Origin: Butyricicoccus faecihominis
GTDB taxonomy: Bacteria; Bacillota; Clostridia; Oscillospirales; Butyricicoccaceae
Assembly (NCBI RefSeq): GCF_024462775.1
Contig: NZ_JANGCE010000014.1
Coordinates: forward strand, 1-64,000
Direction of reading: 5' to 3'
DNA length: 64,000 nucleotides
The notes under the pieces: model-generated
Told to the model about the DNA's origin: nothing
Seen by the model: only the letters and a program-made list of their open reading frames with translations
The model's database searches: none
Position numbers and translations under genes: made by a program
Shown here: in pieces, positions 1 through 64,000 of the stretch
How positions within the stretch are numbered: position 1 is the stretch's first letter
Layout of the letters: each line of letters opens with the position of its first letter

Positions 1-26
1 GGGCGGGGGCCCCTCCCCGGCCCGCC

Positions 27-74
27 CGCGGCTACCGCCGCGCATATAATTGTGAGCGCCAGCGAACCTCCTAT
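27..74 (+). repeat. 48-bp direct repeat, copy 1
   Basis: Matches 599-646 with one mismatch by eye (position 36 C against 608 T). It includes the segment GCGCATATAATTGTGAGCGC. The two copies bracket about 525 bp of non-coding DNA. Confidence 0.85.
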
Positions 75-100
75 TGAGGCGAAGGCCTCACTCATCGGAA

Positions 101-141
101 ACGCGCGTTCGCGCGGGATTCTTCGCTCTGCTCAGAATGAC
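101..141. repeat. Half copy of the GC-rich hairpin core
   Basis: Carries ACGCGCGTTCGCGCGGGATT followed by TCAGAATGAC. This is the right half of the core that is complete at 9871-9973, 33546-33650, 35595-35748 and 41369-41466. The left half is absent. Confidence 0.7.
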
Positions 142-346
142 GGGGATGTGGAAAATGGGCGCGCCAATCAGGCCGGTCCGGCCGTGCGAAGGCTCCCTTC
201 CACGGAATCCCTAGGCACCCGGTACGGCTCTCCCCAACTTGTTAATGATAACAAAAGGGCGGCACGCTCTTCCCCTGACAGGAGCAGCGAAAAGGATGGA
301 TGTCAAGAGGGAAACGCATGAGAAAAACAAGGGATTCACCGAGCTA

Positions 347-495
347 GTAGGGCGCGACGCCCTCGGCGCGCCGTCTCGAAGGGACGTAACACTTGCTGAG
401 AAACCATGTCCCTTCGCTCGGCCGTACCAGCCTGTTTGATGCTCTCACTTATCCCGGTGCTTCGCTCTCGGCGCGCCGAGGGCGTCGCGCCCTAC
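347..495. mobile_element. MITE-like element with 26-bp perfect inverted ends
   Basis: The left end 347-372 and right end 470-495 are perfect reverse complements (left end begins GTAGGGCGCGACGCCC). A nested 9-bp inverted repeat (377-385 with 408-416) lies inside. No open reading frame is present, so any movement would need a transposase elsewhere. A long stable hairpin with another role is the alternative. Confidence 0.65.
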
Positions 496-598
496 ATTTT
501 CTGTGCTTGCGTTACCTTTTTCTCTTGCCTGACCTTATCATAATGACATTGTGGTTGTCCCTTCCTTCTTGCCCCCGCGGCGGGCGCCGCACCGCCCT

Positions 599-646
599 CG
601 CGGCTACTGCCGCGCATATAATTGTGAGCGCCAGCGAACCTCCTAT
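599..646 (+). repeat. 48-bp direct repeat, copy 2
   Basis: Second copy of the repeat at 27-74, in the same orientation, just downstream of the mglC stop hairpin as mglC is transcribed. Confidence 0.85.
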
Positions 647-652
647 AACCGC

Positions 653-690
653 AAAGCAGCCCCGAAGCGTATGCTCCGGGGCTGCTTTTT
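653..690. terminator. Hairpin after mglC
   Basis: AAAGCAGCCCC pairs with GGGGCTGCTTT around a short loop, a few bases beyond the mglC stop. The T-run is longer on the plus strand, so it should work best against plus-strand transcripts but probably also ends the mgl operon. Confidence 0.65.
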
Positions 691-696
691 TAAGCC

Positions 697-1776
697 TTAC
701 TTGCGGACTAAATATTTGCGCATATCGATCGCGCAGGCGATCAGGATAATAAGACCCTTGATGATATACTGCAAGTTTGCGCTGACCGAAAGGAAGGTCA
801 GGCCGACGAAGATGATGCGAAGCAGCAGCACGCCAACGATGATACCGCTGATCGAGCCAATGCCGCCGACGAACGATACGCCGCCGATAACACAGGCCGC
901 GATCGCGTCCAGCTCGTAGTTCAGGCCGGTGGACGGGCTGTTGGAACCGATACGGGCGGCTTCGATAAAGCCGGTGATCGAGTACATGACGCCCGCGAGG
1001 ATGAAGACCATCATCGTATTCTTGGCTACGTTAACGCCGGAAACATTGGCCGCTTCCGGGTTGGAGCCGCAGGCAAACATGTTCTTGCCAAAGCGGGTCT
1101 TGTTCCAGATGAACCACATGATAATGGCAATAGCGAGCGCGTACCAAACAAAGTTCGGAATCGGCGTTTTGCCAATGGAAAGGAACGAACCGTTTACCAC
1201 CTTCTTGTACGGTTCGGACAGGCCGGAGATCGGCGCGCCGGAGTTGCCGTTCAGATTGGTGAACAGAAGCAGGAAGCCGTAAACGATCAGCTGCGTGGCC
1301 AGCGTAACGATAAAGGGATGCAGGCCGAACTTTGCAACCGAGAAACCGTTGACAAAGCCGACGATCGCGCCGACGACCATGACGATCAGCAGCGTGCAGA
1401 TGATCATAACAGCCGGGTGGAACTGCGGCAGATCCGGGAACATTCTATTCGGATAGTTCGCGGCCTGTAACAGCGCCGCCGAGATACAGGCCGTCAGGCC
1501 GACGACACGGCCCGCGGACAGGTCGGTACCGGTCAGCACGATGGTGCCCGCGATACCCATTGCAATCGGCAGGTTGGCCGCCGTCAGCGACAGCATGTTG
1601 ACGATGGACGGAATGCCGAAAAAGCGGTTGTTATAAATGCCGATGCCGATCGCGGCGACGATCAGGAAGATGTACAGCGAATTGCTGATGAACCATTCCT
1701 TCCAGAAGTTGCGTTTATCCGCGGCGCTGAGCGCCTTGAAATCTTCATATTTTCCTTTGATATTGAGTTTGCCCAT
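697..1776 (-). CDS. mglC: Galactose/methyl galactoside ABC transporter permease
   Basis: A 359-residue integral membrane protein, the channel of a galactose/glucose-type ABC importer. It has about ten hydrophobic segments and the conserved permease loop region around CGSNPEAANVSGVN, where the EAA-like coupling helix meets the ATPase. A charged N-terminal tail of about 30 residues precedes the first membrane segment. The start has GGAGG upstream. It is last in the operon, 15 bp after mglA, and a hairpin follows. The sugar class is inferred from family similarity; ribose or xylose relatives look alike. Confidence 0.9.
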   Translation of the reverse strand: MGKLNIKGKYEDFKALSAADKRNFWKEWFISNSLYIFLIVAAIGIGIYNNRFFGIPSIVNMLSLTAANLPIAMGIAGTIVLTGTDLSAGRVVGLTACISAALLQAANYPNRMFPDLPQFHPAVMIICTLLIVMVVGAIVGFVNGFSVAKFGLHPFIVTLATQLIVYGFLLLFTNLNGNSGAPISGLSEPYKKVVNGSFLSIGKTPIPNFVWYALAIAIIMWFIWNKTRFGKNMFACGSNPEAANVSGVNVAKNTMMVFILAGVMYSITGFIEAARIGSNSPSTGLNYELDAIAACVIGGVSFVGGIGSISGIIVGVLLLRIIFVGLTFLSVSANLQYIIKGLIILIACAIDMRKYLVRK

Positions 1777-1791
1777 GGTTTTTCCTCCCCC

Positions 1792-3288
1792 TTAAGCGTA
1801 CTTGGCCGCGAGCGTCATGATTTCCTCCTGCGAGGTGTTCTTCGCATCCACCTCGCCCGCGAGCCGTCCGCCCGACATGACGAGGATGCGGTCGCACACA
1901 CCAAGCAGCTCGGGCATTTCACTCGATACCATGATGACCGCCTTGCCGCGGCCAGCCAGATCGATGATCAGCTGATAAATCTCGTATTTTGCGCCCACGT
2001 CGATACCGCGGGTCGGCTCGTCAAGCAGCAGAACCTCGGGATCGGTCAGCAGCCAACGGCCAAGGATTACCTTTTGCTGGTTGCCGCCCGAAAGCGAGCG
2101 GATTTTTGTCTCCTGCGTCGGGGTCTTGATGCGCATGGCTTTAATCGACCAATCGGTGTCCTTACGCATGGCGCCGTTGCTCAGCATCGGCCCCTTCATG
2201 TATTTTTTCAGGCTCGAAATAACGGTGTTGTCGCGAATGTTCAAAATACCGAAAATACCGGTGGCGCGGCGCTCCTCCGTCAACAGGGCAAAACCGTTCT
2301 TGATCGATTCGGTGGCGCGGCGGTTATGTACCTGCTTGCCATCCAAGCGTATCGTGCCGCCCTTGCGGGTTGCAACGCCGAATATGTTTTCCAGAACCTC
2401 GGTCCGGCCCGAGCCGTCCAGACCCGCGATGCCGAGGATTTCGCCCTTTTTAAGCTGGAAGGAAACATCCTTCACGTGGGAATACATGGCGGTCAGCCCT
2501 TCGACCTCCAGCGCGACCTCGCCGGGCTCGTTGGTCTTGGGCGGGAAACGGTTGGTCAGCTCGCGGCCGACCATCAGCTTGATGATCTTATCCATCGTCA
2601 GCTCGCTCGCGGGCTCGGTGGCGATCCACTGCCCGTCGCGCATGATGGTGACCTCGTCCGAAATGCGGAGGATTTCCTCCATTTTATGAGAAATGTAAAT
2701 GATTCCGCAGCCCTGATCGCGCAGCATATTGATGATGCGGAACAGGTGCTCGACCTCTACCTCGGTTAGCGAGGAAGTCGGCTCGTCAAACACGATGATC
2801 TTGGCGTCGTACGAGACCGCCTTGGCGATCTCCACCATCTGGCGCTGGGAAACCGGCATTTTGCTCATCACCGTGTGCGGATTGACCTTAACGCCCAGCT
2901 TTTCAAACAGGGCGACCGAGTCCTTATACATCTTCTTTTCATCGATACAGTTGCCAAATTTGAGCGGGATACGGCCCAGCCACATGTTTTCCATGACCGT
3001 GCGCTTAAGCGCCTGATTCAGTTCCTGATGCACCATGGCAACGCCGTTTTCCAGCGCTTCCTTGGAGGTTTTGAAGTTGACCTCTTTTCCCTCCAGTTCG
3101 ATGGTGCCGCTATTCTTTTCATAAATGCCGAACAGGCATTTCATCAGTGTGGATTTTCCCGCGCCGTTCTCGCCCATCAGCGCGTGCACGGTGCCGCGCT
3201 TCACGGTGAGCGATACGCCGTCCAGCGCTTTGACGCCGGGAAATTGCTTGCAGATTTTCGTCATCTGCAGCAAAACGTCGTTAGCCAT
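1792..3288 (-). CDS. mglA: Galactose/methyl galactoside ABC transporter ATPase
   Basis: A 498-residue double ATPase that powers the sugar importer. The first half has an intact Walker A (GENGAGKST), signature ([14 protein letters not shown]) and Walker B ([11 protein letters not shown]). The second half has the degenerate P-loop GLDGSGRTE and signature [15 protein letters not shown], the usual asymmetric arrangement of the MglA/RbsA/XylG family. Length matches the family. It begins about 100 bp after mglB, beyond an intercistronic hairpin, and is followed closely by mglC. Confidence 0.93.
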
Positions 3289-3315
3289 ACTTTTGCTCCT
3301 CCCCTATTTTCGGAT

Positions 3316-3355
3316 AAAAACGGCCGCCGCCGCGTGCGCGGTAGCGGCCGTTTTT
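3316..3355 (-). terminator. Intercistronic attenuator between mglB and mglA
   Basis: A 12-bp perfect stem (AAAAACGGCCGC with GCGGCCGTTTTT) ends in a T-run on the minus strand. It lies between the binding-protein gene and the ATPase gene. Partial termination here would leave more mglB than mglA/mglC mRNA, as is common for binding-protein operons. Confidence 0.8.
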
Positions 3356-3390
3356 GTCATTGCTTCAAATGCGTCCGGGTGGAAGACGGC

Positions 3391-4515
3391 TTACTCGCCC
3401 AGATAAATCTGGTAGGGGATACGGATCTTGTTAACGCCTTCGTCGACCGTGTACTTGTCGGCGATGCCGTCCATCAGGTCCTTGCCGGCGGCCACGTTGG
3501 CTACCAGATCAGAGATGCACTGCGCCATGCCGTCCGCGTCCTGCTTGATGGTACCAGCCATCTTGCCGTCCGCGATCAGGGCCTTGGCGGCGTCCGTCGC
3601 GTCAACGCCGAATACCGGAATGGTCTTGGCGGCGTCGCCGTTGTTGTAGCCCGCGGTGTTCAGCGCGGTGACCGCGCCTTCCGCCATGCCGTCGTTGTTG
3701 CAGATAACGAGTTCGACCATGTTGTTGTTCTGATCGTTGTACTCGGAAAGGATCGTGGTCATGTATTCCTGCGAAGCAGCGGAGGACCAAGAACCGTTCT
3801 TGTCAACCAAATACTTATCGGAGTTGTTCGCGTCATAGAATTCGAGTTCGGGCTTGCCGGCCTCGACCAGTTTCTTATTCGCGTCCTCAACGCCGTACTG
3901 GGTGCGGGCTTCCGCTTCCGCGTTGCCCTGCTCGCCCTTGAACATGACGTAGGAAATCTTGCCGTCGCCGTTCAGGTCGTACTTTTCATAATCAGCCAGC
4001 AGATAATCGCCGATCATCTCGCCCTGCATGTGGCCGGCTTCCGGTGCGTTGGTGCCGACGAAAGCGGACTTGTCATAGCTCTTGATCACATCGTCCGAAA
4101 CCTCGCGGTTGAAGAACAGGAGCGGCAGATCGCCGGCCTTGGCCTTGTCTACGATACCGGTGGCGGCGTCGTCGGACGAGGTGTTGACCACGTTGACGAC
4201 CAGCATCTCGGTGCCCTTGGTGATTTCGTTCTGCACCTGCTCGGACTGGGTTGTCTGGTTGTTGTTGCCGTCCTGATCGGAGTGCTTGATGCCCATTTCG
4301 TCGAGCTTAGCGGAAAGCGCGCCGCGAACGGAAGCGATGTAAGTATCCGCGTAGTTGTAATACAGTACGCCGATCGACAGATCGTTTGCCGCGGGCTGGT
4401 CGCCGCCGGCTTCCGTGCCGCCGCCCTCAGCGGGCTTCTTGTCGCCGCCGCACGCGGTGAGCGTAAACAGCATCGTTGCCGTCAAACCGGCTGCCAGCCA
4501 TCTTTTTGTGTTCAT
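3391..4515 (-). CDS. mglB: Galactose/glucose-binding lipoprotein
   Basis: Extracytoplasmic sugar-binding receptor of the Mgl transporter, 374 residues from the chosen start. The ATG at 4515 follows GAGGAGGG and gives a lipoprotein signal (MNTKRWLAAGLTATMLF, then LTACGG with the lipid Cys). The upstream in-frame extension has no ribosome site. The mature part is a type 1 periplasmic-binding fold with an EF-hand-like loop (DLNGDGKIS), matching the calcium loop of E. coli MglB. It has its own promoter with a 21-bp direct repeat. Confidence 0.92.
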   Translation of the reverse strand: MNTKRWLAAGLTATMLFTLTACGGDKKPAEGGGTEAGGDQPAANDLSIGVLYYNYADTYIASVRGALSAKLDEMGIKHSDQDGNNNQTTQSEQVQNEITKGTEMLVVNVVNTSSDDAATGIVDKAKAGDLPLLFFNREVSDDVIKSYDKSAFVGTNAPEAGHMQGEMIGDYLLADYEKYDLNGDGKISYVMFKGEQGNAEAEARTQYGVEDANKKLVEAGKPELEFYDANNSDKYLVDKNGSWSSAASQEYMTTILSEYNDQNNNMVELVICNNDGMAEGAVTALNTAGYNNGDAAKTIPVFGVDATDAAKALIADGKMAGTIKQDADGMAQCISDLVANVAAGKDLMDGIADKYTVDEGVNKIRIPYQIYLGE

Positions 4516-4587
4516 GTGATAACCCTCCTCAAAATTAACGGAATCTTCTCTTCTTCTCAAAGGCCTCTCGGGCTTTTCTGTGTTTTT

Positions 4588-4655
4588 ATTATATCGGCCG
4601 GGCGGCAAAAAAGAAATGGAATCCTTTACTGAAAGGGTTAGAATTTTTACTGAAA
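4588..4655 (-). promoter_or_regulatory. mglB promoter with 21-bp direct repeat
   Basis: On the minus strand a TATAAT (4593-4588) has only a weak -35 (TTTCTT, 4616-4611). Just upstream two copies of TTTCAGTAAA lie exactly 21 bp apart (plus-strand 4625-4634 and 4646-4655). Two helical turns of spacing next to a poor -35 is what an activator such as the upstream YesN/AraC-type regulator would need. The link to that regulator is inference. Confidence 0.6.
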
Positions 4656-4710
4656 ACAAAAAGCGACTGGTTTATTCCTACACCACCTTTGGTTAAATCC
4701 TATATAAATG

Positions 4711-5691
4711 TTACTGATTTTCTGTAAAGCTGAACAAAAACTTCTGGTTTTCATCGGAATACATGCCTTCGCGGTCGATCGCGCGCACTTCGGTGTCGAT
4801 CCGGTCGGCTGAAGGGGTTTTACCGGAGGCGAGCAATCCGGCGTTTTCCACGCCGAGGTAACCGATGGCAAACGGGTTTTGTACGATTAGCACGTCGATT
4901 TCGCCGGTTTCCAGCATACCGACTGAAACAACGTTGTTATCGAACCCAACCGCGCGCACCGTGCCGCCCAGCCCCAGCTCGCCGATCGCGTGGCCGACGC
5001 CGAGCGTCGTCAGCTCGTTAAAGGTGACGACGGCGTTGATCTCCGGGTGGCGGGTCAACAGATCGCGGGTGGCTTTCTGGGCGGTTTCGGAATCCGAAGA
5101 GGTGTTGACCGTTTCGACGATCTCGGCGCGGCTGTCCTCCGCGATGGCGTCCTCAAAGCCCTGCTCGCGCTCCTGTCCGTTTTTGGTGTGCACGTCAAAG
5201 CCGATCACGCCGATGCGGAGCGTGTTCTCCTCCCCGCCGAGCACGGCCAATCCTGCTTCCCGGCCGGCGGCGTAGTTATCCGTGCCAATGCGCACCGCGA
5301 CCTGATCGGAATCCACATCCGAATCGATCACAACGATCTTAACGCCCGCCGCCGCCGCGCGCTCCACGGCTTCCGCCGTACCGCTGAAGTCGATGGCGGA
5401 AAGCACGATCGCGTCCGCTCCGGCGGCGACCGCGTCGCCGATCATCCGGTTCTGGCCTTCGTAATCCTCTTCGCTGAGCGGGCCGTCAAACGAAAAGCCA
5501 AAGTTGTATTCGCTTGCGGCGGCGTTTGCCCCCGCTTTGACCGATTTCCAGAAAGAAGAACCGGTGGATTTGACGATAACCGCCACAAAGGGCTTTTGCG
5601 CCCCTACCCCCTGCCGCGGCGCGGCGCAGCCCGCATACAGCGCGAGCGATAGCAGCAGCATGGCGGCGCATAAGCGTTTCAGCCTAATCAT
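4711..5691 (-). CDS. Accessory sugar-binding lipoprotein linked to the sensor kinase
   Basis: A 326-residue type 1 periplasmic-binding protein of the ribose/galactose family with a lipoprotein signal (lipobox LYAGC). The start ATG at 5691 overlaps the kinase stop as ATGA, so the two are translationally coupled. The operon already has a separate transport receptor (mglB), so this protein probably presents sugar to the sensor kinase, as known for XylFII-LytS type systems. That role is inference; it may instead be a second transport receptor. Confidence 0.75.
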   Translation of the reverse strand: MIRLKRLCAAMLLLSLALYAGCAAPRQGVGAQKPFVAVIVKSTGSSFWKSVKAGANAAASEYNFGFSFDGPLSEEDYEGQNRMIGDAVAAGADAIVLSAIDFSGTAEAVERAAAAGVKIVVIDSDVDSDQVAVRIGTDNYAAGREAGLAVLGGEENTLRIGVIGFDVHTKNGQEREQGFEDAIAEDSRAEIVETVNTSSDSETAQKATRDLLTRHPEINAVVTFNELTTLGVGHAIGELGLGGTVRAVGFDNNVVSVGMLETGEIDVLIVQNPFAIGYLGVENAGLLASGKTPSADRIDTEVRAIDREGMYSDENQKFLFSFTENQ

Positions 5692-7397
5692 GGTTCCTCC
5701 CTTCCTGTCTGCGGCAGACGGATCGTGACGCGCGTGCCCCTGTCTGGCTCGCTTTCGATCGACAGGCCGTACGGCGCGCCGAAATAGATACGGATGCGGT
5801 CGGCCACGTTTTTGATGCCGATACCGCCCGGCTCGGATTGGTCGTGCGACAAAATAGCGTGGCACTGCGCCTCATCCATGCCGATGCCGTTGTCCGTCAC
5901 GGTGAGCACCACGTTCGCGCCGTCCGCTTTTGCGGAAATGACGATCTCGCCATCCTCGACCAGTTCGCCAAAGCCGTGCAGAATGGCGTTTTCAATGATG
6001 GGCTGTAGCGTAATCTTGCTGCACAGGCAATCAAGCACCGATTCGTCCACGTCAAACCGATAGGAAAACTGGTCTTTGTAGCGAAATTTCTGAATGATCA
6101 GATAGCTTTCGGCGTGCTCCAGCTCGCGGCGGATGGGAATTAGATCGGCCCCCCGCGAAATGCTGATGCGGAACAGACGCGCCAGCGCAGAGACCATCTG
6201 CACCGCCTCGTCCGTGCGGCCCACCTCGCACATCCACTGGATGGAATCGAGCGTGTTGTACAAAAAGTGGGGGTTGATCTGCGCTTGCAGCGCCTTCAGC
6301 TCGGTCTTGCGCAGCGTTTCCTCCTCGCTCTTTACCTCGGCCATCAGGTTTTGAATACGTACCACCATGTGCTCGAACGAGCCGGAAAGCACGTTGATCT
6401 CGTCCGTGCCGCTGACCGGCTGGTAAACAAACTGGGCCGCGTCCTGCTCAAAACGGCGCATTTCATCCACAAGCCCGTGGATGGGGCGCGACACCAGCCG
6501 CGACACCAGCACACTGATCGCGAGCAGAATCAGCAGCACAACCGGCACGACGGCCAGAATCCGCCCCAACGCCGCCTGCCTAGGCTGGGCGACCAGTTCG
6601 TCCAGATAGCTCACGCCCACGATGCGCCAATCCCCCTGCGGCAGGCTTTTGATCACGCGGATGAGCGAGCCGTCCGCGTGCACGCCGTCCGGCAAAGCGG
6701 CCAGCGGCAGGGTATCCTCGCTTTTGAGGCCCGAATAGATCAGCTGCTGCTGCGGGTGATAGACCAACCGCCCCGCGTTATCGATGATGAAGCTGTAGCC
6801 GCGCTGGCCGATGCCGACATCGTCCATATACCCGGCAATGGTGGAAAATTGCAGATCAACCGTGACAAACGCGTTCACGCCGCCGTAGCGCGTCAGCTCC
6901 GCAGGGCGGGCGACCGATACCACCCACGGGTAGTAATCCATGTAAAGGCTCTGCACGTGCGGCGGCGTGATGTAAACGCCGGTGGAGTCCGCCTCCATCC
7001 CGGTCAGGTCGAGCGAAGCGACCGACGCCTTGCGGCGGCGGTTATCCGCGTAGCAGGCGATGAGCGAGCCGTCCTGCCGGTAAACGCCGATACTGGCCAG
7101 ATCGTCCCGCATCTGCACCATGGTGGCAAAGGTCGCGCTGAGCGTTTCGGAATCATCACTGCTGTTCAGCTCGCCGATGATCCGGCGCAGCAGCTTATTC
7201 GTATCCGCCGTATAGTTGGCGATCGCGTTGGCCGCCTGCGTGACGGACTGCTCGGAGCCGGTCGCGGCGTTCGAGCGAAGCGCCGCCGTATATAAGGTAG
7301 TAAAAACGAAGATAGAAATCAGCGCGGTCACCGCCGCGACGCCGCTGACCAGCACCACCATCAAGCGAGAGAGCGACAGGGCCTTTTTCTGCTTCAT
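5688..7397 (-). CDS. YesM-type sensor histidine kinase
   Basis: A 569-residue membrane sensor kinase. A first membrane helix (about residues 13-35) is followed by a large extracellular Cache-like region, a second helix near 280-305, a HAMP segment, the His_kinase motif AQINPHFLYNTLDSIQWM with the phospho-His, and an HATPase domain (ENAILHGFGE, then DNGIGMDE and GGIGIKNVADR). It overlaps the response regulator gene by 4 bp upstream and the accessory binding protein by 4 bp downstream. It likely senses a sugar for the mgl genes. Confidence 0.9.
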   Translation of the reverse strand: MKQKKALSLSRLMVVLVSGVAAVTALISIFVFTTLYTAALRSNAATGSEQSVTQAANAIANYTADTNKLLRRIIGELNSSDDSETLSATFATMVQMRDDLASIGVYRQDGSLIACYADNRRRKASVASLDLTGMEADSTGVYITPPHVQSLYMDYYPWVVSVARPAELTRYGGVNAFVTVDLQFSTIAGYMDDVGIGQRGYSFIIDNAGRLVYHPQQQLIYSGLKSEDTLPLAALPDGVHADGSLIRVIKSLPQGDWRIVGVSYLDELVAQPRQAALGRILAVVPVVLLILLAISVLVSRLVSRPIHGLVDEMRRFEQDAAQFVYQPVSGTDEINVLSGSFEHMVVRIQNLMAEVKSEEETLRKTELKALQAQINPHFLYNTLDSIQWMCEVGRTDEAVQMVSALARLFRISISRGADLIPIRRELEHAESYLIIQKFRYKDQFSYRFDVDESVLDCLCSKITLQPIIENAILHGFGELVEDGEIVISAKADGANVVLTVTDNGIGMDEAQCHAILSHDQSEPGGIGIKNVADRIRIYFGAPYGLSIESEPDRGTRVTIRLPQTGREEP

Positions 7398-8998
7398 CCC
7401 TGCCCGCCTTCCTCCGCGCCGCCTTGCCTGCGCAGGGTGATCGGGGAAATGCCAAAGCGCTTTTTAAAGCAATAGCTGAAATAGTGCTGATCGGAATAAC
7501 CGCAGCGCGACGCGATCTCCATCACCTTGAGCGAGGTGCAGGTGAGCAGCTCGCGCGCGGTATCCAGCCGCTTGGCGGTAAGCAGGTTGATAAAGGTATC
7601 CCCCGCGTTTTTACGGATCAGCGCGGAAAGATAGTTGGGGCTGATATGCAGCTTTTCGCTGATGGTGCCGAGCGAGAGCGATTCGTCGCCGTAGCCGCTT
7701 TGAATCATGCCGATGGCCTGCTCGCACAGGACCTCGCCGCTTTCGCGGCACTGATCGGTGATCGCTTCTTTGGCGCGCAGGCAAAAATCGGTCATCTTTT
7801 CCTTTAGTTCCCCGGGCGACCGGCACGAGAACGACAGCCCGGAAAGGGGCGAAGCGCTCCAAAGCGCGCCCGCCGCGTCCGGGTCGACCACCGCGCCGAT
7901 CGAGCGGCACACAGCGGCCAGCAGCTGCACCATCATCAGGTCGATCTCCAGCGGGTCGTGCGCGCCGGTCTGGAAGCCGCCGAACAGCGTGTCGAGAAAT
8001 CCGGTCAACTGGTCCGTGCTACCGCCCTTGATCAGCCCTTCCAGCTGCGCCGCGGCCTCGGTAAAGTCCGAACGGATTGCGCGGGCGTGCTCCAGATCGG
8101 CGATATAGCGCGTTTCGCCCGCGCCTTCCTCCGACGTATAGTGCAGCGCGCCGACGGCTTCGCGGTAGGCCGCGTGGCAGCCGGAAAGCGAAGCGATCTC
8201 GCGGCTTACGCCGACCGTGCAGCGCCCGCCAACCACGCGCTCCAAGCTCTGCGTGATCTCGCTCACCGCGATATGCAGGTACTTCCCGATATCGTGCGCC
8301 CCGGCGGCGACCAAGGTGAGCACCCGCCCGCCGATTAGACAGCTGGCCGAACGCAGGTATTTTTCCGTGATCGTTTCGACCGCGTGTACATGCGCGCGGT
8401 CGGTACAGACGCGGCCAAGGCCGTCCTCTATCTCGGTGGCCAAAACAACGAAATGAGGAGGTACCTCCTCATCCGTTATCAGGCCGCATTCTGCGGCCTG
8501 CCGCGCGAGATCTTTTTCCGCCGCTTCCGGCGGCAGGGCGGTATCCGCGCCCAAAAGCAGCGGCATAAGAAAATCATGCGGATGCAGGCGCTCGGCGCGG
8601 CTCTGCGCCAGATCGGCCCAGTGCTTGTCCATTTTGGCGCAAATGGTTTTCAGTTCGCGCGCCAGTTCCTGCGAGGAAATGGGCTTTAGCAAATAGCTGA
8701 TGATGTTGTATTCGATCGCCTGCTGCGCATAGGTAAAATCGTCATACCCGGAAAGAAAGGCGATATGCATGGCGGGCCTGATCTCGCGCACCTCGCGCGC
8801 CAACGCGATCCCGGACAAAAACGGCATGCGAATATCGGTCAGCAGCAAATCCGGGGCCAGCCGCTCGACCTGTTCCAGCGCGTCCATGCCGTTTTCGGCC
8901 TCGCCCACGACCTGAAAGCCGCACTCCTCCCAAGGCGTGCGCTCAATCAGCGACCGGCGCAGCTCCGCCTCGTCGTCCGCCACTACTACGGTATACAT
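7394..8998 (-). CDS. YesN-type AraC response regulator
   Basis: A 534-residue cytoplasmic regulator with an N-terminal receiver (MYTVVVADDEAE, acceptor Asp in LLTDIRMPF, Lys in YLLKPIS), a long middle region and a C-terminal AraC double helix-turn-helix (SEKLHISPNYLSALIRK and IASRCGYSDQHYFSYCFKK). The start at 8998 was preferred over 9064 because AAAGGGGA precedes it at good spacing and the receiver begins there. It probably activates the mgl operon through the repeats at 4625-4655. Confidence 0.9.
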   Translation of the reverse strand: MYTVVVADDEAELRRSLIERTPWEECGFQVVGEAENGMDALEQVERLAPDLLLTDIRMPFLSGIALAREVREIRPAMHIAFLSGYDDFTYAQQAIEYNIISYLLKPISSQELARELKTICAKMDKHWADLAQSRAERLHPHDFLMPLLLGADTALPPEAAEKDLARQAAECGLITDEEVPPHFVVLATEIEDGLGRVCTDRAHVHAVETITEKYLRSASCLIGGRVLTLVAAGAHDIGKYLHIAVSEITQSLERVVGGRCTVGVSREIASLSGCHAAYREAVGALHYTSEEGAGETRYIADLEHARAIRSDFTEAAAQLEGLIKGGSTDQLTGFLDTLFGGFQTGAHDPLEIDLMMVQLLAAVCRSIGAVVDPDAAGALWSASPLSGLSFSCRSPGELKEKMTDFCLRAKEAITDQCRESGEVLCEQAIGMIQSGYGDESLSLGTISEKLHISPNYLSALIRKNAGDTFINLLTAKRLDTARELLTCTSLKVMEIASRCGYSDQHYFSYCFKKRFGISPITLRRQGGAEEGGQG

Positions 8999-9031
8999 AT
9001 CGGCATTCCCCTTTCCGTATCCTTCCCCTTT

Positions 9032-9060
9032 AGTGTATAATTTTTCCCGTCTGCTGTCCA
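9032..9060 (-). promoter_or_regulatory. Promoter of the two-component/mgl operon
   Basis: On the minus strand TGGACA (9060-9055), a 17-bp spacer and TACACT (9037-9032) lie about 35 bp before the response regulator start. Confidence 0.6.
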
Positions 9061-9097
9061 GCATACATAATAATTTTTTTCATACAGAAACGGCCGA

Positions 9098-9140
9098 AAA
9101 AAACCGGCGCACCGTTCATAAAAACAGTGCGCCGGTTTTT
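9098..9140 (-). terminator. Terminator after the small membrane protein gene
   Basis: ACCGGCGCAC pairs with GTGCGCCGGT around a 14-base loop, with T-runs on both strands. It follows the stop at 9157 and separates that gene from the two-component operon. Confidence 0.8.
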
Positions 9141-9156
9141 AGCACGGCAGAAAAGT

Positions 9157-9441
9157 TCATAGTACCCATTGCGCAAGGAGCAGCCCTGTACAAAATGCAA
9201 GCTGTATAACAATCAGAATTACTGTTGCGACACGAAGGGCCCGCATTTTCCAGCCGCGCCACCAATAGCGATTTAATTGCGTTTTGTAATAGCCGCGAAG
9301 CCTTTCGGGAATATCCACACCCTGTGTATATGCTTCTTTGATGAAATATTGTTCTCCGTTTCCACCGTCAAGCGCGACGTGAATCGCCATGCGATAAATG
9401 CTATCTAAAGCCAACGGGTCGTTATTTTTATTTAACGTCAT
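9157..9441 (-). CDS. Small membrane protein of unknown function
   Basis: A 94-residue protein I do not recognise. A soluble N-terminal part of about 65 residues (rich in charged and Tyr/Trp residues, with QLNRYWWRGWKMRA) precedes one C-terminal membrane helix (VATVILIVIQLAFCTGLLLA). GAGG lies 9-10 bases before the ATG. It is divergent from the XRE regulator gene and shares with it the palindrome at 9463-9489, so the regulator probably controls it. Confidence 0.65.
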   Translation of the reverse strand: MTLNKNNDPLALDSIYRMAIHVALDGGNGEQYFIKEAYTQGVDIPERLRGYYKTQLNRYWWRGWKMRALRVATVILIVIQLAFCTGLLLAQWVL

Positions 9442-9462
9442 GTCAATATACCTCTTTTCATT

Positions 9463-9489
9463 TTAAGACGTTATAATTATACGTCTTAA
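9463..9489. promoter_or_regulatory. Palindromic operator in the divergent region
   Basis: TTAAGACGT and ACGTCTTAA are perfect inverted arms around a 9-base centre that contains TATAAT. It sits 22 bp before the small membrane protein start and 66 bp before the XRE gene. A dimeric helix-turn-helix regulator bound here would cover the minus-strand promoter. Confidence 0.65.
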
Positions 9490-9554
9490 ATAACTAAAAT
9501 TCAAGTTTTTAGCGAAGTATAATAAACGTAAGAACGAACCAAACAGGTGATTAA

Positions 9555-9860
9555 ATGAAAAGTGTTCTGGATGAAATTACAAGGCTTCGCTTGAATAGAG
9601 GATGGAGTGAATATGACTTAGCAAAAAGTTCAGGTCTATCACAATCAACTATTTCCACATGGTATAGAAAACAGCAAACACCTACCATACAGACTTTGGA
9701 TAAAGTATGCAACGGATTCGGGATTACTTTGTCACAATTTTTTGCCGGCGGTGAAGAATCATTCCCCCTCACAATGGAACAAAGAACCTTATTGGATAAT
9801 TGGTCTACTCTGAATTTCAAGCAACAGAGAATTATTTTGGATCTGCTACAAAATATGTAG
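9555..9860 (+). CDS. XRE-family helix-turn-helix regulator
   Basis: A 101-residue DNA-binding protein with a typical Cro/C1-type HTH in its first 70 residues (LAKSSGLSQSTISTWYRK) and a short C-terminal tail. AGGTG precedes the ATG. The coding sequence is clearly AT-richer than its neighbours, which suggests recent transfer. Its divergent neighbour is the small membrane protein, and the palindrome between them is the likely binding site. Confidence 0.85.
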   Translation: MKSVLDEITRLRLNRGWSEYDLAKSSGLSQSTISTWYRKQQTPTIQTLDKVCNGFGITLSQFFAGGEESFPLTMEQRTLLDNWSTLNFKQQRIILDLLQNM

Positions 9861-9870
9861 CAGATATGTT

Positions 9871-9973
9871 TGTCATCCTGAGCGTAGCGAAGGATCTCGC
9901 GCGAACGCGCGGTTCCTACCGAAATTCGCGCGTTCGCGCGAGATTCTTCGTCACTACGTTCCTCAGAATGACA
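9871..9973. repeat. GC-rich hairpin core repeat
   Basis: Inverted repeat from TGTCATCCTGAG to CTCAGAATGACA with inner arms TCTCGCGCGAACGCGCG and CGCGCGTTCGCGCGAGA. It is the same core found at 33546, 35595 and 41369, but here without the outer terminal repeats. It lies between the XRE gene and the end of the rnf operon. Confidence 0.85.
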
Positions 9974-10042
9974 ATTTAGTACAGCTTATCTGAATGACAT
10001 TGGTGACCGCACCACGCCGCGCATTTCATTGTGACCAGACGC

Positions 10043-10076
10043 AACAACGCCGCCGGGCAAACCCGGCGGCGTTGTT
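10043..10076. terminator. Terminator after mrnC
   Basis: A 15-bp perfect stem (AACAACGCCGCCGGG with its complement) around a 4-base loop, 9 bp beyond the mrnC stop. The T-run is better on the plus strand. Confidence 0.7.
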
Positions 10077-10084
10077 TTATGCAG

Positions 10085-10489
10085 TTACGAAAACCCTTCC
10101 GCGATCGTTTCAAACAATTCGTTGACACGGTCGTACTGCTGGCGCAGGTACAGCCAGCCGAACAGCGCTTCCAGCGCAGTGGCCTGCGCGTACTCGGCGA
10201 TGGACGCCGATTTGGGCACGCTTTTCGGTTTGGCGTTGCGCCCGCGGCGGAAAACGGCTTCTTCCTCCTCGGTGAGGAGCGGCAGGATGCGCGCGGCCGC
10301 TTTGGCCTGCGCAGCCGCGCGGACCAGCTCGGTCGTGCGGTTGTGCAGGTTTTTAGAGGTCTGTGTGCCCGCGCAAGCGAGCAGGGCGCGCACCATGATC
10401 TCGTACACCGCGTCACCCACATGCGCGAGCGCCAAACTCGACATCTGTGCGAGCGCGGCGTCGTCCAGCCGGGGGCGGAGGTAGTCCAT
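10085..10489 (-). CDS. mrnC: Mini-ribonuclease III
   Basis: A 134-residue RNase III catalytic domain without the double-stranded RNA binding domain, as in Mini-III of Firmicutes, which matures 23S rRNA ends. The motif LALAHVGDAVYEIMVRA holds the catalytic Asp, and ALEALFGWLYL carries the second acidic site. Length matches the family. The ATG overlaps the rnfB stop by one base (TAATG), so it is translationally coupled to the rnf operon. In many Firmicutes it sits next to cysS instead, so this placement is unusual. Confidence 0.88.
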   Translation of the reverse strand: MDYLRPRLDDAALAQMSSLALAHVGDAVYEIMVRALLACAGTQTSKNLHNRTTELVRAAAQAKAAARILPLLTEEEEAVFRRGRNAKPKSVPKSASIAEYAQATALEALFGWLYLRQQYDRVNELFETIAEGFS

Positions 10490-11397
10490 TACTTGCCTTC
10501 CGGCGCGGCGGGAGCGGCTGCGGCAGCCTTTTCAGCAGCGGCGGCCTTGGCCTTTTCAGCCTGCGCCTTCTGCATGGCGGCAAACTTGGCCTTTTCCTCG
10601 GCGGTCGGTACGGGCTCGATGCAGCCCTTGGGGCAAACCTTGGCGCACATCTTGCAATTCTTGCACTTGTCGTAGTCGATCTTAGCCACGTTGTTTTCCA
10701 CGTGGATCGCATCGAACTTACAGGTCTTTTCACACATCTTGCAGCCGATACAGCCGACGGAGCAAACCTTTGTCACCTCCGGGCCCTTGTCGCGCGACAT
10801 GCAGTTGACATGGGTCTTTTTGCTTTCAGGGGCAAGATCGATCAGCTTCTTCGGGCAGGCGGAAACGCACTGGCCGCAGGCCACGCACTTTTCCGTATCG
10901 ACCTTGGCTACGCCGTCCACGATGTGGATCGCGTCAAACGCGCAGGCCTTGACGCAGGAGCCGAGGCCCATGCAGCCGAACGCGCAAGCCTTGGGGCCGC
11001 CCGCGACGCGCATGGCGGCGGTGCAGTCCTGCAAGCCTTCGTACTTGGCCTTGTCGAGCGCGTTGCAGCCGCCGCCGCAATGTACATGCGCGACCTGACG
11101 CTCCGCGTCCGACACCGTGACGCCCATGACCTCGGCGATCTTTTCAGCGGCGGCGGCGCCGCCCACCGGGCAGCCGTTTACCGGCGCGGTGCCCTCGACG
11201 ATGGCGGCGGCAAGGCCGTCGCAGCCGGGGTAGCCGCAGCCGCCGCAGTTGGCGCCGGGCAGACACTCGCGCACGAGCGGCACGCGCTCATCCACTTCAA
11301 CCGCGAACACCTTTGCCGCGACGCCGAGCAGGATGGCGAAAACGACACCCATGACAAACAGCACCGCGACCGCCGCGATTACATTTTGCATATTCAT
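10489..11397 (-). CDS. rnfB: Rnf complex subunit B, polyferredoxin
   Basis: A 302-residue iron-sulfur subunit that passes electrons from ferredoxin into the Na+/H+-pumping Rnf complex. It has one N-terminal membrane helix, then a cluster motif (CLPGANCGGCGYPGC), several ferredoxin motifs (CMGLGSCVKAC, CVACGQCVSACPKK, CSVGCIGCKMCEKTC, CKNCKMCAKVCPKG) and an Ala/Lys/Glu-rich C-terminal tail of about 35 residues. The start is ambiguous between 11397 and 11391. It is the sixth rnf gene. Confidence 0.93.
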   Translation of the reverse strand: MNMQNVIAAVAVLFVMGVVFAILLGVAAKVFAVEVDERVPLVRECLPGANCGGCGYPGCDGLAAAIVEGTAPVNGCPVGGAAAAEKIAEVMGVTVSDAERQVAHVHCGGGCNALDKAKYEGLQDCTAAMRVAGGPKACAFGCMGLGSCVKACAFDAIHIVDGVAKVDTEKCVACGQCVSACPKKLIDLAPESKKTHVNCMSRDKGPEVTKVCSVGCIGCKMCEKTCKFDAIHVENNVAKIDYDKCKNCKMCAKVCPKGCIEPVPTAEEKAKFAAMQKAQAEKAKAAAAEKAAAAAPAAPEGK

Positions 11398-11415
11398 ATT
11401 AATTCATATCCTCCC

Positions 11416-12033
11416 TTACTTCCAGATCTGTAAGCCGGAGAAGCCCATGAAGGACATAGCGAGCAGCGCAGCGGAAACCAGCGCGATCGGGAAGCCCTCG
11501 AAGCACTTGGGGCATTTTGCGGTCGCATCCAGACGCTCGCGGATGGACGCGAACAGCACGATCGCCAGCGTATAGCCGATACCGGCGCACACACCGTAAA
11601 CCACCGAACCGATGAAGGAATAGCCGTTATCGATATTGGAGATAGCGGCGCCAAGCACGGCGCAGTTGGTGGTGATCAGCGGCAGGAAAATACCAAGCGC
11701 GGAATAAAGCGCGGGCATCGACTTCTTCATGAACATTTCAACGAACTGCACCAGCGTCGCGATAACAAGGATGAACGCGATCGTCTGCATGTAGCCAAGG
11801 CCCAGCGGCTCCAAAATGAAGTACTGAACCGCCCACGATACCGCGGAGGCCAGCGCCATGACGAAGATAACCGCCATGCCCATGCCCACTGCCGTGTCGG
11901 TCTTCTTCGATACGCCGAAGAACGAGCAGCAGCCGAGGAACTGGACCAGAATGTAGTTGTTTACCAGAATCGCCGCGATAGCGAGGGACAGGAGATCGGT
12001 GATCCCCATGGAAGCGGGTAATGCGAAAGACAT
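11416..12033 (-). CDS. rnfA: Rnf complex subunit A
   Basis: A 205-residue membrane subunit with six predicted helices and two short Cys-containing segments (VQFLGCCSFFGV and TTNCAVLG) in half-helices, as in RnfA/RnfE, where they hold an intramembrane cluster. The start codon abuts the rnfE stop (TAAATG) with GGGGG upstream. Confidence 0.93.
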   Translation of the reverse strand: MSFALPASMGITDLLSLAIAAILVNNYILVQFLGCCSFFGVSKKTDTAVGMGMAVIFVMALASAVSWAVQYFILEPLGLGYMQTIAFILVIATLVQFVEMFMKKSMPALYSALGIFLPLITTNCAVLGAAISNIDNGYSFIGSVVYGVCAGIGYTLAIVLFASIRERLDATAKCPKCFEGFPIALVSAALLAMSFMGFSGLQIWK

Positions 12034-12657
12034 TTACTTGTCCCCCTTTCCAGCCATGACCTTCTGGATCACAGCGAAGATGAAGCCCATCATGAGGAAG
12101 CCGCCCGCGGGCAGGATCATCATGACCATGGGATTGGAATTGAAGAACGGTACCGCGATACCCTTGATGCCGTTCACGTAGCCGGACAGGATGGTGCCTG
12201 CGCCCAGCAGCTCGCGGAAGAAGCCCATGAGGACCAGCGCGAACGTAAAGCCAAGGCCCATGACCACGCCGTCCAGCGCGGAGGGCATCACCTTGTTCTT
12301 GGACGCGAACGCCTCGGCGCGGCCGAGGATAATGCAGTTAACAACGATAAGCGGCAGGAACAGGCCGAGAGAAGCGGCCAGATCCGGCAGGTAAGCGTTC
12401 AGCGCCATCTGAATCAGCGTAACGAACGTTGCGATGATGGTGATGAAGCACGCGATACGAACCTTTTCCGGAATAATCTTGCGAAGGATGGAAATAACGA
12501 CGTTGGAGCAGATCAGAACGACGGTGGCCGCAAGACCCATGCCGATCGCGTTGTTCAGCGAGGTCGTCGTGGCGAGCGCGGGGCAAAGGCCGATGGTCTG
12601 CATGAATACCGGGTTGTCGAGGATGACGCCGGCCTTCAGTTGATCACTAAATTTCAT
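12034..12657 (-). CDS. rnfE: Rnf complex subunit E
   Basis: A 207-residue membrane subunit paralogous to RnfA, with the matching Cys segments (MQTIGLCPALATT and VVNCIILGRAEAFASKNKV). The start at 12657 follows GGAGGAAGCC; an upstream extension lacks a ribosome site and would overlap rnfG. Confidence 0.93.
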   Translation of the reverse strand: MKFSDQLKAGVILDNPVFMQTIGLCPALATTTSLNNAIGMGLAATVVLICSNVVISILRKIIPEKVRIACFITIIATFVTLIQMALNAYLPDLAASLGLFLPLIVVNCIILGRAEAFASKNKVMPSALDGVVMGLGFTFALVLMGFFRELLGAGTILSGYVNGIKGIAVPFFNSNPMVMMILPAGGFLMMGFIFAVIQKVMAGKGDK

Positions 12658-12670
12658 AATGGCTTCCTCC

Positions 12671-13279
12671 TTAACCCAAAGTCGCAGCATACGCCGCGGC
12701 GGTGTTGACGCCGTCGGTCACCGCACGGGAGGTGATCGTCGCGCCGGTAATGGCGTTGATCGTGCCGCCGTCCTTGGTAACCTGAAGCTGGCCGTCCGCC
12801 GGCTGGCCGGCGTACTGCGCGATCCATGCGTCGTCGGTCTGGCTCTTCGCGCCAAGACCCGGGGTCTCCGCGTGGCCGGTCACCTTCGCGCCGGCGATGG
12901 TGCCGTCCGCGTTCACGCCGACGATCATGGTCAGCGCGCCGCCGAAGCCCTTGGGCTGTACTTCAAGGCAGTAGCCCGCGTCGGCGCCGTCCACGTCCGC
13001 TTTGTAAACGCCCGAAATGGCTGCCGCCGAGCGGCCCGCCGGCAGCGATACGCCGGCCGCCGCGACGTCTTCCGCCGCAAGGGTCACTTCCATATCGGTG
13101 AAATGCGCGCCCGGAATGATCTCTTCCATGGCGGCGTTACGGGTCTTTTCCTGATTGTCTTTGATCAGCGGCTCGGTCACGCCGTTGGCAACGCCGAGAA
13201 GCAGCGCGCAGACCAGTGTGATAAGGCCCAGTACGATGACGAGCTGGATAATGCCGCCTTCTTTTTTGCTGCTGTCCAT
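12671..13279 (-). CDS. rnfG: Rnf complex subunit G, flavoprotein
   Basis: A 202-residue protein with one N-terminal membrane helix and an extracytoplasmic FMN-binding domain. The motif ITGATITSRAV carries the Thr to which FMN is covalently linked. GGAGG precedes the ATG, which starts one base after the rnfD stop. Confidence 0.93.
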   Translation of the reverse strand: MDSSKKEGGIIQLVIVLGLITLVCALLLGVANGVTEPLIKDNQEKTRNAAMEEIIPGAHFTDMEVTLAAEDVAAAGVSLPAGRSAAAISGVYKADVDGADAGYCLEVQPKGFGGALTMIVGVNADGTIAGAKVTGHAETPGLGAKSQTDDAWIAQYAGQPADGQLQVTKDGGTINAITGATITSRAVTDGVNTAAAYAATLG

Positions 13280-13280
13280 A

Positions 13281-14312
13281 TTACTGCGCCTCCTTTTTCT
13301 TTTCTAAAGCGTAGCCGAACTTGCGGGGATGGGTGGCCTTGTCGATCGCCCAAACCAGCGTGTTCATGATAAGGATGGAGTACGATACGCCCTCCGGCAG
13401 GCCGCCGAAATAGCGGATGAACACGGTTAAAAGACCGCACCCAATGCCGAAGATGACCTGACCCTTGGGGGTGACCGGGCTGGTGACGTAATCGGTCGCC
13501 ATAAAGATCGCGCCGAGCATCAAGCCGCCGGAAAGCACCTGCGCCAGCATCCATTCCAGACGCGGCTGGCCGCCCATCGGGAACAGGAAGGTAATGACCG
13601 CAACGGTGAGGATGTAAGCCGCCGGGATATTGATGGTAATGACCTTGCGGTACAGTAAGTACAGGCCGCCCGCGATCAGCGCGAGGGCGGAGGTCTCGCC
13701 GATGACGCCGCCGGACTGGCCGAGCAGCAGGTCCATCATGCCGGTAACGGGCGCGGGGTTCGCGCCGTTCTGCACCCACGGCAGCAGGCCGGCCTTCATG
13801 TTGGCAAGCGGGGTGGCGGTGGAGATCGCATCGGTCACGGCGACATTCTTGATCCAGTCGACCGCGGCTTTCGGCGCGACCCAAGCGGTCATCAGCGCCG
13901 GCCAGGAAGCCATCATGAACGCACGCGCGCCGAGCGCCGGGTTCATGAAGTTCTTGCCCAGACCGCCAAACAGCATCTTCACGATGATGATGCCGAACAG
14001 GCCGCCGAACACGGGCATCCACCAGGGAGCCGCGACCGGGATGTTGAAGGCGATCAGCACGCCGGTGACCATGGCGGACAAATCGCGCACGGTGACGGGC
14101 TGATGCACTATTTTGCAGTAGAGCGCCTCAAACACGCCGCAGGACACCATCGAAATGATGGTGAGCACGAGCGCACGGGGCCCGAAGGTGAACACCGCGA
14201 CGGCCAGCGCCGGGATCAGCGCGATCAGCACGTCCAGCATCAGGCTGCGGGTGTCGTCCTCCGCCTTGATGTGGGGCGAGGAGGTGACGACGACTTTACT
14301 TAAATCATACAT
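13281..14312 (-). CDS. rnfD: Rnf complex subunit D, flavoprotein
   Basis: A 343-residue membrane subunit with about nine helices and a flavin-attachment motif in TDAISTATPLANMK, where FMN joins Thr through phosphate. The start at 14312 follows AAGGAGGGG. The longer upstream reading is a low-complexity frame inside rnfC and was rejected. Confidence 0.93.
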   Translation of the reverse strand: MYDLSKVVVTSSPHIKAEDDTRSLMLDVLIALIPALAVAVFTFGPRALVLTIISMVSCGVFEALYCKIVHQPVTVRDLSAMVTGVLIAFNIPVAAPWWMPVFGGLFGIIIVKMLFGGLGKNFMNPALGARAFMMASWPALMTAWVAPKAAVDWIKNVAVTDAISTATPLANMKAGLLPWVQNGANPAPVTGMMDLLLGQSGGVIGETSALALIAGGLYLLYRKVITINIPAAYILTVAVITFLFPMGGQPRLEWMLAQVLSGGLMLGAIFMATDYVTSPVTPKGQVIFGIGCGLLTVFIRYFGGLPEGVSYSILIMNTLVWAIDKATHPRKFGYALEKKKEAQ

Positions 14313-14328
14313 ATTCGTTTTCCCCTCC

Positions 14329-15723
14329 TTACTTCTTTTCGGCTTCGGCGGCCTTTTCGGCCTCGGCCTTTGCCTTTTCAGCGTCCGCCTTGGCCTTTGC
14401 GGCCATGCGCTGCGCCTGTATCTTGCCCTTGGACAGGCGGAACTGGGCCACCAGCGGAATGCGCGCGGGGCACACATAGGCGCACGAGCCGCACTCGATG
14501 CAATCCATCATGCCGCACTTTGCCGCTTCGTCCAGATTATCCGCCTTGCCATACACGTTCATGTACATGGGCAGCAGATGCATCGGGCAAGCGCCGATGC
14601 ACTTGCCGCAGCGGATGCACTGCGGGTTTTCCACACGCTTATCCTCTTCGCCGCACATAGCGAGGAACGCGTTTGTGCCCTTAAACACCGGGATTTCGAG
14701 CGAGTACTGTGCCACGCCCATCATCGGGCCGCCCATCAGAAGCTTATTGGGCGCTTCTTTAAAGCCGCCGCACGCGTCGATCAGCTTTTCGATCTGCGTG
14801 CCGATGCGGACTTCAAGGTTCTTGGGGTCCGCCACGGCGGAGCCGGAAACCGTAACGATACGGCGGATGACCGGCATGCCCTGCGCGAAGCAGCGGTAGA
14901 CAGCGCCCGTGGTATCCACATTGAACACGGCGCAGCCCGCGTCCGCCGGCAGCTTGCCGGAGGGAACCTCGCGGCCGGTGCAGGCGTTAATGAGCTGCTT
15001 TTCCGCGCCCTGCGGGTATTTACACTTTAAGGGGTAGAGCTTTAGCCGCGGGTCGGAAGCCATCAGTTCCTGCAGCTTCGGGAAGGTATCGGACTTGTTT
15101 TCCTCGATCGCGATGATCGCAGTCTGCACGCCCATGAGATCGGCCAGCATTTTCAGGCCTTCAACGACCTCTTCGGGGCGCTCGAGCAGCAGACGGTGGT
15201 CGGACGTGATGTAGGGTTCGCATTCGGCGCCGTTTACGATGATGGTATCGCACTTGCCGATGCCGGATTGGATTTTGACGTGAGTCGGGAACGTCGCGCC
15301 GCCGTGGCCGACGATGCCGCTCTTGCGGATATGTTCGATGCGCTCCTCGTTCGTCATTGCCGTAAAGTCATACGGATGCACAGATTCGTGGAGCCGGTCC
15401 TCGCCGTCGTTTTCGATCACGATGGAAAGGATCTTGTTGCCGCTTGGATGCAGCATGGGAGCTACTGCCGTGACCTTGCCGGACACGGTCGCGTGGATCG
15501 GCGCCGAGACAAAACCGCCCGCCTCGGCGACCGTCTGGCCCAGATCCACGATGTCGCCGACCGAAACGATCGGCTTCGCCGGAGCGCCGATGTGCATAGA
15601 AACCGGAAGTATTACCTTCTCAGGCAACGCCAGCTTCTCGATCGGCTTGGTGTTTGTCGCGGCCTTGTATCCCGGATCGCTGTGGGTACCGGGATGAATG
15701 CCGCCACGGAACGAATACACCAT
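14329..15723 (-). CDS. rnfC: Rnf complex subunit C, NADH-binding
   Basis: A 464-residue peripheral subunit that reduces NAD+ with electrons from the complex. It has the RnfC barrel-sandwich start (YSFRGGIHPGTH), a nucleotide and FMN fold (GHGGATFPTHVK, NGAECEPYITSDHRL) and two 4Fe-4S motifs (CIRCGKCIGACPMHL and CIECGSCAYVCPARI). The C-terminal Ala/Lys/Glu tail of about 40 residues resembles that of RnfB. The start at 15723 follows GAGGTG. It is the first gene of the operon. Confidence 0.93.
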   Translation of the reverse strand: MVYSFRGGIHPGTHSDPGYKAATNTKPIEKLALPEKVILPVSMHIGAPAKPIVSVGDIVDLGQTVAEAGGFVSAPIHATVSGKVTAVAPMLHPSGNKILSIVIENDGEDRLHESVHPYDFTAMTNEERIEHIRKSGIVGHGGATFPTHVKIQSGIGKCDTIIVNGAECEPYITSDHRLLLERPEEVVEGLKMLADLMGVQTAIIAIEENKSDTFPKLQELMASDPRLKLYPLKCKYPQGAEKQLINACTGREVPSGKLPADAGCAVFNVDTTGAVYRCFAQGMPVIRRIVTVSGSAVADPKNLEVRIGTQIEKLIDACGGFKEAPNKLLMGGPMMGVAQYSLEIPVFKGTNAFLAMCGEEDKRVENPQCIRCGKCIGACPMHLLPMYMNVYGKADNLDEAAKCGMMDCIECGSCAYVCPARIPLVAQFRLSKGKIQAQRMAAKAKADAEKAKAEAEKAAEAEKK

Positions 15724-15832
15724 GTTTTTCACCTCTCTATTTTTTTGCGCAAGAAGAACCGAAGGGAGCCCCTTCGGCTCCATCTTCAAACGATATGGTT
15801 AGGCAGCGCCTTCACACAGCCTTACATAGTAG

Positions 15833-15862
15833 ATTATACTGTTGTTTACCCCCAATAAGCAA
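15833..15862 (-). promoter_or_regulatory. rnf operon promoter
   Basis: On the minus strand TTGCTT (15862-15857), an 18-bp spacer and TATAAT (15838-15833) lie about 110 bp before rnfC. The rest of 15724-16019 shows a small hairpin (GAAGGGAGCCCCTTC region, 15759-15780) and no gene. Confidence 0.6.
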
Positions 15863-16019
15863 CCCCGAAACTCAAAAAACTTGCCTCAATGCAAAAAAAA
15901 TTTGCGCACAATGGGTAAATTGTGGTGAAGTGTAACGGTCGATTTGTGAATAAATACTGAACGGCCGCCGCGCGCGAACGCTGCCGAATCATACCGTAAA
16001 AAGTATACTTTTGGGAATT

Positions 16020-19000
16020 TTACGCGGCGAGCAGCTGGACGACCAGCCGTTCCAGCATCACGGCTGCTTCGGCGCGGGTAACCGGGCTTTTTAGATCGAG
16101 CGAGCCGTCGGGCCGCCCGGTGAACAGCCCCTTCTCCCGCGCCCACCGCACCGCGGGAAGCGCCCAATCAGAGGGTTCCGCGTTACTGGGAAGGAAGGAT
16201 TGGCCCGCCACACTTGGGCTTCCGGCGTAGCGGTGCAAGATGGTGACGAGCTGTTCGCGCGATACCGGTCGGTCTGCCGCAAAATCCGGACCGATCCCGC
16301 GGATCAGTTCGTTTTCGGCCGCCCATGCGGCGGCCTCGGAATAATAGCGGTTTGCAGCCAGATCGTCAAATCCGCCGTCTCCTTGGGCGGCGGGGCAGCT
16401 TTCCAATCGGTGCAGCACGGTTGCAAGCATGCCCCGGCTCATTCCGCCGTCCGGCCAAAAGGTGGTTTCCGTCATGCCGCCGAACAGGCCGCGCGCCGCG
16501 ACAAAGGTGACCGCGTCCTTCGCCCAGCTTCGGCCGTCCATATCGCTGAACGTTTTGTCTTGATCGACAATGCGCAGCGAGCAGGTCGCGTGGCACAAAA
16601 AAGCCACGCCTTCCTCCGATACGGCGGATTTTGGAATCACGCGCTCGCCGCCGTCCGGCAGATGCGCCAGCGGCACCAACCCGGAACGCGGCGAATCGAC
16701 CGGGATGGTCACGGTAAGCGGCGGCGCGCCGTCCGGCACGGTAACGGCCGCGCTCGTCGCCCCTTCGGGCGAGATCAGCGTATCGATACGCACGCCGGAG
16801 GGCGTAAGGTCGCTGATGCGCCGGGTGCCGTCCGTTTCAGTGGTTTCGGTTCGCTTGGTACCGTTTTGCAGCGTCACGGTATGCTCGGCCGGCGGCGTTT
16901 CTTGGGCCGCCGCGCCGATACCGCCGGACGGGCCGTTCCCGGTGCCGCCGCCGGTTCCTCCGCCAGAACCGCCGCCCGGTCGGCTCGGATCGGCCGGAGG
17001 TTCGGATGGGCCGGGCGGCTCCGGTTGCTCGGGCTCGGTCGGCGTATCCGGTACGTTGGTCGGCGGCAAGGCTGGGGTGAGCGCCGCGATCTCTTGCTCC
17101 GTCAAAACTCTATTATATAAGGTAAGCGCGCCGATACCGCCGGTCATGCCTTTCCCAAGATAGGCGGTTGGCAATAGAAAGGTGGAACAATCCGGCAGGC
17201 GCATCACGCCCGGCATGGACGTGTCATACAGCATGGGGCCGCCCTGCTTTTTGCCGTCTATGTAAAGGGCCGTACCGTTCCGGTCGCCGGTCAGCACCAG
17301 TGTGCACCAGCGACCGGCGGGCAGGTGGGCGCCGTCAAAGCAAAAGGTGTAGTCGCCGCGCCGATAGCCGGGACAGCCCGTCTCTTCCACATTCCAATAA
17401 AAAGAGCCGTCCGCGCCTGTGTAAAGCAGGGTGTCGGGCGACATTTCCGTATCACAAAATATATCGATGCGGGCGGTATAGGGATAACCGATCGCAGCGA
17501 CCGGGAGCGTTAACGCGCCGGTTCCATCGAGACAGAGGGCGGGCCTACCTTCCAGCGTGTCAAACGTCGCGCCCCCCTCGGCCACGCCGTCGCGGCCGTT
17601 CTCCGTGCGGTCGGCGCCGTTCGATGCAAAGTCCAGATCAACCAGCATATCTGTTTGAGAGGCGACAAAACGGCCCGGATCGGCGTTGCCCGCCCGCGCG
17701 CCGACTTTTTCAAAGCGGCTGGCGAACCGCGCGCCCGTCTGTTTGTCCCCATCGCCGCACCATGTTTTTTCCGCGATCAGCGCCACGGCGTTTTTCATCC
17801 GGTCAAATAGGTCGACGGCTGCATAGCCGCCGCCAAAAGAGGCCTGTTCGTTCCAAAGGCAGAAAATCGCGCCCCGCGTTTGCGGATCGGCGGGCGAGAT
17901 ACCGGCGGACACGGCAAGGTCTTCGACCGCATACCGGTCAACCTGCGCGGCAAGGTCGAAATGATCCGGCAAACCGTTTCTTCCGCCGGTCGAAAGCTGG
18001 GTCAGGGAGCGGCGAACGTCGATAACGCCCCGGCCGGTTTGAAACGCGGTTCGCGCCGCCGCCGGGTCGTCCGGCCACAACAGGATATCCGCGGCGGACC
18101 GCATATCTTTGATTCCGTTCATATACCAGACTCGCGCTTGCTTCCCGGCTGCCCCCGCACGGTCTGCCAGCGCATCCGCAAGCTGTGCCAGCGCCGGTCC
18201 GTTCGCTTCGCCGTAGATCCCCGCGCCGACGTCGTAATACGCGCCCTGCAAAAACGGGTCGTCTCCGGTCAGATACGCATCGGTCAATCGCTGTAAGAAG
18301 CAGGCGGTCAGATCAAAGGCTTCGGGAAAAGATATATCGAACGCGCCGGTCTCATCCAAGGGAAGTTCGGCGGCGTTTGCAAAGCACGCGCCGCGTGCGG
18401 GGCCGACGATTTCGGTCACCACTTCGATTCCATAGGCTTTGGCCTGTGTCTGCAACGCCTGATAGGTTTCCTCGGTGTAGAAGCCGTCCGCAGCGGGCAG
18501 CAAGGGAAAGTCCTCACAGGCCAGCCGAAAGGCGGATTTTCCGGAAGCGGCGCTGCTGTCGTTGATGTGAAGGTGCAGCTCGTTAAGCTTGAACCACGCC
18601 ATATAGCGGGAAAGCTGCGCCAGCTCGTTCGGCGTAAGATAGGCCGACGCGATATCGAGCAGGCCGCCGCGCACGTCGTAACGCGGATAATCACGCGCCT
18701 GCCCGCGCGGGAACCGGGTATGCGCCGCATCCTGCCACAGCACCTGTACGAGCGAAACGCCGCCGTATAATACGCCCTGCGGCGCGGCGGCCGATATGGT
18801 AAAGACATCGCCGCTGTTCAGCGTGTAGCCTTCCTCACCGAGCGGCGAAAGCGAAGGATCGAGCCGAAGCAGCACATCGCCCGGCGCGGGCGATCCCACG
18901 CGTGTGGCAATGGGACGATTCAGCATATCCGAGAAAAAGGACGCGATTTGCCCCGCGGTGCCGTCAAGCGCCACGGCATCCTGTGGGGACAGCACCAAAG

Positions 19001-19883
19001 CGCTATTGCCGTTCAGGCAGAAATCGCCTTCGCCCCCTTGCCACTCCCGCAAGCCGGGCACCACGTTCGGCTGCTGATTGCCGCCAGGCGCATAAGCGCC
19101 GGGCACCGTCACGGTATGGGCCCGCGTCGATTTGGCCGTATCGGACGGGTCGGCAAGGCTGCTCACCTGATACAACACGCTCACCTCGGTATCGCGGAGC
19201 GGCTGACTGACCGTGCCGTCCGCCGCGATCAACTGACGGGGCTCGCAGCCGTACAGCGTCACCTGATAGCGCGGGTCGGGCGAGTCCGGAAGGCGCAGCA
19301 TCGTTCCGTCATCCGACAGGGACGGGGCGCCGAGCCGCTCCAATACCGCCTCCGCCGTGGTGGAATCCGCGCCGTATACTTCCAATTCATAGATCGCAAA
19401 GCTGTAAGGCTTGCTGTTGACCTGATAGCCTTGCCGCTCAAGCAACTTCACATAGCGCGCGGACGGAAGAGAGGCAAGAGAAAAGAAGCGTTCCGCTTTT
19501 TTGCTGCCATTGCCATCCGATACGGTCACCGCTTCCTCAAAATGCGTGCCGTCCTCTGAGAGCAGGATGCTGTACGCGGGCGATTCACGAAAAAAGAAGA
19601 GCGCCAACTGCTCGATCGAAACGATCTTTCCTAAATCAAGCAATAAATAGCGCTCCGCATCATCTGCGTTTGCAAAAAAGTAAGTGGAGCGGTCTCCGTC
19701 CACCGCCTTGTCCGGACCGGTATCTTTGCGTTGCCCGCTCGAACCGCTGACCGCGGCGATATGCAGCAGGTTATCCGGCGTACCGGTCTCGCCCGTGCCG
19801 ACAGCGCCGGCGGAGGCCGGCGCGGCAAGGCCACAAAAAAGCGCTAGGCACATAGCCCAAGCGCGCCATTTGGAGTTTTTCAT
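16020..19883 (-). CDS. SLH-anchored surface protein with F5/8C, GH20-like and LamG domains
   Basis: A 1287-residue exported protein. Signal peptide 1-27; F5/8 type C (discoidin) domain about 38-171; GH20 N-terminal-like region about 275-400; GH20 barrel about 402-715 with the motif LNELHLHINDSS; LamG/concanavalin-like domain about 745-930; Pro then Gly-rich linker 940-990; a beta-rich segment to about 1105; three SLH motifs about 1110-1285 that bind cell-wall polymer. In GH20 enzymes the barrel has a G-x-D-E catalytic pair, but here the matching stretch is DVGAGIYGE (551-559), with no Asp-Glu. It may bind rather than cut hexosaminides. Confidence 0.8.
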   Translation of the reverse strand: MKNSKWRAWAMCLALFCGLAAPASAGAVGTGETGTPDNLLHIAAVSGSSGQRKDTGPDKAVDGDRSTYFFANADDAERYLLLDLGKIVSIEQLALFFFRESPAYSILLSEDGTHFEEAVTVSDGNGSKKAERFFSLASLPSARYVKLLERQGYQVNSKPYSFAIYELEVYGADSTTAEAVLERLGAPSLSDDGTMLRLPDSPDPRYQVTLYGCEPRQLIAADGTVSQPLRDTEVSVLYQVSSLADPSDTAKSTRAHTVTVPGAYAPGGNQQPNVVPGLREWQGGEGDFCLNGNSALVLSPQDAVALDGTAGQIASFFSDMLNRPIATRVGSPAPGDVLLRLDPSLSPLGEEGYTLNSGDVFTISAAAPQGVLYGGVSLVQVLWQDAAHTRFPRGQARDYPRYDVRGGLLDIASAYLTPNELAQLSRYMAWFKLNELHLHINDSSAASGKSAFRLACEDFPLLPAADGFYTEETYQALQTQAKAYGIEVVTEIVGPARGACFANAAELPLDETGAFDISFPEAFDLTACFLQRLTDAYLTGDDPFLQGAYYDVGAGIYGEANGPALAQLADALADRAGAAGKQARVWYMNGIKDMRSAADILLWPDDPAAARTAFQTGRGVIDVRRSLTQLSTGGRNGLPDHFDLAAQVDRYAVEDLAVSAGISPADPQTRGAIFCLWNEQASFGGGYAAVDLFDRMKNAVALIAEKTWCGDGDKQTGARFASRFEKVGARAGNADPGRFVASQTDMLVDLDFASNGADRTENGRDGVAEGGATFDTLEGRPALCLDGTGALTLPVAAIGYPYTARIDIFCDTEMSPDTLLYTGADGSFYWNVEETGCPGYRRGDYTFCFDGAHLPAGRWCTLVLTGDRNGTALYIDGKKQGGPMLYDTSMPGVMRLPDCSTFLLPTAYLGKGMTGGIGALTLYNRVLTEQEIAALTPALPPTNVPDTPTEPEQPEPPGPSEPPADPSRPGGGSGGGTGGGTGNGPSGGIGAAAQETPPAEHTVTLQNGTKRTETTETDGTRRISDLTPSGVRIDTLISPEGATSAAVTVPDGAPPLTVTIPVDSPRSGLVPLAHLPDGGERVIPKSAVSEEGVAFLCHATCSLRIVDQDKTFSDMDGRSWAKDAVTFVAARGLFGGMTETTFWPDGGMSRGMLATVLHRLESCPAAQGDGGFDDLAANRYYSEAAAWAAENELIRGIGPDFAADRPVSREQLVTILHRYAGSPSVAGQSFLPSNAEPSDWALPAVRWAREKGLFTGRPDGSLDLKSPVTRAEAAVMLERLVVQLLAA

Positions 19884-20026
19884 ATGAAATTCCTCCTATC
19901 GTCCCTTCTCTTTTTATACGGGACTGATTTATTTTCACAGCAGCAGGCGGAACATATGCCGTCATTTTCGACCGGCGCGCGCAACCCCCTTTCCGTTCCG
20001 GTATTCCGATACCTTGAATTGTTTTT

Positions 20027-20055
20027 AGTGTATCGTTTTTGCACTTTCATGTCAA
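20027..20055 (-). promoter_or_regulatory. Promoter of the SLH/GH20-like gene
   Basis: On the minus strand a perfect TTGACA (20055-20050), 17-bp spacer and TACACT (20032-20027). The leader of about 135 bases up to the ATG at 19883 shows no recognisable riboswitch. Confidence 0.75.
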
Positions 20056-20147
20056 TCCACAGGTGTATATGTGAGACATTTTTATACAAACTACACAAGC
20101 TATAAAAAGACGAATTGGAGGTTTTATCCTTAAAAAGATGTGCAAAA

Positions 20148-20178
20148 AAGTCGCCGCAACTTTGCGCTGCGGCGACTT
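20148..20178 (-). terminator. Terminator after ald
   Basis: AAGTCGCCGCA pairs with TGCGGCGACTT around a 9-base loop, followed by six T on the minus strand, just beyond the ald stop. Confidence 0.88.
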
Positions 20179-20184
20179 ACCATT

Positions 20185-21297
20185 TTATATCAATTCCATG
20201 ATATTGCTGCACGTCAGGCCGAACGCTTCGGCGGCGCCGGGGCAGGTGCAGCGGCCCTTAAAACAGTTAACGCCGTTTGCAAGCCCGGCGTCGTCGCGGA
20301 CCGCCTGCGCAAAGCCCTTGGTGGCGAGCGCCAGACCGTGTCCGAGCGTGGTGTTCGTCAGCGCGATGGTCGAGGTGCGGCTTACCGCGCCCGGCATATT
20401 GGCCACGCAGTAATGCACCACGCCGTCCACCGTGAACACGGGGTCCTGATGGGTGGTGGGGTGCGTGGTCTCGATACAGCCGCCCTGATCGACCGCAACA
20501 TCGACGATGACCGCGCCCGGCTTCATGCGCTTTAGATCCTCGCGCAGCACCAGCTTGGGCGTGCGGCGGCCCGGCAGCAGCACCGCGCCGATCACCAGAT
20601 CGGCCTTCTCGATTGAAGCGAGGATATTGGCGCGGCTGCTGTACAGCGTCTGCACGCGGCCGCTGAACTGATCGTCCAGCTCGGCCAGACGCGCCGCGCT
20701 GACGTCCAGAATGGTGACGTTCGCGCCCATGCCGGTGGCGATCTTGCAGGCGTTGGTGCCAACGCCGCCGCCGCCGATGATGACGACCTCCGCCTTTTGC
20801 ACGCCCGGCACGCCGGAAAGCAGGATGCCCCGCCCGCCGAACGGCGTTTCCAGATACTTCGCGCCTTCCTGCACCGCCATGCGGCCCGCGATCTCGCTCA
20901 TCGGAATCAGGCACGGCAGGCCGCCGCGCGCATCCGTGATGGTCTCGTAGGCGACCGCCGTTGTGCCCGCCTTCAGCAGCGCGTCGGTCAGCGGCCGGTC
21001 AGCCGCCAGATGCAGATATGTATAAAGAAGCTGCCCTTCCCTTAAATACCGGTATTCGCTTTCGATCGGCTCCTTGACCTTAACGATCATGCCGGCTTCG
21101 TGCCAAACGGCGGCGGCGTCCGCGCGGAACGAAGCGCCCGCCCGCTCATATTCCTCATCCGTATAGCCCGAGCCAAGGCCCGCGCCGCGCTCCGCCACCA
21201 CCGAGTGGCCGGCCTCCACATAGGCCCTGACGCAGTCCGGCGTCATGCCCACGCGAAATTCGTTGTTCTTGATTTCTTTGACCAATCCAATAATCAT
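20185..21297 (-). CDS. ald: Alanine dehydrogenase
   Basis: A 370-residue cytoplasmic NAD-dependent enzyme that interconverts L-alanine with pyruvate and ammonia. The N-terminal part has the substrate site ([14 protein letters not shown], Lys in MIVKVKEP, and LYTYLHLA with the catalytic His). The Rossmann domain has the glycine motif [21 protein letters not shown]. Length fits the family. The start at 21297 lies after GGATGGGAAC. It is monocistronic. Confidence 0.93.
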
Positions 21298-21384
21298 TGT
21301 GTTCCCATCCTTTCCAGTCTTCTCATGCCGGGAAAGTTCCCTACCCTTATATCCTCCGCGCATACGGCCCTCTTGTCAAGCTTT

Positions 21385-21430
21385 TTTGTAAAAAAAGCGG
21401 CGGGCGGACCAATTCGGCCCACCCGTCGGT
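21385..21430 (-). terminator. Terminator of the PTS operon
   Basis: On the minus strand a GC-rich hairpin with two G-U pairs (CGGGTGGG with TCCGCCCG) is followed by seven T. It lies just after the HPr-like gene. Confidence 0.65.
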
Positions 21431-21441
21431 GTATGCATGAA

Positions 21442-21699
21442 TTATAGGTTTTCCTTCAAAAACGCTTCCAGCGTTTGCGCGGCCTCTGCTTCGTTATCGC
21501 CCTCCAGCGTAAAGACGATCTCGTCGCCGCCCTTGACGGACAGCCCCATAACGGCGAACATTTTAGCCGCGTCCGCTGTTTTTTCACCCTTGGCAAGCAT
21601 CACCTTGCAACCAAACTCCTTGGCCTTTTTGACCAGCATGCCCGCCGGGCGCGCGTGCAGCCCCAGCGGATCGGTCACGGTATAGCGTAGTGTTGTCAT
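21442..21699 (-). CDS. HPr-family phosphocarrier lacking the Ser46 site
   Basis: An 85-residue PTS phosphocarrier. The active-site motif GLHARPAG is intact with His15 in register. An ungapped comparison with B. subtilis HPr puts Lys at position 46, where HPr kinase normally phosphorylates Ser; there is no Ser next to it. So it should carry phosphate from Enzyme I but not serve in Ser-P catabolite repression. The ATG at 21699 is placed 7 bases after GGAGG and 2 bases after the HAD-cupin stop. It is probably dedicated to the adjacent glucitol-type PTS. Confidence 0.88.
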   Translation of the reverse strand: MTTLRYTVTDPLGLHARPAGMLVKKAKEFGCKVMLAKGEKTADAAKMFAVMGLSVKGGDEIVFTLEGDNEAEAAQTLEAFLKENL

Positions 21700-21701
21700 A
21701 T

Positions 21702-23030
21702 TCATTCCTCCTGTTGTAATGCGTCCTGCTGCGCCTGCTGTTCGGGCGACCACGCGGCCTCCCAGTCCGCGCACCACTGCTGGAGCGGCTCCGCCATGCG
21801 GATGGTCACCTTGTCGTTCAGACCGGGCACCTTGGCAAAAAGCAGCCGGCAGCCTTCCCGGCACTTTTGCACATATGGCGTATCCTGCCGGAGGATGTAA
21901 AAATCCCCGGCGGAGAAATGGTACTCGGTTCCGTCCGACAGATCGATATACTTGGTTTCGCCGGACAGCAGGTAGCAGTATTCACTTGTGATCGTGTGGT
22001 AATGCGCTTGTTCCCAGTGGTAATGGTCGTAATCGCTGATGCCGATCTCCACGTTTTTATCGAGTAGGAAATTCAGGTGCTGGGGCAGCCGCAGATCACC
22101 CGCCAGATACTGTCTGGTGCTGAATTCGAGCGAAGCCTCGATCTCCTCCGCGCGCAAAATCTCGATACGGCCGGAGAACCGGCTGGGCTGCTCGCCGAGC
22201 AGCAGGGTTTCCAGCGCCCACGCCACGCCGTCTTTTTGGTTGCTGGGCGCGATATAGTTCGCCTTGGCCTTAAGCGCGTCGCAGGCGTTTCCCATCGCCA
22301 CGCGGGTGACCGCTTCATCGAACATGCCAAGGTCGTTTTCGCTGTCGCCGATGACCATGATCTCTTCCGGGGCAAGGCCCATGGCTTCGCGCACGGCGCG
22401 CACCGCGCGGCGCTTGTCCGCCCCTTCCGGGATGACCTCGATATAGTGCTCGCCCGAGGACAGCGTGACCACGCCTTCGATCGCGTTCAGGGCGACGCGC
22501 AGAAACGGGATCTGCGACACATCCCCCACGCTGACGAAAAACTTGTTCACCTTCAGCCGGTGCGCGGAGAGATAGGCGCGCAGATCGGCAACGGTCTTTT
22601 GCGTGCCGGAAAAGAAACGGACATGCTCTTCATCCATCCCGCAGGAGCATATCAGCCCCGCGCGGTCCTCCTGACAGTAGGCGCGGTTGCCCGCGTACGC
22701 CTGAAAGAATACCTTTTCGCGCATAAGACGCTCTAAGATGAACGAGACCGCCTTGTCGCTCATATACGCCTCGTACAGCAAGTGGCCGGTGCGGTAATCA
22801 TCATATACCGCGAGGCCGTTCATGGCGATCATATAGCCGTCCGCCTCGATGGCGCGCATGGCGAAATCCGCCTCATAGGCCAGCCGTCCGGTCGCGACGA
22901 CCGGGGTAACGCCCGACGCGCGCAGCTTATCGAACGCCGCCACCGTGCGGGGCGTTACCGTATCGACGCCCTGCAACAGCGTGCCGTCCAGATCGACGAA
23001 CACCGCCCGGATCGCCTGCTTTTCGTTCAT
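21702..23030 (-). CDS. HAD-family (Cof-type) phosphatase fused to a cupin-like domain
   Basis: A 442-residue two-domain protein. Residues 1 to about 280 form a Cof-type HAD hydrolase with motif I VFVDLDGTLL, motif II VVATGR and motif IV IGDSENDLGMF. From about 300 a cupin-like domain follows (HWEQAHYHTITSEYCYLLSG, metal-ligand pattern HxH...E, then FSAGDFYIL). A sugar-phosphate phosphatase with a sugar-binding or isomerising cupin is plausible. The start at 23030 was chosen for the HAD motif position. It sits between the SAF oxidoreductase and HPr genes. Confidence 0.8.
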   Translation of the reverse strand: MNEKQAIRAVFVDLDGTLLQGVDTVTPRTVAAFDKLRASGVTPVVATGRLAYEADFAMRAIEADGYMIAMNGLAVYDDYRTGHLLYEAYMSDKAVSFILERLMREKVFFQAYAGNRAYCQEDRAGLICSCGMDEEHVRFFSGTQKTVADLRAYLSAHRLKVNKFFVSVGDVSQIPFLRVALNAIEGVVTLSSGEHYIEVIPEGADKRRAVRAVREAMGLAPEEIMVIGDSENDLGMFDEAVTRVAMGNACDALKAKANYIAPSNQKDGVAWALETLLLGEQPSRFSGRIEILRAEEIEASLEFSTRQYLAGDLRLPQHLNFLLDKNVEIGISDYDHYHWEQAHYHTITSEYCYLLSGETKYIDLSDGTEYHFSAGDFYILRQDTPYVQKCREGCRLLFAKVPGLNDKVTIRMAEPLQQWCADWEAAWSPEQQAQQDALQQEE

Positions 23031-23147
23031 GCAAAAACCGCCGCCTTTCATATCGATAGGGCGCGGGGCCGCGCCGGGCAAAGCGCACCCGGCCGCGGCC
23101 CCGCAGAGAGAGTGGAAATTGATGTGTGGGCAAAACTAGAAAGGGAT

Positions 23148-24440
23148 TTAGAATGTCATGGCATCCTGTTCCTTGCGGAGCTTATAGATGAGGGTGGAGG
23201 TGTCCAGCTCGAGCATATCGAGCGTGAGCAGCTGGCCCTTCTTGGCGTCCTTGAGCATCTTGGCGCCCTTGGTCACAAGGCCGTAAGGCACATAGCCCTT
23301 GGCGTCGGATTCTTCCTTGGTCGCGATCGAGCCATAGGTGGTGTAGCCGCCGATGCCGTCGATCGTCTGGCCCGCCTTCAGATCGGTCTTGGCGACCGTG
23401 ATGCACTCGGATACCAGACCGGCCTTGGGCACGATGGTGGTCTCGCCGTCGATCACGCACTTGGCAACGGTCAGCGGGGTCTCGAGGTTGCACAGGTGGT
23501 ACGGGCGGTACAGCGTCCACAGCGGGCCGGGGCCCATGGAGTGGTACTGCATCTGGTAAGCGATCTCTTCGTTGTCGGTGGAGATGGTGACGAACACGCC
23601 GGGGGCGATACCGTTGACAAACTCAACGACGCCGTGCTTGTTCAGGATGCCGCCGTCTTCCTTGAGGCGGTACATATCGTTCAGGCCCTTCACGTCGCAC
23701 GCAATGCCGTGGCCGCCGATCACATCGGGTACCAGACCGGTCGCGTTGGACATGGCGGTCATTTCCACCATGGTCTTGGTGCCGTCCTTGAACGCGCAGA
23801 GCATCTTGGGGCTCATCTTGCGGCGGGTGGCCTCTTCCAGCACGGTATCCGGGTTGCAGTCGCGGGCCAGACGGTTGTTCTTGCCCTTGCCCATGACCTT
23901 AACGTCCATACCCATGGCCTTGGCGAAGCAGTACAGCTCCATAACGGCGCCCGGCTCGTCGCCGGCGGAACCGGTATACAGCACGCCGTTGTCCTCGGCC
24001 AGTTTTTTCAGGTAAGGCCCAATGACAACGTCGGTCTCAACGTTGAGCATGACCACGTGCTTGCCGTTCTTGATCGACTCGGTCGCCACGCGGGCGCCGA
24101 CGTCGGGCACGCCGGTCGCGTCGATCGCGCACTCGACCAGATTGGCCTGCGAAATGAAGTTTGCGTCCTCACAGGCAATATACTTGCCGGCTTCCATATA
24201 GCGGTTGGCCTCTTCGATGGTCTTGGCTACCACGATGTCGCTGTCGTCCACGCCGGCATACTTGAACGCGTTTACCGCGTTCTGTACCTGAATATCGGAT
24301 ACGATCGCCGGGGTGATACCGTGCATCAGCACCATCTGGGTGACCATGCCGCGGCCCATCTGGCCTGCGCCGACAATACCGGTGCGGATCGTTTTGCCTT
24401 CCTGCTCACGCTTGATGAGTTTGTTGTTCATGTTAAGCAT
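23148..24440 (-). CDS. NAD(P)-dependent oxidoreductase with SAF domain (COG4091 type)
   Basis: A 430-residue protein often labelled homoserine dehydrogenase-like. A Rossmann domain (TGIVGAGQMGRGM, about 19-31) leads a dehydrogenase fold with a conserved middle (GSAGDEPGAVMEL), and a C-terminal SAF domain lies at about 340-420. The start follows GGAGG by 8 bases. Linkage to a glucitol-type PTS and absence of the usual sorbitol-6-phosphate dehydrogenase suggest it oxidises the phosphorylated polyol or a derivative. The true substrate is unknown to me, and a threonine-pathway role is not supported by the neighbours. Confidence 0.8.
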   Translation of the reverse strand: MLNMNNKLIKREQEGKTIRTGIVGAGQMGRGMVTQMVLMHGITPAIVSDIQVQNAVNAFKYAGVDDSDIVVAKTIEEANRYMEAGKYIACEDANFISQANLVECAIDATGVPDVGARVATESIKNGKHVVMLNVETDVVIGPYLKKLAEDNGVLYTGSAGDEPGAVMELYCFAKAMGMDVKVMGKGKNNRLARDCNPDTVLEEATRRKMSPKMLCAFKDGTKTMVEMTAMSNATGLVPDVIGGHGIACDVKGLNDMYRLKEDGGILNKHGVVEFVNGIAPGVFVTISTDNEEIAYQMQYHSMGPGPLWTLYRPYHLCNLETPLTVAKCVIDGETTIVPKAGLVSECITVAKTDLKAGQTIDGIGGYTTYGSIATKEESDAKGYVPYGLVTKGAKMLKDAKKGQLLTLDMLELDTSTLIYKLRKEQDAMTF

Positions 24441-24591
24441 AGTTATTTCCTCCATTTATGTAATTAAATAGCTTTCGTTGGTGAAAAAAGCCGTACCCCC
24501 CTACTGGCGGCGCGGCAAAACGCGCCGTCACAAGCGAATCAGGCTATTTTCTTTTTACCGGTACGTCTTTTGGAGGCGTGCCGCAGTGGGA

Positions 24592-24960
24592 TCAATAGAT
24601 CTCGATGGTACCGCCGACCGCAAGATCGGCCGCCGTGAGCTTTTCGCCCTCCAGCATGATGCAGCCGGGGCGCTCGGGCTCCGCCCCGCCCTTAAAGCTG
24701 AGCGTGCAGTGGCCCAGCGCGCGCAGGGTCTCCTTGGCTTCGTCGCCTACCGCGGTCACATCGTACACCTTGCCGCAGATCATCAGGGTATCGCCGGGCG
24801 CGGGATCGGTGTGCAATTCGGCCTCCGTATGCAGAACGGCGATCTCGGCCAGCTCCTCGGGAGCGTTTTCGTTAAAGAGAATGAGGAAGTTGCACTCTTC
24901 GTCTTCGAGAAAGCCGAGCGCGTCCGGTCCCCAACCGGTGATGGTGGAACAGTACTTCAT
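24592..24960 (-). CDS. srlB: PTS glucitol/sorbitol-type EIIA
   Basis: A 122-residue cytoplasmic phosphotransfer subunit of the Gut family, length as expected. The phospho-His is probably the one in IAVLHTEAEL. It receives phosphate from HPr and passes it to the EIIB part of SrlE. It lies 57 bp after srlE. The 150 bp between it and the oxidoreductase gene hold a small GC hairpin (24507-24526). Confidence 0.88.
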   Translation of the reverse strand: MKYCSTITGWGPDALGFLEDEECNFLILFNENAPEELAEIAVLHTEAELHTDPAPGDTLMICGKVYDVTAVGDEAKETLRALGHCTLSFKGGAEPERPGCIMLEGEKLTAADLAVGGTIEIY

Positions 24961-25017
24961 GCGGATTGCCTCCTTCGTAATGATGCGCCGCGGCGCGGCT
25001 GAATGATAAGGAAATTG

Positions 25018-26034
25018 TTATGCAGCGTACAAGCCGATGCTGAATACGAACGCGATGATAACGGACAGCGGGCCGGTGATGACGCGGGAGTACAGAACGG
25101 CGGGCACGCCGAGTTCGATGGTCTCTTCATCCGCTTCGCCGAGGGACAGGCCCACCGGTACGAAGTCGCCGCCGACCTGCGCGTTGATCGCGAACAGTGC
25201 GGGCAGGGCGAACTGCGCCGGGATATTGCCAAGGCCGATCTCCGCGCCGAGCAGCGTGCCGACGACCTGCGCGATGACCGCGCCGGGGCCAAGCACCGGG
25301 CTGAGGAAGGGCAGCGCGCAGATCAGCGAAATCACGAGCATGCCGGGCAGCGTGGAGCACAGGGGCGAAATGGTGTTGGCGATCACATCGCCCAGACCGG
25401 AGGCCTGAATGATGCCGAGCAGCATCGAGGTGAAGGCCATGAACGGCAGGATGTTGCGAATGACCATATCGATCGAATCGCGGCCCGCCTGAAACAGCTT
25501 GCCGACCACCTTGCCGACGCCGATGCCGATCCGGGTGATGATGCCGGGCTTCTTCTGCTCGCGCATCGCGGCGATCTCAGCCTTAGCCTGATCCTTGCTC
25601 TTGGGCTCGCCGGCCTTGGGCGCGGCGGGAGCGGCGGGGGCAGCCGAGGAAGCGGCCGCGACCGCGCCTTCGTCCGCGTAGCTGATGTCGGTTTCTTTTA
25701 CATCGGACACATACAGTTCCTCGGTGATAAACTTGGCCAGAGGGCCGGTCGCGCCGGAGGGCATGAGGTTGACGGTCAGGATTTTTTTCTTAGGGTAAAC
25801 GCCGCAGCGCGCGGTGCCGCCGCAGTCGATGACCGCGATCAGAACCTCGTCGTCGGGCGCGCCGCCCTTGAAGCCGTCCACAACGGTGCCGCCGGTCATT
25901 TCAGCCAGCTTGATCGCGACCGGGTGGATACCGCCGATGGTCAGGCACAGGATCTTATTTTTCTTCTCGGTGGGCACCGCCGTGATCGGGCCGCCCCAGC
26001 CGCCTTGTCCGTGACGAATCGTTACAGCTTTCAT
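25018..26034 (-). CDS. srlE: PTS glucitol/sorbitol-type EIIB with membrane domain
   Basis: A 338-residue subunit. The EIIB domain occupies about 1-140, with Cys candidates in [19 protein letters not shown] and in [10 protein letters not shown]. An Ala/Pro-rich linker (about 145-165) joins it to a C-terminal membrane domain of about four or five helices ([15 protein letters not shown] onward). Its ATG overlaps the srlA stop by one base (TAATG). Confidence 0.9.
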
Positions 26035-26567
26035 TAGTTGTCACCTCCGCGTCCGGCCTTTTTGATCATGTTCAGGTAAATCTTCTCCGTCAGGATACCG
26101 CGAATCAAAATGACGATCACGCCCACGATGAAATAGCGCACAGCCAGATCGCCCAGCGACAGGCCCAGCGTCGTGATACCGGCGGCAATGCCCATGTACA
26201 CAAACAACTCGCCCGCGTTGGCGTGCGGGAACAGGCCGGTGACCGGGTGCAGGAAGGATACGCAAGAATCGTAATAAGCGGGCTTATACTTCTGGTCGAC
26301 GAAACGGCCGAAGGTATAGCACATCGGGTTGCCGAGGAACAGTACCGCGAGGATCGGGAGCAGTGTATAGCGCAGGACCATGACGTTCGTGATCTTCTTG
26401 ACGAAGCGCTCGACGCGCTCCTCGCCGATCAGCTTAATGATAGAGTTGACAGCCGTCATCAGGCAGATGACCATCGGAATGATACCGGTGACCCATCCCA
26501 TAAACGTCTCTCCGCCGGCTTGGAACAACGACATAAAGCCGTTGGCGAGCCAAGTGATAAATTGCAT
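26034..26567 (-). CDS. srlA: PTS glucitol/sorbitol-type EIIC
   Basis: A 177-residue membrane permease subunit of the Gut PTS with the family motif [22 protein letters not shown] and [14 protein letters not shown]. The start at 26567 follows AAAGGGG. The 200 bp between it and gutM hold an inverted repeat (CCGCCGTCGG, 26705-26740) that may be an mRNA hairpin. Confidence 0.9.
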
Positions 26568-26766
26568 GTTGTTACCCCTTTCTAAAATCATCCTCTTTAT
26601 ATCTGGTATCTATGCGGGATTCTATATAGAATCGGTCCGGGCGCTTTGGCCGCGTTTTGGGGCAGCGGGAGATACCCTTTCACACGTAACCACGCGTTGT
26701 CCTGCCGCCGTCGGAGCGGGGCCCCATATCCGACGGCGGCGGGACTTAGCCCGGCCGCTTCCTATA

Positions 26767-27228
26767 TCAAACGCTGGGGGCGGGTTCCGGTTCGACCGCG
26801 CCCACAGGCTCGGTCTCGAGCAGTTCGGGCTTTTTCAGGCGCAGTTCCAGCGCTTCGATCGCTTGTATGTAGCCCTTATGGCGCTTGCGCTGTTTTTTAT
26901 CAAAGGTCTCAAACAGCGCTAAAAAGGAATCGATGCTCGCGCCCACAAAGGGATGGCCGAGAAAGTCCTTCCGGGGTTTGAAATGGGTCAGAAAGGTCAA
27001 GCCTTCCATCACTTCGACGCCGGTGATCACGCCTGCCGAATCGCAGGCGACGAGCACCAGATTGCCGGATAAAAACCGGCCCTTGGTCTGGCCGACGCCT
27101 ACGTTGCCGAGCTTGTGCATGCGCCGTATGGCTTTCTTATAATTTTGAATCTGGAACCAGCCGCCGACCGCCTGCATCACAAACAATGCGAGCGCCACCA
27201 GAAAGATCAGTTTCAGTTCATTCGACAT
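26767..27228 (-). CDS. gutM: GutM-type glucitol operon activator
   Basis: A 153-residue protein of the GutM/SrlM family with an N-terminal membrane helix (LIFLVALALFVMQAVGGWF) followed by the conserved QIQNYKKAIRRMHKLGNVGVG region. It overlaps the end of the SorC regulator gene by 11 bp. In E. coli GutM activates the glucitol operon; the membrane anchor suggests contact with the permease. Confidence 0.85.
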   Translation of the reverse strand: MSNELKLIFLVALALFVMQAVGGWFQIQNYKKAIRRMHKLGNVGVGQTKGRFLSGNLVLVACDSAGVITGVEVMEGLTFLTHFKPRKDFLGHPFVGASIDSFLALFETFDKKQRKRHKGYIQAIEALELRLKKPELLETEPVGAVEPEPAPSV

Positions 27229-28213
27229 GGTGCTTCTCCTTTCCCAATTCGACGAGGCGCTGCGCGCATTCCTCATCGGTTACCAATATATTGATATAAC
27301 CGCCTTGCAGCGCGCCGTATACGGCTTCGGCCTTGTGCAGGCCGCTGCCGATGCCGATTTTGTTTTCCACCGTGCGCAGCTGCGAAAGCGGCATGCCCGC
27401 GACGCGGTCGTTAAACGCCTGATATTGTTCCGTTTCACCGTTGCGGTCGTAGAATTGGAGCGACAGGTCGCCGACGATGCCCTCCTCGACCAGCTGGTTG
27501 ATCTGTTCGGCGGTGATATAGCCCGCCTTGATCATCGTAGAGCCCGCGCGGTTGGGGATGCCGATGCCCATGATGACCGTTTTGATCTCCTTATAATACT
27601 GGATGATGCGCTGCATCGCTTTTTCCTTCATAAAGCCCTTTAGGATCTTTTGATCGGAAAAAACCGCGGGCGCGAAAAATTCCACATATTCAGCGCCGAA
27701 CAGCTGGGCAAATTCGAGCGCGATCTGGTTGGAATGGATGTTGACCGTCGAACTGCGGCCCGAGCTGATACCGCCTAGGATCGGCACAAAGGTGCAGGCG
27801 ATGCTGTCCGCCGATTGGCGCGGGCTACAGCATACGTTGTGCAGCGTCATGCCCATGGACACGCCGACGACGTCGCCGTCGCGCAGGTAGGTTTCAAGCA
27901 GCCGGATGGTGGCGGAGCCAAGCTCCGTCATATGATCGAACCGGGTGGATAGCGGGCTGTTTTCAACGACCACGGCCTCCTTCAGGCCGTAAAGCTGTTC
28001 CAGCTCCTGTTCGAGGCGGCTGTACTCCAGGCTGTTCGGACTGAGCACCTGCACCACGACCATGCCCATTTCCCGGCCCGCCGCCAGCATCCGGGAAACC
28101 GAAACGCGGGATATCCCAAGCCGGTCGGCGATTTCCTGCTGCCCGATATGCTCCTCATAATACAGCTTGCAGCATTTGTAAATTAAACGGGGATCATCGA
28201 CTACTTTTCTCAT
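27218..28213 (-). CDS. SorC-family sugar-binding transcriptional regulator
   Basis: A 331-residue regulator with an N-terminal HTH (QQEIADRLGISRVSVSRML) and a C-terminal sugar-phosphate sensing domain (VGVSMGMTLHNV, then KTVIMGIGIPNRAGSTM and VAGMPLSQLRTVENKIGIGSG). It is first in the PTS operon and probably controls it in response to a phosphorylated polyol. The start follows GAGGGGGATACC. Confidence 0.92.
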   Translation of the reverse strand: MRKVVDDPRLIYKCCKLYYEEHIGQQEIADRLGISRVSVSRMLAAGREMGMVVVQVLSPNSLEYSRLEQELEQLYGLKEAVVVENSPLSTRFDHMTELGSATIRLLETYLRDGDVVGVSMGMTLHNVCCSPRQSADSIACTFVPILGGISSGRSSTVNIHSNQIALEFAQLFGAEYVEFFAPAVFSDQKILKGFMKEKAMQRIIQYYKEIKTVIMGIGIPNRAGSTMIKAGYITAEQINQLVEEGIVGDLSLQFYDRNGETEQYQAFNDRVAGMPLSQLRTVENKIGIGSGLHKAEAVYGALQGGYINILVTDEECAQRLVELGKEKHHVE

Positions 28214-28274
28214 GGTATCCCCCTCTTTTTATCACTTTTTGGTGTTCTTTTCCGTTTTCCCTTGATCTGATTTG

Positions 28275-28303
28275 AGTATAGTACCCATGCATCTTTTTTG
28301 CAA
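28275..28303 (-). promoter_or_regulatory. PTS operon promoter
   Basis: On the minus strand TTGCAA (28303-28298), 17-bp spacer and TATACT (28280-28275), about 60 bp before the SorC-type gene. Confidence 0.75.
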
Positions 28304-28307
28304 TAGT

Positions 28308-28319
28308 TTCAGTGCTGAA
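28308..28319. promoter_or_regulatory. Candidate SorC operator
   Basis: TTCAG and CTGAA are perfect inverted arms with a 2-base centre, placed 4 bp upstream of the -35. The rest of 28320-28500 shows no gene. Confidence 0.4.
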
Positions 28320-28520
28320 CATATGTAAAAATGCGTACAAATGGGGCCGATTTCATTATCATTTGTAAGCACTCTGTTTGAAAAACACAATTTAGGGGCC
28401 GGTTTTCTGTGCACTTTTACCCTCATCTTTTCCATGTGTTTCCATACGCTTTTGCATCTGTTCCGCGCGATGCAGGGATCGTGATGCATGATCTCGTTTG
28501 TTCTCCCTCGCCTAAGGCGC

Positions 28521-28549
28521 TTGCGCGGCGTAAACAATGGGTGTAGAAT
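28521..28549 (+). promoter_or_regulatory. Promoter of the Crp/Fnr gene
   Basis: TTGCGC, 17-bp spacer and TAGAAT end 31 bp before the ATG. Confidence 0.55.
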
Positions 28550-28580
28550 AGGAGCACTTCTGAAACCAAGGAGGGATACC

Positions 28581-29249
28581 ATGGCGCTTGATACTTATTT
28601 GCCGTTTTGGAACCGGCTTACAGAGGCGCAGCAGCGTTTGCTGCAAAACGCCGCGCGGGAGGAGCGTTACCCCGCGCGCGCGGTCCTGCACAACGGATCG
28701 GCGGACTGCATCGGCTTTCTCTTGGTAACGAGCGGACAACTGCGCGCCTACCTGCTCAGCGAGGACGGCAAGGAGCTGACGCTTTACCGCCTGTTTGAGC
28801 GGGATATATGCCTGCTTTCCGCCTCGTGTATGCTGCGCGGTATCGATTTTGACATCACGGTGGAGGCCGAGCGCGACACCGTGGTCTGGCATATCCCGCC
28901 GGAAACCTATAAGCGGCTGATGGACCAATCGCTCGCCGTAGCGGCTTACACCAACGAACTCATGGCTTCGCGCTTTTCCGATGTGATGTGGCTGATGGAT
29001 CAGGTGATGAACAAAAAACTGGATTCCCGCTTATCCGCCCTGCTGATCGAGGAGCAAGCGCTCGCCGGGAGCGACGCGCTGCACATCACCCACGAACAGC
29101 TCGCGCATCATCTCGGCAGCGCGCGCGAAGTCGTGACGCGGGTGCTGAAATACCTGCAAGGCGAAGGGCTTGTCCGGCTGACCCGGGGCACGATCGAAAT
29201 ACTCGATCGCGCGCGCCTTGCGGCGCTGGCGGCGGACAGTCTGCGCTGA
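28581..29249 (+). CDS. Crp/Fnr-family transcriptional regulator
   Basis: A 222-residue regulator with a cyclic-nucleotide-binding-like beta roll (about 15-120), a long dimer helix and a C-terminal winged HTH (HITHEQLAHHLGSAREVVTRVLKYL). There is no N-terminal Cys cluster for a 4Fe-4S centre, but Cys residues occur in DICLLSASCML, which could be redox sensitive. AAGGAGGG precedes the ATG. The thioredoxin gene follows 84 bp downstream, and a redox-stress role is inferred from it. Confidence 0.9.
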   Translation: MALDTYLPFWNRLTEAQQRLLQNAAREERYPARAVLHNGSADCIGFLLVTSGQLRAYLLSEDGKELTLYRLFERDICLLSASCMLRGIDFDITVEAERDTVVWHIPPETYKRLMDQSLAVAAYTNELMASRFSDVMWLMDQVMNKKLDSRLSALLIEEQALAGSDALHITHEQLAHHLGSAREVVTRVLKYLQGEGLVRLTRGTIEILDRARLAALAADSLR

Positions 29250-29333
29250 ACTGTGACTAAGTCACGGAAAGGGCGGGCGTTTTGCGGTATCCTTATCTCA
29301 ACAAAAACAAATGCGATAAAGGAGCGAAACAAG

Positions 29334-29642
29334 ATGTCTGTTTTTTCTGTTCATGAAGGTAATTTTGAAGCCGAGGTATTACGTGCCGGTCAGCCCGTGC
29401 TGCTCGATTTCTGGGCGCCGTGGTGCGGACCCTGCCGCATGCTCGGCCCCGTGGTGGAGGAAATCGCCCAGACGCATCCCGAAGTCAAGGTGGGCAAGGT
29501 GAACGTGGATGAAGAGCCCGCGCTCGCCGCCCGGTTCGGCGTGATGGGCATCCCCGCCCTGTTCTACCTAAAGGACGGCGAGGTCGTATCCTCCGCCGTG
29601 GGCGCGCGTCCCCGCGCCAGCGTGGAGGCCATGCTTAAATAA
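29334..29642 (+). CDS. trxA: Thioredoxin
   Basis: A 102-residue cytoplasmic thioredoxin with the active site WCGPC, buried Asp in LLDFWAPW and the cis-Pro loop MGIPALFYLKDG. GGAGCG precedes the ATG. It probably shares a transcript with the Crp/Fnr gene. Confidence 0.95.
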   Translation: MSVFSVHEGNFEAEVLRAGQPVLLDFWAPWCGPCRMLGPVVEEIAQTHPEVKVGKVNVDEEPALAARFGVMGIPALFYLKDGEVVSSAVGARPRASVEAMLK

Positions 29643-29655
29643 ACACACCATAACC

Positions 29656-29707
29656 ATATATAAGGGAAGCGGCGCGAAGGGTTCTTTTGCACGCTTCCCT
29701 TATATAT
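29656..29707 (+). terminator. Hairpin after trxA
   Basis: A 16-bp perfect stem (ATATATAAGGGAAGCG with its complement) around a 20-base loop. The U-run comes a few bases later, so it may act as terminator or as a stabilising 3' end. Confidence 0.65.
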
Positions 29708-29855
29708 CTCCGAATTTTTTCTAATTCATTACAAAAGTTACGCGCGTCGCCTAAAAAGAAACCGATATGTAACCGCCCCGGTGTAAGATGATTTTATGAT
29801 AAAGGAAATCTCGGCGCCGTATCGGCGACATCTCATCGAGGGTGGGGGGCATACC

Positions 29856-32675
29856 ATGAAACAAAATCGTTTACTGGCAGGGCTGCTATCTCTTCAAATG
29901 CTTCTGGCATTTGCGCCGGCTTATGCGCTGGCGGCCGAAGAGACTTTGACCAACGGCCAGATTGTTAAGAGCAGCGCCGCGCAGACCGCGGAAGAAACGC
30001 TGGAAAACGGCCTGCTCTCCATCAATAAGCAGGTTCTTGCCACAGAAGAGGAAAACCGGTTTCAGATCCAGTTGGATGTAACCACGGCCGAGGATCTGCG
30101 GCAAATGGAGCTGCCTGCAAACGCGGCGGTATTTGTTCTGGTGGATAAATCGTCGAGCCTGAACGGCAGTTCAGAGATCATCCCTGATTTGGAGGAGCTG
30201 CGCGACGTTGTAGCGCAATTTGATCTGTCGGTAAGCGCGGAGGATTTCCCTGCCCGTACGGACTATGCCAAAGAAACCGGCGCTCTCACCGATGTGGATG
30301 ATATGTTGAACGCCAATTTCGCATCCGAAGAGACCGATCCTACTGATGAATACGCGGTGCGCGCCGATACTTCTCTTCATTTGTCCGCGGTCAAGCAAGC
30401 GGTTTACAACTGCTACCATCGCCGCGCTTGGTTCGAGCGCAAAGCGGTAATCGACTTTTTGGATGAATATACAGCGGATGATTCTGCGGACCGTTATTTT
30501 GCGCTTGGCGTTTTTCATCAGGACGCTTCGGTAAAAGCGGATTGGCAGAAGGTCGATTCCGATTGGCAGGACGACGACAGCCTCTATACCACCGTGACCG
30601 ACTATACCAAGAACGAAGAGCCGTGGAACACGAATACGCAGAAGAATTTTCAAAACGATCCCTCCCCCCTGACCTATACAAGGGGCAGCGGCAGCAACCT
30701 TGAAGCCGCTTACCTGCTGGCCCGTAATATGATGTACAAAGCGTTTAACGAACAAAGCGGCGAGCTGGCAAGCGCCAATGTGCCCGCGGCAAACCGCCAC
30801 GTAATCATTGTTTCCGACGGCGAGCCGAGCTGGAGCTGCTCGGCCGATGCAAGAGATGCGGCGAACAGCGACTGGTCGGACACCGGCAAGATCAAGGGAG
30901 ATAAAACCACCTACGGGCAGGCTTATGCCGAGGACCAGTTGGAGTCCATGGCTGAGATCGCCCAAAGCGACGATTTTTCGCTGGACGTTGTTTGGTACGG
31001 CGAAGCAACGCTGGGCAATTCCATTTATAAGGACGATCCCGAGCGTTTTGCGGATTCCTTTCAGGGCACTGAGGATGAAGACCTGTCCCAGCTTGGCATG
31101 AGCGGCATTTTCCGCGAGCTGGCTTCCATCGAGTCGATCGCTTATCCGTGGTCGGTCAGCGATCCCATGGGCGAGTATATTGAATTTACCGGCGCGCCGG
31201 AGCAGGACGGCGTACCGCAGCGCGCGGTCACGGAGAAAAACGGCGCGCTTGTCTGGGATTTAACCCAGTGCACGCCGGTTGATACGACCGAAATGGAGAT
31301 CGAGAACGGCAGCCGTACCCTCTCGCACTACCGGCTCACCTATTTCATCGCGCTTGATAACCGCGCGGACGGCTTTGTCAGCCGCGCGGCTCTCGATACC
31401 AACGGCGAGACCGTACTGACCTACACCGTGACCAGCATGACCGACGGCGCGGTAAACGACTATGAAAAGCGCACGGCCCGTTTCGATATCCCGCGGGTGC
31501 AGGGCTATCTCGCGGATGTGACCATTCAAAAAGCGACAGGTACCGGCGCGCCGCTCTCTGGCGCGACCTTTGCTCTGACCGATGCCGGTGGCAAGACCCG
31601 CACCGCCGTATCGGATGAGACCGGCGCGGTCAAATTTGAAAAGCTCCCTTCGGGCTATTCCTATACGCTGACCGAGACCGCCGCCCCGGCGGGCTACGAC
31701 CGCAGCGAAGCGAGCTACGCCGTGCAGGTGCGCTATGGCGCGGTCTCCTTTGGCGAGGACGGCGCGCCCACGCTGACCGTTGTAAACACCGCCACCGGCG
31801 GCAGCAACGGCGGCGGTAACGGCGGCGGTAATGGCGGCGGTAACAACAGCAACCATGGTAACAATAATAACAACACCGTAAACATTGAAGACGAACAAAC
31901 CCCGCTCGCCGCGGCGCTCGATTCGGACGATCACTTTGCATACATCATCGGTTACCCGGTGGACTATCGCACCGGCGAGAAAACAGAGGATAAGACCCTG
32001 TGGCCCGTCCGGCCCGAGCAAAACATCGATCGGCAGGAGGTGGCGACCATCTTCTTCCGCCTGCTGACTTCGGACTCCCGCATAGAAAACTGGTCGCAAA
32101 CCAATTCTTTCCCCGATGTGGCGGCGTCCCGCTGGTCGAACAACGCGATTTCGACCATGACGAACGCGGGCATTCTGAACGGCTATGAGGACGGCACCTT
32201 CCGCCCTGAACAGGCGATCACCCGCGCCGAGTTCGCCGCGATCGCGGCCCGCTTCGATTCCTCGCTTTACGTTGGCGAACATCAATTTTCCGATATCGGC
32301 GGCCACTGGGCGGCGGAATATATCGACCGCGCGGCCCAGAAGGGCTGGGTCAACGGCTATCCGGACGGTACCTTCCGCCCCGACCAGCCGATCACCCGCG
32401 CGGAAGCCATGACGCTGATCAACGCCGTTTTGGGCCGACGCACCCATGCGGAGAATATGCTGAATGAGATGAACCACTGGCCGGATAACGCGCCGGACGC
32501 TTGGTACTACGAAGCGGTGCAGGAAGCCACCAACGGCCACGATTATGAACGCGAAAACCCGACGGCCTACGAAACTTGGACCGCCATGCAGCCCGCGCGC
32601 GATTGGTCCCTTCTCGAACGTCAATGGTCTGTCGCCGCTGCCGCAAAAAATGAAGCAGCCGCGCAGACCGCCTGA
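29856..32675 (+). CDS. VWA/SpaA/SLH surface protein
   Basis: A 939-residue exported protein. Signal peptide about 1-27; von Willebrand A domain about 88-430 with MIDAS DKSSS (97-101) and RHVIIVSDGEPSW; a linker region; SpaA-type (Cna-B) domain about 552-648 with Lys559, Glu607 and Asn644 placed as an isopeptide-bond triad; a Gly/Asn-rich linker 649-675; three SLH motifs about 690-860 that anchor it to wall polymer; a 70-residue tail. The start at 29856 follows GGGTGGGGGG. Such domains suggest adhesion to host or polymer. Confidence 0.88.
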   Translation: MKQNRLLAGLLSLQMLLAFAPAYALAAEETLTNGQIVKSSAAQTAEETLENGLLSINKQVLATEEENRFQIQLDVTTAEDLRQMELPANAAVFVLVDKSSSLNGSSEIIPDLEELRDVVAQFDLSVSAEDFPARTDYAKETGALTDVDDMLNANFASEETDPTDEYAVRADTSLHLSAVKQAVYNCYHRRAWFERKAVIDFLDEYTADDSADRYFALGVFHQDASVKADWQKVDSDWQDDDSLYTTVTDYTKNEEPWNTNTQKNFQNDPSPLTYTRGSGSNLEAAYLLARNMMYKAFNEQSGELASANVPAANRHVIIVSDGEPSWSCSADARDAANSDWSDTGKIKGDKTTYGQAYAEDQLESMAEIAQSDDFSLDVVWYGEATLGNSIYKDDPERFADSFQGTEDEDLSQLGMSGIFRELASIESIAYPWSVSDPMGEYIEFTGAPEQDGVPQRAVTEKNGALVWDLTQCTPVDTTEMEIENGSRTLSHYRLTYFIALDNRADGFVSRAALDTNGETVLTYTVTSMTDGAVNDYEKRTARFDIPRVQGYLADVTIQKATGTGAPLSGATFALTDAGGKTRTAVSDETGAVKFEKLPSGYSYTLTETAAPAGYDRSEASYAVQVRYGAVSFGEDGAPTLTVVNTATGGSNGGGNGGGNGGGNNSNHGNNNNNTVNIEDEQTPLAAALDSDDHFAYIIGYPVDYRTGEKTEDKTLWPVRPEQNIDRQEVATIFFRLLTSDSRIENWSQTNSFPDVAASRWSNNAISTMTNAGILNGYEDGTFRPEQAITRAEFAAIAARFDSSLYVGEHQFSDIGGHWAAEYIDRAAQKGWVNGYPDGTFRPDQPITRAEAMTLINAVLGRRTHAENMLNEMNHWPDNAPDAWYYEAVQEATNGHDYERENPTAYETWTAMQPARDWSLLERQWSVAAAAKNEAAAQTA

Positions 32676-32709
32676 TCAAGCTTCCACCCTCCCAGCCGGA
32701 AACGGCAGC

Positions 32710-32759
32710 CGGGCCGCAGAGAAAAGCACACGCTGCTTCTCTGCGGCCCGGTATTTTTT
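32710..32759 (+). terminator. Terminator after the VWA/SLH gene
   Basis: CGGGCCGCAGAGAA pairs with TTCTCTGCGGCCCG, followed by a T-run. Confidence 0.9.
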
Positions 32760-32842
32760 ACCCGCCGCGTGAAATCAGGAAACTTTTGGGCGGCGGTTTC
32801 GTCTATTAAGATATCAAACAAACGATCGTGGGAGGAATGGCT

Positions 32843-33460
32843 ATGAAACGAATGGTCGCAAGGATCGCCGCCGCGCTAGCCGCGCTGGCACTATCGGGCT
32901 GCGGCAGCGCGCCCGGCGATAAAACCAGCGAGGTCACCGACCCTAAACTGTATTTTGACGCCACTGTTTTAGAGGTGCGGGAGCATTCCGTTTTGGTCGA
33001 GCCGCTCGAAGGCGCGGAGGAGGGAAACACCGCCGACCAGATCAGCGTTGGCACGGACAGTATCAGCGAAGAAAGCTCGGTCGGAACCTTAGCGGCCTTG
33101 CGGCCCGGCGACACGATCCGCATCGGCTATCATGGCGGTATCACGGAAACCTATCCCGCCGGGATCGACTCCGCCTTTGCGATAGCCTTTGCCGACGACG
33201 CGGCGGCCGGGCAATCCGATCTTGCCCCCATGGTCATGGTAGACGGCGCGCTCTACTACGATACAGGCGAGGAAAGCACCATAGACGGCCGCTGCGGCGT
33301 GATGGACGGCGAGATCACCTCGGCTGTGAGCGCCTCCGAAATCCCGGCAACAGACGATCAGTCCAACTTTGGCACCGGCTATGGGTACCAATATACCGGA
33401 GAAGGCCAAATTGAAATTTATATGAATGAAAAGTGGATGGTATTTGAGGAAAGAGAGTGA
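32843..33460 (+). CDS. Lipoprotein of unknown function
   Basis: A 205-residue protein with a lipoprotein signal (lipobox ALSGC at about residue 20). The mature part has an OB-like start (DATVLEVREHSVLVEP...GDTIRIGYHG) seen in many clostridial lipoproteins, then an acidic, Gly-rich region. The ATG at 32843 lies 7 bases after GGAGG, which favours it over the GTG at 32828. No partner is evident. Confidence 0.75.
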   Translation: MKRMVARIAAALAALALSGCGSAPGDKTSEVTDPKLYFDATVLEVREHSVLVEPLEGAEEGNTADQISVGTDSISEESSVGTLAALRPGDTIRIGYHGGITETYPAGIDSAFAIAFADDAAAGQSDLAPMVMVDGALYYDTGEESTIDGRCGVMDGEITSAVSASEIPATDDQSNFGTGYGYQYTGEGQIEIYMNEKWMVFEERE

Positions 33461-33506
33461 TCCTGCATCGATCAAACCGTCTTTTGGATTTTTCGTACCT
33501 ATACAG

Positions 33507-33683
33507 CAAGGGCGCGTTGCAAAACAAAAAAATGTTCCAAATTCTTGTCATTCTGAGGAGCGAAGCGACGCAGAATCTCGCGCGAACGCGTGGTTTCCAC
33601 GTTTATTCCGCGCGTTCGCGCGAGATTCTTCACTTCGTTCAGAATGACATACGGAGATCCTTTTATTTTGCAACGCGCCCTTG
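33507..33683. mobile_element. MITE-like element with 18-bp perfect inverted ends
   Basis: CAAGGGCGCGTTGCAAAA (33507-33524) is the exact reverse complement of 33666-33683. Inside is the GC-rich hairpin core (33546-33650, TGTCATTCTGAG to CAGAATGACA). No coding capacity. Confidence 0.8.
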
Positions 33684-33815
33684 CTTCGTGGTATTGGTTG
33701 CGGGCACACCTCTCTCTATGGTATTTGTTCGCTTCCTTATGCATACTAATATATTAATTCATAAGATGCTTGTTGTCAATCCCCCTTTCGTTCATTTATA
33801 TCCGGCAATCCACTC

Positions 33816-33844
33816 TTGACAAACGATAACTTATATATTAATAT
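33816..33844 (+). promoter_or_regulatory. Promoter of the DMT transporter gene
   Basis: TTGACA, 17-bp spacer and TAATAT. The -10 overlaps the motif ATATATTAATAT (33833-33844), which also overlaps the gntR promoter. A related AATATATTAAT lies at 33748-33758. Confidence 0.75.
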
Positions 33845-33876
33845 GTTAATAATGCCTTTAGAAGGGGGCCTATGCC

Positions 33877-34713
33877 GTGTCTCATCGCCGCTCTGTGCTT
33901 CTGCTCGTCGTCACCTCTATTTTATGGAGCTTTGGCGGGCTGTTCGTTAAGTCGATCGGCTGGAACAGCTATGCGATCACGTGCTTTCGCAGTCTTGTCG
34001 CGCTGATCGTGCTGCTTCCGTTTGTCGGCCGTCCCCGTCTGCCGCGCAGCTGGTACGGCGTTTTAGCCATGCTATGCTACACCGGCCTGATCTGCACCTG
34101 TATCATGGCAACCAAGCGGACAACCGCCGCAAACGCAATTTTGCTGCAATATACCGCGCCTATTTATTCGCTGCTGGCCGGTCACCTGCTGCTGCGCGAG
34201 CGTATCCGGCGGCGCGATATCGTTTCTATCGGCGCGCTGTTTTTGGGCATGGCGCTGTTTCTTTCCGACGGGCTGGCGGGCGGCGCGATGTCGGGCAATC
34301 TGATCGCGCTGCTTTCGGGCGTGTTCTATGGGTTGATGGGCGTATTCATGCGCAAGGACCCGAGCGGCCGCCCGCTCGACAATGTGTTCTGGGGCAACCT
34401 GCTGGCTGTTTTGATCATGCTGCCGCTGATCGGCAAACCGGTATGGACGCCAACAAACCTCACCCTAATCGTACTGATGGGCGCGTTCCAGCTTGCCCTG
34501 CCCTATCTGCTGTATTCCAAGGCCATCCACGGCGTGACCGCGCTGGAGATCACGCTAATCACGGTGTTGGAGCCGATCATGAATCCCGTATGGGTATTCC
34601 TTTCCACCGGCGAGCGGCCCGGCCCGCTCGCGCTGATGGGCGGCGTGGTCGTGCTGGGCACCGTGGTGCTGCATGAGCTGCCGCTTGGGCGGCGGACCAA
34701 GCCGCTCAGCTGA
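33877..34713 (+). CDS. DMT-family (EamA) transporter
   Basis: A 278-residue membrane protein with ten predicted helices in two EamA repeats (each about 130 residues). Members export metabolites or amino acids; the substrate is unknown. The start is GTG at 33877, 8 bases after AGAAGGGGG; the ATG at 33872 is out of frame. It converges with a GntR regulator that probably controls it. Confidence 0.88.
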   Translation: MSHRRSVLLLVVTSILWSFGGLFVKSIGWNSYAITCFRSLVALIVLLPFVGRPRLPRSWYGVLAMLCYTGLICTCIMATKRTTAANAILLQYTAPIYSLLAGHLLLRERIRRRDIVSIGALFLGMALFLSDGLAGGAMSGNLIALLSGVFYGLMGVFMRKDPSGRPLDNVFWGNLLAVLIMLPLIGKPVWTPTNLTLIVLMGAFQLALPYLLYSKAIHGVTALEITLITVLEPIMNPVWVFLSTGERPGPLALMGGVVVLGTVVLHELPLGRRTKPLS

Positions 34714-34719
34714 CAAAAA

Positions 34720-34753
34720 ATTCCGCATCAGCGCGTATGCGCCAATGCGGAAT
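34720..34753. terminator. Bidirectional terminator
   Basis: ATTCCGCAT pairs with ATGCGGAAT between the convergent DMT and GntR genes, with A/T-runs on both sides. Confidence 0.8.
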
Positions 34754-34769
34754 CGATCGGTATTTTTTA

Positions 34770-35444
34770 TTACGTTTCCACGAAGTACTGGGGGAACTGC
34801 TCGCGGATGAGGATTTCCCACGTTTGATCGTTCTTATGGTCGTGGTGCACATCGAGAATTCTGGTAAGCGCGGCTTCATCGCCGTCTTCGATGCAGCGCA
34901 TGATATTCAGATGCTCCTCCAGCGACTTTTCCAAAATACCCGGGCGCTGCATATCTAGCACCAGCACACGGTTATAATGCGCGCGGGAATTTGAAATAAT
35001 ATCCCAGATCTGCTCATGCCCGGCCCGCTCGAAGATCGCGCGGTGGAACGCGTTGTCATTTTTGATATACTCCACCGGAAGATGCTTTTTGACCGCCTGC
35101 GTCATGAAGTAAATTGCCTGCTCGGTCTCCGCCTGAACCGACTGCCTGCGGCGGCACAGATCAAGGCAGATCTCCGTATCCAGCAAATGGCGCATATACG
35201 CGATCTCGCGCGCCATTTGAAAATCGATCCGCGCCACATAGGTGCCCCGCTGCGGATAGATATTGACCAGATACTCGTTGGAAAGCCGGATCAGCGCTTC
35301 ACGAATCGGCGTGCGGCTGACATCCAGCTGCTCGGCCAACTCGGTCTCGCGGATGACCGCGCCCGGCATCAGGTCGAAGTACTGGATCGCGTCCTTCAAA
35401 TATTGGTATACATCCATTCTATTTTGCTGTCGCCTGCCGCTCAT
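34770..35444 (-). CDS. GntR-family (FCD) transcriptional regulator
   Basis: A 224-residue regulator with an N-terminal winged HTH (ETELAEQLDVSRTPIREALIRL) and a helical FCD ligand domain with likely metal-binding His residues (NAFHRAIFERAGHEQ, LEEHLNIM). The ATG at 35444 lies 9 bases after GGAG. The shared AT-rich motif at its own and the DMT promoter suggests it regulates both. Confidence 0.88.
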   Translation of the reverse strand: MSGRRQQNRMDVYQYLKDAIQYFDLMPGAVIRETELAEQLDVSRTPIREALIRLSNEYLVNIYPQRGTYVARIDFQMAREIAYMRHLLDTEICLDLCRRRQSVQAETEQAIYFMTQAVKKHLPVEYIKNDNAFHRAIFERAGHEQIWDIISNSRAHYNRVLVLDMQRPGILEKSLEEHLNIMRCIEDGDEAALTRILDVHHDHKNDQTWEILIREQFPQYFVET

Positions 35445-35479
35445 ATACAATGCTCCTTATGAAGTACTATTCTAATATT

Positions 35480-35508
35480 AATATATCACATTTCCCTCCG
35501 GCTGTCAA
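35480..35508 (-). promoter_or_regulatory. gntR promoter
   Basis: On the minus strand TTGACA (35508-35503), 17-bp spacer and TATATT (35485-35480). The -10 overlaps ATATATTAATAT (35486-35475). Confidence 0.75.
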
Positions 35509-35554
35509 GCCTGCCAGTTCTAACCATTTAATGCCATTCTTCAAACGTAAAATA

Positions 35555-35816
35555 GGGCTGTAAAAAAACTGTTGCAAAATAGAAGAGTACCCAAATGTCA
35601 TTCTGAACGAAGTGAAGAATCTCGCGCGAACGCGCGTTCCCAGCGTAAATTCCGCGCATTCGCGCGAGATTCGCGCTCATTAAAATGCCGCTAAGCGGCA
35701 GATTAAGGATAGCAGACTACGGTCTCGTCGCTTCGCTTCTCAGAATGACAAAATTGGTAGCATTCTTCGCTTTGCAACAGTTTTCTATTCATTTGTGAGA
35801 ACTTATTTTACAGCCC
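35555..35816. mobile_element. MITE-like element, copy A
   Basis: Begins GGGCTGTAAAA and ends TTTTACAGCCC. It contains the GC-rich hairpin core. It is the near-identical reverse complement of 41301-41508, apart from about 53 extra bases near 35673-35725 that include the palindrome TGCCGCTAAGCGGCA. No coding capacity. An imperfect palindrome (35836-35857) follows it. Confidence 0.85.
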
Positions 35817-35898
35817 CTTTTGGGTGTCTTTGGTCGGCCGAGTGAGGTCACTCGGCCCTACTTTTTCGGTGATCCACGCGGGGGGTGGCGTGTGCCGC

Positions 35899-36432
35899 TT
35901 ACTCCGGCCTACGCAGTTCGTAGATGATATGCGGCATGTCCTTGCCGCGATAGTGGCGGATGAATTCCCCGGCGGGCTTCATGCCGCAGGCTTCGGCCAC
36001 GCGGCGGGAGGGGCGGTTTTCCGGCCGTATGACCGCGACGGCGCGATCGGCGCCAAGCTCCAAAAAGGCGCGGCGGAGCGAGGCTGTCGCACACTCGACG
36101 CCGTACCCCTTGCCCCAATGGCGGCGGTCGACGATATAGGCGACGCCGTATGCCGGGCCTTCGGGAAGCTGCTCTACCAACGCGCCCGCGAGGGCGACCA
36201 ACTCGCCCGTTTGGCGGTCGAAGCCGGCGCAGTGGCCGCAGCCGTCCTCTCGGTAGCGGCGCAGCTCGTCCGCGAGCCAGTCGCATACCTCGTTGTAATC
36301 AAAGCCGTGCTCCCATGCGTACATGATTTGTTCATCCTGCAAGATCGGCGCGATCAGCGCGAAATCGTCCGCCCGCAGGCGGCGAAAGCGCAGGCGCTCG
36401 GTTTGCATGATCCAGTGCGGTATATCTTCCAT
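35899..36432 (-). CDS. GNAT-family N-acetyltransferase (RimJ/RimL type)
   Basis: A 177-residue cytoplasmic acetyltransferase with the RimJ/RimL pattern: LRFRRLRADDFALI at the start and a CoA-binding region in GKGYGVECATASLRRAF. The substrate is unknown. The start at 36432 was chosen because GGAG lies 9 bases upstream; the ATG at 36447 sits against the upp terminator without a ribosome site. Confidence 0.8.
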   Translation of the reverse strand: MEDIPHWIMQTERLRFRRLRADDFALIAPILQDEQIMYAWEHGFDYNEVCDWLADELRRYREDGCGHCAGFDRQTGELVALAGALVEQLPEGPAYGVAYIVDRRHWGKGYGVECATASLRRAFLELGADRAVAVIRPENRPSRRVAEACGMKPAGEFIRHYRGKDMPHIIYELRRPE

Positions 36433-36449
36433 AGCGGTTTTCTCCATAA

Positions 36450-36478
36450 AAACGGTGCGGCTTTTGGCCGCACCGTTT
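36450..36478 (-). terminator. Terminator after upp
   Basis: AAACGGTGCGG pairs with CCGCACCGTTT, followed by five T on the minus strand. Confidence 0.88.
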
Positions 36479-36495
36479 GCGTGTTGAATCGAAAC

Positions 36496-37843
<1,348 letters not shown>

Positions 37844-37847
<4 letters not shown>

Positions 37848-38269
37848 GCGGTGTGCTCTCCAATCGTGACTGTGCGTTCATTATTGTCGTTTCCATACGA
37901 AATATGCACGGTTTTGTAGAAATCTGGCAGTGAATCGCCTGCGTTTTCGCTCCACTCGATCAGCACGATACGGCTGCCGTCCAGATACTCGTCAAAGCCG
38001 ATCTCGTACAGGGAATCGGGATCAGTCAGGCGGTACAGGTCCAGATGGACGACCGGCCCGCCGGGCGTTTGGTATTCGTTTGCAATAGCGAAGGTGGGGC
38101 TGGTGACGCGTCCTTCGTAGCCAAGGCCGCGCAGCACACCGCGCGAAAAAGCGGTCTTGCCCGCGCCCAAATCGCCGGAAAAGGCGACGATGTCGCCGGG
38201 GGACAGCGTTTTTGCAAAATCCGCGCCCAACTGCTCTGTTTGCTCGGGCGAATGCGTATGATATTCCAT
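37844..38269 (-). CDS. tsaE: tRNA t6A synthesis ATPase TsaE
   Basis: A 141-residue ATPase of the t6A complex with Walker A FSGDLGAGKTAFSRG, the switch region RVTSPTFAIANEY and the Walker B-like VVHLDLYRL. GGAAAGG precedes the ATG. First gene of the tsaE-tsaB-upp operon. Confidence 0.94.
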
Positions 38270-38311
38270 AAACGGGAACCTTTCCGAAGTCTTGACAAAA
38301 TTTCTTCCCTT

Positions 38312-38340
38312 ATCATATCACGAGTCGCATAAAAAGACAA
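38312..38340 (-). promoter_or_regulatory. tsaE promoter
   Basis: On the minus strand TTGTCT (38340-38335), 17-bp spacer and TATGAT (38317-38312), placed directly after the ABC-F stop codon. Confidence 0.65.
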
Positions 38341-38344
38341 GTAT

Positions 38345-39820
38345 TCACAGCTGTACGTTTGCGGTCGCGATGTGGTCGCAGAAGCTGCGGTCGTGCTCGA
38401 CAAAAAGCAGCGTGGGCCGGTACGCGGCGATCAGCTCTTCCAACTGAATGCGGGAGAAAAGGTCGATATAATTGAGAGGCTCATCCCAGATATAAAGGTG
38501 GGCGCGTTCGCACAGGCTGCGTGCGAGCAGCACCTTCTTTTTCTGCCCCTCGCTGTAAAGCGCCATATCCGTTTCAAACTGCGCGCGGGAAAAATCCAGC
38601 TTGCGCAGGATCGCGAGAAACAGCGTCCGGTCGACGCCGCAGCGCGCGGCGTATTCGGTCAAGCCGCCGGAGAGGAAGGAAGCGTCCTGCGGCACGTAGG
38701 AGATCGTAAGACCGCTGCCTCGGCTGCAAACGCCGGCGTGCGGGATATCCTCGCCGCAAAGCAGCTTTAAAAGGCAGGATTTGCCCGAACCGTTGGCCCC
38801 CATAAGGGCTATGCGCGCGCCGCGCGTAACCGAAAATGTGATATCGCTGCAAACGGTTTTTTCCCCAAAGCGAACGGCTACCTGCCGCAGCTCGGCCAGC
38901 CGTTCGGCGCGGTAGGAAAGGGGAGAAAGCTTCAAGGCGTCGGCGCTTTCAATGTTGTGCAGCAGTCCCGCCTTTTCCTCCGCCGCGGCGTGCTTGCGCG
39001 CTTCTATGGATTTGGAGCGCTGCATCATTTTGGCCGCCTTGTGGCCGATATAGCCGCGATCGGGCCGCAGGCCGGAATTCCGCACATGCTTTTCCTTTTC
39101 AGTCTTATCCGACCATTGCGAAGCGCGTCGCGCGGCCGCGTCAAGGCGGCGGATATCGCCCTTCAGCCGTTCGTTTTCCGCTTGTTCCCATTCATCCCGC
39201 CGCCGCTTGTTTTCCCACCACGTGGAAAAGTCGCCCTGCGTCAGTTCGATGTTCGCCCGGTTGATGGACAGCACATGGTCGATGCAGCCGTCCAGAAAAG
39301 TGCGGTCGTGCGAGACCAGCAGAAAGCCGGATTTACCGCGTAAATAATCCGCCACCAGCGCGCGGCCCGCCTGATCGAGGTGGTTGGTCGGTTCGTCAAT
39401 GAGCAGAAAACGGTCTTCCCGGCAGAACAGGGCGGCAAGCAGCAGCCGCACCTGTTCCCCGCCGGAAAGCGTGGAAAAGGGGCGGCCCAGCAGTTCTTCG
39501 GACAGCGCCAGCCGGTTCATCTCGAGGGCAAGCCGCCAGCTTTCCTCCTCCGGGCACAGGGGCAGCACGGCTTCGCGCGCGGGCCGTTCGGGACTCGCGA
39601 TGGGAAACGGGAAGTACTCAAACGAAACAGACGCGGTAATGCATCCCTGATATTCAAATTGGCCGCGCAAAAGGTTCAAAAACGTGGTTTTGCCGCGGCC
39701 GTTGCGGCCGATCAGGCCGAGTCGCCAGTCCGAGTCGAGACGGAGTGAAACATGGTCGAAAATGGTTTCCGCGCTGCCTTCATAGCCAAAGGTCAGGTCG
39801 GATATTTGAATCATAGACAT
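38345..39820 (-). CDS. ABC-F protein, Lsa-like ribosome protection type
   Basis: A 491-residue soluble protein with two ABC domains and no membrane part. Walker A motifs are GRNGRGKTT and GANGSGKSC, signatures LSGGEQVRLL and YSEGQKKKVLLA, Walker B FLLIDEPTNHLD and LYIWDEPLNYID. The linker between domains (about 195-290) is long and charged, as in Lsa/Vga-type proteins that displace antibiotics from the ribosome. The start at 39820 lies 9 bases after GGAGGT. A structured leader of about 190 bases supports antibiotic-inducible control. The drug class cannot be read from sequence. Confidence 0.82.
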   Translation of the reverse strand: MSMIQISDLTFGYEGSAETIFDHVSLRLDSDWRLGLIGRNGRGKTTFLNLLRGQFEYQGCITASVSFEYFPFPIASPERPAREAVLPLCPEEESWRLALEMNRLALSEELLGRPFSTLSGGEQVRLLLAALFCREDRFLLIDEPTNHLDQAGRALVADYLRGKSGFLLVSHDRTFLDGCIDHVLSINRANIELTQGDFSTWWENKRRRDEWEQAENERLKGDIRRLDAAARRASQWSDKTEKEKHVRNSGLRPDRGYIGHKAAKMMQRSKSIEARKHAAAEEKAGLLHNIESADALKLSPLSYRAERLAELRQVAVRFGEKTVCSDITFSVTRGARIALMGANGSGKSCLLKLLCGEDIPHAGVCSRGSGLTISYVPQDASFLSGGLTEYAARCGVDRTLFLAILRKLDFSRAQFETDMALYSEGQKKKVLLARSLCERAHLYIWDEPLNYIDLFSRIQLEELIAAYRPTLLFVEHDRSFCDHIATANVQL

Positions 39821-40010
39821 AAAAAATGCACCTCCAATTACCAAACGGGTGCAAGAAAGCAAAGCCCTGTCCGGCGCATGGAAGCGCTGAAGCAGTGGGC
39901 GGATGAAAGAAGCTTTCTTGCAGGTAGGCATGACAAACCAAACGGTTTGCCCGCCAAACAACCTCACAAGAATGCTTACTTCATCTTTCCACCTCAAATC
40001 ATTTTGAATA
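39821..40010 (-). promoter_or_regulatory. Leader of the ABC-F gene, possible attenuator
   Basis: On the minus strand, about 190 bases separate the promoter from the ATG. Near the 5' end a minimal frame (Met-Lys-stop, 39985-39977) follows GAGGTGG. Further down, GCAAGAAAGC (39921-39912) can pair perfectly with GCTTTCTTGC (39860-39851), and CAAACC-GTTT-GGTTTG forms a local hairpin near 39936-39951. Alternative pairing controlled by stalled ribosomes is a known mode for ABC-F genes; its use here is inference. Confidence 0.5.
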
Positions 40011-40016
40011 AGCACA

Positions 40017-40045
40017 GTATAGCGTACCCGTCAAAGGTTGTCAAG
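40017..40045 (-). promoter_or_regulatory. ABC-F gene promoter
   Basis: On the minus strand TTGACA (40045-40040), 17-bp spacer and TATACT (40022-40017). Confidence 0.8.
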
Positions 40046-40067
40046 CTTGTTTCCATGCAGTATACTG
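40039..40067 (+). promoter_or_regulatory. Deacetylase gene promoter, overlapping the ABC-F -35
   Basis: TTGTCA (40039-40044), 17-bp spacer and TATACT (40062-40067). Its -35 shares five base pairs with the -35 of the divergent ABC-F promoter. Confidence 0.75.
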
Positions 40068-40094
40068 AAAGAAAAGAAACGGGAGGGAACGATC

Positions 40095-41291
40095 ATGACA
40101 CGTGATTTGGGAAAACGCCTGCTTGGCGCGGCGCTGGCGCTGGGGCTTACGCTGTATCCGGCGGGCGCGACCGACTGGGGCCTTTCCTATCGGGACGGCG
40201 CGAACCGGCCGCCCTATGGCGAGGACACCGCCGATAAGCTGCGCCAGTACGGCGCGTATTACATGGGCGACGCGGACCGGAAAACCATCTATCTCACCTT
40301 TGACTGCGGTTATGAAAACGGCAATACCGGCCGCATTTTGGATACCTTAAAGCGACGGCATGTGCCGGCCACCTTCTTTGTGGTGGGCCATTATTTGGAC
40401 GCCGAGCCCACGCTCGCCCGCCGCATGGGGGACGAGGGCCATCTGGTCGGCAACCACTCGGTCAACCATCCGAACATGACGAAGGTATCGCAGGAACGCA
40501 TGGTGAAGGAACTGCGCGATCTGGAGACCCAGTATCAAGCCGTGACCGGACGGCGGCTCGATCCGTTTTTCCGCCCGCCGGAGGGATCGTACAATTATAA
40601 CAGCCTTTCATGGGCGCAGTCGCTCGGTTATCACACGATTTTGTGGAGCGTCGCCTATCACGATTGGGACGAAAACAACCAGCCCGCCTACGGCGACGCC
40701 ATGCAGACCCTTTCCACGCGCGTGCATAACGGCGCGATCGTGCTGCTGCACGTTATTTCCAAAACCGACGCGGATGTGCTGGACGAGCTGATCGGCAAAT
40801 GGAAGGCCGAAGGGTATGAATTTGCCGCCCTTTCCGCGCTGCCCGGCCTGCCGAATCCGACGGTTACCGCCGTGCCGGGAAGCGCGTCTTTCACGGTGGA
40901 CGATACGCCCGCCGCTTTTCGCGCGTACCTGATCGGCGGGAACAACTATGTGAAGCTGCGCGACGCCGCGCAGGCGCTGAGCGGCACGGACAAGCAGTTT
41001 TCCGTAGACTATGACAAGGCGGCTGAAACCGTGACGCTGACGAGCGGGACGGCGTATACGCCAATTGGCGGCGAGCTCGCCGGCCCCGCCGACGTGGCCG
41101 CCATGCAGGCCAAAACAAGCAGCCAGATTTTGACGCTGGACGGCGCGGCGCTTACGCTGACCGCCTACGAAATCGAGGGTGCGAACTACGTAAAACTGCG
41201 CGACCTTGCCGGGGCGCTGGACTGCGCCGTGACCTATGACAAGGAGACCGGCGCGGTCGGGCTGGATACCGCGCTGCCGTATACGGCATAA
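40095..41291 (+). CDS. PdaA-type polysaccharide deacetylase with stalk domains
   Basis: A 398-residue exported enzyme. Signal peptide about 1-25. The NodB deacetylase domain (about 60-255) has TFDCGYENGNT with the catalytic Asp and the metal-binding HSVNHP, plus FRPPEGSYNYN and LLHVIS; this pattern is that of PdaA, which makes muramic delta-lactam in spore cortex. The C-terminal 140 residues form two copies of a stalk-like (copper amine oxidase N-terminal type) repeat with NNYVKLRDAA and ANYVKLRDLA. A vegetative peptidoglycan role is also possible given its sigma-A promoter. Confidence 0.85.
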   Translation: MTRDLGKRLLGAALALGLTLYPAGATDWGLSYRDGANRPPYGEDTADKLRQYGAYYMGDADRKTIYLTFDCGYENGNTGRILDTLKRRHVPATFFVVGHYLDAEPTLARRMGDEGHLVGNHSVNHPNMTKVSQERMVKELRDLETQYQAVTGRRLDPFFRPPEGSYNYNSLSWAQSLGYHTILWSVAYHDWDENNQPAYGDAMQTLSTRVHNGAIVLLHVISKTDADVLDELIGKWKAEGYEFAALSALPGLPNPTVTAVPGSASFTVDDTPAAFRAYLIGGNNYVKLRDAAQALSGTDKQFSVDYDKAAETVTLTSGTAYTPIGGELAGPADVAAMQAKTSSQILTLDGAALTLTAYEIEGANYVKLRDLAGALDCAVTYDKETGAVGLDTALPYTA

Positions 41292-41300
41292 GCAAAAAAG

Positions 41301-41508
41301 GGGCTGTAAAATAAGTTCTCACAAGAGGATAGAAAACTGTTGCAAAGCGAAGAATGCTACCAATTCTGTCATTCTGAGGAGCGAAGCGACGAATCTCGCG
41401 CGAACGCGCGGAATTTACGCTGGGAACGCGCACTTGCGCGAGATTCTTCACTTCGTTCAGAATGACATTTGGGTACTCTTCTATTTTGCAACAGTTTTTT
41501 TACAGCCC
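41301..41508. mobile_element. MITE-like element, copy B
   Basis: Begins GGGCTGTAAAA and ends TACAGCCC. Reverse complement of copy A at 35555-35816 without the 53-base insert. It carries the GC-rich hairpin core and lies between the deacetylase stop and the ECF sigma gene. Confidence 0.85.
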
Positions 41509-41585
41509 TTTTTTTATATTTTGACATGGAGGCTGCAATAAAAAACCTTTTGCATTGGTCTAATAGGCAGAAAGGAGGGGAACGG

Positions 41586-42104
41586 ATGCAGGAAATGACA
41601 ATGGCCGCCGCGCGGGACGGCGCGTTCGATCTGGACCGGGCGATGGACGAGCACGGCACGGCGCTTTTACGGCTGTGCACGCTCTATCTCGGCGACCGCG
41701 CGCTGGCCGAGGACGCGGTGCAGGAAGCGTTCTTCCGCGCATGGCGCGCGGGCGGTTTCCGGGGCGAAGCGTCGGAAAAAACATGGCTGACGCGCATTGC
41801 GATCAACGTATGCAAAAGCTATCTGGCCGCGCCGTGGCACAAACGCCGCGTGGACGCGGCGGCGCTCGACACGCTGCTTGCCGATACGCCGGATGGAACG
41901 GACGACACGCTGATTCGCGCGGTCTTATCCCTTGCGCCCAAGTACCGCGCGGTGATCCTGCTGCACTATTACGAGGGCTACAAAGCGCGCGAGATCGCGG
42001 AACTGCTGCATATGCGCACGAACACCGTGGTGAGCCAGTTGGCGCGTGCGCGGGAACAGCTGGGACTGATGCTGAAGGAGTGGTATTATGATGAACCGGT
42101 TTAA
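41586..42104 (+). CDS. ECF-family RNA polymerase sigma factor
   Basis: A 172-residue sigma-70 family protein with region 2 (LYLGDRALAEDAVQEAFFRAWRA, then EASEKTWLTRIAINVCKSYL) and region 4 (VILLHYYEGYKAREIAELLHMRTNTVVSQLARAREQL). AAAGGAGGGG precedes the ATG at 41586. It overlaps the next gene by 17 bp, the usual sigma/anti-sigma coupling. I could not find a clear autoregulated promoter; MITE copy B ends 77 bp upstream. Confidence 0.92.
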   Translation: MQEMTMAAARDGAFDLDRAMDEHGTALLRLCTLYLGDRALAEDAVQEAFFRAWRAGGFRGEASEKTWLTRIAINVCKSYLAAPWHKRRVDAAALDTLLADTPDGTDDTLIRAVLSLAPKYRAVILLHYYEGYKAREIAELLHMRTNTVVSQLARAREQLGLMLKEWYYDEPV

Positions 42105-42858
42105 AAAAGAGTGCGACGGCGCGCTGGAAGGCGTAACGTTTGACGAAACGATGAAAAGCACGGTGCGCGCCCGAACGGCGGGTCACGGCCGCGCGCGGAC
42201 ATGGCGGCGCACGGCTATCGTGCTTTGCGCGGTGCTGGCAATCGCCGTCACCGGCGCGGTGGCGGGCGTGATCGGGAGCGGCAAGGTGGCGTATTTGGCC
42301 AGCAGCTTGCGCTGGAATGCCTCGTGGACAGATTTTGATAAGACCGAGCAATACGCGGAGAGCAATGTACCGGGCATGAAATACGTCGAATCGTTTTCCA
42401 CAGGCTTTACCTTTTATAAAGGCTGGGAAAACTGGACGGACAAGCGGGATGAGGCGGATCAGACGCTGGAATCCTATCCGGGCATCATTTTGGGCTATCA
42501 AAATGATGCGGGGGTCAAAGTCTCTTTTGATGTAGACCCTGTACAGGCGGATATGCAGTATGGAGAAAATCCGTTTGAAGAAACGCGCGAAATTGATGGG
42601 ATACCGGTTGGGTACCGCGCCATGCGATCGATCACGCTGCCGTCCGGTACGAAGCCGACGGAAGAGGAGCAGGCCTTATTTGACAGCGGTGAGATCAATA
42701 TTGGCTGGGACGCAGAGGACACGGCGCGTGAAGAATCGACCTTTTACCGTGTGTCGTGGGTGCAGGATGGTAACAGCTACGCGATCTATACCTACCAGCC
42801 CGACGACCTGACGAAGGACGATTTTTTCCAAATGGCGGCCGAGGTCATCGCCGCGTGA
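42088..42858 (+). CDS. Probable anti-sigma factor, single-pass membrane protein
   Basis: A 256-residue protein with a cytoplasmic N-terminus of about 35 residues, one membrane helix (AIVLCAVLAIAVTGAVAGVIG) and an extracellular domain of about 200 residues rich in Trp, Tyr and acidic residues, with no domain I can name. Overlap with the ECF sigma gene suggests that it holds the sigma factor at the membrane. The short N-terminus lacks an obvious zinc motif. Confidence 0.7.
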   Translation: MMNRFKKECDGALEGVTFDETMKSTVRARTAGHGRARTWRRTAIVLCAVLAIAVTGAVAGVIGSGKVAYLASSLRWNASWTDFDKTEQYAESNVPGMKYVESFSTGFTFYKGWENWTDKRDEADQTLESYPGIILGYQNDAGVKVSFDVDPVQADMQYGENPFEETREIDGIPVGYRAMRSITLPSGTKPTEEEQALFDSGEINIGWDAEDTAREESTFYRVSWVQDGNSYAIYTYQPDDLTKDDFFQMAAEVIAA

Positions 42859-42860
42859 AG

Positions 42861-42910
42861 ACATAGAAAAATGCGCGTTGCCGAATAAAGCAACGCGCAT
42901 TTTTCTATGT
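42861..42910. terminator. Long bidirectional terminator
   Basis: A 21-bp perfect stem (ACATAGAAAAATGCGCGTTGC with its complement) around an 8-base loop, with U-rich arms on both strands. It separates the convergent anti-sigma and fhs genes. Confidence 0.92.
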
Positions 42911-42922
42911 CTATATCGTTTT

Positions 42923-44593
42923 TTAAAACAGTCCCGTGATCTTGCCGTCCGCGCAAACGTCGATCTTTTCTGCGGCGGGAATTTTGGGCAGGCCGGGCAT
43001 GGTCATGATCGCGCCGGTCTCGACGACGACGAAGCCCGCGCCCGCGGCAAGGCGAACCGCGCGAACATTGACCACGAATTCGCTGGGACGGCCAAGCAGG
43101 GCGGGGTCGTCCGAGAGCGAATACTGAGTCTTGGCGATGCACACGGGCAGATCGCCGTAGCCCATCTCGGTGATGTTTTGCAGTTCCTTATGCGCGGCGG
43201 GCGCGATGGTCACGCCGAGCGCGCCGTAAATCTCCTTGGCAATCTTGCGGATCTTGTCTTCGAGCGGGAGCGAATCCTCGTAAAGCATATGGAAATCGGC
43301 CTTGCCCTCGTCCAACACGGCAAGCACCTGCTCCGCGAGCTCGCGGCCGCCCTCGCCGCCCTTTGCAAATACTTCGGAAAGGGCCACGCGCACGCCCCGA
43401 CCCGCGCAGTGATCGCGAATAAAGTCCATTTCTTCCTCGGTATCGGTCGGGAAAGCGTTGACCGCGACGACGACCGGCACGCCGAATTTCTGCATGTTAT
43501 CAAGGTGTGCGTCAAGGTTGCAAATGCCGCGTTCGAGCGCCGCAGGATTCGGGGCGTTTAGCTCGGCCTTGGGCACGCCGCCGTTGTACTTGAGGGCGCG
43601 CACGGTCGCGACGATCACAATGCAGTCCGGCGCGAGGCCCGCCTTGCGGCACTTGATATCCATAAACTTTTCCGCGCCAAGGTCGGCGCCGAAGCCGGCT
43701 TCGGTCACCGCGATATCGGCAAGGCGAAGGGCAAGCCCCGTCGCCTGCACGCTGTTGCAGCCATGCGCGATGTTGGCAAAGGGGCCGCCGTGCATCAGGC
43801 AGGGCGTGCCTTCGAGCGTCTGTACCAGATTGGGCTTAATCGCGTCGCGCATCAGCGCGGCCATCGCGCCCTCGGCGCGCAAATCCTTGGCGTAGATCGG
43901 CTTGCCCGCGTAGCTGTAGGCCACCAGAATGTTGCCGAAGCGCTCCTTCAGATCGGCAAGGTCGGAGGCAAGGCAAAGAATCGCCATGATCTCGCTCGCG
44001 ACCGTGATCATAAAGTGATCCTCGCGCGGCACGCCGTTTAACTTGCCGCCAAGGCCGATGGTGATATTGCGCAGGCTGCGGTCGTTCATATCCATCACGC
44101 GAGTGAAGATCACGCGGCGGGGATCGATGTTTAAGAGGTTGCCCTGCTGCATGTGGTTGTCGATCATGGCGCAAAGCAGGTTGTTGGCCGCGGTGATGGC
44201 GTGCATATCGCCGGTAAAGTGGAGGTTGATATCCTCCATCGGGACGACCTGCGCGTAGCCGCCGCCCGCCGCGCCGCCCTTTACGCCGAACACCGGGCCG
44301 AGCGAAGGCTCGCGCAGCGCGATCACCGCGTTTTTGCCCAGCTTTGCGAGCGCTTGCCCCAGACCGACGGTCGTGGTGGTCTTACCTTCGCCCGCGGGCG
44401 TGGGGTTGATTGCGGTGACGAGCACAAGCTTGCCCGGTTTTTTATCCTGAAGCTTTTTCCACACGTTTGCGCCAAGCTTGGCCTTGTACTTGCCGTACAG
44501 CTCCAGATCGTCCGCGTTGAGTCCGGCGGCCTCGGCCACCTCGGTGATCGGTTTCATCGTGCAGGACTGCGCGATCTCGATATCGGATAACAT
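42923..44593 (-). CDS. fhs: Formate-tetrahydrofolate ligase
   Basis: A 556-residue cytoplasmic enzyme that makes 10-formyl-THF from formate, THF and ATP, feeding purine synthesis and one-carbon or acetogenic metabolism. Landmarks are the P-loop [18 protein letters not shown], the [15 protein letters not shown] region and [13 protein letters not shown]. Length matches. The start at 44593 follows GAAGGGTG; upstream extension has no ribosome site. Confidence 0.96.
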
Positions 44594-44672
44594 AGGAAAA
44601 CACCCTTCTTTATATGGATTATCAAGCGGCGAAACAGGTATGCGGAAAATGCGCGCCGCTTTCACGTTTTTT

Positions 44673-44701
44673 ATTATAACACAGGGGCACGCGCTTGGAA
44701 A
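44673..44701 (-). promoter_or_regulatory. fhs promoter
   Basis: On the minus strand TTTCCA (44701-44696), 17-bp spacer and TATAAT (44678-44673). The leader of about 75 bases forms a hairpin (AGCGGCG with CGCCGCT) but does not match the THF riboswitch pattern. Confidence 0.65.
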
Positions 44702-44850
44702 GTGCGATCTGATCCGGAAAGTGGCGCAGAATGCACAGGTTTCCAAAAGGAAAAGCAAAAAATTTGCTGAAATTGCTCCTCGCCAACGGGCGGCAACTGT
44801 GGTATGATGAAAGGCAGATATATTTTCAGAGATAATATGGAGGTACATGG

Positions 44851-45963
44851 ATGGACGCGCTCAAGGCGGTCAAGCATTATTTAAAAAATACCGACCTGTA
44901 TCTGATGTTCCTTGCGCTGATTTGTTCGGCGTACGGCATGGTGCTGATTTACAGCGCCACACGGGGTTCCGGGTCGATGCGCTATGTGGGCATCCAGTTT
45001 ATCGCGACCATGATCGGCCTTGCGGCTTTTGTGATCATGTCGCTGATCGATCTGGAGGCCATGAGCAACTGGTGGAAGATATTCGTGGTGCTCAACGTTA
45101 TTTTACAGTTGACGCTGATCCCCTTTGGCACCGAAGCAAACGGCCAGCGCAGCTGGATCAATTTTGGACCCATGAGCCTACAACCGGCGGAGCTCGGCAA
45201 GCTGTTGTTCATTTTCACCTTTGCGGCGAATTTATCCGAGATACGCGAACACATCAACGAATGGCGCGGCATTATCATACTGGCGCTGCACACGCTGATC
45301 CTGATGGGCGCGATCGTTTTAAGCTCCAAGGATACCGGCATGGCGATCCAATATTTTATGATCGCGCTGGTCATGATGTTCGCGGCGGGCCTGAGCTTTA
45401 AGTGGCTCGGCCTTGGCCTTGGCCTTGGCGTGGCAAGCATCCCCATCCTGTGGAATTTTGTGATGGAGGATTATCAAAAAAACCGTATCCTCGTGCTGTT
45501 CGATCCATCAATCGACCCGGATACCGCCATGCAGACTACGCGCGGCATGACCGCGATCGGCGCCGGTCAGTTTTCCGGGCAGGGATTGACCAACGGCGCT
45601 ATGACCCAGATGGGACTGGTGCCCGAAAGCCGGACCGATTTGATCTTCTCGGTCGCGGGGGAGGAACTCGGTTTTATCGGTTCCATGTTGATCGTCGCAC
45701 TGCTGTTTCTGCTGATCCTGCGCTTGTTTTACGTCAGTTTTCGCGGCAGCACAGGTTTTTCCTCACTCATGGCGGTGGGTATCGCGGGCATGTTTATGTT
45801 CCAAACGTTCATGAACCTGTTCATGGTGCTTGGCCTACTGCCGGTCATGGGCCTGACGCTGCCGTTCTTTTCTTACGGCGGCACCTCGGTCATGACGATG
45901 TATGCGGCGCTCGGCATTGCGGCGGGCGTGCGTATGCGGGAAAAGCCAAGCTGGCTACAGTAA
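44851..45963 (+). CDS. rodA: SEDS-family peptidoglycan polymerase RodA
   Basis: A 370-residue membrane glycosyltransferase with ten predicted helices. SEDS motifs include [15 protein letters not shown], the catalytic-loop SSKDTGMA with the essential Asp, [22 protein letters not shown] and [10 protein letters not shown]. The [13 protein letters not shown] loop and length favour RodA over FtsW or SpoVE, though this is not certain. GGAGG precedes the ATG. It polymerises lipid II with a partner class B PBP that is not encoded nearby. Confidence 0.88.
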
Positions 45964-46017
45964 AGGCTTTTCCGTAATCACTTGTTTTGTATAGACTTGC
46001 AAGGAGGTTTTTTCAAA

Positions 46018-46584
46018 ATGGAAAGAAGCAAAGCTTGGGAACTGCTGCGGCAGTATAACAAGGAACCGTTTCACCTGCAGCACGCGCTGACGGTGGAGGG
46101 CGTGATGCGTTATTTTGCCGGGCAGAAGGGCGAAGACGTGGATTTTTGGGGCGTTGTAGGTCTTTTGCACGATATTGATTTTGAGCAGTGGCCCGATGAG
46201 CACTGTAAAAAGGCCCCCGAGCTGCTGCGCGAGGGCGGGGCGGATGAAGCGCTTATCCATGCGGTGTGCAGCCACGGCTGGGGGCTTTGCTGCGATGTCG
46301 AGCCCACGCACGAAATGGAAAAGCTGCTTTTTGCTTCGGACGAGCTGACCGGCCTGATCGGCGCGGCGGCGCTCATGCGTCCCTCCAAAAGCACGAAGGA
46401 CATGGAGCTGAAAAGTCTGAAAAAGAAATTTAAGGATAAGAAATTTGCCGCCGGCTGCTCGCGCGACGTGATCGAGCGCGGCGCGGAAACGTGCGGCATG
46501 ACGCTGGACGAGCTGCTTGCCGTCACGCTGGACGCCATGCGCGCATGCGAGGACACGGTGAGCGCGGAAATGGCCGCTTGCTGA
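46018..46584 (+). CDS. HD-domain protein
   Basis: A 188-residue cytoplasmic protein with an HD phosphohydrolase pattern: FHLQHALTVEGVMRY, then GLLHDIDFEQWPDEH holding the His-Asp pair, and SHGW further on. The substrate is unknown. AAGGAGG precedes the ATG at 46018, 54 bp after rodA, so they may be cotranscribed. Confidence 0.82.
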   Translation: MERSKAWELLRQYNKEPFHLQHALTVEGVMRYFAGQKGEDVDFWGVVGLLHDIDFEQWPDEHCKKAPELLREGGADEALIHAVCSHGWGLCCDVEPTHEMEKLLFASDELTGLIGAAALMRPSKSTKDMELKSLKKKFKDKKFAAGCSRDVIERGAETCGMTLDELLAVTLDAMRACEDTVSAEMAAC

Positions 46585-46630
46585 AAGGGACGGAATGCTC
46601 CAGTGAAGCGTTCACGGTCAAAAAAATTGT

Positions 46631-46672
46631 AAAAGACGGGGCAGCCACTGAATAGGGCTGTCCCGTCTTTTT
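46631..46672. terminator. Bidirectional terminator
   Basis: AAAGACGGGGCAGCC pairs with GGGCTGTCCCGTCTTT (one G-U pair), with T/A-runs on both sides, between the convergent HD and WYL genes. Confidence 0.88.
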
Positions 46673-46697
46673 TGCAATGCGCTTCTGCCTTTTGCGT

Positions 46698-47630
46698 TTA
46701 GGCTTCGTATAGGGCCGCGATTGCATGGATTTTGCGCTTCATTTCCGCACGGATATGTAACGGCTCCAAGCACTCGCATTTATCCCCAAAACCAAGAAGA
46801 ATATCATAGTGGTATTCGTTCTCTATGAAAGGAAAACGAACGATATAATACGCATCGCCGTCTGGCGAAAGATCTTCATAAGAGCAAAAATCAAGCACCC
46901 GATCCAACACGGATTGATGAATACGGATTTTGATTTTAGTTTGCATCGTTTCAAAAATATCCGCACTGTCTAAAGTCGGTTTTGGATAATCTCGTGGTGT
47001 AAAAGTCTCTTCTTGTATTTGTAGATTGGACATGCGAGACAGTCTGAATAAGCGGAAGTCATTTCTTTTATGGCAATACCCTTGCAAATACCAATGATTA
47101 CTTTTTAATACAAGCTGATACGGCTCGGCGGTCCTCGCGGTTTTTTTCCCATGGTGGGCGATATATTCAAACGAAAGCAGCTTGCTTTGCTGTAAAGCTG
47201 TTTTGATCATTTCTAAGTAAGGCTGTATGTTCCCATTGCCCATCCACGAGCTTAAATCTATGTTAATTTGATTCGCTTTCAGTGCAATGTCCTTCGCTCT
47301 TTCGGCAGGGATAAAACTCTTTACTTTCGCAAGGGCGTGTACCAGCTCATCACCTCGTACCATGCCCGCAAGGCTGGAAAGCCCCATCATGATAGCGGAA
47401 AGGTCGGCAGTCGAAAAAACCTTTTGATCAATTTTGTATTGCTGCATGATCTCAAAGCCGCCGCCCACGCCCGATATGGAACGAATAGGAATTCCCGCCA
47501 TGTTAATAGCGTCGATGTCGCGGTAGATTGTGCGGGGTGAAACTTCAAACAGATCGGCTAATTCCTGCGCGCTAATGCGCTCCTTGTCAAGTAGTATCAT
47601 AATCATGCTAACAAGCCTGTTCACTTTCAT
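46698..47630 (-). CDS. WYL-domain transcriptional regulator (YafY type)
   Basis: A 310-residue regulator with an N-terminal HTH_11-type domain (ISAQELADLFEVSPRTIYRDIDAI) and a WYL ligand-sensing domain (QLVLKSNHWYLQGYCHKRNDFRLFRLSRM). The ATG at 47630 follows GGAGG. It is divergent from the PfpI-like gene, which it probably controls. Its base composition is visibly AT-richer than the neighbouring core genes. Confidence 0.9.
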   Translation of the reverse strand: MKVNRLVSMIMILLDKERISAQELADLFEVSPRTIYRDIDAINMAGIPIRSISGVGGGFEIMQQYKIDQKVFSTADLSAIMMGLSSLAGMVRGDELVHALAKVKSFIPAERAKDIALKANQINIDLSSWMGNGNIQPYLEMIKTALQQSKLLSFEYIAHHGKKTARTAEPYQLVLKSNHWYLQGYCHKRNDFRLFRLSRMSNLQIQEETFTPRDYPKPTLDSADIFETMQTKIKIRIHQSVLDRVLDFCSYEDLSPDGDAYYIVRFPFIENEYHYDILLGFGDKCECLEPLHIRAEMKRKIHAIAALYEA

Positions 47631-47744
47631 CCGACCGCCTCCTTTCAATATTCTTTTTAATTGTTGCCATGCTGTTGTCAACGATTACATGGTACTATAA
47701 AAATGCAAACAAATCAATGAAACAATGAAAATGGAGGAAGTTAA

Positions 47745-48383
47745 ATGTTTACAATCTATGTTTATGTTCTTGATACCTTAGCCGACTGGGAGCTCGGGTA
47801 TGTTATGGCCGAGCTGAATTCCGGTCGGTTTTTCAAAGAGGGCGCGCCGTGTGTATCGCTTAAAACGGTCGGTGACTCAAAAAAGCCGATTCAAACCATG
47901 GGCGGCCTGACAATCGTGCCCGACTGCCTAATCGACGATATGGTTGTGCGTGAAACAAGCGTGTTGCTGTTGCCGGGCGCGAACACATGGAACGCCCCAA
48001 AGCATGGCGCGATCATTCAAAAAGCGAGCGAATTTCTATCGCTAGGCGCTACGGTGTGTGCAATCTGCGGGGCTACCGCTGCACTTGCGAACATTGGCCT
48101 ACTGGATCATCGCCCGCATACCAGTAATGGGCCGGGTTTTCTCGAAATGGTTTCTCCCGGTTACCAAGGGCAAAGTTTTTATATAGACGAGCCGTCCGTA
48201 GCGGATGGCAACCTGATTACTGCAAGTTCCACCGGAGCTTTGCTGTGGGCGAAACAAATAATTGAGCGTTTGGGTGTTTTTGGAGCGGAAACTTTAGAGG
48301 CTTGGTACGCATACTTTCGTACCGGCGAGCCAAAGCATTTCTTTGCCCTGATGCAAAGTTTGCCGTCTGGCAATGAAAACTGA
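47745..48383 (+). CDS. DJ-1/PfpI-family protein
   Basis: A 212-residue class I glutamine-amidotransferase-like protein. The nucleophile elbow AICGATAALANIG carries the Cys, and LLLPGANTW the conserved turn before it. Members are deglycases, chaperones or proteases; the activity here is unknown. GGAGG lies before the ATG. The divergent WYL regulator implies inducible expression. A TTGTCA...TATAAA pair (15-bp spacing) near 47674-47700 is a weak promoter. Confidence 0.85.
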   Translation: MFTIYVYVLDTLADWELGYVMAELNSGRFFKEGAPCVSLKTVGDSKKPIQTMGGLTIVPDCLIDDMVVRETSVLLLPGANTWNAPKHGAIIQKASEFLSLGATVCAICGATAALANIGLLDHRPHTSNGPGFLEMVSPGYQGQSFYIDEPSVADGNLITASSTGALLWAKQIIERLGVFGAETLEAWYAYFRTGEPKHFFALMQSLPSGNEN

Positions 48384-48468
48384 TACACTTGGTTCACGGG
48401 AATAGGGGGCAAAACCTTCTTATTGACGCGGCCTGCAGGAGCTTTCAAACACTGCGCTGCCGCGTGAC

Positions 48469-48509
48469 AAAACGGGCGCATCGTCGTGAGACGATACGCC
48501 CGTTTTTTT
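48469..48509 (+). terminator. Terminator after the PfpI-like gene
   Basis: AAACGGGCG and the inner ATCGTC arm pair with GACGAT and CGCCCGTTT, followed by seven T. Confidence 0.9.
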
Positions 48510-48590
48510 ATTGCGTGTGTCAGTCGTTAAGGTGGTTTGGGTTTTCATGCTGCCTGATTGCCATGCGGATCAAACCAAGGGATAGCGACT

Positions 48591-50936
48591 TTATAACGCG
48601 CTGATCGTGTCGACGATGGACATTTGACGAATGCGCTTAGCCGGTCCGCGCACCGCGAGCAGCGAAGTGAAAAGGACGATCGCTGCGATGATACCCAGCG
48701 TGCCGAGCGGCAGCTGCCAGACGTCGCCCCAGCGGAAGCTGACCAGCCGCTCGAACAGCAGCTTGTGCACCGGTAGCCCGATGATGCAGCCGGCGGTGAT
48801 ACCGAACAGGGCATAGGTCGCGGCTTCGGCGGCAACCATGCGCACCAACTGCCGGGCGTCCATACCGATGGCGCGCATGGCGCCGTACTGCTTCATCCGC
48901 GCCGAAACGCTCATGGAAACGCTGTTGACGATGTGCAAAACGGTGATAAGCGCGATCAGCGCGAGAAAACCGAACACAAAAAGGGCGAAGGCATAATAAG
49001 CGCCCTTTACCTCCGCGTTGTTCGCGCGCCGGTCGGAAAACATAAGATCATCCCCCGCGAGGGCGCGGATAGCGGCGACGTCGCCCTCTTGCGCGTTCTT
49101 GGCAAGCTGCATATCGATCACCGTGTAGCCTGACCCGCCGATCAGTTCCTGAAAGGTCTGTTCGGAACAGAGCACACTGCCAAAGCCTCCTGCGCCGTTA
49201 AAGGGGCTGGTGGACAGCACGCCGGTGATCTCGAGCGTTCGGGTCCGGCCGCCGCTCTCCACTGTGAGCACATCGCCCACCCGGAGCGGATTGGTCGGGG
49301 TATATACCGTCAGCGCGGCGTCACGCCGTTCCACCGCTTGCCGCACGGAGCCTTCCAGCAGCACGTCCTCCGCCCATTGGAACTGGTGCTGCTCGTAGGA
49401 GATCAGGTCGATGGTACTGTCGGTCCCGCCCACGGTCGCGGGCAGGTCAAAAGCAAACATGCGGCCATACACGCGCTCCACCGCGGGATTTTGCGACAGT
49501 TTTGTCAAAACCGTTTCGCTCACCGCGCGGGTCTGATCTCGGCTGACGATGGAGAGGTCGGGCGTGGAGGGAGCAAGCGGCGTGACGGCGTGGTTCATAA
49601 ACGCGATCAAAACTGAAAACGACAGGAACAAAATGATGCTGAGCGCGAAGGACCCGCCCATGAGGATGAAGTTTTTTCGATTGGACCCGGCATGGTGCAC
49701 GCCCAGCGCCATATCCACGCGGAGCCGCCGGGTGCCCGCGGCCTTGCGAACGGGCGCGGCCGTGTCGGCGTTGCCGGAGACCGCCGTCAGCGGGGACACG
49801 CGCGCCGCGCGTTTGGCCGGTGAGCGGGCGGCCAGCAAAACCGTCAGCAGTCCGACCACGATGCCCGCCAAGATGCTGGGCAGGCTTACGGCAAAGACCG
49901 GCATGCCCGCGAAAAAGTAGGGACTGAGCCCGCGCAAAAGCGCGCACAGAAGCCAAATGAGGACCACGCCGGTGGCAATGCCGGCGGGTATGGCCAGCCG
50001 GCACCAAGCGAGCGCTTCTGCGCGCACCAGACGGATCACCTGCTTCGGCGTCGCGCCGACGCAGCGCAGCATGCCGAAAAACTGGGTGCGCTGCGCCACG
50101 TTGCTGTTCAGGCTGCTCGCGATCATCATCACGCCCGCGATCAGCACCAAGACGAAAAGCGCCGCGGCCGTCAGGTAAATTTGCAGCATAAAGGGATCGC
50201 TGCTTTGGCCGAGCAGGCCGAGCAGCCGGGTGTTTTGCGGCGCGTCCGCATCGGGAATGCTCAGCTGCGCTTGAATATCGGCAATGGCCTTTTGCATATT
50301 GCACCGGCCCGAAAGCTGCACGTAAAACAGCCCTTCGCCGGTGTCCGCCGCCGGGCGGATCGCGCGGAACTGCGCTGTGGAAACAAACACGCCGTAGGCG
50401 TCGTATCGCAGCATCATGGCGGTATCGTCCGCGAAGCCGGAGACGGTGAGCAAAAGCGGGCCGTTCGGCGTTTGTACGCGCACCGTATCCCCGATTTGCA
50501 GGCGCAGCGCTTTTTTCGCGTTTTGGGTCAGCACCGCCTCCGCGTCGTCCGAGGGGAATCGCCCTTCGATGATGCTCGCGTCCGGGTAAAGATCGGTCAA
50601 AAAACTTTCGTCCAGCCCGCAGATGGCGGCAGCCTTGCCGCCGATCGAATAATCTGTTTCCGCCTGATAATTCAGAATATCGTACCACGAGCTGCTCGCG
50701 ACGTCGGGCCGCGCGGCAATGATGGCGGCCTGCTCGTCGTTCAGGTTTTTAAACGCCACATGCCAGTTGCCGTCGCTTTGGCGGGTCTGAATGAGCTGGC
50801 TGCGCAGGAACATGTCGGCCATGCCAAAAATGGCCGTGACGAGCAGCACCGCCAGCGCGATACACAGAAGCGACATGCGGTTCGCTTTCTGGTGCACCTT
50901 TGCGGCAATGGGCACCAGAGATAGATAGCTTTTCAT
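48591..50936 (-). CDS. ABC transporter permease, FtsX/MacB-like
   Basis: A 781-residue membrane protein with an N-terminal helix, a large extracytoplasmic domain, and two FtsX blocks: helices at about 260-390 and again near 650-775, with an additional helix and extracellular domain between. This is the ten-helix layout of lipoprotein or peptide efflux permeases. It overlaps the ATPase gene by 4 bp (ATGA). The two-component system upstream suggests a role in sensing or exporting an antimicrobial or lipid. Confidence 0.88.
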   Translation of the reverse strand: MKSYLSLVPIAAKVHQKANRMSLLCIALAVLLVTAIFGMADMFLRSQLIQTRQSDGNWHVAFKNLNDEQAAIIAARPDVASSSWYDILNYQAETDYSIGGKAAAICGLDESFLTDLYPDASIIEGRFPSDDAEAVLTQNAKKALRLQIGDTVRVQTPNGPLLLTVSGFADDTAMMLRYDAYGVFVSTAQFRAIRPAADTGEGLFYVQLSGRCNMQKAIADIQAQLSIPDADAPQNTRLLGLLGQSSDPFMLQIYLTAAALFVLVLIAGVMMIASSLNSNVAQRTQFFGMLRCVGATPKQVIRLVRAEALAWCRLAIPAGIATGVVLIWLLCALLRGLSPYFFAGMPVFAVSLPSILAGIVVGLLTVLLAARSPAKRAARVSPLTAVSGNADTAAPVRKAAGTRRLRVDMALGVHHAGSNRKNFILMGGSFALSIILFLSFSVLIAFMNHAVTPLAPSTPDLSIVSRDQTRAVSETVLTKLSQNPAVERVYGRMFAFDLPATVGGTDSTIDLISYEQHQFQWAEDVLLEGSVRQAVERRDAALTVYTPTNPLRVGDVLTVESGGRTRTLEITGVLSTSPFNGAGGFGSVLCSEQTFQELIGGSGYTVIDMQLAKNAQEGDVAAIRALAGDDLMFSDRRANNAEVKGAYYAFALFVFGFLALIALITVLHIVNSVSMSVSARMKQYGAMRAIGMDARQLVRMVAAEAATYALFGITAGCIIGLPVHKLLFERLVSFRWGDVWQLPLGTLGIIAAIVLFTSLLAVRGPAKRIRQMSIVDTISAL

Positions 50937-51616
50937 GCCCGCACCCCGCCGAGATCGGTCAGCACGCCGTCCGTCACCCGCAGCACCCGGTCGGCGGACG
51001 AGGTCAGCCCCACGTTGTGCGTGATCATCAAAATGGTTTGCTGGTAGCGGCGCGAAGCCTGCACGAGCAGCTCGATCACATCCTGACTGTTTTTGCTGTC
51101 CAGATTGCCGGTTGGCTCGTCCGCGAGGATCAGCATGGGCTGCATCACCAGCGCGCGGCCGATGGCTACCCGCTGCTGTTGGCCGCCGGAAAGCTGGCTT
51201 GGCAAATGCCGCCGCCGGTCGGTCAGCCCCAGAACCTGCAAAAGCTCGTCGATCCGATCCTGATCCGGCTTTTGGTAGTCCAGCAACAGCGGAAAGGCGA
51301 TGTTCTGCTCCACGGTCAGCTCGCTGACCAGCTGGAAGGACTGAAAGACAAAGCCGATATTGCGCCGCCGGAAGATCGTTCGTTCCTGCTCTTTCATGGC
51401 GAACAGCTCTTCGCCGTCCAATCGGATCGTGCCGGAGGTCGGCGTGTCCAGCCCGCCGATACAGTTGAGCAGCGTGCTTTTGCCGGAACCGGATTCGCCG
51501 ATCACCGTGGCGAACTCACCCTTCTCTAAGGAAAAGGTAACGTTTTGCAGGGCATCCACCCTTGCTTCTCCTTTGCCGTAGGTTTTGCATAGGTTTTCAA
51601 CTTGTAAGGTATTCAT
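50933..51616 (-). CDS. ABC transporter ATPase, LolD/MacB-like
   Basis: A 227-residue ATPase with Walker [11 protein letters not shown]-loop FVFQSFQL, signature [15 protein letters not shown], Walker [13 protein letters not shown] and H-loop MITHN. The start at 51616 lies 12 bases after AAGGAGG, slightly long spacing; 51649 is the alternative. It works with the FtsX-like permease. Confidence 0.92.
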
Positions 51617-51682
51617 AGGCTCGTTAGCCTCCTTTTCTGGGAAAAGCATAACAGGTGCAGCTTACAAACAGATGAATGGCGG

Positions 51683-51698
51683 CTTACGGTTCCGTAAG
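51683..51698. promoter_or_regulatory. Candidate response-regulator site before the ABC genes
   Basis: CTTACGGTTCCGTAAG is an inverted repeat with TTAC/GTAA arms like the site at 53680-53695. A further CTTAC half-site lies 22 bp away at 51661. The site overlaps the kinase stop codon and precedes the ATPase gene. Confidence 0.45.
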
Positions 51699-52913
51699 AA
51701 ACGAAACGGAAAAGACCGTTCCCTCGCCGGGCGTGCTGTGAACGGAAAGAACGCCGCCCTGCCGCTCAAAAATTGTTTTGGCCAGCGGCAGGCCGAGGCC
51801 CACGCCCGGCCGGTCCGACGCATGCGCGCTGCGGTAAAACCGCTTGAAAATATGGTGCAGGTCCTCGGGGGCGACGCCGCCGCCGTCGTCCGCGACGGAA
51901 AGGCGCAGCATCAGGGTCGAGCGCTCCCACGCAACGCGAATATGGCCGCCCGCCGCCGTGTGATCCAACGCGTTTTTGATCAGATTGCCAAGGGCTTCGG
52001 CCGTCCAGATCAGGTCGCAGCAGATCGGCTGCTCAGGATCGCCCTGCCATGTGAGTTCTTTTTGCTCAAGCGCGGCCCTCGTGGTCAGCTCCTCCGTGGC
52101 AAGCCGGTATAGCGAAAGCGCCGTGTGCGGCGCTTTTTCAAAGACAATGCTGCCCGCGTCCAGCCGGGTAATCTTCAAAAGCGCGTCGATCAGCTGCTCA
52201 ATGCGGCCAAGCGCCAGCGCGGACTTGCCGGAAAAGGTCTCTACGGCCGCGATGTTGCCGGGTTCGCCCGCAATGATCTCGTTGTACATGCAGAGCGCCG
52301 CCAGCGGTGTTTTTAACTGGTGCGAGATATCGGAGATCGTATCCTTTAAAAACTCCTTGGACTGGTGCGCGCGGGTGTTCTGCGCCTGCAAGGCTGTCGC
52401 CAACTGATCGACCGCGGCGTAAAGCCGTGAAAGCGCCCCTTCATCGCTGCGGGGCAGGTGCGTATCAAAATCGCCATGGGAAAAGTGCCGCACGACGCGG
52501 GTCGCGTTGTGAAGCGAGCGCGCTTGCCGCCGCAAAAACAGCAGCGCGAGCGACCAAAGCGCCGCCGCGGCAAGCAGCGTGCCGGTCAGGGCGGTACGGT
52601 ATAGCCCCGCGGAAAAATCCCGTACCGGCGCAAGCAGCCAAGGCGGCGTTTTTTCGCTAAGACCCAGCTGCCGCAGCAAAGCGCGGCCCTGTCCCGCGTC
52701 CCCTTCGCCGGTAAGCGCGGCAGCCACCGTTTCGGGCGGCACATTCCGTTCCAGCAGCGCGCCGGCCACGGCCTGATCATGAAAAACCAGCTGCGCCTGC
52801 ATGCGCTGCGTCTGTACCCGGCAGAAAAGCAAAGCGGTGGCCGCCAGCATAACGCAGAGCAAGAAAAGCAGCAGCAAATAGCGCCGGTTGTCCCGGTCGC
52901 GCCAAATATTCAT
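51684..52913 (-). CDS. Sensor histidine kinase
   Basis: A 409-residue kinase with helices at about 10-30 and 110-135 around a small extracellular domain of about 80 residues, a HAMP-like segment, HisKA (ISHQLKTPLAALCMYNEI) and HATPase (NLIKNALDHT, DDGGGVAPED, GVGLGLPLAKTIFERQGG). The ATG overlaps the regulator stop by 4 bp. Its extracellular loop is larger than that of BceS-type intramembrane sensors. Confidence 0.92.
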   Translation of the reverse strand: MNIWRDRDNRRYLLLLFLLCVMLAATALLFCRVQTQRMQAQLVFHDQAVAGALLERNVPPETVAAALTGEGDAGQGRALLRQLGLSEKTPPWLLAPVRDFSAGLYRTALTGTLLAAAALWSLALLFLRRQARSLHNATRVVRHFSHGDFDTHLPRSDEGALSRLYAAVDQLATALQAQNTRAHQSKEFLKDTISDISHQLKTPLAALCMYNEIIAGEPGNIAAVETFSGKSALALGRIEQLIDALLKITRLDAGSIVFEKAPHTALSLYRLATEELTTRAALEQKELTWQGDPEQPICCDLIWTAEALGNLIKNALDHTAAGGHIRVAWERSTLMLRLSVADDGGGVAPEDLHHIFKRFYRSAHASDRPGVGLGLPLAKTIFERQGGVLSVHSTPGEGTVFSVSFLTEP

Positions 52914-53602
52914 AGCGGCACCTCGTTCCATTGATAGCCAAAGCCGCGCACCGTGGTCAGGTGCGTCGGGGCGGAGGGATCGTCCTCTACCTTTTCACGC
53001 AGCCGGCGGATATAGACGGATAGCGTGTTATCATCGACAAAGCTGCCGTTTTGATCCCACAGGGCTTCCAAAATGCGCGCGCGGGTGACCACGCGGCCCG
53101 CGTTGCGCACCAACAGACAGAGCAGCTTATATTCGCCGATGGTCAGTTCGAGCGGCTTGCCGCGCAAAACAATCTGGCTTTGCAGCAGATCGATGGCGGT
53201 ATCGCCGCAGCGGATCACGGCCGGATCGCGGCCCGGTCGTCCCGCGCGGCGTAACAGCGCGCGGATGCGGGAGAGCAGCTCGCCGATCTTAAAGGGCTTT
53301 GTGATATAGTCGTCCCCGCCGCTGTCCAGTCCGCGGATCACGTTTACCTCTTCATCCGAAGCGGTCAAAAAGATGATGGGCGTCGTATCGCCTTGTTCGC
53401 GCAGCCTTTGGCATACCGAAAAGCCGGTGCCATCCGGCAGCGTCACGTCGAGCAGCAGCAGATCGAACCGGTTTTCGGCAAGCGCGGCGAAGGCCGCTTG
53501 CACGGTCCGGACGACGGCGACCGCAAACCCGTTGGTTTCGAGCAAATACTGTAAGCCCTCCACCAAACTGATATCATCTTCGAGCAGTAAAATTCGGTTC
53601 AT
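52910..53602 (-). CDS. OmpR-family response regulator
   Basis: A 230-residue regulator with receiver (LLLEDDISLV, acceptor Asp in LLLLDVTLPDG, Lys in YITKPF) and a C-terminal winged helix (ELTIGEYKLLCLLVRNAGRVVTRARILEALWD). First gene of the regulator-kinase-ATPase-permease operon. Confidence 0.94.
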   Translation of the reverse strand: MNRILLLEDDISLVEGLQYLLETNGFAVAVVRTVQAAFAALAENRFDLLLLDVTLPDGTGFSVCQRLREQGDTTPIIFLTASDEEVNVIRGLDSGGDDYITKPFKIGELLSRIRALLRRAGRPGRDPAVIRCGDTAIDLLQSQIVLRGKPLELTIGEYKLLCLLVRNAGRVVTRARILEALWDQNGSFVDDNTLSVYIRRLREKVEDDPSAPTHLTTVRGFGYQWNEVPL

Positions 53603-53679
53603 TTCAGCGCCTCCCCGGCAGCATGGTTTTGCTTTATTATATCAGTTGCGCGCGTTCCCGTCATGCATTCGTGCGCAAG

Positions 53680-53695
53680 CTTACAAAACTGTAAG
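53680..53695. promoter_or_regulatory. Candidate autoregulatory site of the OmpR-type regulator
   Basis: CTTACAAAACTGTAAG contains TTACA-N4-TGTAA, which matches the inverted repeat reported for BceR-like regulators (TnACA-N4-TGTAA). It lies about 80 bp before the regulator gene, upstream of a TATAAT on the minus strand near 53636-53641. Confidence 0.55.
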
Positions 53696-53702
53696 AAGAA
53701 AT

Positions 53703-53731
53703 AGGGCGGACAGCCCAAAGCTGTCCGCCCT
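53703..53731 (-). terminator. Terminator after the D,D-carboxypeptidase gene
   Basis: AGGGCGGACAGC pairs with GCTGTCCGCCCT around a 5-base loop. The minus-strand tail is ATTTCTT. Confidence 0.75.
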
Positions 53732-53740
53732 AAAAAGTCG

Positions 53741-55198
53741 TTATCGTCTTCTGTTGTAACGCGAGCCGCGCGAACGCATCATGCGTCGCTGTTTGCGGCG
53801 GCGCATCCGGCCGAAGGTAAGGTTAAATAGGATATAAAGGATAACGAAAACCAGCAAAACGACAAGCAAAATTTTAAAGACCGAGCCTTTGAAGAAATTT
53901 TCAAGCTTGTCCGCATAGTAAAGTACCTTGGAAAGCTCCACATCGTGCAGAGCGATCAGTTCCACGGTGCCGTAAACCGTACCGGCGTAGGAGTAGGTCA
54001 TGCTGCCGATCACGTCGCCCGCCTTGATCGGCGCGTCCACGCTTTTCGGCACGGTTGGCGTAGCCTCCATGTCCTCCACGTCTAGGTTCTTCGGCACCGA
54101 AGCGACCAGATCCCGCTTGGCGGTGAGCACCAGCTCGTCCGTGTCGGTGGAAAGGCGCACCTTGGTAGAGGTGATGCTGTTGCCCTGCTTGGCGAGCGTT
54201 TTGCTTTTAAAGTTATCATAGCCCCACTCGAACAGCCGCTTGGTCTCGGTAAAGCTTTTGGCTACCGTGGAACTGTCCGGCGCGTCGGCGCAGCCGAGGA
54301 CGACGGAGTAAAGCTCGCTGTCGCGCTGGTCCGCGTAAGCGACCAGACAGTTGCCCGCTTCGGCGGTGTGGCCGGTCTTGATGCCGTTGCACCAGCCATA
54401 GAACCAGGGCTGATAGGAACTGAAGATCAGCTGGTTGGTGGTAAAGACCTTGCGTGAATCGTGCATGTTGGTTTTGGAGATGGTCTTTACCGCGGTCTTG
54501 GCGATCTCTGCAAAGGTCTCGTCCTGCATGGCGGCGTGCGCGATGGTGTACAGGTCGCGCGCGGTGGTGTAGTGGTTGGGATCGTGCAGGCCGTTGGGAT
54601 TGACAAAGTGCGTGCCCGTGCAGCCGAGCTCCTCCGCTTTGGCGTTCATCATGTCGGCAAAGCCCTCGATCGAGCCGCCGACATGGCGGGCCAGCATATT
54701 CGCGGCCTCGTTCGCGGAGGGCAGCATCAGGCAATACAGCAGATCGAGCACCTTTACCTGCTCGCCCTCTTTGATATCGGCGTTGGAGGCGTCCCACGAC
54801 ACGTTTTCAAAATCGACTTTTTCCGCCGTGACCACATCGTCCAGCTTCGCGTTTTCCAAAACGAGCAGCGCGGTCATAATCTTGGTGGTGGAAGCGGGGT
54901 AACGCTTCTCATCCGCGTTTTTTTCGTACAGCACCATGCCGGTGTTCGGGTTGACCAGAAGGGCCGCGGTCGCGTCGATCTTGGGGTCTTCCAGAACCGC
55001 GTCCGGCTCATTTTCTCCGTCGTCCGTCGAGCCGGAAACGGGAGCCGTATCGCCCTCTTCGCCGCTGTCCGAGGTGTCGGATACGGGGGCGAATTCGTCC
55101 TCGTCGTCCGGCGCGGCGAAGGCGGGCGGTAAATAGGCGCAAAGCAACAAGGCGAGCAGCAGAAAAGCGCCCGCGCGTTTCAACAAATTACGGTTCAT
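53741..55198 (-). CDS. D-alanyl-D-alanine carboxypeptidase (DacA/DacF type)
   Basis: A 485-residue penicillin-binding protein 5-type enzyme that trims peptidoglycan pentapeptides. Signal peptide 1-28, an acidic spacer (about 29-70), catalytic SxxK in ASTTKIMTALL, SxN in PSANEAANML and KTG in GIKTGHTAEAG, then a C-terminal beta domain. A membrane helix (about 440-462) and a strongly basic tail (RMRRRKQRR) end it, instead of the usual amphipathic anchor. Its ATG overlaps the Cys-rich gene by 4 bp. Confidence 0.92.
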   Translation of the reverse strand: MNRNLLKRAGAFLLLALLLCAYLPPAFAAPDDEDEFAPVSDTSDSGEEGDTAPVSGSTDDGENEPDAVLEDPKIDATAALLVNPNTGMVLYEKNADEKRYPASTTKIMTALLVLENAKLDDVVTAEKVDFENVSWDASNADIKEGEQVKVLDLLYCLMLPSANEAANMLARHVGGSIEGFADMMNAKAEELGCTGTHFVNPNGLHDPNHYTTARDLYTIAHAAMQDETFAEIAKTAVKTISKTNMHDSRKVFTTNQLIFSSYQPWFYGWCNGIKTGHTAEAGNCLVAYADQRDSELYSVVLGCADAPDSSTVAKSFTETKRLFEWGYDNFKSKTLAKQGNSITSTKVRLSTDTDELVLTAKRDLVASVPKNLDVEDMEATPTVPKSVDAPIKAGDVIGSMTYSYAGTVYGTVELIALHDVELSKVLYYADKLENFFKGSVFKILLVVLLVFVILYILFNLTFGRMRRRKQRRMMRSRGSRYNRRR

Positions 55199-55428
55199 GA
55201 GTCGTCTCCCAGAGAAAAATCAGCGTGGGTGAAATGGCCGCGAATGGCCGCGGGGCGCGGCGGCGTGCGGCGCAAAGGGTCATAGCGGAACGAGCGGCAG
55301 TGAAAATCAGCCGCGACCACGCCATGGCGGCGGCAGGTGAGCTTGTCGCCGCCCGAAAGCGGCGTGCCGTATTGGCAGTATGTACAGCGTGGTTCGATAT
55401 CCTTACGCATCAGCTTTTTCAGCGACAT
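55195..55428 (-). CDS. Small Cys-rich protein, possibly zinc-binding
   Basis: A 77-residue protein with the pattern CTYCQYG...LTCRRHGV...FHCRSFRYDPLRR, four Cys that could bind a metal. I do not know its function. AAGGAG lies 9 bases before the ATG at 55428. Coupling to the carboxypeptidase gene suggests cotranscription. A minus-strand TATAAT at 55467-55462 overlaps the ylbJ stop and may be its promoter. Confidence 0.65.
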   Translation of the reverse strand: MSLKKLMRKDIEPRCTYCQYGTPLSGGDKLTCRRHGVVAADFHCRSFRYDPLRRTPPRPAAIRGHFTHADFSLGDDS

Positions 55429-55462
55429 GCGGGTCACTCCTTAAAATGTGTGAATATACCCA

Positions 55463-56518
55463 TTATACTGTATCGCGCTCTTTTTTACCACCCCTAAACG
55501 GAAACAAAACGACAAAAAGTACGGCAAGCGCGGGCGCGGCCCAGTACGCGGCAGAGGGCGTGAGCGCTCCCGGTACGGGCGCGAACACCGCGAGCGACGC
55601 GGGGAAGAGCCGCCAAACAAGCGTGGTGATGGCCGCTGCAAACACGCCGTGCAGCGTTTTGCCAAGCGTAAAGCGGCGCAGGCGCAGGTCGAACGGGTCC
55701 AACAGCGCGCGCACCTGAAAGTGCACGCTGAGCCCCCCAAAGCCCAAAAGGAACGAGGTGAGCGGCAGCAGCACCCCCGCGGGGATGCCGCAGCCCGCCA
55801 ACCGGTCAAGGCCGCAGGTCAATTCCAGAATACCCTCTACGCCGGGAACGCCGGATAAAAGCGCGCGCACCGGCAGCAATAGCCGCAGCAAAATGGAGAA
55901 AACGACCAAAAACGCGGTGACGGTCAGCGCGGTCTGCGCGGCGCTCTGCACCGCGCCGCAAAAGGCGGGGGCAAAGGCTTCCGGCGCGGTGGGGCGAAGG
56001 GCGCCGCCGGTTTCGCGCGGCGCGCCGCCGTGCGCCGCGACCAATCCGGCCAGAAGGGCGGCGGCCAGATGGATCAGGTACAGCGCCGCCCCGGTCTGCG
56101 CGCTGCCGGTGAGCGCCAGCCCTGCCAGACCGATGCAAAAGGCGGGGCTGGCGCAGTTGCAGAAGGATACGGCGCGCTCGGCCTCGTCCCTTGTCAGTGC
56201 GCCGCGCCCGAGCAGGTCGGCGACCGTGGCCGCGCCGACCGGATAGCCGCCTATTAGGCCGAGAGCGACTGCCGGGGCCGCCGCGGGGGGCAGCCCGTAC
56301 AGCGCGCCGAGCGGGCGGCGTAAAAGGCGGGCGGCGGCGGCGCCCGCGCCGGTGCGGATCAGCAGGCCGCTGGCCACGAAAAAGGGGAACAGCGCGGGCA
56401 GCGCCTGACCGGCGGCCAGCCGCAAGCCGTCGCGCACGCCGTCGGCGCAGGCGGCGGGGCACAGGAGAAAAGCAAAAAAGAGCGCCGCCGTCAAAAGCGC
56501 CGCACCGGTATTACGCAT
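55463..56518 (-). CDS. ylbJ: Sporulation membrane protein YlbJ family
   Basis: A 351-residue integral membrane protein with nucleoside-recognition (Gate) type segments. Family marks are ALPALFPFFVASGLL, LGLIGGYPVGAATVADL and AERAVSFCNCASPAFCIG. YlbJ is a mother-cell sporulation protein needed for spore resistance. The ATG at 56518 has GAGG 8 bases upstream, which favours it over GTG at 56527. It is divergent from yqfC. Confidence 0.82.
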   Translation of the reverse strand: MRNTGAALLTAALFFAFLLCPAACADGVRDGLRLAAGQALPALFPFFVASGLLIRTGAGAAAARLLRRPLGALYGLPPAAAPAVALGLIGGYPVGAATVADLLGRGALTRDEAERAVSFCNCASPAFCIGLAGLALTGSAQTGAALYLIHLAAALLAGLVAAHGGAPRETGGALRPTAPEAFAPAFCGAVQSAAQTALTVTAFLVVFSILLRLLLPVRALLSGVPGVEGILELTCGLDRLAGCGIPAGVLLPLTSFLLGFGGLSVHFQVRALLDPFDLRLRRFTLGKTLHGVFAAAITTLVWRLFPASLAVFAPVPGALTPSAAYWAAPALAVLFVVLFPFRGGKKERDTV

Positions 56519-56557
56519 AAGGCTCACCTCGTTTTTGCTTCTATCCTACGCGGGTCT

Positions 56558-56587
56558 GGCAAGTTTCATGTCCCCGCCGCATACAAT
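56558..56587 (+). promoter_or_regulatory. Candidate sigma-E promoter of yqfC
   Basis: GGCAAGTT, 14-bp spacer and CATACAAT. The -10 matches the sigma-E consensus CATACAnT, and the -35 agrees at 6 of 8 positions with G(T/G)CATATT. No sigma-A promoter is evident before yqfC. YqfC is sigma-E controlled in B. subtilis. Confidence 0.6.
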
Positions 56588-56608
56588 AGCCCGAACGGAG
56601 GAGAATGC

Positions 56609-56878
56609 ATGGCATACGAGGGCTTTGGGGCGGGCGCGCCGCAGCTTTTTGAGGATCTGCGCGGTGACCGGCCCCGCGTGGAGATCATCGGAAACTGCCG
56701 CGTCGTGGTGGAAAACCATAGGGGCATTTTAGAATACGACGATACTCTGCTCCGCGTCAAATGCAAGGACTGCGAGGTGCGCATCCTCGGCGATTCGCTG
56801 ACGCTGAACGCGCTTTCGCTTGATGAGCTGGCGGTGACGGGTACGATCGTTTCGGTCGAATATCGCAGCCTCGCCTAG
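56609..56878 (+). CDS. yqfC: Sporulation protein YqfC
   Basis: An 89-residue YabP/YqfC-family protein (VEIIGNCRVVVENHRGILEY, then VRILGDSLTLNALSLDELAVTG). It acts with YqfD during sporulation in the mother cell. GGAGG precedes the ATG. Confidence 0.9.
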   Translation: MAYEGFGAGAPQLFEDLRGDRPRVEIIGNCRVVVENHRGILEYDDTLLRVKCKDCEVRILGDSLTLNALSLDELAVTGTIVSVEYRSLA

Positions 56879-56908
56879 CGGGACGGAAAACAAAAGGAGG
56901 GAAAAGAT

Positions 56909-58132
56909 ATGGTTTCGCGGTGGCTGCATCTTGCGCGGGGACAGGTACGCCTTCGGGTGACGGGCGCGAGCCTGACACGCTTTTTAAACGTCTGCGCGTC
57001 GCATGAGCTGACCCTGCGCCGGATGCGGCGCACCGCATGGAACGAGCTGACTTGTTTTATATCGGTGGAGGATTTTCGCGCGCTGCGGCGCTTCATGGGG
57101 CGCACGGGCTGCCGCGTACATATCGCTCAAAAGGCGGGCGTGCCGTTTTTGGCGGCGCGCTTGCGGCCGCGCACCGTGCTGTGGGGCGGCTTTGTTCTGT
57201 TCGCCGCGCTATGTTGGCTGATGATCACCCGCGTTTGGGCGATCGAGCCGCATATCGACCCCGCCTTGCCGCGCGCCGCGGTCATGGAGGCGCTCGAGCG
57301 CGAGGGGGTGCGCATCGGCGCGTCGAAGGGCATGAATGTCAAACAGATCCGGTGGCGCGTGATGCAGCAAGTGCCCGAATTATCGTTTTTGTCGCTCAAT
57401 ATCAGCGGAAACCGGCTGACAATCGAGGCGACCGGCTCGGTCATGAAGCCGGAAATGCTGGATGAGGACGCGGTGGTCAAGGTTGTCGCCACGCGGGACG
57501 GCGTGGTGGAGCAAATGAACGTTTGGCAGGGCGCGCCGCTCGTTCGTCCCGGCGACGCGGTCGCGGTGGGGGACACGCTGGTGAGCGGCCTAGTGCCGCC
57601 CACGACCGAAACCGGCGGCTATCATTTGACCCACGCGCGCGGTGAAATCATGGCGCACACCACCTATGATGTGGATACCCGGCGCGCGCTGCAAACGGAA
57701 AAAAAGACCTATACCGGCAAGGTGAAAAAGCAGTATGCGCTGGTTTTTGGCTCGCACCGGCTAAATTTGTATTTTGGTAGTGGAATTGCAGGGGGAAGTT
57801 GTGATAAAATAATAGAAACAAAAACGGCGTGGCTGTCGGACAGCGTGGTATTCCCGGTGTCGCTCGTCCGGCAGACGTATGTGTATTACGAGCGGCAGCC
57901 GGAAGCGGCCGCCGCGGAGGACGCGGCCGCCGATATGGCGGCGCGCGTGCTCGCGCGGTTGGAAGCGGGCATGCAGGGAACGATCACCGGCGAGCGCCAG
58001 TCGTTTGACGAGCGGGACGGTGCGGTCACCCTGCATTTGCAGGCGCAGGCGATAGAGCAGATCGGCGCGGAAGCGCTCGATGACAGCGTAATCCCCGAAA
58101 CACCGCCCGCACCCAGCGAGGATGCGCCGTAA
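56909..58132 (+). CDS. yqfD: Sporulation protein YqfD
   Basis: A 407-residue protein with an N-terminal cytoplasmic part (about 1-88), one membrane helix (VLWGGFVLFAALCWLMITRVW) and an extracytoplasmic region with VVATRDGVVEQMNVWQGAPLVRPGDAV, typical of the family. AAAGGAGG precedes the ATG. It follows yqfC by 30 bp. Confidence 0.93.
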   Translation: MVSRWLHLARGQVRLRVTGASLTRFLNVCASHELTLRRMRRTAWNELTCFISVEDFRALRRFMGRTGCRVHIAQKAGVPFLAARLRPRTVLWGGFVLFAALCWLMITRVWAIEPHIDPALPRAAVMEALEREGVRIGASKGMNVKQIRWRVMQQVPELSFLSLNISGNRLTIEATGSVMKPEMLDEDAVVKVVATRDGVVEQMNVWQGAPLVRPGDAVAVGDTLVSGLVPPTTETGGYHLTHARGEIMAHTTYDVDTRRALQTEKKTYTGKVKKQYALVFGSHRLNLYFGSGIAGGSCDKIIETKTAWLSDSVVFPVSLVRQTYVYYERQPEAAAAEDAAADMAARVLARLEAGMQGTITGERQSFDERDGAVTLHLQAQAIEQIGAEALDDSVIPETPPAPSEDAP

Positions 58133-58159
58133 TTGAAGCGCGCAGGAGGAAAATAACGG

Positions 58160-59182
58160 TTGTATAAGGAAAGAATTGATTTAGACGTTGGGACCATGCA
58201 GGAACTGTTCGGCGTGAACGATCAGAACGTAAAAAAGCTGGAAAACGAGCTTGGCGTTTCTCTGCTCACGCGCGAGGGCATGGTGGAGCTTTCGGGCGAG
58301 GACGTGGCCGCCGTTAAAACGGCGGTGGAAACGCTTCGCACGCTGAACCGCATGGGCGAGCAGGGCGAAACGCTGGGCGAGTTCGCGGTTGACCGCGCGC
58401 TGGATTTCGTCCGCACCGGCTCGTCGGATGCGGCGGTGGAGGCCATGCGCGATACGATCGCGGTATCCTATAACGGCGCGCCGATCAAGTGCCGCACGGT
58501 CGGCCAGAAAAAATATGTGGAAGCGCTGCGGAACAATACCGTTACCATCAGCATCGGCCCCGCCGGCACAGGCAAGACCTACCTTGCGGTAGCGGTGGCC
58601 GTCGCGGCGCTCAAGGCGAAAAAGGTGGCAAAAATCGTGCTTTGCCGCCCCGCGGTAGAGGCGGGCGAAAAGCTGGGCTTTTTGCCGGGCGACCTGCAAA
58701 ATAAAGTCGATCCCTATCTCCGTCCGCTGTACGACGCGCTGGAGGAACTTCTTGGCCGCGATACGATGGGCCGCTATTTGGAAACCGGCGTGATCGAGAT
58801 CGCGCCGCTCGCCTATATGCGCGGGCGCACGCTGAAAAACAGCTTTGTCATCGCGGATGAATGCCAGAATATGATGCTCTCCTCCCATATCATGATCCTG
58901 ACGCGTCTGGGCGAGGGCTCGAAAATGGTGCTCACCGGCGATATCACGCAGATCGACCTGCCCGATCCGCGCGATTCCGGCCTGCGCGAGTGCGCGGAGA
59001 TACTCTCCGGTATGGACGATATCGCGGTGATCCGTCTCTCCGGCGGCGATGTGATCCGCCATAAGCTGGTCGCGCAGATCGTCAAGGCGTTTGAGCAGCA
59101 CGCGGCGGCCCGCAAAAGCACGGCTCCGTCCAAGAAGCCGACGCATCCGGCGCTATATACGCGCCACGCCAAGGGAAAATAA
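58160..59182 (+). CDS. phoH: PhoH-family ATPase
   Basis: A 340-residue cytoplasmic P-loop protein of the PhoH/PhoL family. An N-terminal KH-like part (about 1-95) precedes the ATPase with Walker A GPAGTGKTYLA and Walker B VIADECQNM. The chosen start is TTG at 58160, 10 bases after AGGAGG; the first in-frame ATG (58196) has no ribosome site. It follows yqfD as in other Firmicutes. Confidence 0.93.
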   Translation: MYKERIDLDVGTMQELFGVNDQNVKKLENELGVSLLTREGMVELSGEDVAAVKTAVETLRTLNRMGEQGETLGEFAVDRALDFVRTGSSDAAVEAMRDTIAVSYNGAPIKCRTVGQKKYVEALRNNTVTISIGPAGTGKTYLAVAVAVAALKAKKVAKIVLCRPAVEAGEKLGFLPGDLQNKVDPYLRPLYDALEELLGRDTMGRYLETGVIEIAPLAYMRGRTLKNSFVIADECQNMMLSSHIMILTRLGEGSKMVLTGDITQIDLPDPRDSGLRECAEILSGMDDIAVIRLSGGDVIRHKLVAQIVKAFEQHAAARKSTAPSKKPTHPALYTRHAKGK

Positions 59183-59184
59183 CA

Positions 59185-59220
59185 AAAGAGCGTCCGGCGA
59201 TTTTACGCCGGACGCTCTTT
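59185..59220. terminator. Bidirectional terminator after phoH
   Basis: AAAGAGCGTCCGGCG pairs perfectly with CGCCGGACGCTCTTT (15 bp) around a 6-base loop. It ends phoH and the convergent gene at 59231. In this position the block usually continues into pgpH/yqfF. Confidence 0.92.
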
Positions 59221-59230
59221 GCGTTTATGA

Positions 59231-59791
59231 TCATACCGTCAGATCGTCCAACAGTCTTCCTTGCGCGTCGTACACGCGGTAGGGCTCCGCTTCGGTCTCT
59301 GCGCCGATATCGTACAGAATGCGGCAGTTGCGGTAGGAAAAAATGCTCATGTCCTGTTCGCCATGCGTAACGGTTTCCGCCGCGCCGCTGTTCACGCGGC
59401 CTAGCGTGACGCGAAGCCGTACCTCCGGCAAATAGCATTCGCTCAGGGTGATGCTTTGCTCGTCCTCTTTCAGCTCGTGCGGCACGGCCGGACGGATGCC
59501 CGGCGCGATCGCGGCCACATTGTAGCCCCATAGCTGACACTGTAAAAACGCGCAGCTCAACAGACCCTGATCGTCGTAATAGAAAAGCACCTCGTACGGG
59601 GCGTGAAGCTCCTCCCGCACGATTTCGCCGGGGCCGCGGTTTTCCGCGTGGCGCGCGGTATAGCCGCGCAGCGCATCCTCCGGCGTGGCGCCGTCGGGGA
59701 GCATGGCGGAAACGATGAGGAAGAACAGCAGCGCGCACGGAAGCAGCACAAAGATCACACAAATGCGCCGTTTATTTTTCACAGCAACCAT
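59231..59791 (-). CDS. Membrane-anchored protein of unknown function
   Basis: A 186-residue protein not recognised. An N-terminal basic segment and membrane helix (ICVIFVLLPCALLFFLIVSAML) lead an extracytoplasmic domain with YEVLFYYDDQGLLSCAFLQC, a pattern of beta strands. It is inserted on the opposite strand within the phoH-ybeY-era block. Confidence 0.65.
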   Translation of the reverse strand: MVAVKNKRRICVIFVLLPCALLFFLIVSAMLPDGATPEDALRGYTARHAENRGPGEIVREELHAPYEVLFYYDDQGLLSCAFLQCQLWGYNVAAIAPGIRPAVPHELKEDEQSITLSECYLPEVRLRVTLGRVNSGAAETVTHGEQDMSIFSYRNCRILYDIGAETEAEPYRVYDAQGRLLDDLTV

Positions 59792-60125
59792 GGAAAACAG
59801 CCCTCTTTTCTGTTACGGACGAATGGCGGGGCTTATATATACACTGCAATTTATGATACAGCCATTATATCACCGTTATGAAAAACAGCAATAGCAGCTT
59901 GGTTACAATTTCACTCGCTATGCGTAAATTGACGGAGCGGTTGGTCTTAATAAGCGGTTCTCGTTATTTGACATTTGCGTGGGCGGAGATTAAAATAGTT
60001 GCGAACTCGACTGCAAATTTTCCGTGTCGGACGAGTCGCAATAGACTGATCACGTAAACGCTTTGCTTGAGGGGCGGCTGATTAGGTGAACTGACCGGAC
60101 CGAAGCCGTAGAGGTATCAACAAAT
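59792..60125. other. Intergenic region without a recognised feature
   Basis: About 330 bp of lower GC than its surroundings. No open frame with a ribosome site, no tRNA-like fold and no match to the repeats elsewhere in the window were seen. Confidence 0.5.
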
Positions 60126-60506
60126 ATGGAATATAAAGTGAATGACAGCGAAATGAGCGCGTCGGCGTTTATCCCTTTTGTCAATCAAATATGGCCGGGG
60201 AATTATGATGTGGAGAAAACACAAGTCGCGTTATCGAAAACATTGAATATCTGCGCTTATGATGAAAACGTTCTTGTGGGATGTCTGCGAATCCTTACAG
60301 ACGGTTATTATTTCGGAACCATAACGGAGCTGCTCGTTCTTCCGGCATATCGGAAGCAAGGTGTTGGCAGCGAGCTGCTCCGGCTTGCCAAGGCTCACAC
60401 ACCGACTATGCTATATTTTGGCGCACAGCCGGGGTTAGAATCGTTCTACGAAAAAAACGGATGCCAAAGAAGTTTGCAATCCTTTATTATGGAAAAGGAA
60501 AAATAG
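60126..60506 (+). CDS. GNAT-family N-acetyltransferase
   Basis: A 126-residue acetyltransferase with the central strands (VLVGCLRILTDGYYFGTITELLVLP), the CoA pyrophosphate loop AYRKQGVGSELL and a C-terminal YFGAQPGLESFYEKNGC. Length is short but complete for this type. Lower GC than the flanking era block suggests acquisition. There is no clear ribosome site. Confidence 0.82.
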   Translation: MEYKVNDSEMSASAFIPFVNQIWPGNYDVEKTQVALSKTLNICAYDENVLVGCLRILTDGYYFGTITELLVLPAYRKQGVGSELLRLAKAHTPTMLYFGAQPGLESFYEKNGCQRSLQSFIMEKEK

Positions 60507-60611
60507 CTGCTGAAGCGGGATTCGCAAGGGGAATATCGCTTTCAATAGGTACCAACCGCCTGTATGGGGATGTAAAAAAGGAATAGCGGCACGGAACGGC
60601 ATGCTTTGATA

Positions 60612-60661
60612 TGCGCCCTCCATGTTGACAGCTGCTTTCACTGTCTCTCATAGAGGGCGCA
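60612..60661 (+). terminator. Hairpin after the GNAT gene
   Basis: TGCGCCCTC pairs with GAGGGCGCA, with a nested GACAG/CTGTC pairing in the loop. A short T-run follows. Confidence 0.6.
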
Positions 60662-60731
60662 AATCATTTTAGGCCGGACCGTCTTTTTTTATTTTTCGGC
60701 GGCTCAGGTATTCAAAAAACGGGGAAAATGC

Positions 60732-60955
60732 GGTATAATAGGTGCAAAGCACCTATTATACTCGGATTCAATCAATTATACCGCCAGCGGCGCCTATCGG
60801 ATGCACGAGACCTCACGTTTGCCTTGCCGCTGTGGTATAATAGCCGCAAAACGGCTACTATACCCGGATTAAATTCATTATACCATCAGCGGCGCTTAGA
60901 TGCGTTTTGACTCTTCGGAATTGCTTGCCGCTGTGGTATAATAGCCATACTATCT
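60732..60955. repeat. Tandem hairpin array of about 101 bp period
   Basis: GGTATAATAG starts at 60732, 60834 and 60935, giving two full units and a partial third. Each unit holds a hairpin around that motif (for example ATAGCCG-CAAAA-CGGCTA) and a second inverted copy (ATTATACC..CAGCGGCG) that can pair with the next unit's GCCGCTGTGGTATAAT. The last TATAAT (60937-60942) could serve as -10 for ybeY. Confidence 0.75.
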
Positions 60956-60970
60956 TTGGGGGTTACAGAT

Positions 60971-61459
60971 ATGGTATATCAAATCAGCGTGGCTTTTGAA
61001 ACGGCGGTGCAGGAAGAAGAGCAGGTGCGGGAGTTGATCGAAACCTGCGCCAAGCGCGTGCTCGAAAGCGAGCAGGTGCCGTTTGCGGCCGCGATCGATG
61101 TGACCGTGGTGGACGCGGAAACCATCCGCGAGGTCAACCGCGAATACCGCGAAAAGGATACCGTGACCGATGTGCTCTCGTTTCCGATGTACGAGTTTCT
61201 GAACGGTGCGCCGCAGGAAAATCTGGAGACCGATCCCGGCACCGGCTGCGTCATGCTGGGCGATATGATGCTGTGTTATACGCGCGCGGTGGAGCAGGCG
61301 GAAACGTTCGGCCATTCGCCCGCGCGGGAATGCGGCTACCTGACCACGCATTCCGTGCTGCACCTGCTCGGCTATGACCACGAGCGGAATGAGGAAGACA
61401 CCCGGCTGATGCGCGAGAAGGAGGAGTTGAGCCTCGCCTTTCTGGGGCTGAGCAGGTGA
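60971..61459 (+). CDS. ybeY: Endoribonuclease YbeY
   Basis: A 162-residue metal-dependent endoribonuclease of rRNA maturation and ribosome quality control. The zinc motif HSVLHLLGYDH and the region VLSFPMYEF are intact. GGGGG precedes the ATG at 60971; an in-frame TTG at 60956 is less likely. Confidence 0.94.
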   Translation: MVYQISVAFETAVQEEEQVRELIETCAKRVLESEQVPFAAAIDVTVVDAETIREVNREYREKDTVTDVLSFPMYEFLNGAPQENLETDPGTGCVMLGDMMLCYTRAVEQAETFGHSPARECGYLTTHSVLHLLGYDHERNEEDTRLMREKEELSLAFLGLSR

Positions 61460-61464
61460 GCGAT

Positions 61465-61932
61465 ATGAAAAAGGAAATCCGAAAGCTGCATGAAAGCTTT
61501 TTAAACGCTTTTCGCGGTCTGGCGCTCTGCATCCACAGCGAACGCAACTTTCGCGTGCACATGGTCGCCGCGCTTTATGTGACCCTGTTCGCGCTGATCG
61601 GGCGCGCCACCACGGCCGAGGGGGCGATTCTCTGCATTTGCTTTGGGCTGACCATGGGGGCGGAGCTGATGAACACCGCCATTGAACGCCTTTGCGATAA
61701 GCAGACAAGCGGCTACGACCAAATGGTACGCAACGCGAAGGATATCGCGGCGGCGGCCGTTTTTGTGTGCGCGGCCGCATGCGCGATCATCGGCCTTGTG
61801 CTGTTCCTTGGCGAGGGTCTGCTCAGTGAAGCGCTTGCGTACTTAGGCGCCCGCCCGTGGGCGGCCGGGGCGGTGGTCGTATCCGTGCCGTTTGCCCTGC
61901 TTTTTATTTTTAAATATGGGAGAATACAATGA
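61465..61932 (+). CDS. dgkA: Undecaprenol/diacylglycerol kinase family
   Basis: A 155-residue membrane kinase with FLNAFRGL and ERNFRVH at the start, the catalytic GAELMNTAIERLCD and NAKDIAAAAV. Gram-positive members phosphorylate undecaprenol. The ATG at 61465 was chosen; GTG at 61456 would overlap the ybeY stop. A fourth hydrophobic segment extends the C-terminus. Confidence 0.9.
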   Translation: MKKEIRKLHESFLNAFRGLALCIHSERNFRVHMVAALYVTLFALIGRATTAEGAILCICFGLTMGAELMNTAIERLCDKQTSGYDQMVRNAKDIAAAAVFVCAAACAIIGLVLFLGEGLLSEALAYLGARPWAAGAVVVSVPFALLFIFKYGRIQ

Positions 61933-62822
61933 AAATTACCAAAACAGCGGTCGTTTCGATCGTGGGCCGGCCAAACGTCGGCAAATCAACGCTGACGAAT
62001 AAGCTGGTCGGCCAGAAGGTCGCCATCGTTTCCAATAAACCGCAGACGACGCGCACGCGCATCACCGGCCTTTTGAACAAAAACGATACTCAGTACGTCT
62101 TTATGGATACACCCGGCCTGCACAAGCCCCGCTCCCGTCTGGGCGATTTTATGTGCAAGGTGGTCACGGATACGGTGTCCGAGGTCGACGCGGCGGCGCT
62201 CGTGGTCGAACCGATTGCGAACATCGGCCCGGCGGAGCAAACGCTGATCGATCAGATCAAGGCGACCCACATGCCCGCCGTGCTGGTCATCAACAAGATC
62301 GATACCGTGAAAAAGGAAGAACTGCTCGCCGTGATCGCGGTCTACGCCGCGGCGCATGAATTCGAGGCCATCGTGCCGGTCTCCGCCCGCACGGGCGAAG
62401 GGCTGGACGAATTTTTGGCGGAGATCGATAAATACGCTATCGACGGCCCGCAGCTGTTCCCGGAGGAAATGGTTTCCGACCAGCCGGAGCGTCAGCTCGT
62501 CGCCGAGATCGTCCGCGAAAAGATGCTGCGCCTACTCGACCGCGAGGTGCCGCACGGCATCGCCGTGGGGATCGAGCGCTGGAACGAGCGGGAGGACGGC
62601 CTGATCGAGATCAGCGCCGTGATCTACTGTGAAAAGAACAGCCATAAGGGTATTATCATCGGCAAACAGGGCGCAATGCTCAAGGAGATCGGCAAGCTCG
62701 CGCGCGTCGATATGGAGCGCATGCTGGATACCAAGGTGTTCTTGGAGCTTTGGGTCAAGGTCAAGGAAAACTGGCGCAACAACCAGTATCAGATGCGCAA
62801 CTTCGGGTACGAGGATTCCTAA
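61929..62822 (+). CDS. era: GTPase Era
   Basis: A 297-residue ribosome-assembly GTPase with G1 GRPNVGKST, G2 QTTRTRI, G3 DTPG, G4 NKID, and a C-terminal KH domain (KGIIIGKQGAMLKEIG) that binds 16S rRNA. The ATG overlaps the dgkA stop (ATGA). Confidence 0.97.
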   Translation: MKITKTAVVSIVGRPNVGKSTLTNKLVGQKVAIVSNKPQTTRTRITGLLNKNDTQYVFMDTPGLHKPRSRLGDFMCKVVTDTVSEVDAAALVVEPIANIGPAEQTLIDQIKATHMPAVLVINKIDTVKKEELLAVIAVYAAAHEFEAIVPVSARTGEGLDEFLAEIDKYAIDGPQLFPEEMVSDQPERQLVAEIVREKMLRLLDREVPHGIAVGIERWNEREDGLIEISAVIYCEKNSHKGIIIGKQGAMLKEIGKLARVDMERMLDTKVFLELWVKVKENWRNNQYQMRNFGYEDS

Positions 62823-63587
62823 ATGGCCGAGGTCAAGCTGCGCGCGCTCGGCCTGCGCGAAACGGATTTCGGCGATTATGACCGGTATCTGACCGCGCTG
62901 ACCGAGGAAGGCCGCAAAATAGAGATCCTTTGCAAAAACGCGCGGCGCGGCAATCAGGGCAAGACGATCGCGGCGCGGCAGTTTTGCTTTGCCGAATTCG
63001 TACTGCGCGAGCGCGGGGGGCGTTTTACCCTACAGGAAGCCTCGATCGTGCGTGATTTTTTTGCGATCGCGGAGGATATCGAGGCGTACGCACTGGCCTG
63101 TTATCTGTGCGAGCTGACGAACACGCTGACCGACGAGAGCGAGGAAAGCCCCGCGCTTTGCCGCATGCTGCTCGGCGCGCTGACCGCGCTTTGCGCCGGC
63201 AAGCGGGCAAAAAACTTGGTAAAGGCCGCGTTTGAATGGCGCGCCATGGCCGAAAGCGGCTACGCGCCCGATCTGTCCGCCTGCGGCGTTTGCGGCAGGG
63301 TGATCGAAACCCCGCCCGTTTTCTTTTCCGTCCGCGCCGGGCAGGCGGCGGATGAAGCCTGCGCCCGCCGGATCGGCGGCGACTACGCGCGCCTGTCCGA
63401 AGGCGCGCTGCGCGCCTTGCTACATGTGCTGACAAGCGAAGCGCGCCGGGTGTATGCCTTTGCGCTTTCAGGCCCCGCCGCCGCGCAGTTCTGTGAACTG
63501 GCGGAACAGTATACCCTTTATCATCTGGGCCGCGGATTCGACAGCCTGAAATTTTATCGATCGCTTTGCCCGCCGGTTTTTGGTTAA
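62823..63587 (+). CDS. recO: DNA repair protein RecO
   Basis: A 254-residue recombination mediator with an N-terminal OB fold (about 1-80, LRETDFGDYDRYLTALTEEGRKIEI) and a helical C-terminus. The zinc site seems incomplete: CGVCG is followed later by a single Cys in DEACARRIGG, where a CxxC pair is usual. The ATG directly abuts the era stop. Confidence 0.92.
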   Translation: MAEVKLRALGLRETDFGDYDRYLTALTEEGRKIEILCKNARRGNQGKTIAARQFCFAEFVLRERGGRFTLQEASIVRDFFAIAEDIEAYALACYLCELTNTLTDESEESPALCRMLLGALTALCAGKRAKNLVKAAFEWRAMAESGYAPDLSACGVCGRVIETPPVFFSVRAGQAADEACARRIGGDYARLSEGALRALLHVLTSEARRVYAFALSGPAAAQFCELAEQYTLYHLGRGFDSLKFYRSLCPPVFG

Positions 63588-63605
63588 GCTAGGGGGAGAT
63601 TTAAG

Positions 63606-63989
63606 ATGAAGCTCTCGTTACGCTGGAATTTTATCACGCTCGCCGCGCTGGACGCAGCGGCGCTGCTTTTTTGGGCGGCGGGCTGGGAAGCCGGTATCGT
63701 TCTGGGCGTATCGGCGGTTGCCATCCTGATCGAAATGTTTTGGAGCGTACACAACGCGATGAACGATCTCAAGCGCAATGTGCCCAACGAAGAATATCAA
63801 AAACTGGCGGCGCGGGGATTATTTTACGGCAGTATGGCGGGAAGTATTTGGTTGATGTTTCCCATGCTACGGAACACGAGCAAAACAACGCGTCGCATTT
63901 ATCGCATTTGGCGACTGTTTGGGCTGGCTGTGATCATATCTTTGTTGTTGCTGCTTGCCGCGTATGGCGTACTGGGCGATATACTTTGA
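63606..63989 (+). CDS. Small integral membrane protein of unknown function
   Basis: A 127-residue protein with about four hydrophobic segments (two at 10-45, one near 75-90 and one at 103-122) and basic loops. Not recognised. AGGGGGA precedes the ATG, and it follows recO by 18 bp, so it is probably cotranscribed with era and recO. Confidence 0.7.
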   Translation: MKLSLRWNFITLAALDAAALLFWAAGWEAGIVLGVSAVAILIEMFWSVHNAMNDLKRNVPNEEYQKLAARGLFYGSMAGSIWLMFPMLRNTSKTTRRIYRIWRLFGLAVIISLLLLLAAYGVLGDIL

Positions 63990-64000
63990 AGAGTTAGGCG

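Follow-up and report, generated by a model that had tools for sequence, protein, structure and literature searches.

The srl/gut operons are usually controlled by a regulator other than SorC. The PTS concerned in Salmonella reportedly belongs to sorbitol use, with 2-C-methyl-D-erythritol (ME) being a laboratory supplement, and we know of no DRL in the Salmonella ME-uptake system. Plants produce ME, and isoprene in the air gives rise to related methyltetrols. The DXR equilibrium favours MEP. DXP, like acetoin, is a methyl ketol. D-apionate oxidoisomerase and the erythritol and threitol pathways represent oxidoisomerases and TIM-like isomerases that act on branched or short polyol acids and phosphates. 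According to its title, the study of Testa, Cornish and Poulter (2004) attributed ME transport into Salmonella to the sorbitol PTS. The Dxr step is classed as reversible in a passage of the review PMC13001223. Excerpts of PMC3847144 raise the question of the origin of DXR-II in strains that have DXR-I, and describe DXR-II (class E) in two Firmicutes in which neither isoprenoid pathway was found; the main text of that paper makes no mention of the PTS or sorbitol.

Layout of the glucitol-type PTS operon

The window, a 64,000-nucleotide stretch of the Butyricicoccus faecihominis contig NZ_JANGCE010000014.1, holds an eight-gene unit on the minus strand that runs from 28213 to 21442 in the order SorC, GutM, EIIC, EIIB, EIIA, DRL, HAD-cupin and HPr. 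The original prediction had placed a SorC regulator, GutM, three EII components, an oxidoreductase, a HAD-cupin fusion and an HPr here, and family matches bear out all eight. The features are as follows.

28275..28303, minus strand: promoter-like site TTGCAA-17-TATACT 5' of SorC (consensus scan, weak)
27218..28213, minus strand: SorC/DeoR-type sugar-binding regulator (Pfam Sugar-bind, 2.7e-59)
26767..27228, minus strand: GutM (Pfam GutM, 3e-22); 27228 is the favoured start and overlaps the SorC end
26034..26591, minus strand: glucitol-type PTS EIIC, SrlA (Pfam EII-GUT, 5.8e-78; NCBIfam NF049923 for SrlA over cut-off)
25018..26034, minus strand: glucitol-type PTS EIIB/BC, SrlE (Pfam EIIBC-GUT_N/_C; NCBIfam NF049924 for SrlE over cut-off)
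24592..24960, minus strand: glucitol-type PTS EIIA, SrlB (Pfam PTSIIA_gutA, 5.1e-32, over cut-off; below NCBIfam cut-offs)
23148..24455, minus strand: DRL/DXR-II-family NAD(P) oxidoreductase with a proposed MEP-to-DXP activity (Pfam DRL_cat, 8.9e-64; 3UPL/3UPY, 1e-100)
21702..23030, minus strand: fusion of a Cof-type HAD phosphatase and a cupin domain (TIGR00099 over cut-off)
21442..21705, minus strand: HPr-like phosphocarrier (Pfam PTS-HPr, 5.2e-25)
21401..21425, minus strand: terminator-like hairpin 3' of HPr that closes the unit (11-pair stem and T-run)

Given the terminator-like hairpin 3' of HPr and the promoter-like site 5' of SorC, the alanine dehydrogenase gene (20185-21363) is probably a separate unit; consensus scans of the region gave 13 terminator-like sites (8.9 expected) and 7 promoter-like ones (4.0 expected). 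The alanine dehydrogenase had been considered as an operon member and was dropped because the hairpin (21425-21401) lies between. For HPr, the start is most likely 21705 or 21699, with a GGAGGA site ahead, and the long ORF start was set aside. The HAD-cupin most likely starts at the ATG at 23030 rather than at the long ORF start. HPr keeps GLHARPA, which we take to be the active-site His motif, and holds a non-Ser residue at what is presumably the position of the regulatory Ser. Genome searches found single copies of the glucitol EIIA and of DRL.

The HAD part of the fusion protein passed the Cof model, and its C-terminal cupin match was weak (1.7e-4, below cut-off). The cupin domain is 43% identical to a stand-alone cupin of the Pelosinus operon. 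For the AlphaFold model of the whole protein (pLDDT 74.2), the best fold matches were HAD-IIB phosphatases, and phosphomannomutases were also among the 50 matches listed. The cupin modelled alone reached a mean pLDDT of 51.5, and a PDB sequence search with it returned weak matches (best E 0.033). Of 309 plasmid records with relatives of the HAD-cupin, none reached 80% query coverage at a single site.

A DXR type II homologue and its relation to DXR-I

Judged from its sequence, the oxidoreductase is by family a DRL/DXR type II protein. It carries the DRL catalytic domain (PF21135, DRL_cat, 8.9e-64) and matches Brucella abortus DXR-II (3UPL) at 1.1e-100 over residues 5-433, indicating full-length homology. 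The substrate and dimer residues of DXR-II are named in excerpts of PMC3847144. At the 25 sites checked against the Brucella protein, 23 were identical, one differed and one was unaligned; the substrate residues K191, K193 and T229 and the interface residues E174, F178, R320 and Y322 are all identical. K191, K193, T229 and R320 were invariant in all 71 rows with a PTS gene at the locus (the window's own row and 21, 16 and 33 others). In the DRL tree, which was built from proteins of 380-520 aa, or of more than 330 aa if from tblastn, and which contained no named DLO1 or DLO2 sequences, the window protein clustered with Brucella DXR-II and with DRLs that replace DXR-I. It also carries the DXR-II letters at positions 121, 229, 250 and 351. 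This homology, which the original prediction had missed, suggests MEP/DXP as the reactants and an oxidation coupled to isomerisation rather than the plain oxidation of a polyol.

Two other identities were rejected. A homoserine dehydrogenase reading had no match among the family models, with DRL_cat being the sole Pfam match and NCBIfam giving none at 0.001. An SrlD reading likewise found no backing in the family models or in a genome search; as predicted, SrlD is absent from the operon, and none of 14 matches in the genome passed the family cut-off (best, 199 bits vs. 307). An srlD elsewhere, co-induced with the PTS, had been named as grounds for refutation, and the same search turned up none over cut-off. 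Existing annotation calls this enzyme type "homoserine dehydrogenase".

The distribution of DRL and DXR-I was determined in 360 genomes of the class that have IspF. Presence was scored at E 0.001, and in two presence searches some of the genomes without a match (39 and 13) were named by elimination. DXR-I was absent from 31 of the 360, and 30 of these 31 had DRL. Put the other way, DXR-I was missing in 30 of 41 genomes with DRL vs. 1 of 319 without (Fisher p 1.8e-33, uncorrected for kinship). The 41 include two genomes (G184 and G247) whose only DRL is distant (27-29% identity, truncated at the edge of a contig in one case), both of which keep DXR-I. The association came mostly from DRLs without PTS genes (22 of the 30), and 18 of the 30 belong to one family. 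Among the 16 sample genomes with a PTS-linked DRL, DXR-I was missing in 8, 4 of which have a second DRL. Six genomes (G055, G079, G142, G176, G394 and G395) have IspF and IspH, no DXR-I and a single, PTS-linked DRL; the last two are Selenomonas and fall inside the window's own clade. The replacement of DXR-I by DRL in many genomes indicates that DXP/MEP is a working substrate of the family. The window's genome holds DXR-I, IspF and IspH, so DRL is not required for synthesis there.

Gene neighbourhoods of DRL in relatives

We compared 124 DRL loci, a non-random sample (the best 80 of 572) in which some genomes were entered twice. At least two glucitol PTS genes were present at 63 loci, one at 7 and none at 54. 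Among the 63 PTS loci of this sample, a PDH/acetoin-dehydrogenase-like E1a and E1b, with or without E2, occurred at 19, FBA with TIM and YjbQ at 15, and the two cleavage sets together at none. Of the loci with a single PTS gene, one (L037) has E1 and another (L107) the aldolase set. In the DRL tree, each cleavage set turned up in several clades apart from one another. Of the 124 loci in this non-random sample, 6 scored for a Cof-type HAD and 4 for a HAD-IIA phosphatase. The original prediction of oxidation and then dephosphorylation therefore stands in part: the oxidoreductase probably acts on the PTS product, and dephosphorylation is unsupported as the main route because lyase-type sets often follow DRL in relatives and these phosphatases are seldom found.

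Within the 64-kb window, FBA, TIM and YjbQ had no match at E 1e-4, and no E1a, E1b or E2 lies beside DRL. The genome's one full-length E1a match sits on contig C7. We compared the E1 subunits in trees built from E1 frames longer than 300 aa, with three weak loci (L057, L102 and L111, 25-27% identity) excluded. For E1b, the DRL-linked rows grouped with acetoin dehydrogenase E1 while the PDH row lay apart (modest support, 81/88), and the contig C7 E1 fell outside the acetoin/DRL-linked group, again with modest support. The E1a tree did not separate PDH, acetoin and DRL-linked rows and does not place the contig C7 protein. Among family models, PDH_E1_alph_y was best for the relatives' E1 but under cut-off, and a PDH E1 beta subfamily was over cut-off. 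Since the relatives' E1 match PDH E1 models and the E1a tree leaves the groups unseparated, we call them acetoin-type tentatively.

Two plasmids, of Sinorhizobium and Agrobacterium (Rhizobiaceae), carry an ABC transporter and a kinase with DRL and E1-E3, in place of the PTS, and the characterised Brucella DXR-II is the nearest tree row to these plasmid DRLs. By-eye comparison showed E1a matches no more than about 200 bases away at 25 or more of the 40 plasmid DRL places listed. Many plasmid DRL places are related Rhizobium records. In a Priestia plasmid, DRL and E1a are in the same region. One Listeria and one Ligilactobacillus plasmid DRL place had no E1 in the stretch, and a C. difficile plasmid has close E1-E3 genes together with a different PTS in a stretch that lacks DRL. 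An Aminobacter plasmid with DRL-E1-E2 had neither kinase nor sugar ABC transporter in the stretch examined.

Proposed pathway, alternatives and known systems

Gene content, family membership, residues, co-occurrence and synteny were computed, and from these we infer the substrate, the direction and all reactions. We propose, with about an even chance of being right, that the operon serves the uptake and use of ME. The glucitol-type PTS would import ME and phosphorylate it to MEP, and DRL would oxidise and rearrange MEP to DXP, opposite to the biosynthetic direction, under the control of SorC and GutM. Cleavage of DXP could follow, giving a C3 phosphate and a C2 unit. The enzymes for this in many relatives may be the PDH/acetoin-dehydrogenase-like E1-E3, with acetyl-CoA and glyceraldehyde 3-phosphate as products, or else the aldolase/TIM-like/YjbQ set. 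In the window's genome, DXP may be handled by the contig C7 E1-E3 or other enzymes, be used directly to make isoprenoids, thiamine or pyridoxal, or be partly dephosphorylated by the HAD-cupin.

The glucitol PTS family by itself leaves the substrate unfixed, and four other readings were weighed. A hydroxymethyl-branched (apiitol-like) polyol might be imported, with DRL yielding xylulose 5-phosphate for the pentose phosphate pathway. In favour, the genes after DRL in the near relative Pelosinus encode transketolase, phosphofructokinase and a cupin, and Ligilactobacillus has transketolase and fsa genes close to DRL; these neighbours would also fit a pentose or hexose phosphate. However, E1/E2 at 19 of 63 PTS loci agrees better with a methyl ketol, provided that E1 is acetoin-like, for which support is modest, and the substitution of DRL for DXR-I argues for DXP/MEP, so we consider this unlikely. 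DRL might instead stand in SrlD's place, converting sorbitol-6-phosphate from imported sorbitol to fructose 6-phosphate. The glucitol-type PTS and GutM agree with this, the FBA, TIM and PFK of some relatives could be glycolytic, and the Listeria version is treated as a sorbitol operon in a passage of PMC11176438. Nevertheless, SrlD was over cut-off in 2 of 34 genomes, on contigs other than DRL's, indicating that sorbitol has its own enzyme at least there. The sorbitol operon of other Ligilactobacillus strains, as described in excerpts of PMC4165912 and PMC8065712, likewise has SrlD. Together with the kept DXR-II residues and the replacement of DXR-I, this makes the sorbitol route quite improbable.

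Salvage is a further explanation, in which ME would become MEP only for isoprenoid, thiamine or pyridoxal synthesis and DRL would connect the MEP and DXP pools. The operon has no cleavage set and the genome has DXR-I, IspF and IspH, as salvage would have it; yet cleavage sets lie beside DRL in relatives, and the SorC-type regulator and dedicated HPr suggest catabolic flux, so salvage appears decidedly improbable. A deoxy-polyol such as rhamnitol or fucitol would likewise supply a methyl ketol to an acetoin-like E1. DRL would then be a simple dehydrogenase, and its product, a methyl ketose phosphate, would be cut by E1-E3 or the aldolase set. This reading leaves the kept DXR-II sites and the DXR-I/DRL exchange unexplained, and we regard it as very improbable indeed.

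The ME proposal can be extended, in a form that we hold less likely than not, to a widespread catabolism with PTS or ABC-plus-kinase uptake, a reversed DXR-II that may be catabolic at its root, and two interchangeable cleavage sets. In this extension, acetoin-type E1-E3 would yield acetyl-CoA and glyceraldehyde 3-phosphate. Alternatively, YjbQ and the TIM-like isomerase would shift the carbonyl to give a 5-deoxypentulose 1-phosphate, which the class II aldolase would cut into DHAP and acetaldehyde. DXR-II may then have been recruited several times to replace DXR-I. If true, a bacterial ME/methyltetrol route would fill a gap in the picture of carbon cycling, and it would amend annotations of the operons as "sorbitol" and of the enzyme as "homoserine dehydrogenase".

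In the literature searched, with subscription journals mostly outside it, we found no description of ME catabolism or of a pathway that combines DRL and a glucitol PTS; no assigned pathway emerged, in agreement with the prediction of this locus as the window's best candidate for an undescribed one. D-apionate oxidoisomerase and the erythritol/threitol pathways offer a likeness in the type of enzyme and substrate. With the srl/gut operon of enterobacteria and lactobacilli, the window operon has GutM and EIIC/EIIB/EIIA of the glucitol family in common; it differs in lacking SrlD, in adding DRL, HAD-cupin and HPr, and in having SorC as regulator. The same PTS family is proposed here for the conversion of ME to MEP as in Salmonella ME uptake, as far as the title of Testa (2004) tells. 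The E1 of relatives' DRL loci belongs to the same superfamily as the acetoin/pyruvate dehydrogenase complexes, with E1b grouping with acetoin dehydrogenase (81/88); such an E1 is found in relatives alongside DRL and either a PTS or an ABC/kinase set, and is missing from the window operon. Finally, Brucella abortus DXR-II (3UPL, 3UPY; PMC3847144) and the window protein share full-length homology, DRL_cat, and substrate and dimer residues. The role of the Brucella enzyme is MEP biosynthesis, whereas the window DRL lies in a PTS operon of a genome that already has DXR-I. A catabolic role, if true, would answer the question on the origin of DXR-II as posed in the excerpts of PMC3847144.

The operon and its oxidoreductase

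All genes named in the original prediction are present on the minus strand, each matching its stated family, and the operon is real. The reported absence of SrlD was borne out as well, with no match over the family cut-off and 14 below it in the window genome (3.69 Mb, 56 contigs, 96.9% complete). Two likely gene starts differ from those of the long ORFs.

28213-21442, minus strand: SorC, GutM, glucitol PTS EIIC, EIIB and EIIA, oxidoreductase, HAD-cupin, HPr
23030, minus strand: likely start of HAD-cupin
21705 or 21699, minus strand: likely start of HPr
28488-29249, divergent from SorC: Crp/Fnr-type regulator, found likewise in Listeria innocua (L178)

A terminator-like hairpin lies downstream of HPr and a weak promoter-like site upstream of SorC. 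The genome search found glucitol EIIA and the oxidoreductase in one copy each.

The sole Pfam match of the oxidoreductase was DRL_cat (8.9e-64); no NCBIfam model matched at 0.001, and the only PDB relatives at 0.01 were 3UPL and 3UPY (1e-100). Excerpts of PMC3847144 describe 3UPY as Brucella DXR-II, an alternative DXP reductoisomerase, and tie K191, K193 and T229 to substrate binding, E174, F178, R320 and Y322 to the dimer cavity, and G121, H250 and V351 to divergence from DLO families. The window protein (hereafter DRL) is identical at every one of them. By the sequence tests made, placement relative to DLO apart, it passed as a predicted DXR-II.

The HAD domain keeps the DLDGT and GDSEND motifs in its sequence, and the best matches of the predicted HAD-cupin model were HAD-IIB phosphatases. 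Its C-terminus is 43% identical to a stand-alone cupin in a Pelosinus operon. Candidate roles, both guesses, are that of a phosphatase acting as a valve when sugar phosphate is in excess and that of a ketol isomerase. In HPr the His motif is intact and the Ser site holds another residue, so the protein may escape HPr kinase control.

DRL as a possible stand-in for DXR-I

We compared DRL with the usual DXP reductoisomerase (DXR-I) in 393 genomes of the class, calling presence at E 0.001. DRL was found in 41, while DXR-I was missing in 59 and IspF in 33. Among the 360 IspF-positive genomes, 31 lacked DXR-I, namely 30 of the 41 DRL genomes and one of the 319 others (G219; Fisher p 1.8e-33, kinship ignored). 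The 30 belong to families f32 (18), f43 (2), f44 (4), f52 (4) and f71 (2). Both states occur within genus g61 (DXR-I absent in G055 and G142, present in G101) and within g82 (absent in G079, present in G385).

In 22 of these 30 genomes DRL has no nearby PTS genes. PTS-linked DRL occurs in 16 genomes of the sample (two or three PTS genes each, except one at a contig end in G155), and eight of the 16 lack DXR-I: G055, G079, G142 and G176, plus G102, G226, G271 and G301, which carry a second DRL. A set of 34 genomes, picked for their mostly PTS-linked DRL loci, held DXR-I in 18, IspF in 33 and IspH in 33. Six genomes in all combine a single, PTS-linked DRL with IspF and IspH and without DXR-I: G055, G079, G142, G176, Selenomonas sp. 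F0473 and S. flueggei. The two Selenomonas have PTS genes within 7 kb of DRL; their DRLs, among the best 80 of 572 matches, are 75-76% identical to that of the window and share a 29-row clade with it. S. felix and G286 have a single DRL and no DXR-I, with no PTS genes in the fetched stretch, and Virgibacillus lacks DXR-I, IspF and IspH. Since the window genome has all three of these enzymes, its DRL is not needed for synthesis.

At L033 (6787-13130), DRL has no PTS genes beside it and is flanked by an HI0933-like FAD protein on one side and a class I tRNA-synthetase (~1033 aa) on the other; L035, L044 and L049 have genes of equal length (families scanned in L033). DRL of such loci is perhaps the housekeeping DXR there.

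A proposed route and its downstream gene sets

By its title, a 2004 paper by Testa, Cornish and Poulter attributes transport of 2-C-methyl-D-erythritol (ME) into Salmonella to the sorbitol PTS. If the operon PTS acted likewise on ME, it would yield ME phosphate (MEP), the natural partner of DXR-II. The Dxr step is called reversible in part of a review (PMC13001223). Our best reading of the operon is ME uptake followed by conversion to DXP, which we consider about equally likely to be right or wrong; confidence was lowered slightly, to this level, after a re-reading of the E1 trees described below. No report of such an ME pathway was found in the literature searched.

We mapped 124 DRL loci by tblastn, 44 from one set and the best 80 of 572 matches, a non-random sample with duplicates (e.g., L054/L121, L061/L125). 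At least two glucitol PTS genes were present at 63. These carried either E1a and E1b with E2 (19), class II aldolase, TIM-like isomerase and YjbQ (15), or neither (29), and never both (0/63, Fisher p 0.003). Among 54 loci without PTS genes, E1 occurred in two and TIM plus YjbQ in none. Each set falls in several separate clades of the DRL tree; the E1 locus L037 pairs with L116, which has the aldolase set, and another locus with that set, L072, lies inside the Listeria/Ligilactobacillus clade. Functional equivalents would be expected to scatter in this way. Within the aldolase set, matches were archaeal TIM 1hg3 for the TIM-like protein (7.8e-45), 3q94 for the aldolase (1.2e-51) and 1xbf for YjbQ (8.7e-14). 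At L100, L101, L102 and L111, YjbQ/UPF0047, TIM-like isomerase and class II aldolase form a fixed trio. A third downstream set, in place of the other two, is the HAD-IIA phosphatase and glycerol-1-phosphate-dehydrogenase-like enzyme found with glucitol PTS and DRL at L036, L038, L040 and L043 (families scanned in L040). This third set, Pelosinus (DRL, then transketolase, PFK and cupin) and Ligilactobacillus (transketolase and an fsa gene near DRL) do not fit the proposed route or are neutral to it, as are three findings given below: the C. difficile plasmid, the lack of either cleavage set in the window, and the C7 complex.

By NCBIfam, the DRL-linked E1 genes are PDH-type, E1a under the cut-off and E1b over it. 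They were compared with four plasmid clusters regarded as acetoin dehydrogenase, three on the strength of the annotated E2 name and that of Enterococcus from its context, and with one PDH, one Rhodococcus row and the complex on window-genome contig C7. The E1b tree groups the DRL-linked and C. difficile rows with those of acetoin dehydrogenase and separates them from the PDH, Rhodococcus and C7 rows (81/88); the E1a tree left the grouping of DRL-linked, acetoin and PDH rows unresolved. DXP is a methyl ketol, the kind of substrate expected for cleavage by an acetoin-like E1, and would thus be favoured over fructose 6-phosphate or xylulose 5-phosphate. This likeness lends modest support to DXP. 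The C. difficile plasmid NZ_CP033217.1 (L180, 6968-16915) encodes E1a/E1b/E2/E3 that closely resemble the DRL-linked type, together with a SorC-type regulator; next to them lie a sigma-54 type regulator and IIA/IIB of a different PTS, and the stretch contains no DRL.

Neither cleavage set was found in the window. The genome has one full-length E1a match, on C7 (L085, 7882-15054), with E1b, E2 and E3; after these come a short-chain dehydrogenase extended at its N-terminus (an SDR fusion) and a lipoate-protein ligase.

Other transporters around the same core

Plasmids of Sinorhizobium meliloti and Agrobacterium join a SorC-type regulator, ABC transporter and kinase to DRL, E1a, E1b, E2, E3 and LipA. 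On a Terrarubrum plasmid, DRL-E1-E2 is divergent from GutM, EIIC, EIIB, EIIA and EI; one Priestia region holds PTS, E1-E3, an MFS transporter, DRL and an FGGY kinase. Aminobacter has DRL-E1a-E1b-E2, and the fetched stretch holds neither a kinase nor sugar ABC genes. A widespread pathway of ME catabolism, with entry by PTS or by ABC transporter and kinase, DXR-II reversed and either cleavage set, is a tentative and rather doubtful extension, whose odds were likewise lowered slightly.

The Listeria innocua order is SorC-DRL-GutM-EIIC-EIIB-EIIA, and the Listeria version is treated as a sorbitol operon in excerpts of PMC11176438. In the DRL tree, the row nearest to the Sinorhizobium and Agrobacterium DRLs is Brucella DXR-II (99).
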